IMG/VR virus record: IMGVR_UViG_3300025889_000636
Location: 1-30,018 of that record
Direction: 5' to 3' (one strand)
Length of the DNA stretch: 30,018 bases
From: a virus
In this document: in pieces, positions 1 to 30,018 of the stretch
Position numbering within the stretch: the stretch's first letter is position 1
How the letters are laid out: every line of letters begins with the position of its first letter
The notes under the pieces: model-generated
Told to the model about the DNA's origin: nothing
What the model saw: only the letters and a program-made list of their open reading frames with translations
Databases searched by the model: none
Made by a program: the position numbers and the translations under genes

Positions 1-2
1 TG

Positions 3-128
3 AGAAAGGGGGTTAATATAAGGACAGGTTTTACACCCGAGAATATTACAATATTGTAATAGTCGTTCCTAAAAGTGATTCGTTCATAAGGTAAGCCCCG
101 TTTCCAGAACGCCACTCAATACTGATTG
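3..128. repeat. Left copy of the 126-bp terminal overlap
   Basis: Bases 3-128 are identical to 29893-30018; one step further out, base 2 (g) differs from base 29892 (a). The repeat covers one arm of the late terminator and the 3' end of the putative tail tube gene. Such an overlap is expected when a circular or circularly permuted genome is written as one linear contig, giving a unique length near 29,890 bp. A true short direct terminal repeat cannot be excluded from sequence alone. Confidence 0.9.
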
Positions 129-570
129 AAAGTCCATTTAAGTCACCTAACGCAACACCAACGGATGCCTCAGCTGAACTCGAACGCCCAGCACTTTCAA
201 CACCAAGAAAATAGAAATCTCCGTTGTTAGATTTCGCCACAGCGAATAACGCTGAACGTCCTAACTCAATCATTCTGTTTCTAACGTTACAATCCAAACC
301 AATAAGTTTTAGTGATAAGATTGATGAGTACCATACCGTGCCATTCTCACGTGAAAAATTTCCCGTTTGGACTAATCCCGCATGTTCGATATCTTGTTCG
401 AAATAGTATACTTCTAATGGGGCAGCTGTTGTTATACCTGTTATTGTACCGCATGAATCTTGGGCTATTGATGTAATAGATTCCCATTCACCAATATAAA
501 CCTTCTCCAAACCTCCAATTACGCTACAACCTAAATTATACCCGCCTTGCAAATTACATAAAAAAGACAT
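46..570 (-). CDS. Putative major tail (tail tube) protein
   Basis: A 174-residue soluble protein and the last gene of the long minus-strand late unit, directly after the major capsid gene. It has no signal peptide or membrane segment and is rich in Gly, Ser and beta-forming residues. A C-terminal stretch (about residues 120-165, with SAEASVGVALGDLNGLSISI) resembles the strand pattern of tail tube or major virion proteins in Bacteroidota phages. The start at 570 follows an AT-rich leader typical of this genome. A terminator-like hairpin separates it from the capsid gene, so its expression may be set separately. Tail tube is inferred from position, size and composition; another virion protein, such as a head decoration protein, is possible. 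Its 3' end is repeated at the right edge of the window. Confidence 0.45.
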   Translation of the reverse strand: MSFLCNLQGGYNLGCSVIGGLEKVYIGEWESITSIAQDSCGTITGITTAAPLEVYYFEQDIEHAGLVQTGNFSRENGTVWYSSILSLKLIGLDCNVRNRMIELGRSALFAVAKSNNGDFYFLGVESAGRSSSAEASVGVALGDLNGLSISIEWRSGNGAYLMNESLLGTTITIL

Positions 571-602
571 ATGTTTTAATTTTTTTTTAGTTTATTTTTA
601 TA

Positions 603-623
603 AAGGGGGACTTTCACCCCCTT
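603..623 (-). terminator. Hairpin between capsid and downstream structural gene
   Basis: AAGGGGG (603-609) pairs with CCCCCTT (617-623) around a 7-base loop, just after the capsid stop codon. The T-rich run is stronger on the plus side; on the transcribed minus strand the stem is followed by TTATAAAAATAAAC. It may act as a partial terminator or an mRNA 3'-end stabiliser that sets the ratio of capsid to downstream protein. Confidence 0.6.
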
Positions 624-640
624 AGTTTTTTTTAGTTAGA

Positions 641-1567
641 TTAGATTGCGAATAATACTACATAATCCCAAAACGCTGCTTGGACACCTTGCTTCCATTT
701 AGCCGCAACTCTTACCTCCTGATTATCATTTGAATACCAAATTTGTAGGTTTTCATAATCGTTAAGTAAATCCGTTCCAAAAATTAAATTAGCTTTCGCT
801 GATAATAACATTTTACCGGTATTGTTAAGTCCTTTGACTGCCACAACTGTAATATTCGAACCAGGATGAACTTGTGAAAATGTCTCTCCTTGATTTTCTG
901 CACCTGTGTAGTGAAATAAATTAGCGTTTCTTAATGCTGTTGCGTATAATCTATATGTATCGTAACCCATAAACAAGTACAAATCGTCTCTGTCGATGAT
1001 GTTTGCTGGTACTGCTGCTGCTATACCATCTACTGCTTGTATGATGTTTGCCGCTGTTAATGCTGTTAAGCTGTAGATGTTTCCGTCTACTACGTCAGCA
1101 GAATAAGTAGTTTCTGCAAGAGTTATCAAACCATCGCAAAGTGATGTTTGCCCTGTTGTTGATGTATCCCCAACCCACACTAGTGTATCAATTAGGGAAC
1201 TGATGTTCGCAACTTTATCCTCAGTATAGATTTGTTCAAAACCAAAATCAGTAGCGTAACTCCCCGGTTGAACTAAATATTGTAGGTATACGTTTTCAAC
1301 GTCGGTAATACACACTGACTCATTCACGCGCAATGGGCATACTGTTAATGTGTTTTGGTTTAAGTCAGTTGTTCCTTGTTCGTTCCAACCGCATCCACCA
1401 GCAGAAGCCACTAGATTAGATGAAATCGTATTCACAGAAACAGCTGATTTTACGTCAGGTTGGATAGTCATAAAGTTTACTGAACGTCCCCCGAGCACCA
1501 TTTTACGTATCAACGACATTCTCTGTTCGTCAACGTAAGAAGTTAAATTTGAAATGTTAAGTGACAT
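641..1567 (-). CDS. Major capsid protein
   Basis: A 308-residue protein that would form the icosahedral shell. The call rests mainly on context: it directly follows protease, holin-like and scaffold genes in the usual protease-scaffold-capsid order. Size (about 33 kDa) and composition also fit: no membrane segment, many aromatic and beta-forming residues, and an amphipathic N-terminal helix (about residues 10-28). A motif near residues 195-210 (RDDLYLFMGYDTYRLYATAL) resembles the 'xxLYLFMSxxxYxxY' stretch I associate with capsid proteins of Bacteroidota siphoviruses. The start at 1567 follows a poly-A/T leader with no Shine-Dalgarno site, as in highly expressed Bacteroidota genes. A hairpin lies just after the stop. 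I see no separate delta domain, consistent with a distinct scaffold gene upstream. Confidence 0.75.
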   Translation of the reverse strand: MSLNISNLTSYVDEQRMSLIRKMVLGGRSVNFMTIQPDVKSAVSVNTISSNLVASAGGCGWNEQGTTDLNQNTLTVCPLRVNESVCITDVENVYLQYLVQPGSYATDFGFEQIYTEDKVANISSLIDTLVWVGDTSTTGQTSLCDGLITLAETTYSADVVDGNIYSLTALTAANIIQAVDGIAAAVPANIIDRDDLYLFMGYDTYRLYATALRNANLFHYTGAENQGETFSQVHPGSNITVVAVKGLNNTGKMLLSAKANLIFGTDLLNDYENLQIWYSNDNQEVRVAAKWKQGVQAAFWDYVVLFAI

Positions 1568-1608
1568 AAAAATTAATTTTTTTAGTTTATTTGTTTTTGT
1601 TTATTTTA

Positions 1609-2370
1609 TTATCTAAGTCCTAATAATTTAGCCTTTTCAGCCTTAGATGTTAATACAGAGGTTTTCTCTTGTTTTTTTGTAATTGATTCAGTTGAAGGGG
1701 CTTTACTGAACTTTTCAAAGTTCCCTTTCAACGTTTCGTTTTCTTTTTTAATTTCATCCATAGTAGATTTCATTTCATCTAACATAGATTTTAATGTTGA
1801 TACGGCTTCAAACATAGTTTTCATTTCCTCATTTGTAGCTTCCTCTTTGATTTCAGTTTCTTTTGTTTCCAACTCATTTATGAATCCGTCAGCGTCAACA
1901 TAAAGAATTAAACCACCTTCTAAGTCCAATTTACCCTCTGGTGCTTTAACGAAATCCTCACCTGATTTTACTAATACCATATCACCAACAGATGCTGCTT
2001 CACCCTTAGATAAGATTTTAACCTCAGTTCCATCAACTAATTTAGTCATAATCTCGTTGGTATATTCATCAGCCATTTCCTCCTCATCTGTGGTTGAAGG
2101 TATTTCCTCATCAGTCATTTCCTCTTTGGGATAATCAGCGACTTCTGTAATTTCACCACCTACTACGGTAATTGATTTTCCGTTATCAAGTGGGTAGTTA
2201 CCATCAGGTAGGGTTGTTTCCTCACCACCTACAACTTGTACCACTTTTGTACCAACAGCGAACTCACCCAATACTCTAATGATTTCATTAGTTACTGCGG
2301 TTACATCCTCCATTTTTGTTTCAGCGAAAAGTTCCTTAATTCTCGCTATGATGTTTGATTTTTCTTTCAT
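1609..2370 (-). CDS. Capsid assembly scaffolding protein
   Basis: A 253-residue, highly acidic protein lying between the protease/holin pair and the capsid gene. Scaffolds organise capsid subunits during prohead assembly and are then removed by the protease. Two similar beta units, about residues 53-78 (LPDGNYPLDNGKSITVVGGE) and 142-166 (APEGKLDLEGGLILYVDADG), flank Glu-rich linkers. A predicted coiled coil spans about residues 175-220 (TLKSMLDEMKSTMDEIKKEN), and the C-terminus is basic, suited to contact with the capsid. This acidic/coiled-coil/basic-tail layout and the gene order are typical of phage scaffolds; sequence similarity among them is weak, so context carries much of the call. Confidence 0.75.
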   Translation of the reverse strand: MKEKSNIIARIKELFAETKMEDVTAVTNEIIRVLGEFAVGTKVVQVVGGEETTLPDGNYPLDNGKSITVVGGEITEVADYPKEEMTDEEIPSTTDEEEMADEYTNEIMTKLVDGTEVKILSKGEAASVGDMVLVKSGEDFVKAPEGKLDLEGGLILYVDADGFINELETKETEIKEEATNEEMKTMFEAVSTLKSMLDEMKSTMDEIKKENETLKGNFEKFSKAPSTESITKKQEKTSVLTSKAEKAKLLGLR

Positions 2371-2394
2371 AATACACTTTTAATTATTATTTAT

Positions 2395-2820
2395 TTATTG
2401 TTGTTTAATCACCATAAGTTCTCTAACCACTTTTTTAACTCCTTCTGTAAATTGAATAGCCTTTTCGGTTAGTGAATACCCACGTAATACTTTAATGTTT
2501 TCATCTATACTTACATATTCTATGTAGATTAGAATACCTGCCCAAAACCTTGTGAATAGGTAATCAAACCATACATATTTCACCGTGATTTCGTTGATGA
2601 TAAAGTAGTCAGTAAAATAAGCCAATAGTATAACTGAAAAATATGTTATCAATTTACTTACAATACCTAATCTTAATTTCCTTGATGTTATTACATCACC
2701 ATTTTTCTGTGCAGCCCTTCTACCTGTGAAGGTATCAATAATACTAATAATAAATACCAATACCAACATCGGTATTACTGGGGACAAAAATACCCCAACG
2801 TAACCCATTATATTTTTCAT
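2395..2820 (-). CDS. Holin-like membrane protein inside the head module
   Basis: A 141-residue membrane protein with hydrophobic segments near residues 5-28 (VGVFLSPVIPMLVLVFIISI), 52-72 (IVSKLITYFSVILLAYFTDY) and 85-105, followed by a charged C-terminal helix. The D-T-F-T-G-R-R-A sequence after the first segment resembles the cytoplasmic loop of the phage holin_4_1 (toxin secretion/lysis holin) family, which permeabilises the inner membrane at lysis. Its ATG overlaps the protease stop as ATGA, implying translational coupling. A holin between protease and scaffold is an unusual place; a membrane role in assembly or superinfection is an alternative. Confidence 0.65.
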   Translation of the reverse strand: MKNIMGYVGVFLSPVIPMLVLVFIISIIDTFTGRRAAQKNGDVITSRKLRLGIVSKLITYFSVILLAYFTDYFIINEITVKYVWFDYLFTRFWAGILIYIEYVSIDENIKVLRGYSLTEKAIQFTEGVKKVVRELMVIKQQ

Positions 2821-3461
2821 GCTAAGTTTAATAGTTTTTTGATTTTAGTTTCTTTATCAGTATCGGTTAAATCACTATTAAGAACGTCTTTTATCTTTTC
2901 CTCCAATTTATTTATCATATCATCCTCATATTTCTCAATAAAATAACCTTCAAGGGAAAATCCTTGAAAAGTTCCATCTTTGATTTTATCCCATACTTCG
3001 TCGTTTTCAACTAAAAATGTTGCTACCCACGAACCTTCTTGTATATCACTAAACAATTCACTTTTGTTTCTGTCTCCTACCAAGTATGATTCTATCATAT
3101 AAATACCATCCTGTTTTGTTTCGGGGTTATGATTTAGATTTACGGTATGTATTCTGTTTTCCTTGAAGTATTTTTTCATCATTTTTTCGATGGTATCGCT
3201 TGAAAACTTAACAAAATACTTACCTATGTTTTCGTTATATCGTAGTATTTCTGTTTCTGCCAACATAACTGGACTGGTAACAATTCTTTTTTCATCGTTT
3301 ATACCTTCAAATTTTTGATATAATACATTTTTTACTTCACTAAATACCTCCCATTTAATTTGGGTGGCTGGTTTGTCGACAAATGATAATGCGGACATTC
3401 CTTCTTTCATATTCTCCTCCTCGAAATCAAGGTAAAAACACGGGTATTCTAATTCCTCCAT
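2817..3461 (-). CDS. Prohead maturation protease, XkdF-like
   Basis: A 214-residue protein that would process scaffold and capsid during head maturation. N-terminal motifs around residues 19-35 (KEGMSALSFVDKPATQ) and 62-100 (TSPVMLAETEILRYN then FVKFSSDTIEKMMKKYF) match the XkdF-type putative serine protease family known from PBSX-like elements and Bacteroidota phages. Candidate catalytic residues are His111 (NLNHNPE) and Ser169 in GTFQGFSLEGYF (163-174), in the order His then Ser of HK97-type proteases. The C-terminal tail (about 180-214) is helical and charged. It lies directly after the tape measure gene and before holin-like and scaffold genes. The catalytic assignment is inferred from motif order. 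Confidence 0.8.
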   Translation of the reverse strand: MEELEYPCFYLDFEEENMKEGMSALSFVDKPATQIKWEVFSEVKNVLYQKFEGINDEKRIVTSPVMLAETEILRYNENIGKYFVKFSSDTIEKMMKKYFKENRIHTVNLNHNPETKQDGIYMIESYLVGDRNKSELFSDIQEGSWVATFLVENDEVWDKIKDGTFQGFSLEGYFIEKYEDDMINKLEEKIKDVLNSDLTDTDKETKIKKLLNLA

Positions 3462-3473
3462 ATAATTTATATA

Positions 3474-6400
3474 TTAAAACTCTACACTCTGTTTAATTCT
3501 GTTGATACGTCTTTGACTTTCACTAATGTCCGTTTCAACCACATAAGCCTTTATTGGTTGGTTATTTCCTGTATTTCCATTTACAAATACGTTAGGTGTT
3601 GTTTGATTTGTAGTTGAAGGTAATGCGTCAGGTACTAACTTTTTACCACCACCTGCTTCGTTGATTTGTGATAATAAATTGGGGTACATAGATGACGACT
3701 TACTATTGATAACAAATTCACCAGGGGCTAACATACTTGGTACACTATCAACATTTCCACTACCATTACCAGGTACAATACCACCTGATGCTGCCGTAAA
3801 TTGTTGTGATGATATTTGGGCGATTTGGGCTATTGAAAATGCTGCGGCAACTCCTGCATAAATTGGGGCTAATATAGCACCAATACCAGGTACGGCAAAT
3901 CCACTAGCGAATGCCGCTAATGCTGCCTGTGCCCCCTGCATAACAGCGTTTACTATTTGTAGTTTTTTGTTTGCCTCAAATGCCTTACGTCTTTGTTCTT
4001 TTTCCTTAACTTCCCTATCAGCATCTAATCTTTCTTTTTCGTAGTTGAATTGTTCCTCACTAATAATTTTATTTTTAAGTTGTTCGTCTAATATTTTTTG
4101 TTGAATATCAGCATTTTCTTGTATTGCTGCTTCCTCACGTTTATTTCGTTCCTCAATCGAGTTACCTATCATATCACTTAGTTGTGAATATATTTCACCT
4201 ATTTTATCGGCGTATTGTTGTATTTTTTTAAGGTTTTCCTCTTGTTTTTCTTTTTTGGTTGGTATTACATCATCAATACCATCATTAATTTTATTGATAT
4301 CATTTACCAATTTTATTTGAAGATTTTTAACCTTACTATTATAATCGGCTTGGGCTTGTTCCTTTTCAACATTAGTTTTTGATGTATCTGCTAATGTTTG
4401 TTGAAGTTGTAAATCTAATATTTCTTTTTCCTTATTTGCTTGTTGTTTCAATAAGTCAATTTCAATATCGGCATATTTTTGTCTAACCTCTAATCGTTTC
4501 TTATTCTTTTTTTCCTCCGTATCCTCAAGGTTTTCAATGTCCTCTAATTCATTATTTTTTCTAAATTGTAGTTCAGCTAATCTGGCATTGATATTGATTT
4601 GTTCTGTTTGATTTAGGATAATTTTTTCTTTATCACTATAACTTTTTTCTAAATTATCAATATCATCCTGTCTGTATTGTTCTAATATATTAAATACATT
4701 CAATTCAGCTTCACTAAAAGTTCCAACTCTATTTTCGGCAATTTCCTTATCAACCCTGTCTCTAATTTCTTTTTCTTTAAGTTTCCAGTCCTCCGTAGTT
4801 TTACCTTCTTTTTTGAACTTATCCTCCTCAAGTCGTAATTCCTCCTCTAATCCTTTTTCTATAAGTTGTTTTTTTGTTTCACCATATTTTATATTTATAG
4901 CCTGTTTTTCTTTATCTAATGTATTATTAATTCTTTCACTTTCTGCTTTTTGTAATACTTCTTGGAATGTTGCTAATCGTTCTAATTGATATTGGGCTAA
5001 TTGTAATACTTCGGCGTATTTTTCATTAGCATCAGTTGCATTTTTGGTTGAACCTGTATTTTTATCTAAATTACCTGTTTCATTCTTAAATACAACATTT
5101 AATTTATTTATTTCAGTTTGTAATTGGTTATTTGTAATTGCATATTTTTCTGCCTTTTGGTTTGCCTTTTCTAACTCACCATTTAATTTAATTTGAGTAT
5201 CTGTAAAAACTGAAGCACCATAGTTTGCTAAATCATAATCACTAATTTGTTTTTCAGTCCATTTAGTTACAATTTTTCCATTCTTATCAACATATCCACC
5301 ATATTCAGCGGCAAACTTTTTTAACTCGTTTTGTTTATCTACAAGTTCCCCAATAGCTTTAATTTCCTCTTTTTTAGTTCGTTCTTGTCTTACTTTAAGA
5401 ACTTGTAGTGCTATATATTCTTTAACTGATAAGTTTACTTGGTTTTGAAACTTTGTTTCATCTTTTAAGTTTTGTAGTGTAGTTCCGTATTGACTATTTA
5501 TTTTATTTATTAGTTTTTCTCGTTCTTTTGAACCTGAATTAGTATTTTTTAATTGAACTAATAAATTGAAATAATCTACACTAGCTTGGGCTACTTGTTC
5601 CCTATCTGCCTTTTGTGCAGCCTCTAATGCCTTTGTTTGTTCCTCTAATTGTTTTCTTTGTTTTTCAGCTGCTTCCTCTTTTTTAGTAGCCTCACTACTA
5701 GCTGTTACATATTCATATATTCCATAAACTGCTGTTCCTATTGCTGCAACTACAGCAATAATGGGTAAAGCCTTCATAGCTACTCCTAACGCTGTTGTAG
5801 CCCCAGCAGCAGCCGTTGTTCCTATGGCTTGTCCTTCCATAGCGACACCCGTAGCCGCAGCACTTACTGCCGTCTGTTGTTGTGAAGTGTTTAAACTCCT
5901 AAATGATGCTGCAATTTCAACTATTTTCTGGTCTAGTCCTCCTAACATTTCTAATGATTGGGACAGGTTCAATAGGGCAGTCATTTTTTGTATTGACTTA
6001 TTTACATCCTCGTTTTCAACACCTAATAAAACCATAGATGACTGAATTGCTTGGAATCCAGCAACACCTACTTGAACGGCTGATGTAATACCCCTAACTA
6101 ATCTTTCAGTAAAATTACCCGCTAATATTTTTACCGTAGCATTAGTGTCCTCAATAGTTTCTCGTAATCCAGCAGCCCGCATTGATAATTCTTGGAATCT
6201 GGCAGAACCTGGTTCTAAACCTTGAAGTTCTTGTATTGTTTCTCGTAATTGGGCTTTTAGTGATGCTTGACTACCTATCACTTCATCAGTTGCAATACCT
6301 AATTTAGACATTTCAACTTCTAAACCAGCCAGACTTTTTCTCATCTTATCTGCCTGCTTAGAGTTTTCACCATAGGTTTTAATAACCCTATCTAATTCCT

Positions 6401-6494
6401 GTTTTGTTGCTTTTAAGTCGGCTTGTAGTGTTTCTACGGACTGAGTTGCCTGCTTACTATCAATGGTTATTTTAATTGCTGCTTCTGTCGCCAT
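3474..6494 (-). CDS. Tail tape measure protein
   Basis: A 1006-residue protein, second longest in the genome. It has an N-terminal coiled coil (about 15-120), a hydrophobic segment at about 228-264 (LPIIAVVAAIGTAVYGIYEY), a long Gln/Glu/Lys-rich helical region (about 270-840), a second hydrophobic stretch (about 847-895), and a Gly-rich C-terminal region with ASGGIVPGNGSG and MLAPGEFVIN motifs. The last two motifs are hallmarks of phage tail length tape measures. These proteins set tail length and enter the cell envelope during DNA ejection. A fully helical measure of this size would fit a flexible tail of roughly 150 nm, supporting siphovirus morphology. Its tail assembly chaperone is not adjacent but about 10 kb upstream, which is unusual. 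Confidence 0.93.
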   Translation of the reverse strand: MATEAAIKITIDSKQATQSVETLQADLKATKQELDRVIKTYGENSKQADKMRKSLAGLEVEMSKLGIATDEVIGSQASLKAQLRETIQELQGLEPGSARFQELSMRAAGLRETIEDTNATVKILAGNFTERLVRGITSAVQVGVAGFQAIQSSMVLLGVENEDVNKSIQKMTALLNLSQSLEMLGGLDQKIVEIAASFRSLNTSQQQTAVSAAATGVAMEGQAIGTTAAAGATTALGVAMKALPIIAVVAAIGTAVYGIYEYVTASSEATKKEEAAEKQRKQLEEQTKALEAAQKADREQVAQASVDYFNLLVQLKNTNSGSKEREKLINKINSQYGTTLQNLKDETKFQNQVNLSVKEYIALQVLKVRQERTKKEEIKAIGELVDKQNELKKFAAEYGGYVDKNGKIVTKWTEKQISDYDLANYGASVFTDTQIKLNGELEKANQKAEKYAITNNQLQTEINKLNVVFKNETGNLDKNTGSTKNATDANEKYAEVLQLAQYQLERLATFQEVLQKAESERINNTLDKEKQAINIKYGETKKQLIEKGLEEELRLEEDKFKKEGKTTEDWKLKEKEIRDRVDKEIAENRVGTFSEAELNVFNILEQYRQDDIDNLEKSYSDKEKIILNQTEQININARLAELQFRKNNELEDIENLEDTEEKKNKKRLEVRQKYADIEIDLLKQQANKEKEILDLQLQQTLADTSKTNVEKEQAQADYNSKVKNLQIKLVNDINKINDGIDDVIPTKKEKQEENLKKIQQYADKIGEIYSQLSDMIGNSIEERNKREEAAIQENADIQQKILDEQLKNKIISEEQFNYEKERLDADREVKEKEQRRKAFEANKKLQIVNAVMQGAQAALAAFASGFAVPGIGAILAPIYAGVAAAFSIAQIAQISSQQFTAASGGIVPGNGSGNVDSVPSMLAPGEFVINSKSSSMYPNLLSQINEAGGGKKLVPDALPSTTNQTTPNVFVNGNTGNNQPIKAYVVETDISESQRRINRIKQSVEF

Positions 6495-6518
6495 AATACC
6501 TTTTTAACTAAATATTAG

Positions 6519-6686
6519 TTATTTGGAAGTGTTTTTATAATCTCCAATAGCAATACCTTGAAGTGTTGCTAATCTTTTAGCCTCACCTTCTTTTTTACTA
6601 TCATTACAGGGGTAATAATATTTCTTACCTTCATTACCCCATCTGGCATAACAACCTTCTTTATCCTTTTTTACCTGAACTGGCAT
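6519..6686 (-). CDS. Small phage protein, 55 residues
   Basis: A short frame between the fibre and tape measure genes. It starts MPVQVKKDKEGCYARWGNEG and continues through KKYYYPCNDSKKEGEAKRLA. This resembles a widespread small phage protein type (MPV-K-DG-CYRWG-GK-Y, then a basic helix), whose role is unknown to me; two Cys residues (12 and 22) are close enough to bind metal. The stop at 6519 and the start at 6686 leave short spacers to both neighbours, consistent with co-translation. The reading frame is clean and the composition fits a real gene. Confidence 0.7.
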   Translation of the reverse strand: MPVQVKKDKEGCYARWGNEGKKYYYPCNDSKKEGEAKRLATLQGIAIGDYKNTSK

Positions 6687-6690
6687 ATTT

Positions 6691-7935
6691 TTAATTTACA
6701 AATGTATATGATGTTTCACCACCACCTGCCGAAACTGGTAAAGAATATTCTGTTATGTTTGTTGTATTTGATAAAGTTAAGTTTTGTCCGTATAAGGTAT
6801 TTCCACCACTACAATCAACATCGGTAAATTGAGTTGAACTTACATATTGATTATATGTATTGATATTTAAGTTTGTAGTTGTAGATGGGGTGATACTTCT
6901 AATAATTGTATTTGGGGTTTGTGTTCCACCATAATTTATACCACCATTACATACGAACTCATTATCTACTGTAATTGTTTGATTATCACCTAAATATAAA
7001 GTCATATCACCAACACCATAAACATTATTTAATAAATTTACTGAATTTATTATTTGCAAATTGTTTGTTGTAATATCAACACCAGACACTTCAATTCCGT
7101 TTCCTGTTAAATTATTTGTTATTGGTGTTGAAAAAACTAAATTATCAATATCAGCAGTTCCAGAAAAAACAATTTTTGATGGACTTGCTGGTGTTCCTAA
7201 ATTGGTTAATAAAGAAATATCCCAAGTTGTTCCTGATATTAAATCTATTGTATGTAAATTAGTTCCACCATTTAACGAACTTGCAATTCTTGGATTTACT
7301 ATTGTTCCTGCTTGATGTCTAAATATTGAGGTTGTTATATTAGTTTTTTGTCCTCCTATTATTATTGAAGTATTAGATGGAACTGTAATTGTTCCTGTGG
7401 TATTTACTATTGTTTCTGTTGAAATACCACCAGCGTTCAAATTACCTGTTCCGTCCATAATAAACTTTGTAGTTCCACCATTATCTGCAGCTGAAGTATA
7501 GTTTCCAGAAATATAAACATTTCCTCCATTATGAGTTTGTGTGTTTTGATGGGTTAAATTTACAACATAAATATTACCTGAATAATTTTTAGATGTATTA
7601 GCGGTTGCTAAAACAGGTATTCTATTTGTTCCATATTGTATTAGAGTTCCATTTGTATTGTAAAAGTTAAATGAACCTGTCCCAACAATAGTCATACCAG
7701 CACCTATTATATTAGTTGCGTTTGCTAAAGCTAATTGTAAATAAGTAAGCATAGTTAGTGTTTGGGTATAGTTTGTAAAATCTACATATTGTGCGTTTGC
7801 CCCAACATTTATGGTTAGTTGTCCTGATGAAGCATCACCAACTACGAAGTCGCTTGAAGTTGGGACTGCCCCTTCTACCCAAGTTGCCGTTGAGTTCCAG
7901 TTTCCACCTGCAGCGCTAATTGTTCTTTGTGCCAT
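6691..7935 (-). CDS. Tail fibre/spike-like beta-helix protein
   Basis: A 414-residue protein rich in Asn, Thr, Gly and Ser with regularly alternating hydrophobic residues, as in right-handed beta-helices. Its first 35 residues (ISAAGGNWNSTATWVEGAVP) match the N-terminal motif of phage and surface proteins in which GxWxxxxTW leads into parallel beta-helix repeats. The C-terminus has a Gly-rich turn (SAGGGETSYTF). It probably sits at the tail tip or as a side fibre and binds cell-surface carbohydrate; no catalytic residues could be assigned. It lies in the fibre cluster, directly after a 70-residue gene. Confidence 0.65.
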   Translation of the reverse strand: MAQRTISAAGGNWNSTATWVEGAVPTSSDFVVGDASSGQLTINVGANAQYVDFTNYTQTLTMLTYLQLALANATNIIGAGMTIVGTGSFNFYNTNGTLIQYGTNRIPVLATANTSKNYSGNIYVVNLTHQNTQTHNGGNVYISGNYTSAADNGGTTKFIMDGTGNLNAGGISTETIVNTTGTITVPSNTSIIIGGQKTNITTSIFRHQAGTIVNPRIASSLNGGTNLHTIDLISGTTWDISLLTNLGTPASPSKIVFSGTADIDNLVFSTPITNNLTGNGIEVSGVDITTNNLQIINSVNLLNNVYGVGDMTLYLGDNQTITVDNEFVCNGGINYGGTQTPNTIIRSITPSTTTNLNINTYNQYVSSTQFTDVDCSGGNTLYGQNLTLSNTTNITEYSLPVSAGGGETSYTFVN

Positions 7936-7936
7936 T

Positions 7937-8149
7937 TTATTCTGTTATTTCATCGTTTAATTTTTCAACATATAAGTTGCTATGTAAATAGTCCCCATAT
8001 TGTTCGTAATCTTTTTGTAATTGTTCCATACGCCAGTCCATAATTTCTTGTGCGTCATTTTCATTTTCAGTTAAAACCTCAAATGGTAAATGTTCTATGT
8101 AGAACCTTATTATTTTTTGTGTTTCGTTAAAAGGTATTTCAACTAACAT
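7937..8149 (-). CDS. Hypothetical small protein in the fibre cluster
   Basis: A 70-residue acidic protein (MLVEIPFNETQKIIRFYIEH) with no recognisable domain. It looks soluble, with an N-terminal beta stretch and a helix around residues 30-55. It is packed tightly between two tail fibre genes (gaps of 1-3 bases), so it is probably translated with them. A role as a fibre assembly chaperone is conceivable because many fibre genes carry a small downstream helper, but nothing in its sequence proves this. Confidence 0.6.
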   Translation of the reverse strand: MLVEIPFNETQKIIRFYIEHLPFEVLTENENDAQEIMDWRMEQLQKDYEQYGDYLHSNLYVEKLNDEITE

Positions 8150-8152
8150 ATA

Positions 8153-8635
8153 TTATAGTTTTTTAACTTTTATTTCTATTGTAGCCCTTGTTATAGTAGA
8201 AGCACTATCAACATTAAAACCGATTACATCACCGACTAAAAGTGAAGTAGTCCAAGTTGTTAAACTTAAATCAGTATTTATTTGTTGAGATGATAATGTT
8301 GGTTTTTCTGTTCCTGCTATACTATCTGCTGCTGAACCTGGTATTGTATATGATGATGATTTCCATACATCTAAAACTATTGAACCTGTTGTATCAGCTA
8401 CAACACTCCAACTCTCAATAGTTGCGTCATAAGGGACAACTAAATACCCTTTTAATCCTGTTGTAATAACTGAACCAGCACCATCAATAGTAATACCTAA
8501 AACCCCAATATTGTTTGCTACATCATCGGTTAAAACTTTATATGTGGTTGTATTACCACTATCATTCATTACCAAGTAAGCACCTGTGGTGTCTCCTGTA
8601 TATGTTGGTAAAGAACCTATCCTTATGTTTGCCAT
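8153..8635 (-). CDS. Putative receptor-binding tail fibre protein
   Basis: A 160-residue protein. Residues 1-40 (MANIRIGSLPTYTGDTTGAY) are a linker or attachment segment. From residue 48, IDGAGSVITTGLKGYLVVPY starts a beta-rich domain. This C-terminal domain (IDGxGSVITTG-KGY--VPY, then SIVLDVWKSS, then GDVIGFNVDSASTITRATIE) resembles a jelly-roll receptor-binding module that recurs at the ends of phage tail fibres. It would bind the host surface at the tail tip. The start at 8635 follows an A/T leader. The fold assignment comes from recalled motif similarity. Confidence 0.6.
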   Translation of the reverse strand: MANIRIGSLPTYTGDTTGAYLVMNDSGNTTTYKVLTDDVANNIGVLGITIDGAGSVITTGLKGYLVVPYDATIESWSVVADTTGSIVLDVWKSSSYTIPGSAADSIAGTEKPTLSSQQINTDLSLTTWTTSLLVGDVIGFNVDSASTITRATIEIKVKKL

Positions 8636-8662
8636 AATTTTTATTTATTTATTTTATTTATT

Positions 8663-9085
8663 TTAATGTTCATATTCAAGTAATACATCATCTTGGGTTG
8701 TTAGTATATCCCCAAGTTCAGTTAGTAAGAAAAATGTTTCTGGTAATGGTGTTGGAGTAGGGGTTGGTGTAGGTGTAGGTGATGGCACCATAGGAACTAA
8801 ATACTCTCCCCCATACTGATAAAATGTCTTGTAATCGTATATTCTACTATCACTTGTATTTTTGTAAAAGGTTGTCTCATCATATACTTCTGGATAAGTT
8901 CCTTGTAAGTTCTTAAACCATTCGTATCTTGTGGTATTATGATAGGTGAAAAAATCATATTGGGAAGCCAATACTTCACCTGTACTCATTTTCATTCCCT
9001 TCCAGAACTCATATTGGTTTGTTGCTTGTGTATTTCCACTAACAACTCCCCATCCTGCCCAAAATGTAGTTAAGTCTATTGCCAT
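8663..9085 (-). CDS. Tail-fibre-cluster protein with Pro-Thr linker
   Basis: A 140-residue protein with two parts. Residues 1-98 are aromatic-rich (FWAGWG, YEFWKGMKM, YEWFKNLQG), with repeated Y/F-T-F-Y units. A run of alternating Pro-Thr (about 102-113) leads to a short C-terminal piece (FFLLTELGDILTTQDDVLLE). Pro-Thr runs act as stiff, extended linkers in surface proteins. The underlying DNA has an imperfect GGTGTA-type repeat near 8745-8785. It probably lies in the distal tail with its fibre neighbours. Function unknown. Confidence 0.6.
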   Translation of the reverse strand: MAIDLTTFWAGWGVVSGNTQATNQYEFWKGMKMSTGEVLASQYDFFTYHNTTRYEWFKNLQGTYPEVYDETTFYKNTSDSRIYDYKTFYQYGGEYLVPMVPSPTPTPTPTPTPLPETFFLLTELGDILTTQDDVLLEYEH

Positions 9086-9116
9086 CGTTTATAATTATTA
9101 TTGTCTTATATTTGTT

Positions 9117-10460
9117 TTATTGTATTGTATTGTTTCTTACCACATTTAGAGTTCCCCTATTTATTCCATATACATAATCTCCCCATATATTTATTGGATA
9201 AGAAATTGAACTACTATATGTTGCCCTATCATAAACAGCACATTCAACTATATTTGTTAGAGTTGAAATATCAGTTATATTTACCACTAAATAATTGTTT
9301 GATGTTGCACCTGTGGTTAAATGTTCTACATTTATTCCTAAATATATTTGTGCCCCATCTACGAAGTTTGTTGTTCCTGTTATTTCAATATTCAAATATC
9401 TATTTGGTTGTGTCCAATTTGAAGTATCAGCAGTTATATTAAATAAAAAGAAATTACCATTTGTTCCGTCTAATGATGTTGAAATTGTTGTTAGGGTATT
9501 CCCTGATGGTATTGTTATTTCTTGTTGGATATAAGGGTTTCTGGGTCCAGTTGGTAATACTTGTTCTTTACTTACCGTAGTCAATACAAATGAATATTCA
9601 TTTCCTTCTGTATAAAAAGTTATGTCGTGGGCTGAAGCATTATTATTATTACAATATACTTTAACGGACATTCTATTAGTTGGGGAAATTACCGTAGTTG
9701 GAAATACAACATCAATTCGTATTTCATCAGGACTTGTTCCATTCCACCCAATACTTTCAATACCACTTGTAATTGGAGAACCTATTGTTCCCCCACTAAA
9801 ATCTGTAAGTTGTAATTCTACATAAGCCGATATATCATCGTTCTCTGCTGGTTTTAGAAAGTTTAAGTAAAACCTTTGAACTCCTGCAGGTATAAAATTA
9901 AAACCCAGTTCAGGTGTTATGAATTGTTGAATAAAATTATCATTTGTGGAACCTGGTAATGACACCGTAGTTGTTTGAGTAGATGCTGTTGTCGGTGTTT
10001 CACTCAATTCTTTATAATCAGCAATATCACTATTTACACTCGTATTGAAGAAATATGTTTTACCACCAATAATACTATTGATGTCTGTTGTTACTGTATT
10101 TCCACTACTATCTAAACCTAATATATCAATAGGGTTTCCTGTTGGTAAACTTTCATATTGAATTGTTGCCCCACTAGATACTACAATATCTTGTATTCCT
10201 GTAAAGTTTCCTTCGGCTAGTACCTCAATTAAAGCGGGGGTTGTTGTTCCTGTTGAACCTGATAAACTTATCGGTAGTATTTGGTTATCAGTTCTAACCC
10301 ATAATAAGTCATCAGCTACGTTTACAAACATTTCTCCAACGAATAAGTCCGTTGGTATCATTTCATTTAAGGTTGTTCCTGTTGGTATTGTAGGTAATTC
10401 ACCTGATATACCACTTCGTTTAAGAATTAAACGGCTATATTCAATTTTATCCTCTGCCAT
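9117..10460 (-). CDS. Tail fibre / baseplate upper protein
   Basis: A 447-residue beta-rich protein. The N-terminus (about residues 10-70) contains LILKRSGISGELPTIPTG and later LFVGEMFVNVADDLLWVRTD. This is the common phage fibre N-terminal pattern (K-S-x-x-x-G-x-x-P-x, then GE-x-x-x-N-x-x-D-x-x-L-x-x-R), which anchors fibres to the baseplate. The rest contains two beta-sandwich-like regions with many Asn and Thr residues. It follows the large hub-like gene after a 35-base gap, so it probably carries the receptor-binding or side-fibre function. No enzymatic motif was found. Confidence 0.65.
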   Translation of the reverse strand: MAEDKIEYSRLILKRSGISGELPTIPTGTTLNEMIPTDLFVGEMFVNVADDLLWVRTDNQILPISLSGSTGTTTPALIEVLAEGNFTGIQDIVVSSGATIQYESLPTGNPIDILGLDSSGNTVTTDINSIIGGKTYFFNTSVNSDIADYKELSETPTTASTQTTTVSLPGSTNDNFIQQFITPELGFNFIPAGVQRFYLNFLKPAENDDISAYVELQLTDFSGGTIGSPITSGIESIGWNGTSPDEIRIDVVFPTTVISPTNRMSVKVYCNNNNASAHDITFYTEGNEYSFVLTTVSKEQVLPTGPRNPYIQQEITIPSGNTLTTISTSLDGTNGNFFLFNITADTSNWTQPNRYLNIEITGTTNFVDGAQIYLGINVEHLTTGATSNNYLVVNITDISTLTNIVECAVYDRATYSSSISYPINIWGDYVYGINRGTLNVVRNNTIQ

Positions 10461-10495
10461 AACTATTTATAAATATTGTTATTTTTTATTTGTTT

Positions 10496-13400
10496 TTATA
10501 TTTCTGTTCCATCTATAATTGGACGCTGTTTGGAATCACCACCGAAAGAACGGACAGCATCCTCACTACCATCTACTACGTCAATTAAGTTTGTTTTACC
10601 TACGTTCATAACCTCATCTTTACACCCATCAGTAATATAAGGGTTTAACCATTTAAGTCCATCCGTAGTAATTAATAAATCCCCTACAACAATACTATTT
10701 GATGGTACATTATCAATTCCATCACCAATAACTATTGCGTTTGTTACACCATCTTTAATTGAGTTATTATTACCAACTATAATACTATTACTACTACCAT
10801 AATCAGCAAAGTTGTTTTCACCAATCATAAGTACGGTATTACTATTATTTACTGATTGGTTTTTTAATAATTGTACGGGACGTTCTTGGTAAATACCACC
10901 ACTTTTAACTTGGGGTTCACTTACAGGTTTGAATGGGGCTGTTTGACTAACTATACCACCATTACTATTAGGTACGTTAGGAGTTCCTGGTATTACCTTA
11001 CAAATACCATTCGTCCAATAACCTCCTAATATATCACAACATGCTTCCGTTAAGGGTTGGGATGATAAACTAACATAATGATATGAACCTCCTTGAACCT
11101 GCATCGCTACAATATCATTAGGGCAGTCAACTTCACTATTACTTATATCCATATTATCGTTGTAGGCTACGTCTATGTAGTTTAATTTATATAATATTAC
11201 CTTCGTTGTCTTATCAATAGCATTAGGGTTGTAGTCCTCAATTCTATTCACCCTCCAATAACTATTGTTGATAAGTATTACATCACGGAAATCAAAATCA
11301 TTTATATCACTTGGAGTTAGATGAAAATACCCTTCTAATAATTTACTATTCACATCATCAAGTTCGTTGATTGTTGATAAGTAAAATTGGTTGATTAGAG
11401 TATTTGTAGGACAACATAATGGGGTGTTATAGTATAATATACCACTATTACCGAACTCTAAGGTATAGGTTGGGTTCTTAGGGTTATCATACATACCACA
11501 ATACATATAACGATTAAAAAATGTTAGTGGGGCACCAGGGTAGTTTCTTAGACTATAAGCAGCACCTGCTAATTGTTTACCAAATAATATACGTGGGTTT
11601 ACCTTTACAGGTGATAATTGGTTTATATCACTTATATCGGCAAAGAATGGTGCTATTAATCCTACTGAACCGATGAAATTATCACTAATCGGTGTTGGAC
11701 TAACTGATAATTGTAGTTTCTTTTCACTTGTGGAAAAATCGTTTATAAAGTCGATTCGTTGTTCCCCATATACCTTACCTGTAATTTGGTTAAATTGTTC
11801 GTTATAATAGTCATTATCCTTATTATATGTAAAGAAATATGATTTAACGTCCAACTCACTCATAGGTGTTTGTTTTATATCATTATCATAATCCAATTTA
11901 TAAGTCCAATCCTTTACCTTCATTTTACTATTAAAGAAATCATCCTTAGGTTCTATGATTAAATTATTTGGAATATTTGGGTTATCATATACCATCAAAT
12001 TAAACATCTTACATACGTCTAACAATAAATCCCTCATCTTAATTTGGGGCAACATAGTCGATAAAGGTAATATACCACTTATACTATAATTGAATGTTGT
12101 TGCTGGTTTGACTTCTAAATAATTTACTTGGGTATTCTCATATGGTAATATAGCTTGAAATATCACATTATCACTTGTAGATTGCCATTTTACTGATGTT
12201 GGGTATAAGAACCTTACTCTTATATAAATCTCATCACCAGCGTTCAAATAAACGTTAGTTGCGTTTAGGTTCATACTTAATGGAAGTGGGTCTAGATAAG
12301 GACTAAAAAGGTTTGATGTTGTATTACTTGGGGTGAACTCAGTTATTGCACCATTATTGGTTTGGGCTATAATTGAGTTTGTACCTGTTATTGCGTCCTT
12401 CTTATAGATGTAGGCATAATAACCTAATTTACCACTTAAATACTTAAATGATGCGTTAGTCATATGGACGAATAATGATTGGAATGCCGCCTTAAATGTA
12501 ATACTATACATACCAGGTTCGATATTCACGTATTTACAAATGTTTTGTCCTGCTGAGTTGGTACTCCACTGATTATTAGCGTCTTGGAAGTTGATATTAT
12601 TATATGAACCTGATTCTTTATCAAATGGCATCCACCATTTACCACTAGTATTATTACTCCATATGGTATTTGATTTCACTAATGCTGGACTAATTGGTTG
12701 TGAACCTATCAACCCTAAGGCGATTGCTGCGTTTTCAACATATATTCTATTAGGTTGTGGAAATATTGGACTATTTGGGTAGGTATAAAAGTTATTGTCT
12801 CTAATACCAACACGAACTATACGTTGGTTATACTCCTCACTAGTATATTGGGGCATGTCTAACGGCATGATTAGGGACTTGAAATAATCACTATTAAAAA
12901 ACTTACTTGTATAGGTATAACCTGCAAATAAAAATAATTTATCCATAAGGGTTTTTAGATAAATTGCAGGGTTTAAATCATAACTATTTATGATAATACC
13001 ATTAATACCTGATACTGATGGTTGGAAATTACCATTCATAATCATAGGGTAGGTATAACCTTCACCAGGTTCAACCTGAGTTAGAATCCCATTCTTATAG
13101 ATGAGGTTGTTATAACTATTACCTATGGTTGTTACGTTACGGGCGTGGTTGTATTCATCTAAGTTTAACTGACTGATATAATAATCACTCAACTCAATCA
13201 TAATATTCTTAAATACCCCCGTGATAACAACCTCAAAATCTACTTGTTTTTGGTTTTCAACTACAGTTAATAATTGTAGGTTTCCGTTAAAGATTAGTTC
13301 ATCTCCAATATAAACTTGTACTGGTAGTGATTTCTTGGGGTTATAATATGTATTACTGATATCAATATCAACATCCTGTATTTGTCTAAAATACTCCTTA

Positions 13401-13561
13401 TTAATTTTAGTACCAGGTAGTAGTATAGTTTTACTATAACTTTCTTTTTTGGTAGTAACGTCCTCGATGTCCTCAATTTGATAAGTGAAACTGAAATCAA
13501 GGTTATCATAAGTGTCTAAACTTATTCCGTTACTAACAATTCTAAATTGGTTTTGTCCCAT
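10496..13561 (-). CDS. Tail-associated baseplate hub protein
   Basis: The largest protein, 1021 residues. The N-terminal region (about 1-110) has the pattern MGQNQFRIVSNGISLDTYDN, then a KKESYSKTILLPGTKINKEY motif, then a PVQVYIGDELIFNGNLQLL segment. These are features of tail tip/hub proteins of Bacteroidota siphoviruses. The middle is beta-rich with many Asn and Tyr. Near residues 906-965 four short repeats (TVLMIGENN, SIIVGNNN, AIVIGDGI, SIVVGDLL) resemble the left-handed beta-roll of YadA-type adhesin heads. It follows the distal tail gene with a 3-base gap. Hub function is inferred from order and motif resemblance. Confidence 0.7.
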   Translation of the reverse strand: MGQNQFRIVSNGISLDTYDNLDFSFTYQIEDIEDVTTKKESYSKTILLPGTKINKEYFRQIQDVDIDISNTYYNPKKSLPVQVYIGDELIFNGNLQLLTVVENQKQVDFEVVITGVFKNIMIELSDYYISQLNLDEYNHARNVTTIGNSYNNLIYKNGILTQVEPGEGYTYPMIMNGNFQPSVSGINGIIINSYDLNPAIYLKTLMDKLFLFAGYTYTSKFFNSDYFKSLIMPLDMPQYTSEEYNQRIVRVGIRDNNFYTYPNSPIFPQPNRIYVENAAIALGLIGSQPISPALVKSNTIWSNNTSGKWWMPFDKESGSYNNINFQDANNQWSTNSAGQNICKYVNIEPGMYSITFKAAFQSLFVHMTNASFKYLSGKLGYYAYIYKKDAITGTNSIIAQTNNGAITEFTPSNTTSNLFSPYLDPLPLSMNLNATNVYLNAGDEIYIRVRFLYPTSVKWQSTSDNVIFQAILPYENTQVNYLEVKPATTFNYSISGILPLSTMLPQIKMRDLLLDVCKMFNLMVYDNPNIPNNLIIEPKDDFFNSKMKVKDWTYKLDYDNDIKQTPMSELDVKSYFFTYNKDNDYYNEQFNQITGKVYGEQRIDFINDFSTSEKKLQLSVSPTPISDNFIGSVGLIAPFFADISDINQLSPVKVNPRILFGKQLAGAAYSLRNYPGAPLTFFNRYMYCGMYDNPKNPTYTLEFGNSGILYYNTPLCCPTNTLINQFYLSTINELDDVNSKLLEGYFHLTPSDINDFDFRDVILINNSYWRVNRIEDYNPNAIDKTTKVILYKLNYIDVAYNDNMDISNSEVDCPNDIVAMQVQGGSYHYVSLSSQPLTEACCDILGGYWTNGICKVIPGTPNVPNSNGGIVSQTAPFKPVSEPQVKSGGIYQERPVQLLKNQSVNNSNTVLMIGENNFADYGSSNSIIVGNNNSIKDGVTNAIVIGDGIDNVPSNSIVVGDLLITTDGLKWLNPYITDGCKDEVMNVGKTNLIDVVDGSEDAVRSFGGDSKQRPIIDGTEI

Positions 13562-13564
13562 ATG

Positions 13565-15505
13565 TTAAAATCTATATTGATTAAATGATACGCTTACGTT
13601 GAAGGTATATGAATATAATTGTTCTTGTTTGTCCTTAAATAATTCCAACTTGTTGTCTAATAGTTGTGCCCCAAATAATCTATTATCGGGGGTTTGGATA
13701 TAGACTGATGCCGATTGTAATAAGTCCTCCATTAATGGAACCTCAAATTGTTTTAACCACCCTGAGTTCAAGGTATAGGTATTTCTACTACGACTATAAA
13801 AAGTTTTAATACCTCTATCATAATCCCTATAACCAAATGTGTCGTTGTCCCAATTTCCTTCTGTTCTATAATAATTCTTACGTTCTACCTCAACAAAATC
13901 ACGTGAGTAGTAAATGAATGGGTATGATATAAAACTACCTAATCTGTCCTTCCACATTAGATGCCAGATTTCATACATACTACAATCATCATTTATCTTA
14001 AAACACTTATCATTTGTTCTTTGACTTGGTGTTCCAAATGGTGCGTCATAACCATAAACAACATAACTATCAACACTATTGATATATGAAGTTAGTGTCC
14101 CTGATATGTTTGTATATGGAGTTAATAATATTTGGTTTATTCCTATTGGAACATAAAAGTCCTCTTGTCCTGTTGTATTCTTATCAAGTTTAATTTTTCC
14201 TAATAGGTTACTATTCTTATCAAAGAACTCATATATTACACCATCACATACGGATGCGGGGTATAGATGGAATAATAAGAACCCTATTGTACTTCTTTCA
14301 ATTCGATAACAAGTTTCATCCTCTAAGATTGTTGATATATTGTTTCCACTAAAACTCCTGTTTTGTATTACATACTTATCATAACCATTTACACTATAAT
14401 CTTGTCTGTTTTGATAAGCGTTATAAATACAAAATGCGTTATAATCAGTTATTGCCGTTAGAACTTGGGGTAGTTTGTTTCCAGGGTAGGTGATTGTTCC
14501 TGGTATTACAGGACTATTACCAGCCCATGCTAAGTCAGTTTTGATTACCACTCCATAAGTAGCATCAACATAGATGTCTGTAATGGTACAGGTTGTATTA
14601 TATTCTGGACGAGGTTGTCCCCATACTAATCCACCTGTACTAGAAGCCCCCTGATAAGTTTTGTTGATAACTAAACTTGTTGAACTTGGTACACTATAAA
14701 CATTAGTAGCCCCGTTATATTGTATTAGTCCTGTTTGTCCTTCTACGGTGATAGGCATACCTGTTGTAAAGTAATGGGTTGATGTACTATTTAATCTGGC
14801 AAATCCACCTAAACTACTAATACTTTGATAGTCCCACGATATTTGGTTTTGAGTTACGTTGATGATATCACCGATTTGGAATGGTATATTATCTAAACTC
14901 GTTAAGTCATCATTATAAAAACCTACATCACCTAAGAATATATTGTCCTTAAAATTGAATACGTATTGGTTTTCATACCCTAATAATAATCCAAAACATT
15001 TTTTAGTGTCTGGGGCATCATATACTAATCCATAATCTACGTTTTCACCTGTTAGGTTCTGTGATACCAAATCCTTCATTACGTTACTCATATCGAGTTT
15101 TCCATAACCATCCAAATCAGGTGATAATTTCCATTTATAAAACTTACTACATCTTAAAGGGAAGGTTGTGATAGGTATTGTTATTTCTAAGTCTAAGATA
15201 AACTCAGTCGTACTTACTATTTGTGATACGTTATAGTACCCCGTATAAAGATTATTATTGTAATCATTTACTAATAGAGTGTCCCCCTTTTTATATGGAT
15301 GGGTTGTTGATGTCGTACATAGGGTTTGTACTGAACCATTATAATTGGTATTTACCATATTGATGATAAACTCATCATCATATACAGCATTTACGATATA
15401 CTTATATTGATTATAAATATTATAATCAGTATCAAATACCTTTAATGGAATCGCCGAATAAGCTGCCATAAAGTCGTGGGGTAATGTAATCGCACTATAA
15501 CTCAT
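13565..15505 (-). CDS. Distal tail / baseplate protein
   Basis: A 646-residue beta-rich protein directly upstream of the hub gene. The C-terminal 200 residues include CSMYEIWHLMWKDRLGSFIS, then R-N-T-Y-T-L-N-S-G-W-L, then a PLMEDLLQSASVYI segment and a strand-forming end (LYSYTFNVSVSFNQYRF). This arrangement is common in large distal tail proteins of Bacteroidota phages, where the final strands join the tail tube ring. No membrane segment or signal is present. The start at 15505 follows an AT-rich leader. It may bind the tail tube and hub; the precise name cannot be fixed from sequence alone. Confidence 0.65.
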   Translation of the reverse strand: MSYSAITLPHDFMAAYSAIPLKVFDTDYNIYNQYKYIVNAVYDDEFIINMVNTNYNGSVQTLCTTSTTHPYKKGDTLLVNDYNNNLYTGYYNVSQIVSTTEFILDLEITIPITTFPLRCSKFYKWKLSPDLDGYGKLDMSNVMKDLVSQNLTGENVDYGLVYDAPDTKKCFGLLLGYENQYVFNFKDNIFLGDVGFYNDDLTSLDNIPFQIGDIINVTQNQISWDYQSISSLGGFARLNSTSTHYFTTGMPITVEGQTGLIQYNGATNVYSVPSSTSLVINKTYQGASSTGGLVWGQPRPEYNTTCTITDIYVDATYGVVIKTDLAWAGNSPVIPGTITYPGNKLPQVLTAITDYNAFCIYNAYQNRQDYSVNGYDKYVIQNRSFSGNNISTILEDETCYRIERSTIGFLLFHLYPASVCDGVIYEFFDKNSNLLGKIKLDKNTTGQEDFYVPIGINQILLTPYTNISGTLTSYINSVDSYVVYGYDAPFGTPSQRTNDKCFKINDDCSMYEIWHLMWKDRLGSFISYPFIYYSRDFVEVERKNYYRTEGNWDNDTFGYRDYDRGIKTFYSRSRNTYTLNSGWLKQFEVPLMEDLLQSASVYIQTPDNRLFGAQLLDNKLELFKDKQEQLYSYTFNVSVSFNQYRF

Positions 15506-15527
15506 AATTTCTTTTTATTCTTAAATA

Positions 15528-16016
15528 TTATTTTACTCCAAATGTTTTTTTAGCCATATCAATAATATCGGCTGTAATGGACTCCTCGAATATTCCTGTT
15601 TTTCTTAACCTATCAACTTCCTTCAATGCGTTACCTATAAAGTTAGTTGGTTTTATACCGAACCTAAATATTTTTTGTCTTATTGGAAATACTGCTTCAT
15701 CAGGTAATCCTTTTATTCTAACCCAGTTTCTAATGGCATCAATACGGGGTGGAAATTGTCTATAACTATATGGGGTATTATATTTTCTAATTGTTCCACT
15801 TACCCCCTTATCAACAAAAGTATAATATGGTTCAGCATTTATCACTATAACGTCATTACCTTCTTGTTGTTCTATTACGAACTTAAAACTTTCAATCAAT
15901 TTACCAGAAGCCCTCTTTGGATAAGGTTGATTGGTGGCTAATGTTTCCTTTACAACCTTCGTATAAACTTCGGCAAAATCATTTAAGGCTTCTCGTTTGA
16001 TAAGTTTTTTTGCCAT
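15528..16016 (-). CDS. HK97 gp10-like tail completion protein
   Basis: A 162-residue protein matching the HK97 gp10/tail-completion family. It has an N-terminal helix, RASGKLIESFKFVI (35-48), YYTFVDKGVSGT (65-76), PPRIDAIRNWVRIKGL (about 89-104), and a C-terminal FRFGIKPTNFIGNALKEV (117-134). Family members act at the head-tail joint or tail end during assembly. Its 5' end overlaps the preceding small gene by 38 bases, so the two are probably coupled. The start at 16016 begins MAKKLIKREALNDF, a good N-terminal helix for the family. Confidence 0.8.
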   Translation of the reverse strand: MAKKLIKREALNDFAEVYTKVVKETLATNQPYPKRASGKLIESFKFVIEQQEGNDVIVINAEPYYTFVDKGVSGTIRKYNTPYSYRQFPPRIDAIRNWVRIKGLPDEAVFPIRQKIFRFGIKPTNFIGNALKEVDRLRKTGIFEESITADIIDMAKKTFGVK

Positions 16017-16170
16017 TAGTTTTTTTAATTTCTTTTAATTGAGTGTCTATGTCTTTTATATAGATTTCAAGTAGTGCTATTTTAGCTTCTATATCATCTA
16101 ATCTCATTTCTAACGGGGTTTTAGGTGTCTCGTGGACTACTTTACCATCTTTTAATAATCTAAACGCCAT
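15979..16170 (-). CDS. Small coiled-coil protein
   Basis: A 63-residue protein. After a short N-terminal strand pair (MAFRLLKDGKVVHETPKTPL), residues 20-50 (EMRLDDIEAKIALLEIYIKD, then IDTQLKEI) form a clear heptad coiled coil, followed by a basic tail. It starts 3 bases after the upstream structural gene ends and overlaps the tail completion gene by 38 bases. This packing and the clean heptads support a real gene, probably a small virion or assembly factor. No named family recognised. Confidence 0.6.
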   Translation of the reverse strand: MAFRLLKDGKVVHETPKTPLEMRLDDIEAKIALLEIYIKDIDTQLKEIKKTNGKKTYQTRSLK

Positions 16171-16173
16171 AAC

Positions 16174-16698
16174 TTAAATACAAGGGGTTAATGTGGTTAT
16201 TGGTGAAACAGGTATATCACAATTTACCTGTCTTAGTTTGAATGTGATGTTAGCAGCAACACCTGTACTCTTATCAGGTGTTTCATCTATTACAGGATAA
16301 AAACTTACATCACTACTAAAAAGTATTCCGTATTGTCCCCAGTATTGTTGTACTTCGGTTACTAAGTCTTGTAGGTATTGTACGCAATCACTTAGTATTT
16401 CTTTTGAGTTATCACTTTCAAATCCGTTTTCATTATCATAGTTAGGTTGAATGTTAATTTTGTCTAAAAACATTACCACGAAACTAAATTGGGGTATTGC
16501 TGTTTTGTTATTATTTCCAACCCCTATAATACTATTGTCCGCCATACTAACCCACATATAAGGGAACTTCATTTGACGTGATGTACCAATATCATAAGTC
16601 TCACCGAACCCAAAATCTTTTAGAAAATAGTGTCTATTACTGAAATCATTAAACCAAGTGATAATTTGGTTCAGGGTGATTATATTTGTTGTTGCCAT
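16174..16698 (-). CDS. Tail terminator / neck-like structural protein
   Basis: A 174-residue protein immediately after the end of the frameshifted chaperone product. It shows an N-terminal helix, FPYMWVSMAD (45-54), a beta strand region (QFSFVVMFLD), a helix with SKEILSDCVQYLQDLVTEVQ (about 98-117), then SFYPVIDETPDKSTGVAANI and terminal strands (ITFKLRQVNCDIP). This alpha/beta pattern with 'EVLSDxxQxLQD' is familiar from head-tail joining or tail terminator proteins of Bacteroidota phages. Position between chaperone and gp10-like gene agrees. The exact role (terminator or head-closure) is inferred. Confidence 0.6.
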   Translation of the reverse strand: MATTNIITLNQIITWFNDFSNRHYFLKDFGFGETYDIGTSRQMKFPYMWVSMADNSIIGVGNNNKTAIPQFSFVVMFLDKINIQPNYDNENGFESDNSKEILSDCVQYLQDLVTEVQQYWGQYGILFSSDVSFYPVIDETPDKSTGVAANITFKLRQVNCDIPVSPITTLTPCI

Positions 16699-16699
16699 A

Positions 16700-16969
16700 T
16701 TATAATTTATTTTTGTCTTTTATGTCGTCTAAGTTCTTAAAATAACTCAACCAGTTTAAAGAATGTATATAGTTCATTTCATATACTTCATTTTCCTTTA
16801 ATCCCAAGTCCTTCATTAATCTATATACAAAATCTAACCATTCATACCTGTCGTCAAGTTTCTTGTCCTCACCTAATCGTTTTTTGAACTTACTATCGTC
16901 TTGGCGGACTGGTTGTTTGTAGAGTCCTTTGTAGTTGTCTCTAACGAACTTCCGCCAGTTAAAAAAAAA
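16700..16969 (-). CDS. Tail assembly chaperone, frameshifted C-terminal extension (T part)
   Basis: In the -1 frame relative to the 17490 gene, an open frame runs from the slippery T-run to a TAA at 16702-16700 (about 87 codons). It reads NWRKFVRDNYKGLYK near its start and NEVYEMNYIHSLNWLSYFKN near its end, a typical 'T' extension of siphovirus chaperones. There is no ATG between the upstream in-frame stop (16981-16979) and the slip site, so independent translation of the whole piece is unlikely. A single -1 slip would give a fused protein of about 263 residues. The extension ends 2 bases before the next start, so it fills an otherwise empty 170-base gap. Confidence 0.8.
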   Translation of the reverse strand, partial: FFFNWRKFVRDNYKGLYKQPVRQDDSKFKKRLGEDKKLDDRYEWLDFVYRLMKDLGLKENEVYEMNYIHSLNWLSYFKNLDDIKDKNKL

Positions 16970-17490
16970 CTGAATACATTATTTACCTGACTTATGTTTA
17001 GTTTTTCAAATATTTCTTTTCGTTTGAATAAATCGGTTGTAAATAATTCAATTTTATCGTCTTTTTTCTTACGTAAGAATATACATAATAAATCAGTCAT
17101 ACACTTGATATAATCGTGGTTTGTTTGTTTCAGTAATGTTTCTATTGTGATGATTTCCCCTGCGGTATATCTATCATAGTCAGTATGTAGGTAATATATT
17201 TCACCATCAATTTCTACATTATCAACACTTATCACTTCAACTGGGGTATAGATGAACTTTAATTGTTCGCTAATCAGTTGGAATTGTTCTATATTCATTT
17301 GATATAAAATTGTCTTATCAATCCCACTAAGAGTATTGATAATATCAAACAAATACATCAGGTTGTTTTCATCCTCAGGTTTAGGTAATTCGTGTATTTT
17401 TTTATAGATGTTTACAGTAATCTCACTCCACGATGTAGGGAACTCATACAATTTACTTTCACCATCTAAATCAATTTCTATACTAACCAT
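16873..17490 (-). CDS. Tail assembly chaperone, short (G) form
   Basis: A 205-residue protein made when ribosomes do not slip. It has an N-terminal beta section (MVSIEIDLDGESKLYEFPTS), a helical core and a Ser/Thr-rich, probably disordered C-terminus after residue 178, the usual feature of a G-form chaperone tail. In lambda-like phages the G and GT forms coat the tape measure while the tube polymerises. At codons 174-177 the minus-strand message reads AGT TTT TTT TTA, giving a slippery heptamer T-TTT-TTA, followed by a GC-rich stem. The gene lies just after a small holin-like gene. Distance from the tape measure is unusual for this family. Confidence 0.7.
   Translation of the reverse strand: MVSIEIDLDGESKLYEFPTSWSEITVNIYKKIHELPKPEDENNLMYLFDIINTLSGIDKTILYQMNIEQFQLISEQLKFIYTPVEVISVDNVEIDGEIYYLHTDYDRYTAGEIITIETLLKQTNHDYIKCMTDLLCIFLRKKKDDKIELFTTDLFKRKEIFEKLNISQVNNVFSFFLTGGSSLETTTKDSTNNQSAKTIVSSKND
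16902..16957 (-). other. Candidate frameshift-stimulating stem-loop
   Basis: On the minus-strand message TGGCGGA (16957-16951) can pair with TCCGCCA (16908-16902), a 7-bp GC-rich stem starting about 2 bases after the slippery site. A nested TAGAG/CTCTA pairing (16943-16939 with 16924-16920) lies inside its loop. The spacer is shorter than the 5-9 bases usual for stimulators, so the first pairs may be open while the ribosome sits on the slip site. Confidence 0.5.
16960..16969 (-). other. -1 frameshift slippery site
   Basis: Nine consecutive T residues followed by A on the minus strand (AGT TTT TTT TTA in the zero frame) contain the classical T-TTT-TTA slippery heptamer. A slip at this point joins codon 176 of the short chaperone to the extension ending at 16700. 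Confidence 0.8.
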
Positions 17491-17491
17491 A

Positions 17492-17656
17492 TTATTTGTT
17501 TTTTTCTACGATACTCCAAATAGTTCCTACTAAGGTGATAATACCACCTATAATTTCCGTAGCTGTTGTCTCATCGACTAAACCTCTCATAACCAACAAT
17601 CCACCTAAGAATGTTAGTGAGTGTCTTAAAATTCCTAAAATTTGCTCCTTTTTCAT
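17492..17656 (-). CDS. Small holin-like two-segment membrane protein
   Basis: A 54-residue frame filling the gap between TerL and the tail assembly chaperone: it starts MKKEQILGILRHSLTFLGGL and continues through a D-E-T-T-A turn to IIGGIITLVGTIWSIVEKNK. The R-H-x-L-T-x-L-G-G core, the E-T-A-T turn and the G-x-x-x-x-L-V-G-x-I-W-S-x-x-E/D-K ending resemble small phage holins of the Pam3 gp28 type, with two membrane helices (about 7-25 and 34-50). A clean ATG at 17656 follows an A-rich leader, and the stop lies 1 base before the next start. Together with the larger membrane protein at 2395-2820 the phage may have two holin-type proteins. Confidence 0.7.
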   Translation of the reverse strand: MKKEQILGILRHSLTFLGGLLVMRGLVDETTATEIIGGIITLVGTIWSIVEKNK

Positions 17657-17697
17657 AATTGTTTTTTTTTATAAATATTTATTTTTTTTTATTGTTT

Positions 17698-18900
17698 TTA
17701 ACTAAGAAATCTAATCACAGGTTTTACCCCTGCTGTTTTCCTTTGTCCTAACTTCATCATAGCAATATACCTCATCGCATCAAGTGAATGATTATAAGCA
17801 TCAACAGGTTCTTTTTCATACCCCCCGTCCCTGTTTTTCTTATACATATACTTTTGTAGTTCCTCTATTATGTTAGTACTTTTTCGTGTAACGTATAGTT
17901 TATGTTGTTGAATAATCTGTATACCATAACTGATACTATCACGTCCCTTTTCAACAGGTTTGATATTGAACCCATATTTCTTTATTTCAGCAATACTCTT
18001 AGGTTCCGCGGAGTCGGCGTAGATTTCACCTTTAATACCTTCCTGTTTCATTATAGATGCTAATTCACTATTGAGTAATCCCTTTTGATATACTATTTCA
18101 TCAACTATTATACTATCATTATATTTGTATAATCCTACTAATGCTGCTTCATCTACACTATACCCAAAGTCAAGTCCATACCCAAGTAATCTGGCTTCAT
18201 CAGGTAATTTATCAATAACCTCGTAGTCGTTATAGATTGTACCTTCTATACTTCCTACCTCACCTAATAAGTAAACTCGGCACCAGTTTTCCCAGTAGGT
18301 TGATGTCTTGGCTTTTTCCCAATTCTGTTCCAACATTTTTATTACCTCAAGGGCTAAGGCTTCGTTGTCCTTATATGTTAGTATGATAAATTCAGTATCA
18401 GGTTGTCCTATTAGTTCGTTGTTAACCCAAAACTTTTGTGATGGGTTATAATCCAAATAGATGTCCCCACTTGTACGAATTGCTAATTGGAGGTATGCTT
18501 CATAGTTGATGTTGTTACACTCGTTAACATATAAAATCTGGCGTCGTCCGCCACGGAGTTTCTCCTCGCTGTCCGCACTAAAAAACTCCATATAAGAACC
18601 ATTACTGAATGTATAACGTAATAAACTCTTATTGTAGTTATTGGGTATAAATCTACCCGTCTCCTTCATAATCTTTAAGAAATCCTTGTTGGCACCACGT
18701 CTAAGGTGGGGTATAGATTCACTTACAACACTCACTTCAAGGTTGGGTGTCTTTATACATTTGTCGATTAGTATAGCCAGAATTGAAAATGTTTTTGACG
18801 CACTCGTTCCACCTTGAATGATTTTAATTCGTTCCTTCATAGCCCTAATCTTTTTCAGGGCTGTTGTATAAACAAAACTACTCTGTGTCGTCGTCGTCAT
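17698..18900 (-). CDS. terL: Terminase large subunit
   Basis: The 400-residue packaging motor: an N-terminal ATPase and a C-terminal nuclease that cuts concatemeric DNA. The Walker A motif is GGTSASKT (30-37), a Walker B-like motif is ILYVNE (122-127), and a coupling region follows around residues 150-180. Nuclease acidic residues are visible at D244 (YGLDFGYS), D296 (YADSAEP) and D374 (YNHSLDAMRY). This set is characteristic of the Terminase_3 (PBSX/SPP1-like) family, whose members generally package by a headful mechanism. It overlaps terS by 23 bases. The length is in the usual range. Confidence 0.95.
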   Translation of the reverse strand: MTTTTQSSFVYTTALKKIRAMKERIKIIQGGTSASKTFSILAILIDKCIKTPNLEVSVVSESIPHLRRGANKDFLKIMKETGRFIPNNYNKSLLRYTFSNGSYMEFFSADSEEKLRGGRRQILYVNECNNINYEAYLQLAIRTSGDIYLDYNPSQKFWVNNELIGQPDTEFIILTYKDNEALALEVIKMLEQNWEKAKTSTYWENWCRVYLLGEVGSIEGTIYNDYEVIDKLPDEARLLGYGLDFGYSVDEAALVGLYKYNDSIIVDEIVYQKGLLNSELASIMKQEGIKGEIYADSAEPKSIAEIKKYGFNIKPVEKGRDSISYGIQIIQQHKLYVTRKSTNIIEELQKYMYKKNRDGGYEKEPVDAYNHSLDAMRYIAMMKLGQRKTAGVKPVIRFLS

Positions 18901-19228
18901 CTAAGAATAATGGTTGTTCTAATGTTAGATTAGCATTTATGTTTAGTTCATCAGTATAACCTCTTTTACGGGCTTTATATTTCATATAAAATAATATACT
19001 ACGTTCACTACCCTCCCTGATTTTTCTAAATAGTTGATTCTCTGCGAAGTCTAATGTGATTTCATTTATTTCCTCCACCTTGTTTCTAAAATCCTCATCC
19101 TCGTTGTAGTACCTATAATAAGTATCACGTGATATACCTAACTCTCTACATGCGGGGGTTACTAATCCTAAGTGTCGTTCTAAGGCTTCTAATAGTTTCT
19201 TTTTATAATACGTTGGACGTTGTTTCAT
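18878..19228 (-). CDS. terS: Terminase small subunit
   Basis: A 116-residue protein that would recognise the packaging site and load TerL. A helix-turn-helix lies at about residues 20-42 (LGLVTPACRELGISRDTYYR), followed by a helical oligomerisation region (VEEINEITLDFAENQLFRKI) and a very acidic end (FLDDDDDTE). This layout is common in TerS proteins whose N-terminal HTH binds DNA and whose C-terminus contacts the motor. It overlaps TerL by 23 bases and the upstream methyltransferase by 26 bases. A 12-bp palindrome inside the gene (19123-19134) might mark the packaging site. Confidence 0.85.
   Translation of the reverse strand: MKQRPTYYKKKLLEALERHLGLVTPACRELGISRDTYYRYYNEDEDFRNKVEEINEITLDFAENQLFRKIREGSERSILFYMKYKARKRGYTDELNINANLTLEQPLFLDDDDDTE
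19123..19134. other. 12-bp palindrome in terS
   Basis: TATCACGTGATA is a perfect 12-bp palindrome inside the terminase small subunit gene. Packaging sites of headful phages often lie in or near terS, so it is a candidate recognition feature, but chance occurrence cannot be ruled out. Confidence 0.25.
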
Positions 19229-20060
19229 TTGTTATTGGGTATTTGTCGTTTATTTCAGGGATACCAGCCCTGATGAATTGATATAGTGTATTCATATGTA
19301 GTGTTGGGGTTGATATTGCCAGTTGTGATAATATGTTGGTTTCCTTATTATAAAAGTATAACCACTTTATAAAGTTGATAACTTTATTTCTAAACTCATC
19401 ATCATCAATTTTCATACCTACCACCAATACTTTTTCATATGGTTTAGCTTCCTTTAATAAGTCTCCCCACGCTACGAAAGAATAATCAAATGGTTTAAGT
19501 TTCTGTGTCTTTTGTTTTCTTGCTTTACGATACTCTATAAACTCAACACAGGGTATTGTATAATCTATTTCATCAAATCTGTCTTTATGTGGGTTTCTCT
19601 TATAAATAGTAAAAGATGTTTTTAGTTTGTGGTTCGTGTATGGGGTGTCTAATACGCAAGAATATATTATTTCAAATCTTTTGAATTCGTTATAGTTATA
19701 ATAAAAATTTGCTGGTTGGATGTATGCGATATAATCACCATTATCACAGGCTTTATTATAAAACATTTTTATAAGTCCCCCATCTTTTTCCCCAAACGGC
19801 GGGTTACCGATAAAACACCTACCCTCTTTATAACCACCTAAATCTAATGTTGAAAAGTCTGCTTGTTCTATGTAGTCGTGTTGGGGGTATAAATCATAAG
19901 CCCTACAACCTGGTAGTTGATGACTGAAGGAACCTGAACCAGCGCTGGGTTCTACCCACTCTGTTATGTTTTCCTCACCGATGATTTCCTTAGTTTTTTC
20001 TATACACCATCTTGCTACTATGGGTGAGGTGTAGTATTTATCAAAAGGTATTTTTGCCAT
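19203..20060 (-). CDS. DNA adenine methyltransferase, gamma-like order
   Basis: A 285-residue methyltransferase. SAM-binding motif I is EPSAGSGSF (37-45), and the catalytic motif IV is GNPPFG (85-90), an NPPF form that favours N6-adenine methylation. Motif I before motif IV is the gamma-type order. A further segment (DGGLIKMFYN, YIAYIQPANFYY) continues the catalytic fold; the C-terminal third is without clear motifs and may recognise the target. The 5' end overlaps the ParB-like gene by 20 bases and the 3' end overlaps terS by 26 bases. No partner restriction enzyme is present, so it probably protects phage DNA from host restriction. Confidence 0.8.
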   Translation of the reverse strand: MAKIPFDKYYTSPIVARWCIEKTKEIIGEENITEWVEPSAGSGSFSHQLPGCRAYDLYPQHDYIEQADFSTLDLGGYKEGRCFIGNPPFGEKDGGLIKMFYNKACDNGDYIAYIQPANFYYNYNEFKRFEIIYSCVLDTPYTNHKLKTSFTIYKRNPHKDRFDEIDYTIPCVEFIEYRKARKQKTQKLKPFDYSFVAWGDLLKEAKPYEKVLVVGMKIDDDEFRNKVINFIKWLYFYNKETNILSQLAISTPTLHMNTLYQFIRAGIPEINDKYPITNETTSNVL

Positions 20061-20652
20061 ATTGGAGTATAAGTTTTTTTATTTCTTTTACGAATTGTTC
20101 GTTGTTCTCCAACTCCCTTAGGTTCCTAACTGCGTCCTTTATTTCATCATCCTCAAACTCAATCATATATTCATTTAGGAAAAATATGTTCTGTTTGATA
20201 TAATCATTTACGTCCAACACATCTACCTTTAAGTTCGCCTTGTTGATATTTTTTTCATACTCGTTTTCTTGGTGTCCGTATATTCCATATAATTCCCAAT
20301 CCTCAAATCCGTTGTCTAATACGAAGTTCTTGTCCCAATCACCAAGCGATACATAATCCCAATCACCGAAGGACTGATTGTCTTTTAGTATAAATTGTTT
20401 TTGTTGTTCCTCAGTTAGATTGTCCGCCTTTATAATATACACCTCATCTAATCCTGCTTCTTTACAGGCTTTAAGTCTCATATTACCACCCAATACCACC
20501 ATATTATCATCTACGACTATTGGACGTATTTTTAACATTTGGGGGAACTCTTTTATACTCTTTACTAGTTGTTTGAACTTGGTGTCTCTAATCGTTCTTG
20601 GGTTGTCTTTATTTAGGTTGATTTCCCCTATTTTAACTAATTCTATATTCAT
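20041..20652 (-). CDS. ParB/Srx-fold (ParB N-terminal domain) protein
   Basis: A 203-residue protein with a ParB N-terminal nucleotide-binding domain: INLNKDNPRT (11-20) and VVLGGNMRLKACKEAG (52-67), where the GGNMR stretch replaces the GxRRxxA box of segregation ParBs. The C-terminal half is acidic and helical and has no visible helix-turn-helix, so it probably does not read parS itself. ParB-fold proteins of this type often sit beside phage DNA methyltransferases, as here on both sides, and may take part in DNA modification or nicking. The start at 20652 is the only sensible start. A canonical parS site at 29857-29872 makes the presence of this domain notable, although a direct link is unproven. 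Confidence 0.8.
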   Translation of the reverse strand: MNIELVKIGEINLNKDNPRTIRDTKFKQLVKSIKEFPQMLKIRPIVVDDNMVVLGGNMRLKACKEAGLDEVYIIKADNLTEEQQKQFILKDNQSFGDWDYVSLGDWDKNFVLDNGFEDWELYGIYGHQENEYEKNINKANLKVDVLDVNDYIKQNIFFLNEYMIEFEDDEIKDAVRNLRELENNEQFVKEIKKLILQYGKNTF

Positions 20653-20676
20653 TTTTTTTTATTGTAAGTTTTGTTG

Positions 20677-20928
20677 TTATTTTATTAGGTTTATTACCAC
20701 CAACACTCCAATACAATAACCTACTGATAATGCTAGTGCTTGTTTTATTCTTTCACCCCATATTTTAGTTTCAACCATATAACCCAGAAATGGTAATCCC
20801 AGAAATGGACTTATACCAGCAAAAAATAGCATCATAGGTGTATTAGCTTCTGCTACACTTCTAATATAAAATGTACTACAAATCTCAATTATCAGGGCTG
20901 ATAATGCTATAATAAAATATTTTACCAT
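20677..20928 (-). CDS. Small membrane protein, 83 residues
   Basis: An integral membrane protein starting MVKYFIIALSALIIEICSTF. Three hydrophobic segments are visible (about 3-20, 32-50 and 62-80), joined by short polar loops. I choose the ATG at 20928 because it forms a TAATG overlap with the stop of the methyltransferase, a coupling seen elsewhere in this operon; a start 8 codons upstream is possible but would overlap more. Small membrane proteins of this form are common in Bacteroidota phages. Role unknown. Confidence 0.6.
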   Translation of the reverse strand: MVKYFIIALSALIIEICSTFYIRSVAEANTPMMLFFAGISPFLGLPFLGYMVETKIWGERIKQALALSVGYCIGVLVVINLIK

Positions 20929-21920
20929 TATACTTGTTTTTCTAATTTCCATTTATAACCCCCCCTTGTCTCAAACTTGGTTCTATTATATGTTCTCATA
21001 ATGTCCCCACTTTCAACACCTGTTGCTTTTGATGCTTGTTCCCTATTGTCCCAACACCCTACAAGGTTGTCATTTAAGTCATAAGCACATACCATATGTT
21101 TTTCCAATTCTTTCCCTTCTATACGATTATTTCCAAACTCGGCATACTTGGGGTTCAGTTCATAACTGATGTGTTGTCTATTGAGTTCTTTTGCTGCTAT
21201 ATTGGTTGTTCCAATACCACCAAATACATCTATAACCAAGTCGTTTTCATCTGTTAGTAAGTTTATAAAATACTTTGGTAATTCTTTATTGAAGGGGGCT
21301 GGATGTTTTATATGGTTGTCCCGTTCTGTTCCTGCTGTGGCGAACCTAAATACATTATCAGGGCGGACTAATTCGGGTTTATAGTCAATATTATTTTTTT
21401 CAGTTCTTTCCCCATCTTTTATTGTTCCGTGTCCTTTTGGGTGCCAAGGGTATTTACTTCTATTTTTTGTTTCCTCTGCTGGTTCCTCCATTACCCGTTC
21501 CATATGAAACTTCATTTCCTTTTGGTTCTTAACGAAGTGAAAAATAAACTCCGTCATATTTCTAAACCTTTTTGGACTACCATTTGGTATTCCATTTCTT
21601 TTATGCCAAATATATGTGTCGTAAAACTTTAATTTGGTTTCATTTTGACTACGATGTATTAGTTCATAAATAAACGGGTTTCTTAACCCATTAGAACAAT
21701 TGTCGTTGATGTTTAGAATGAAACTACCTGATGGTTTTAATACCCTCTGTATTTCATTGAATAGGGGTAATAACCAGTCGCAATAGTCCTTTGGTTTTTT
21801 AATTGAAACATTTTGTCCGTAATTGACGATGTCGGCATATGGTGGGGATGTTACTATTAAGTCAACACTATTGTCTGGTTGTTCTTTAATCAGTTGGAAG
21901 CAATCTCCTTGTATAATCAT
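20928..21920 (-). CDS. DNA methyltransferase with NUMOD1-like C-terminal domain
   Basis: A 330-residue beta-class DNA methyltransferase. The catalytic motif is TSPPYAD (24-30) near the N-terminus, giving either N4-cytosine or N6-adenine methylation, and SAM-binding motif I (IDVFGGIGTT, about 230-239) comes after it, the beta-type order. Residues 30-229 hold the target recognition region. After residue 276 a segment (VCAYDLNDNLVGCWDNREQA, then GVESGDIM and GGYKWKLEK) matches the NUMOD1 type of DNA-binding module normally attached to homing endonucleases. An upstream TTG/ATG extension was rejected; the start at 21920 follows a poly-A leader and leaves room for the 28-residue gene upstream. Confidence 0.85.
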   Translation of the reverse strand: MIIQGDCFQLIKEQPDNSVDLIVTSPPYADIVNYGQNVSIKKPKDYCDWLLPLFNEIQRVLKPSGSFILNINDNCSNGLRNPFIYELIHRSQNETKLKFYDTYIWHKRNGIPNGSPKRFRNMTEFIFHFVKNQKEMKFHMERVMEEPAEETKNRSKYPWHPKGHGTIKDGERTEKNNIDYKPELVRPDNVFRFATAGTERDNHIKHPAPFNKELPKYFINLLTDENDLVIDVFGGIGTTNIAAKELNRQHISYELNPKYAEFGNNRIEGKELEKHMVCAYDLNDNLVGCWDNREQASKATGVESGDIMRTYNRTKFETRGGYKWKLEKQV

Positions 21921-21931
21921 TTTTTTTGTTA

Positions 21932-22018
21932 TTACCAATATTTTATTATGAAATGTATTACCATATACCAAAATAATATTCCCAGTATTGGATATACTAA
22001 ACAACCTAATCTATTCAT
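21932..22018 (-). CDS. 28-residue membrane peptide
   Basis: A tiny frame starting MNRLGCLVYPILGILFWYMV and ending HFIIKYW. Its start forms a TAATG overlap with the stop of the zinc-ribbon gene, the same translational coupling seen at 20928, and it ends 11 bases before the methyltransferase start. It has one hydrophobic helix with positive charges at both ends. The coupling supports real expression; no family is known to me. It could act in lysis, membrane sensing or as a toxin-like peptide, but these are guesses. Confidence 0.5.
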   Translation of the reverse strand: MNRLGCLVYPILGILFWYMVIHFIIKYW

Positions 22019-22398
22019 TATTTTTTTGTCCTAGGTTTTCTTGTAGTTTTAGTGGTTGTTACTTCTGTGGTTTTCTTTTTTCTACCACCACATTTCGTAC
22101 ACCCTTGTTTGTCTGCTTCTACGATGTCTACATCACCATCAAAGTTTGATTCTGTTACCAGTTGTGGTTCAGGGTTAGGTTCGATAGTCTTTAACACCTC
22201 ATCAATTATTTCTTGTTGTTCTAACCAATTTTTTAGTATTCTTTGTCCGTGTTTGATTTGTGCCCCACACTTTTTACATACAGAATATTTGGGGTTAAAC
22301 TTTCTAATAAAAGTTTCAATTTCAACCACTTCATTTGTGGTTACCCTTCTTAGATTTATCAAATAATCAATTCGATTATAAGTTTCTCGTGTTATCAT
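22018..22398 (-). CDS. Zinc-ribbon protein
   Basis: A 126-residue protein and the first gene of the long minus-strand unit. Two CxxC knuckles are visible: C41-x-x-C44 (CKKCGAQIKHGQRIL) and C100-x-x-C103 (CTKCGGRKKK), enough to bind one zinc ion. Between them lies an acidic Pro/Glu region. The C-terminus is a basic Lys/Thr tail (TTKTTRKPRTKK) that may contact nucleic acid. It lies after its own promoter (22416-22445), so it is made early in the unit. Similar small zinc proteins are common in phages of this group; specific function unknown. Confidence 0.65.
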   Translation of the reverse strand: MITRETYNRIDYLINLRRVTTNEVVEIETFIRKFNPKYSVCKKCGAQIKHGQRILKNWLEQQEIIDEVLKTIEPNPEPQLVTESNFDGDVDIVEADKQGCTKCGGRKKKTTEVTTTKTTRKPRTKK

Positions 22399-22415
22399 AA
22401 ATTACTCTTTTATTA

Positions 22416-22445
22416 TAAATATATTGTTATGGTTAAAAAAACCAA
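22416..22445 (-). promoter_or_regulatory. Promoter for the long minus-strand unit
   Basis: On the minus strand TTG (22445-22443) and TATATTTA (22423-22416) are separated by 19 bases, matching the Bacteroidota TTG / TAnnTTTG promoter except for the last base. An inverted repeat TGGTT-N5-AACCA lies within the spacer. It is placed between a terminator and the zinc-ribbon gene, 18 bases upstream of its start. Confidence 0.7.
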
Positions 22446-22455
22446 TATATACGAA

Positions 22456-22489
22456 AAAAAGGGTAGTATATGAGAAACCTACCCTTTTT
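22456..22489 (-). terminator. Terminator of the early minus-strand operon
   Basis: AAAAAGGGTAG (22456-22466) pairs with CTACCCTTTTT (22479-22489), an 11-bp stem with a 12-base loop. On the minus strand it is followed by seven T residues. It ends the operon whose last gene stops at 22509 and is followed by the promoter of the next unit. Confidence 0.85.
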
Positions 22490-22508
22490 ACTTAATAGTC
22501 GGCTACAA

Positions 22509-22745
22509 CTATTTATTATCATCGCTTTTAGGAAATCCTTTATTATCTAAGTGTTCCTGTATTTTTTCTAATCTTTCACCGATTTCTTTGGAGTACCCTG
22601 TCTCAACATAATCTACCACTACATTAGTTATGGCAACAAGTTCTTTTAGTGTTAGACATTTATTACACGTTGTACTCCAATCCAATACTAATTTTAGTGA
22701 TGATTGAGATGCGATTTGTCTTTCTTTTGATTGTTGGTTTTTCAT
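22509..22745 (-). CDS. Hypothetical protein, end of early operon
   Basis: A 78-residue helical protein (MKNQQSKERQIASQSSLKLV, then CNKCLTLKELVAITNVVVDY). It contains a CNKC pair at about residues 28-31 but no second pair, so zinc binding is doubtful. The second half is an amphipathic helix with a charged end. The gene is short and soluble; it lies before the terminator at 22456-22489. No family recognised with certainty. Confidence 0.55.
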   Translation of the reverse strand: MKNQQSKERQIASQSSLKLVLDWSTTCNKCLTLKELVAITNVVVDYVETGYSKEIGERLEKIQEHLDNKGFPKSDDNK

Positions 22746-22765
22746 TTTTTTGGTTTTTATTTTAT

Positions 22766-23023
22766 TTATAATTGTGTTTCTATTGCTGGTTCTGCTTCGA
22801 TTGATTCCTCATCATCAATAGTAGATGGTAGTATCATACCAATTTGTTCTAAGTCGTTGAAGTATTGTTCGGCTATGGTGTTCCATGCTTCGTCCTCGAT
22901 TTGTTTTTCTACTTCTTTACGTGATACGTATTCATGCCACGCTTTTAGTTCTTGTTCTCTACACCACGCTAGATAATCTAAGTCTAGTAATAAGTCCTCG
23001 TAGTATTCGTCTTTGTAATTCAT
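22766..23023 (-). CDS. Hypothetical acidic protein, early operon
   Basis: An 85-residue strongly acidic protein (MNYKDEYYEDLLLDLDYLAW). The first 60 residues are helical, with repeated Glu and aromatic residues, and include REQELKAWHEYVSRKEVEKQ; the tail is Glu/Pro-rich. It has its own well-formed promoter (23055-23085). Acidic proteins of this size can act as DNA mimics or anti-defence proteins, but no specific family match is visible. Confidence 0.55.
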   Translation of the reverse strand: MNYKDEYYEDLLLDLDYLAWCREQELKAWHEYVSRKEVEKQIEDEAWNTIAEQYFNDLEQIGMILPSTIDDEESIEAEPAIETQL

Positions 23024-23054
23024 TTTGTTTTGTATTAGATGTTTATTTATATTA

Positions 23055-23085
23055 TAAATATAGGGCTTTTTTACAAAGTATCAAA
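23055..23085 (-). promoter_or_regulatory. Internal early promoter
   Basis: On the minus strand TTTG (23085-23082), a 19-base spacer and TATATTTA (23062-23055) match the Bacteroidota promoter form. The upstream box overlaps the stop codon of the sigma-like gene. It can drive the two small genes that follow. Confidence 0.7.
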
Positions 23086-23602
23086 TCGTACCCATAATTT
23101 TTTCAATTAATTTTTCTTTTAATTTTTTAATCTCGTGGAAACTTAGAACGTGTGATATGTCGTTTTCAGTTCCAATCTGTCTATGTGTCTTATTTAGTGT
23201 GAAATACTCATGCCATAAAAAATCTTGGAAGTATGATTTGGGTATTCTAACATAATGTTTGTCTATCATTTGGTATAACTCCTCTACCTCTTTTTTTTGT
23301 TCTAAATCACTATCATCTATGATTGCTATGTTGTCTATGGGTATGTTCTCTTTAATTCGTGTAACCCTGTAAAAACCACTTGTTTTGGAGTGTACTTGGT
23401 TCTTTACGCTTCTAATAAAGTAATACAAAAAATAGCCTTGTTCTATTACACTATTAACCTTTTCTCTGTTTTCTAAAAACCCGATTGCTAATTCACTAAT
23501 CAGTTCTGGTTTCAGGTGGAAGTTGGGGGTTATGATATTGTCAATTATTTCATCATAAACACTACCCTTAGTGGTTATTTCTACCAACACCTTATCAATC
23601 AT
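23081..23602 (-). CDS. Sigma-70-like protein, early minus operon
   Basis: A 173-residue protein with two helical parts joined by an acidic linker. Residues 34-80 (ISELAIGFLENREKVNSVIE, then YYFIRSVKNQVHSKTSGFYR) resemble sigma region 2 as found in Bacteroidota phages. Residues 107-165 (ELYQMIDKHYVRIP, then EYFTLNKTHRQIGTENDI, then a basic helix KKLKEKLIEKI) resemble region 4, whose HTH reads the upstream promoter box. It overlaps the preceding gene by 8 bases. It may redirect host RNA polymerase to phage promoters; it is short for a full sigma factor, so an anti-sigma or other DNA-binding function remains possible. Confidence 0.55.
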   Translation of the reverse strand: MIDKVLVEITTKGSVYDEIIDNIITPNFHLKPELISELAIGFLENREKVNSVIEQGYFLYYFIRSVKNQVHSKTSGFYRVTRIKENIPIDNIAIIDDSDLEQKKEVEELYQMIDKHYVRIPKSYFQDFLWHEYFTLNKTHRQIGTENDISHVLSFHEIKKLKEKLIEKIMGTI

Positions 23603-23825
23603 TATATTCTTGTAGTTTTTCTTTTATAAGTCGTATTTTACCCCCCAATACGTAATCATTAGGGGTTAAGTCGATTAGGGCATATAGTAGTTCATATAAG
23701 GGTTCACCTGTTAATAAATACCCAAGTCCTATTGTTTCCTTCATAGCCCTGATTTCCTCACCTAAGGACATATCATTTGGGTTATTATCAACCGAATCTA
23801 TGATGAACTCTATAACATTATTCAT
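23595..23825 (-). CDS. Small protein with a twofold internal repeat
   Basis: The first gene of the early minus operon, encoding 76 residues. Two units are similar: NPNDMSLGEEIRAMKE (15-30) and TPNDYVLGGKIRLIKE (54-69), giving [NT]PND-x-x-LG-x-[EK]-IR-x-[MI]-KE, 39 residues apart. Each unit looks like a loop followed by an amphipathic helix, and the segments between (LGYLLTGEPLYELLYALIDL) are helical. The overlap with the sigma-like gene (8 bases) suggests paired synthesis. No family recognised; a protein-binding role is plausible. Confidence 0.6.
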   Translation of the reverse strand: MNNVIEFIIDSVDNNPNDMSLGEEIRAMKETIGLGYLLTGEPLYELLYALIDLTPNDYVLGGKIRLIKEKLQEYND

Positions 23826-23838
23826 AATCTTTTTTTTA

Positions 23839-23870
23839 TAAATATACTATTTTTTGTATAAAGTTTGAAA
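23839..23870 (-). promoter_or_regulatory. Early minus-strand promoter (divergent)
   Basis: On the minus strand TTTC (23870-23867), a 20-base spacer and TATATTTA (23846-23839) approximate the Bacteroidota promoter; the upstream box lacks the final G. It is positioned to drive the gene starting at 23825. Its upstream box falls in the palindrome at 23860-23874 shared with the opposite promoter. Confidence 0.5.
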
Positions 23871-23874
23871 CTTT
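23860..23874. promoter_or_regulatory. Palindromic operator between divergent promoters
   Basis: AAAGTTT-G-AAACTTT is a perfect 7-bp inverted repeat with a single central base. The upstream boxes of both divergent promoters lie within it. A dimeric regulator bound here would block both; its identity is unknown, although the winged-helix and sigma-like proteins nearby are candidates. Confidence 0.55.
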
Positions 23875-23894
23875 GGTTTTTTTCCTTATATTTA
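23864..23894 (+). promoter_or_regulatory. Plus-strand promoter of the replication cassette
   Basis: TTTG (23864-23867), a 19-base spacer and TATATTTA (23887-23894) fit the Bacteroidota promoter form. Transcription would begin near 23901, exactly where the structured leader starts. Confidence 0.65.
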
Positions 23895-23901
23895 TGTTAA
23901 A

Positions 23902-23986
23902 GGGCTCAACCTTGTTAAGACATTAATAAACTACCCTGGTTGAATTGATAGGTATTGAGCCCCCTACTTTTTGACTGGGGTTTTTT
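23902..23986 (+). ncRNA. Structured leader RNA, possible attenuator
   Basis: GGGCTCAA (23902-23909) pairs perfectly with TTGAGCCC (23955-23962), and TACC (23932-23935) pairs with GGTA (23951-23954) next to it. GAGCCCC (23957-23963), part of the first stem, can instead pair with GGGGTTT (23977-23983), a hairpin followed by T residues to 23986. The two structures exclude each other, as in transcription attenuators. The leader ends 10 bases before the ATG at 23997. A small independent RNA of about 85 bases is an alternative. Confidence 0.5.
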
Positions 23987-23996
23987 AATATATAAT

Positions 23997-24356
23997 ATGA
24001 AAGAAAAATTGATGAAATTATCGAAAGAAAGACTGGTTAATATTATCATTATGATTGATGAAACAATACATAATGGTAGTGATAAAATTGAAACAGCAAT
24101 TTCTAAATTAGATGGTAGTGATATTACCACTTACTTTGAATCTTTTTATGAAGGACATACCTTAAAAAATAAGGCGAAATTACAATTAAAAAAGTTTATT
24201 GATGATTATGGTTACGATAATGTCGTTGAAGGTATTGATATTGCTGTTTTACAATATGATTACCACGATACTACAAAGGAAAACTTTGAGGATGCTTTTT
24301 GTAAATTAGGTGGTATTTTATATAATAAATTTGGTAGAACCACCCTATCAAATTGA
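23997..24356 (+). CDS. Hypothetical protein, start of the replication cassette
   Basis: A 119-residue protein, mostly helical and without a membrane segment. The ATG at 23997 (MKEKLMKLSKERLVNIIIMI) is preferred over an upstream TTG because the latter would place its N-terminus inside the leader structure. A C-terminal region (KKFIDDYGYDNVVEGIDIAV, then FEDAFCKLGGILYNK) looks like a small helical domain that I have seen in plasmid and phage replication-associated proteins, but I cannot name the family. Its last five codons and stop form the first 22-bp repeat of the origin array. It is likely to take part in replication control. Confidence 0.6.
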   Translation: MKEKLMKLSKERLVNIIIMIDETIHNGSDKIETAISKLDGSDITTYFESFYEGHTLKNKAKLQLKKFIDDYGYDNVVEGIDIAVLQYDYHDTTKENFEDAFCKLGGILYNKFGRTTLSN

Positions 24357-24426
24357 CTGAACTACCCTGTCAAAATGACTGAACTACCCTGTCAAAATGA
24401 ACGAACCACCCTATCAAATTGACTGA
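24339..24426 (+). repeat. Four tandem 22-bp iterons, putative replication origin
   Basis: Four direct repeats of 22 bp occur without gaps at 24339-24360, 24361-24382, 24383-24404 and 24405-24426. Units 1 and 4 are identical; units 2 and 3 differ from each other at one position. The consensus begins ACYACCCTRTCAAAWTGA and ends in MYGA. Each unit has a small dyad (TCAAATTGA, or GTCA-AAA-TGAC in unit 2). Twenty-two bp is the usual iteron size in plasmids such as R6K and puts each site on the same helix face. The array overlaps the 3' end of the preceding gene. Confidence 0.9.
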
Positions 24427-24434
24427 ACCCAATA

Positions 24435-24499
24435 ACCACTATTATACACCATTATTAAATACCATTATTATAAACCATTATTAAATACCATTAATACAA
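24435..24499 (+). repeat. Five tandem 13-bp AT-rich repeats, putative unwinding element
   Basis: Five 13-bp units based on ACCATTATTAAAT lie head to tail at 24435, 24448, 24461, 24474 and 24487, ending one base before the ATG at 24501. Units 2 and 4 are identical, the others differ at a few bases. AT-rich 13-mers next to iterons are the DNA unwinding element of several plasmid and bacterial origins. TTATACACC (24442-24450) matches a DnaA box (TTATNCACA) except for its last base. Confidence 0.85.
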
Positions 24500-24500
24500 T

Positions 24501-24893
24501 ATGAAAACTAAATACATAAACATAGATGAAAGTTTGTTTGATGAAGGGTATAGTATTACTCAGGCATTACTTATTTCTTATTTGAAAAGATTTCAACAGA
24601 ATGGAAAATATTGTTATCAAACTAAAAAACAGATTGCTGACTTTTTTAATGTTAGTGAATCAACTATTAGACGTGAATTGAAGGACTTAGAGTCAAAAGG
24701 TATTATATTTACTTCAACGGAAAAGAAACATATACCAGTAACTTTTAATAACAGGAAGGCTATTGTTTATGTTGATAAAAAAAATAAGATTATTGAACCC
24801 ATTAAAATCTCTAATGTATATGTAGATGAGGTTGATAAGGATTTAATAAGTTTAGGACTAAACCCAAAAGATTATTATGATGAACTACGTTGA
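24501..24893 (+). CDS. Winged-helix protein, putative replication initiator
   Basis: A 130-residue protein with an N-terminal winged helix-turn-helix of the HTH_36 type at about residues 16-72 (SITQALLISYLKRFQQNGKY, then TKKQIADFFNVSESTIRREL). The recognition helix is SESTIRRELKDLESKG (about 52-67), and the wing includes IIFTSTEKKHIPVTF. The C-terminal 40 residues are charged and may bind a partner. The 13-mers end one base before its start, and the iterons lie just upstream, as for plasmid Rep genes. It is much shorter than classical Rep proteins, so it may be an initiator, an autoregulator or a loader. Its stop overlaps the next start. Confidence 0.65.
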   Translation: MKTKYINIDESLFDEGYSITQALLISYLKRFQQNGKYCYQTKKQIADFFNVSESTIRRELKDLESKGIIFTSTEKKHIPVTFNNRKAIVYVDKKNKIIEPIKISNVYVDEVDKDLISLGLNPKDYYDELR

Positions 24894-25530
24894 ATTGGAA
24901 AAATATTTACGACAGCTTTTTCAGCAGTACCTAAATAAGTTTAATTTATCAGTTGAGGATAAAGATGATGTAATACAAAATACTATGATAAAATTATTCA
25001 CAAAAGAAAAAGATGGAACTTTAACTGGTGATGTTGAAAATAATAAAAATTATATATTCATTACTTTAAGAAATTATGTATTTCAACAAGGAACCAGTAA
25101 ATTTAAAATACATACAACAATAGAGGGTTATGATGTACCTTCAACGGAAAAGAGTATAATTGATTTAATGGACACTGAAATCAAAATTAAAGCAATCAAT
25201 AAGAAGATGGAGAAAAAGTCCTTCAACGACAAGGAAAGATTGATTTGGAGTTATTTATGTAAGGGGTACAAGCTTGTAGAAATAGAAAAAGAGATTGATA
25301 TGTCCTTAAGTGCCATTAGGGTAAATTGGCAACAAATGAAAAAAAAGATGAGAGGACAAGTTTACTCAAAACCAAAGTATTTATTAGAATACCATACTTC
25401 TGGCAAAAAACTTTATTTCCTTAATCAAAAAGAATTATTGGAATATACCAAGATTTCACCAGACACTTGGGACACATATAAAAAACTTGGAAAAACAATT
25501 TTCCCTAAATACAAAATACAAAAACTATGA
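24877..25530 (+). CDS. Sigma-70 (ECF-like) protein with C-terminal NUMOD-like tail
   Basis: A 217-residue protein with a sigma region 2-like segment (about 5-70: LFQQYLNKFNLSVEDKDDVI, then NYIFITLRNYVFQQ) and a region 4-like HTH (about 112-160: FNDKERLIWSYLCKGYKLVE, then IEKEIDMSLSAIRVNWQQM). After residue 165 an extra domain (KYLLEYHTSGKKLYFLNQKE, then LLEYTKISPDTWDTYKK) resembles NUMOD1-type DNA-binding modules. It may direct host RNA polymerase to phage promoters. It overlaps both neighbours (17 bases upstream, 4 bases downstream). Confidence 0.65.
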   Translation: MMNYVELEKYLRQLFQQYLNKFNLSVEDKDDVIQNTMIKLFTKEKDGTLTGDVENNKNYIFITLRNYVFQQGTSKFKIHTTIEGYDVPSTEKSIIDLMDTEIKIKAINKKMEKKSFNDKERLIWSYLCKGYKLVEIEKEIDMSLSAIRVNWQQMKKKMRGQVYSKPKYLLEYHTSGKKLYFLNQKELLEYTKISPDTWDTYKKLGKTIFPKYKIQKL

Positions 25531-26048
25531 GTAGTGTTGCCGATAATAAAAAATGGGATGATGATAAGGAGTTTGGTGATTTATGCGAACTAATAGTACT
25601 AAACTACCTAAAAGAAAAATATGGGGTTGATGGTTATGACTTTGAACTGAATGATAAAAAATTATTAGATGAATTAAAAAAATGGGACATTTCCGTTACT
25701 AACAAAAAAACTAGACGACAGATTTTGTTTGAAAATAAAGGTGATAGGTATAAATCTAAAACTATGTTTATAGAGTTTAAACGAGGTAATGGTGAACCAT
25801 CTGGTATTAATGTTACTGAAAGTGATTACTGGTGTAACTTATTTCACACTACAAAAGAACTATGGATTATAAAGACTGATGACTTGAAAAATATTATTGA
25901 TGAGTACTCATCTTGGTTAGTTGATAAAAGAATTAGAACTAGTATTAATCACAAAACAAAAGTGATTGAATCTTATGGTTACTCAATTCCATTAGATTTG
26001 GATTCTGCTTATATTGATAAATTTAAGATTATTAAATTAAATTATTAA
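25527..26048 (+). CDS. PD-(D/E)XK-like nuclease
   Basis: A 173-residue protein whose core fits the PD-(D/E)XK nuclease fold: a helix (FGDLCELIVLNYLKEKYG), then D54 in KKWDISV, the strand pair ILFENKGD with E69-x-K71, and IEFKRGNGEPSG with E83-x-K85. The order Asp, then Glu-x-Lys with a helix before the first strand matches the superfamily, though which E-x-K is catalytic is unclear. A resolvase or recombination nuclease that processes phage DNA is plausible. Its ATG overlaps the stop of the sigma-like gene as ATGA. The cassette ends here, followed by the terminator at 26115. Confidence 0.65.
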   Translation: MSSVADNKKWDDDKEFGDLCELIVLNYLKEKYGVDGYDFELNDKKLLDELKKWDISVTNKKTRRQILFENKGDRYKSKTMFIEFKRGNGEPSGINVTESDYWCNLFHTTKELWIIKTDDLKNIIDEYSSWLVDKRIRTSINHKTKVIESYGYSIPLDLDSAYIDKFKIIKLNY

Positions 26049-26114
26049 ACTTTTTATTGACTACTATATATTTATCAAATATATTTATATTGTATTTGTA
26101 TTTATATTAGATGT

Positions 26115-26153
26115 AACCCCCCCTATTTTGTTGGCATTTTATAAGGGGGGGTT
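26115..26153. terminator. Bidirectional terminator between convergent units
   Basis: AACCCCCCCT (26115-26124) pairs with AGGGGGGGTT (26144-26153), leaving a 19-base loop, with T-rich flanks on both strands. It separates the plus-strand cassette from the minus-strand portal operon, and the shape suits both directions. Confidence 0.9.
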
Positions 26154-26158
26154 TTTAT

Positions 26159-26584
26159 TTACTTAAAACTTCCACCCTTCTTATACTTAATACCAGTATC
26201 ACGTAAATACTTCCAAATACTTGCACCCCTGCTGGGTGTCTTACCGACTTCCCATTTTCCGTAACGATTCTCACCACTAGTCACGCATACAGCCCTACCT
26301 TCACTTACATTCATAAAGGTATCGAATGGTACATTAAAATATGTATAAAATTCACCACCCTGGAATTGTATAACCATCTCCATCGTTTCATCGTTGTATT
26401 GTATTTTTTTGAGGTTTGATGACTTGAAGTTGGAACTCATCCATTTCTTAAACAAATACTCAACATTATTATCAGTAATCTTTTCACCAAACACACGACT
26501 AAAATAATTGATTTTAACATCATCTTTTATCTTGTCGCTATATAACACATCAATACTACCTAAAAAGTGTCTTAAATCTAACAT
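26159..26584 (-). CDS. KTSC-like domain protein
   Basis: A 141-residue protein. The N-terminal half is helical. Residues 70-132 (MVIQFQGGEFYTYFNVPFDT, then FMNVSEGRAVCVTSGENRYG) follow the F-x-x-G-x-x-Y-x-Y-x-x-VP-x-x-x-F pattern of KTSC domains, and a later KTPSRGASIWKYLRDTG is a related conserved end. These domains are common in phages and in nucleic-acid-associated proteins, but their role is not established. It is the last gene of the portal operon before the terminator. Confidence 0.55.
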   Translation of the reverse strand: MLDLRHFLGSIDVLYSDKIKDDVKINYFSRVFGEKITDNNVEYLFKKWMSSNFKSSNLKKIQYNDETMEMVIQFQGGEFYTYFNVPFDTFMNVSEGRAVCVTSGENRYGKWEVGKTPSRGASIWKYLRDTGIKYKKGGSFK

Positions 26585-26606
26585 ATACTATCTAATTTTT
26601 CATTTA

Positions 26607-27209
26607 TCAATTACAAGGTGGAAACCCACAAGGGTATAGTGTTCCATATGGTTCAGTATAGGTAGGAATATTTCTTGTACCAGTATTACCTGGATAAGGA
26701 CTATACACCCCACTAAAATAAGCCTGTGTAGTTTTATTGAGGTTGTCTTTGGAGTTAGGGTTAGAATACCACGTAAATAGACTTGGGTAGTCCAATAGGT
26801 ATTTAACCAATCTCCTTTGGTAAAACTCTGCTATATCGCGGACGCTGTTACGAAGGTATTTCATTTCCTCCAAGTCGATTGCCTGTGAGTATTCACTTGA
26901 TTCTTTTGATATAGCCTTGTTTGTACTCTTGTAGTTTAGAAATGGTAAAATGTAGTAATAAGCGTATTGGGCTGTTAAAGGTTGTATGAAATTTTTCATA
27001 AGGTATACCTCATCACTTGTTAGGGTATTTCCTGTAATTCCATTCTTTAATGCGTTATAACCTGATTCCCCTATACTAGCTTGAACGTGCGTGTCCTGAC
27101 TGACGATTATGTGGGGAATTAATTTTTCGTCGTCTACGTTGGACTCTATTGGAACTACACTTCTTAGGTATTCCGTTGAAATAAATTGTACGATGGGAGA
27201 ATAACTCAT
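26607..27209 (-). CDS. Head-tail connector protein (gp6-like)
   Basis: A 200-residue protein directly after the portal gene. The N-terminus (QFISTEYLRSVVPIESNVDD, then KLIPHIIVSQDTHVQASIGE) and the helical middle with FIQPLTAQYAYYYILPFLNY resemble head-tail connector/adaptor proteins of Bacteroidota phages (DUF6712-like). These attach below the portal to form the neck. The C-terminal tail is rich in Gly, Pro, Tyr and Cys and is probably flexible. The assignment draws on sequence pattern and position. Confidence 0.75.
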   Translation of the reverse strand: MSYSPIVQFISTEYLRSVVPIESNVDDEKLIPHIIVSQDTHVQASIGESGYNALKNGITGNTLTSDEVYLMKNFIQPLTAQYAYYYILPFLNYKSTNKAISKESSEYSQAIDLEEMKYLRNSVRDIAEFYQRRLVKYLLDYPSLFTWYSNPNSKDNLNKTTQAYFSGVYSPYPGNTGTRNIPTYTEPYGTLYPCGFPPCN

Positions 27210-27210
27210 C

Positions 27211-28368
27211 TTATTCTGTTATTATTTGTTTATCAGTTAAAAGTCCTGTTTCATCAACATCACTATATTGTTTTAATTTAACTTTTTCGGTATAACCTAA
27301 TACCTCAATAATTTCGTTTATAACATACTCTAATTGTTCTTGACGAGGCGTAGTATAGTATGTCTGTGTTTCAGCCATTAAAGCAGCCCTTTCCTCAGTA
27401 GAACCAAGTTTTCCTGGTACAAATGAAACTATTTGTTGTGGCATTTCGTGTCCCTGCGTGATTTCGGTTATAATTTGTTCTGCTAACATTATGAAACGTT
27501 CATCACTATCATTCAAATTTATAGGTAGTATTTCAGGGGCGGTATCCCTACCCTCACTATAAGTCAAAAATACCTTACCTGAGTTTTGAGAACCTTTGAA
27601 ATTTCTTTCGAACTCCCTATAAGTTTCATTCATTTCATCTGGAGTCGGTATTCCTGTTGAAAAATTAATCAACATACTTGGAGTATATGATTGTTTGATT
27701 TGGTTAAGGTGGAATACACTAATCTCGTATGATAACTCAATATAGTTCATACAATTAGAATAATTTGGTACAGGGTATAGGTGTTGGAAGGCTGGATTAG
27801 GTTCTATGTAATATAACAACTGACGTCCATTTCTGTCCTCAGGGTTATATTTTTTGATGTATTCAGGTTTGTATTCCTCACGTTTTATTTGCGTCCAGTC
27901 CGCAGAATACCAATAGTAATCCTCATCATTTTCCTCCTCCTTCAAACCGATTCTTATTGAGTGTAATGGAATATAATTTAATTTACAGGTTGAACCATCA
28001 TTACTCCATACGACTTCAATACAGAACCCGTTGTATAGTTCGAAATCCTTACCTATATACTTGAATAATTGTTCTATTTTGTTTTCCTTCAACCACAATT
28101 TTAATCTTTCATCTATTACTGGTTTCATACCGAACCCTGTTGTTAGACGTGATTTTTTGTTGATGATAGCCTTATGAATACTAGCACCTTTCGCGTTATA
28201 AAGTGATAGAATATAATAAGGGTATAGATTGTCTTTCCCAAATGATAAATACTTATATTCACCCTTCTTTACAGGTGTATACTGAGGTGGGACATAACTT
28301 TCATTAAAATTGAAAATCTTAATTTTACTTGTTTCCAATTCGTTTTTAGTTTCTTTTTCTACTTTCAT
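27211..28368 (-). CDS. Portal protein
   Basis: A 385-residue portal, forming the ring through which DNA enters and leaves the head. An N-terminal region with YKYLSFGKDNLYPYYILSLY (about 43-62) leads to a helix-rich wing. Residues about 224-250 (FHLNQIKQSYTPSMLINFST) and a long helix after GTIPT-like motifs (GIPTPDEMNETYREF) match PBSX-type portals. The C-terminal helix (QTYYTTPRQEQLEYVINEII) forms the crown. It lies between a small structural gene and the connector gene. Portal and terminase lie on different sides of the genome, which is unusual. Confidence 0.85.
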   Translation of the reverse strand: MKVEKETKNELETSKIKIFNFNESYVPPQYTPVKKGEYKYLSFGKDNLYPYYILSLYNAKGASIHKAIINKKSRLTTGFGMKPVIDERLKLWLKENKIEQLFKYIGKDFELYNGFCIEVVWSNDGSTCKLNYIPLHSIRIGLKEEENDEDYYWYSADWTQIKREEYKPEYIKKYNPEDRNGRQLLYYIEPNPAFQHLYPVPNYSNCMNYIELSYEISVFHLNQIKQSYTPSMLINFSTGIPTPDEMNETYREFERNFKGSQNSGKVFLTYSEGRDTAPEILPINLNDSDERFIMLAEQIITEITQGHEMPQQIVSFVPGKLGSTEERAALMAETQTYYTTPRQEQLEYVINEIIEVLGYTEKVKLKQYSDVDETGLLTDKQIITE

Positions 28369-28373
28369 ATATT

Positions 28374-28748
28374 TTAGTTAAATACGTATTTAGTTTGTGG
28401 GTTGATATAAACATCGTTAGTTGTATTTCCACTTGATTGTATATAACAGAATCCACTTTCCACGACATCACACGAGGTTAAACCTGTTATTGATAATGTA
28501 GGTGTTGGTGATTGCCATACACGATAGTTATATTGTCCCTCAATCAAATTATAAGGGGTTAAATCTATTGGGAAATAGTTATACCTGTCTATGTTAGTAC
28601 TCGTGTCCCCAGTCAAAAGAATAAGGGTTGTATCATCCTTCTGTTTTCCAAATAAATCCAATATGTAATATGTAGTCCCTGTTAGAGTTGTTTGTTCCAA
28701 CAAAGTGAATGGAGTTAATGTGGTTTGATAGTTACTTAGTGTTATCAT
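28374..28748 (-). CDS. Small beta-rich structural protein before the portal
   Basis: A 124-residue protein rich in Thr, Leu and Tyr (MITLSNYQTTLTPFTLLEQT) with an immunoglobulin-like alternation of beta strands. It has several Thr-rich stretches (TLTGTTYYILDLFG) and a Cys-containing region (TSCDVVESGFCYIQSSGN). It lies first in the portal operon, directly downstream of the divergent promoter region. A virion decoration or minor head protein is likely; no family is recognised with certainty. Confidence 0.5.
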   Translation of the reverse strand: MITLSNYQTTLTPFTLLEQTTLTGTTYYILDLFGKQKDDTTLILLTGDTSTNIDRYNYFPIDLTPYNLIEGQYNYRVWQSPTPTLSITGLTSCDVVESGFCYIQSSGNTTNDVYINPQTKYVFN

Positions 28749-28785
28749 ACCTGTAAATATTTTTTTTGATTATTTGTTTATGTTG

Positions 28786-28817
28786 TTTGGTATATTGAAA
28801 TAAAGTACTTATATTTG
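28786..28817 (+). promoter_or_regulatory. Promoter 1 of the right plus-strand cassette
   Basis: TTTG (28786-28789), a 20-base spacer and TATATTTG (28810-28817) give a complete Bacteroidota promoter. Two bases later the 34-bp leader shared with the next gene begins. Confidence 0.8.
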
Positions 28818-28819
28818 TT

Positions 28820-28853
28820 ATATAATAATTCACCTAATAAAACAAATACAAAT
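28820..28853 (+). repeat. 34-bp leader repeat, copy 1
   Basis: A 34-base block, starting ATATAATAATTCACC and ending in ACAAATACAAAT, lies directly before the start codon at 28854. It is identical to 29274-29307, where it lies just before the next gene. It has no ordinary Shine-Dalgarno site and probably serves as the untranslated leader. Confidence 0.9.
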
Positions 28854-29258
28854 ATGATACTAGACAAGAAATTACACGCATGGCAGATTAAGATGGGTAA
28901 AATGTCTGTTGATTTTATGATTTCCCCATTTTACAAATACCTTATGGAAACTTATGACTTACAACCTAACGTATGGTTTATGAATGAAAGTGAGGAATAT
29001 ACCGTACCAGCAGTCAACATATCAATTTCTATTGGGGACGTTCATTTTTCTTTTACCAAGTTTTTTGCTAATGATGAAGGTGATAATTATATTATGTTGT
29101 CTTGTAATTGTTATAAATTAAATGACTATCAGTTCGAGGACTTTTGTAATGTAAAACACTTCCGTTTAGATGATATTGAAACTTTCATTATGATGGAAAT
29201 GGCTGATATTGACGAATTGAAAAAAAATAATGAAAAAGATTTGGCAGAAACAAAATAA
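28854..29258 (+). CDS. Hypothetical protein A of the right plus cassette
   Basis: A 134-residue protein starting MILDKKLHAWQIKMGKMSVD. It appears soluble and acidic, with a beta-rich middle (VPAVNISISIGDVHFSFTKF) and a helical, Lys/Glu-rich end (DIDELKKNNEKDLAETK). The ATG at 28854 is chosen because the whole leader repeat lies upstream; a TTG further upstream would start inside that leader. It is driven by promoter 1 and transcribed away from the portal operon. It may be an early host-takeover or anti-defence gene, judging by small size and own promoter, but this is a guess. Confidence 0.6.
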   Translation: MILDKKLHAWQIKMGKMSVDFMISPFYKYLMETYDLQPNVWFMNESEEYTVPAVNISISIGDVHFSFTKFFANDEGDNYIMLSCNCYKLNDYQFEDFCNVKHFRLDDIETFIMMEMADIDELKKNNEKDLAETK

Positions 29259-29271
29259 ATCCCTAACTTTA
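29240..29271 (+). promoter_or_regulatory. Promoter 2 of the right plus-strand cassette
   Basis: TTTG (29240-29243), a 20-base spacer and TAACTTTA (29264-29271) align in register with promoter 1, with the same spacing to the leader repeat. The downstream box is weaker (final A instead of G). The upstream box lies within the end of the preceding gene. Confidence 0.65.
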
Positions 29272-29273
29272 CC

Positions 29274-29307
29274 ATATAATAATTCACCTAATAAAACAAA
29301 TACAAAT
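29274..29307 (+). repeat. 34-bp leader repeat, copy 2
   Basis: Identical to 28820-28853. Here the leader runs 2 bases into the ATG at 29306. The two copies share promoter spacing and start position, pointing to a duplicated promoter-leader unit. Confidence 0.9.
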
Positions 29308-29539
29308 GAAAACAATTATCGTATTAGATTACCCACAAACTTTCGGGTTCAAAGTTAGAAAAGAACTACCAACCTTTAATGGTGAGTATTGTGAGGTTAG
29401 AAATGAAATCTTACTTCGTCAATTAAGACGACAAAAAATCTACTCACCATGCCACCTCTATACTGACTATGTTGTTGGTATTGTTGAACCATTTGATAAT
29501 GGGACTACATCAGGTGAAGTATGGCATTTATTCTCTTAA
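29306..29539 (+). CDS. Hypothetical protein B of the right plus cassette
   Basis: A 77-residue protein (MKTIIVLDYPQTFGFKVRKE) with an N-terminal beta strand and a basic middle (NEILLRQLRRQKIYSPCHLY). It has its own promoter and leader. It resembles no family I can name; the small size, basic middle and cassette location suggest a DNA- or protein-binding accessory role. Confidence 0.55.
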   Translation: MKTIIVLDYPQTFGFKVRKELPTFNGEYCEVRNEILLRQLRRQKIYSPCHLYTDYVVGIVEPFDNGTTSGEVWHLFS

Positions 29540-29552
29540 AAACTTAAACAAA

Positions 29553-29855
29553 ATGTACTATATGAAAACGACTATCGAACTTTTACTAGCACTCAACGAC
29601 ATCAATCCTGATACCCTAACCATTACCGAAGGTAAAAACTTTGAAGGGGGTTCATCAACCCGTATTTCTAATGATAGATGGAGTATTGTTGTTAATAACT
29701 TTGAACCAAATACTTATGGTGTGGTTCGTATTACAACCATCGGTATTAAGGACAACACTACTGATATGTGGACTGGTTATGACTATTTGGGTAAAACAGA
29801 CACGGGTGATTACTTGGGTGAGTTACTAAAACTATTCAATCAATACTTTAAATAA
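29553..29855 (+). CDS. Hypothetical protein C of the right plus cassette
   Basis: A 100-residue protein (MYYMKTTIELLLALNDINPD) with a helical start, a beta-rich middle with Gly and Trp (WSIVVNNFEPNTYGVVRITT) and a helical end. ATG codons at 29553 and 29562 are both possible; the first is used. No separate promoter is visible, so it is probably co-transcribed with gene B. The stop lies 1 base before the parS-like site. Confidence 0.55.
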   Translation: MYYMKTTIELLLALNDINPDTLTITEGKNFEGGSSTRISNDRWSIVVNNFEPNTYGVVRITTIGIKDNTTDMWTGYDYLGKTDTGDYLGELLKLFNQYFK

Positions 29856-29856
29856 T

Positions 29857-29872
29857 TGTTTCACGTGGAACA
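29857..29872. promoter_or_regulatory. Canonical parS site (ParB/Spo0J binding site)
   Basis: TGTTTCACGTGGAACA is the exact reverse complement of the well-known chromosomal parS 16-mer TGTTCCACGTGAAACA. It has the CACGTG core and both TGTT/AACA arms. It lies in a noncoding stretch between the end of gene C and the late terminator, near the circular junction. Random occurrence of a defined 16-mer in 30 kb is very unlikely. It would be bound by a host ParB and not obviously by the phage ParB-like protein. Confidence 0.9.
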
Positions 29873-29873
29873 T

Positions 29874-29904
29874 AAAAAAACCCCCAATCATAAGAAAGGG
29901 GGTT
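29874..29904 (-). terminator. Terminator of the long minus-strand late unit
   Basis: AACCCCC (29879-29885) pairs with GGGGGTT (29898-29904). On the minus strand the stem is followed by seven T residues (29880-29874). In the circle it lies about 40 bases after the end of the last late gene and also faces the plus-strand cassette. Confidence 0.85.
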
Positions 29905-30018
29905 AATATAAGGACAGGTTTTACACCCGAGAATATTACAATATTGTAATAGTCGTTCCTAAAAGTGATTCGTTCATAAGGTAAGCCCCGTTTCCAGAAC
30001 GCCACTCAATACTGATTG
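29893..30018. repeat. Right copy of the 126-bp terminal overlap
   Basis: Identical to bases 3-128; base 29892 differs from base 2. It marks where the linear record closes on itself. Confidence 0.9.
29936..30018 (-). CDS. 3' fragment of the tail tube gene, repeated by the overlap
   Basis: The last 27 codons and stop of the gene at 46-570, seen a second time only because the record overlaps itself. It is not a separate gene. The fragment has no start in the window. Confidence 0.85.
   Translation of the reverse strand, partial: ISIEWRSGNGAYLMNESLLGTTITIL

Follow-up and report, generated by a model that had tools for sequence, protein, structure and literature searches.

A chromosomal-type parS site on a tailed phage genome as a candidate mimic of the host centromere

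Results

A parS site of host type in the window phage

The IMG/VR record IMGVR_UViG_3300025889_000636, whose whole stretch of 30,018 bases is the window analysed here (hereafter, the window phage), was found to carry TGTTTCACGTGGAACA at positions 29857-29872, an exact match to the parS 16-mer of Bacteroidota chromosomes. Judged by sequence, it is an authentic parS of the type found on chromosomes of the host group. The explanation that we favour, with a probability somewhat above even, is that the site is a genuine mimic of the host centromere, which would be loaded by the host ParB and would link the phage genome, circular and non-integrating, with the ParABS/SMC machinery of the host. The features of the window on which the analysis relies were the following:

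3..128, no strand: 126-bp direct terminal repeat, copy 1, closing the record
46..570, minus strand: 174-aa protein, the conserved neighbour across the terminator (34 relatives, 64-71% identity)
17698..18900, minus strand: TerL, used for placing the phage (phrog_5653, 3.7e-36)
20041..20652, minus strand: ParB_N-domain protein, 203 aa (PF02195, residues 2-83)
24501..24893, plus strand: HTH_36 / replication-initiation-like protein, candidate initiator (phrog_428, 5.6e-12; PF13730)
28815..29258, plus strand: 147-aa ORFan starting at TTG, first gene of the private convergent stretch
29306..29539, plus strand: 77-aa ORFan, second gene of the private stretch
29553..29855, plus strand: third ORFan of the private stretch, 100 aa, with a longer reading from 29469 (stop 1 nt before parS)
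29857..29872, no strand: parS-like 16-mer, exact, unique in the window and equal to the Bacteroidota chromosomal parS
29873..29904, minus strand: intrinsic-terminator-like hairpin AACCCCC...GGGGGTT with a T-run, abutting parS (from the fold and from relatives)
29893..30018, no strand: 126-bp direct terminal repeat, copy 2, identical to 3-128, closing the record

On the minus strand the 16-mer reads TGTTCCACGTGAAACA, and the pattern TGTTYCACGTGRAACA was matched on both strands, with a single position departing from the perfect palindrome TGTTTCACGTGAAACA. The chance expectation for sites of this type in the window was 3.2e-5 (dinucleotide model), and no second parS site was found when the whole window was scanned with up to three mismatches allowed. 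The first-pass annotation had described a classical chromosomal-type parS 16-mer here, in noncoding DNA beside the circular junction, and both points were confirmed, the match being exact, the site intergenic and the record closed by the 126-bp direct repeat. In particular, the site begins 1 nt past the stop codon of the plus-strand reading frame ending at 29855, within a non-coding gap between convergent genes and immediately behind a terminator of the minus strand, and belongs to the intergenic fraction that accounts for about 5.7% of the genome in our gene set.

The minus-strand fold of positions 29850-29912 reached -18.5 kcal/mol (z = -4.0), corresponding to the terminator hairpin, which was not among the matches of a simple pattern scan for terminators. 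This hairpin and its T-run would end minus-strand transcription coming from the gene at 46-570. Scans with Rfam and for tRNAs were empty. The two terminal-repeat copies differ at their inner edge (1-3 and 29886-29893), within the terminator hairpin, and the bases of the circular junction are accordingly uncertain. We regard it as very improbable that the palindrome serves some other reader, for example a regulator of phage or host origin, or acts as a packaging signal or as an RNA hairpin that lengthens the terminator. The site does abut the terminator and folds as an RNA hairpin, but no T-run follows the parS hairpin, more than 30 relatives have the terminator without the 16-mer, and the sequence equals the host parS down to the tolerated C/T variation.

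The host group and its ParB

Relatives of the window-phage TerL were found on contigs of Arachidicoccus, Niabella and Chishuiella, of Bacteroidetes MAGs and of one MAG labelled Sulfurovum, and its best isolate matches were Flavobacterium phages. The host phylum is therefore placed with good confidence as Bacteroidota. Exact parS was present in five out of six bacterial genomes holding TerL relatives (2-5 sites, always on one contig), while the reversed control pattern had no match. The chromosomal parS of Niabella and Chishuiella was the very 16-mer of the window phage, and at the Chishuiella locus that was read it adjoins mnmG, right after a hairpin. Moreover, TGTTYCACGTGRAACA occurred in 53 out of 60 genomes of the Weeksellaceae, the family of Chishuiella, with one or two sites per genome (control, 0), paired sites lying typically about 1.9 kb apart. 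Across the Flavobacteriales it was found in 42 of 99 genomes (1-3 sites; control, 0), many of the others being small or partial genomes.

One ParA-ParB pair was present in each of five Bacteroidota genomes holding TerL relatives, and the ParBs of the host group were canonical, keeping the LG[RK]G(L/I) ParA-binding motif, the GERR box and the HTH. Furthermore, in the Chishuiella protein the positions named R173 and G201 are occupied by Arg and Gly (by our reading of the alignment), two residues reported as conserved in ParB (PMC7383237). As far as can be judged from these proteins, the canonical HTH and the specificity residues permit binding of the window-phage site, and the ParB of the true host is likely to bind it.

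Partition, replication and lysogeny genes of the window phage

The window phage is a tailed phage, as indicated by its TerL, portal and tail genes. A search of the whole 30-kb record for PF13614 gave no ParA match, which bears out the earlier claim that the phage has none; neither a tyrosine integrase nor a repressor was identified in the window. The protein at 20041-20652 had been described as having a ParB fold but no visible HTH for reading parS, and this description stood in part. The resemblance to ParB is confined to the N-terminal ~105 residues (PDB ParB structures match residues 8-105 only), and the TIGR00180 score of 25.7 bits is below the cut-off of 58.45; on the other hand, the AlphaFold2 model built from a six-relative alignment (mean pLDDT 59) is too poor to rule out an atypical DNA-binding region. 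It is likely that the protein is devoid of a DNA-reading domain. This protein was also considered as the reader of the window-phage parS and was set aside as probably not that, its N-terminal domain alone matching ParB. Regarding a self-encoded ParABS of the phage-plasmid type, neither ParA nor a canonical ParB was found in the window phage.

The order of the ParB_N, methyltransferase-like and terminase small subunit-like genes (18878-20652) was shared with another contig (L500:3001-4767), and none of the three had homologues in any of the 130 TerL/MCP relatives; the trio has the appearance of a module transferred as a unit. That there is a single parS, about 5 kb away from the gene of the candidate initiator, counts against the favoured explanation. 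Beside this gene, the region 24877-25530 weakly resembled a family of phage sigma factors (phrog_1740, 6e-8). A life as an episome is at most suggested by the replication-initiator-like gene and the lack of an integrase.

Absence of the site from the family of the window phage

Exact parS was found in none of 130 related loci, collected by way of TerL, the 174-aa neighbour or the MCP (1.25 Mb, overlapping), nor at the same place in any of seven near-full-length relatives. Thus, the conservation across related phages to which the first-pass annotation had looked for support was not observed. In 33 relatives, the 174-aa gene was followed by the terminator, as in the window phage, and never by parS, with the sequence beyond varying between phages. 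The annotation had also held that absence of the 16-mer between conserved flanks would count against its reading, and on this point the outcome was mixed: the site is absent and the flank formed by the 174-aa gene and the terminator is kept, but the other flank is the private stretch of three genes. As one flank is conserved and the other private, the site was gained or lost together with its surroundings and was not scrambled in place. In a distant relative (L090; MCP 31%), the parS TGTTCCACGTGGAACA lies directly after a terminator, as in the window phage, and parS was found in none of the 79 loci of that family. No purifying selection is visible in this family, since parS is absent from both the 130 related loci and the 79 relatives of L090. 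This non-conservation speaks most strongly against parS having an established role in the family of the window phage. The sequence TGTTTCACGGGGAACA, present in three contigs (L004, L005 and L033), was examined as a relative of parS and rejected, as its CACGTG core is broken and the L004 copy lies inside a structural gene of 640 aa.

The three ORFans at 28815-29855, all lacking homologues in the 130 related loci, are convergent to the structural operon, and relatives have other small genes in this slot; from gene content, the slot, bounded by the 174-aa gene and the portal operon, reads as a cargo hotspot. A chance or neutral origin, in which the 16-mer is random or was brought by host DNA within the three-gene stretch and has no function, is in keeping with a site that is private to the window phage among 130 related loci, though we deem it rather unlikely. 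With 3e-5 sites expected per genome, a random match would be rare, and the private genes do not speak for host DNA: none had a family above noise in PHROGs or Pfam, and the last of them (29553..29855) had no homologue when searched against phage records.

Intergenic parS sites across IMG/VR

The question of chance was also approached at the scale of the database, where the parS pattern was found in at least 120 IMG/VR contigs. As controls, the CAGCTG-core palindrome was found in at least 120 contigs and the ACCGGT-core palindrome in 23 (complete IMG/VR scan), and sites were assigned as coding or intergenic from open reading frames, without a gene caller. Among the matches listed, 55 of the 147 parS sites were intergenic, compared to 4 of 120 for CAGCTG (the other 116 lying in reading frames) and 3 of 23 for ACCGGT, and Fisher tests of this intergenic excess gave P-values of 3e-13 and 0.02, respectively. 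Loci with multiple sites were also found for parS (17, vs. 0 of 120 for CAGCTG, among the matches listed). IMG/VR is big enough for some chance sites, as the coding matches suggest, which favours a functionless 16-mer; however, the controls, when scaled to the 87 coding parS sites, predict about 3 (CAGCTG) or 13 (ACCGGT) intergenic ones, against the 55 seen among the matches listed.

Five canonical parS sites were grouped within about 0.8-0.9 kb in each of two contigs (L099:2657-3444 and L152:10535-11462), upstream of a distant terL relative and with surrounding sequence common to both. Among 40 listed contigs with intergenic parS, many of them fragments, no ParB was detected with TIGR00180, and ParA was found in one. 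This full ParA match came from an 84-kb contig (L076, also G023) in which ParB was not found and parS lies directly after a terminator-like hairpin. ParB was also rare in the control contigs (1 of 40). Overall, this shows that viruses bearing parS generally bring no ParB of their own, and no difference from other viruses is thereby demonstrated. The difference in tyrosine integrases was weak (0 of the 40 listed intergenic-parS contigs vs. 4 of 40 controls).

Viral clades that keep parS in position

An all-against-all comparison revealed clades of contigs, 68-85% identical in DNA, with parS at homologous positions. In seven of these contigs (L074, L079, L105, L116, L119, L147 and L188), whose TerL proteins were 65-90% identical to the reference, the site lies 35-145 bp upstream of terL. 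In four others, 68-74% identical in DNA (L112:1059, L122:5333, L172:88 and L176:8005), it lies within a short ORF, where it is translated as V-[SP]-R-E-T, at a distance of 49-58 bp behind the portal gene in the contigs that allowed a measurement. In the clade alignments, parS appeared as an island amid divergent flanks; it should be noted that these contigs were picked for having parS, a choice that accounts in part for the identical 16-mer but not for the shared position.

The nearest isolates of the parS clades were the Pelagibacter phages HTVC023P/HTVC027P and their relatives. Relatives of HTVC023P/HTVC027P-like TerL or portal proteins accounted for 24 of the 120 listed parS contigs, vs. 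none of the 120 listed for CAGCTG and none of the 23 for ACCGGT. Exact parS was absent from the eight records of HTVC023P-like isolates, and a version with one mismatch, CGTTTCACGTGAAACA, was found in non-coding DNA of HTVC027P, a cultured pelagiphage (MN698241.1, 16412-16427). The position just upstream of terL makes a packaging role conceivable for the HTVC023P-like clade, which would fit a different reader of the palindrome, but the site of the window phage is ~11 kb from terL. We give an even chance to the wider proposal that viruses repeatedly resort to centromere mimicry, with unrelated phages that lack ParA and ParB carrying the chromosomal parS of their hosts and thereby having host ParB and SMC loaded onto them; the site would be fixed in some lineages, such as the HTVC023P/HTVC027P-like podoviruses, where it lies close to terL or to the portal gene, and acquired sporadically in others, for instance in the window phage.

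Discussion

In established ParB biology (PMC12704722 and PMC7333895), ParB is loaded onto DNA at parS, where it forms a clamp that depends on CTP, and it then spreads and brings in ParA and SMC. Given this loading, a parS on a phage genome should be sufficient to recruit the host ParB. In the proposed course of events, the host ParB would recognize the 16-mer upon infection, close as a CTP-dependent clamp at the phage parS and spread over the flanking phage DNA; the loaded ParB would then bring the host ParA, plus SMC where present, onto the phage genome, and the circular, non-integrating genome would become coupled to the segregation and positioning of the host chromosome. Through this coupling to the host ParABS, the phage would need no partition genes of its own. 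That the phage recruits the host ParB had already been suggested in the first-pass annotation, and the suggestion gains from the host-type parS, the canonical ParBs of the host group and a phage without ParA or canonical ParB, but it is not backed by conservation (0 of 130 loci).

The benefit to the phage may be segregation, positioning or disruption of the host, which the sequence cannot separate. By analogy, inheritance is favoured by SGI1, discussed below, and by chromosomal par operons with one parS, which stabilise unstable plasmids (PMC7022226), while interference is favoured by the finding that an extra parS carried on a plasmid can be toxic and harm the host (PMC5815017). In the latter case, the phage parS in multiple copies would act as a decoy, drawing ParB, ParA or SMC off the host origin and stalling chromosome segregation or division to the benefit of the phage, with ParB bound just as in the favoured explanation. 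Placing one strong parS on a low-copy plasmid cut the viability of Caulobacter ~1000-fold, and in the reasoning of the authors the plasmids take the place of the chromosome in segregation (PMC5815017). Moreover, a fifth of the listed parS contigs are podoviruses related to lytic isolates and the 40 listed contigs contained no tyrosine integrase, and inheritance makes less sense for phages of this kind. However, a single site per genome would be a weak sponge early in infection and some bacteria naturally have many parS sites, and we consider the decoy unlikely.

Regarding a centromere mimic tied to the host machinery, the window phage carries the parS of another replicon without a cognate ParA or canonical ParB, as would be expected from the sequence of a mobile element of this kind. 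The closest known system, by analogy, is SGI1, whose parS-like sites hijack the ParABS of IncC plasmids and stabilise SGI1 (PMC10954446). Both are mobile elements with centromere copies and without ParAB, SGI1 being partitioned by the ParABS of another replicon; however, SGI1 is not a phage and borrows from a helper plasmid, and its binding and stabilisation have been measured, whereas the window phage is known from sequence alone. The chromosomal ParABS of Bacteroidota (Spo0J/ParB-parS) has the same 16-mer, which in the window phage stands alone, on a phage and without parAB. Phage-plasmids such as P1, N15 and the actinophages with parABS (PMC11652158) resemble the window phage in having a centromere on a phage genome, but they bring partition proteins of their own together with a parS of their own, while the window phage has no ParA or canonical ParB. 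Finally, the Staphylococcus phage Lacachita (PMC10286716) and phages in a survey of the ParB-CTPase fold (PMC12704722) have, as here, a ParB_N protein, no ParA and no integrase; the excerpts available from both sources treat the protein and describe no host-type parS on a phage.

In the open-access literature, a scope that leaves out most subscription journals and bioRxiv, no description of host-type parS on phages was found. The occurrence of parS without ParB in viral contigs is a wider pattern, apparently undescribed, and of more interest than the single site of the window phage. Because the reader of this 16-mer is well understood, the idea can be tested in isolates and, by sequence, across viral collections. 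If true, a phage with only a centromere would have a cheaper route to inheritance, positioning or disturbance of the host, the principle known from SGI1 and plasmid ParB would extend to phages and chromosomal ParB, and the host ParB/SMC would become a candidate point of conflict between phages and their hosts.
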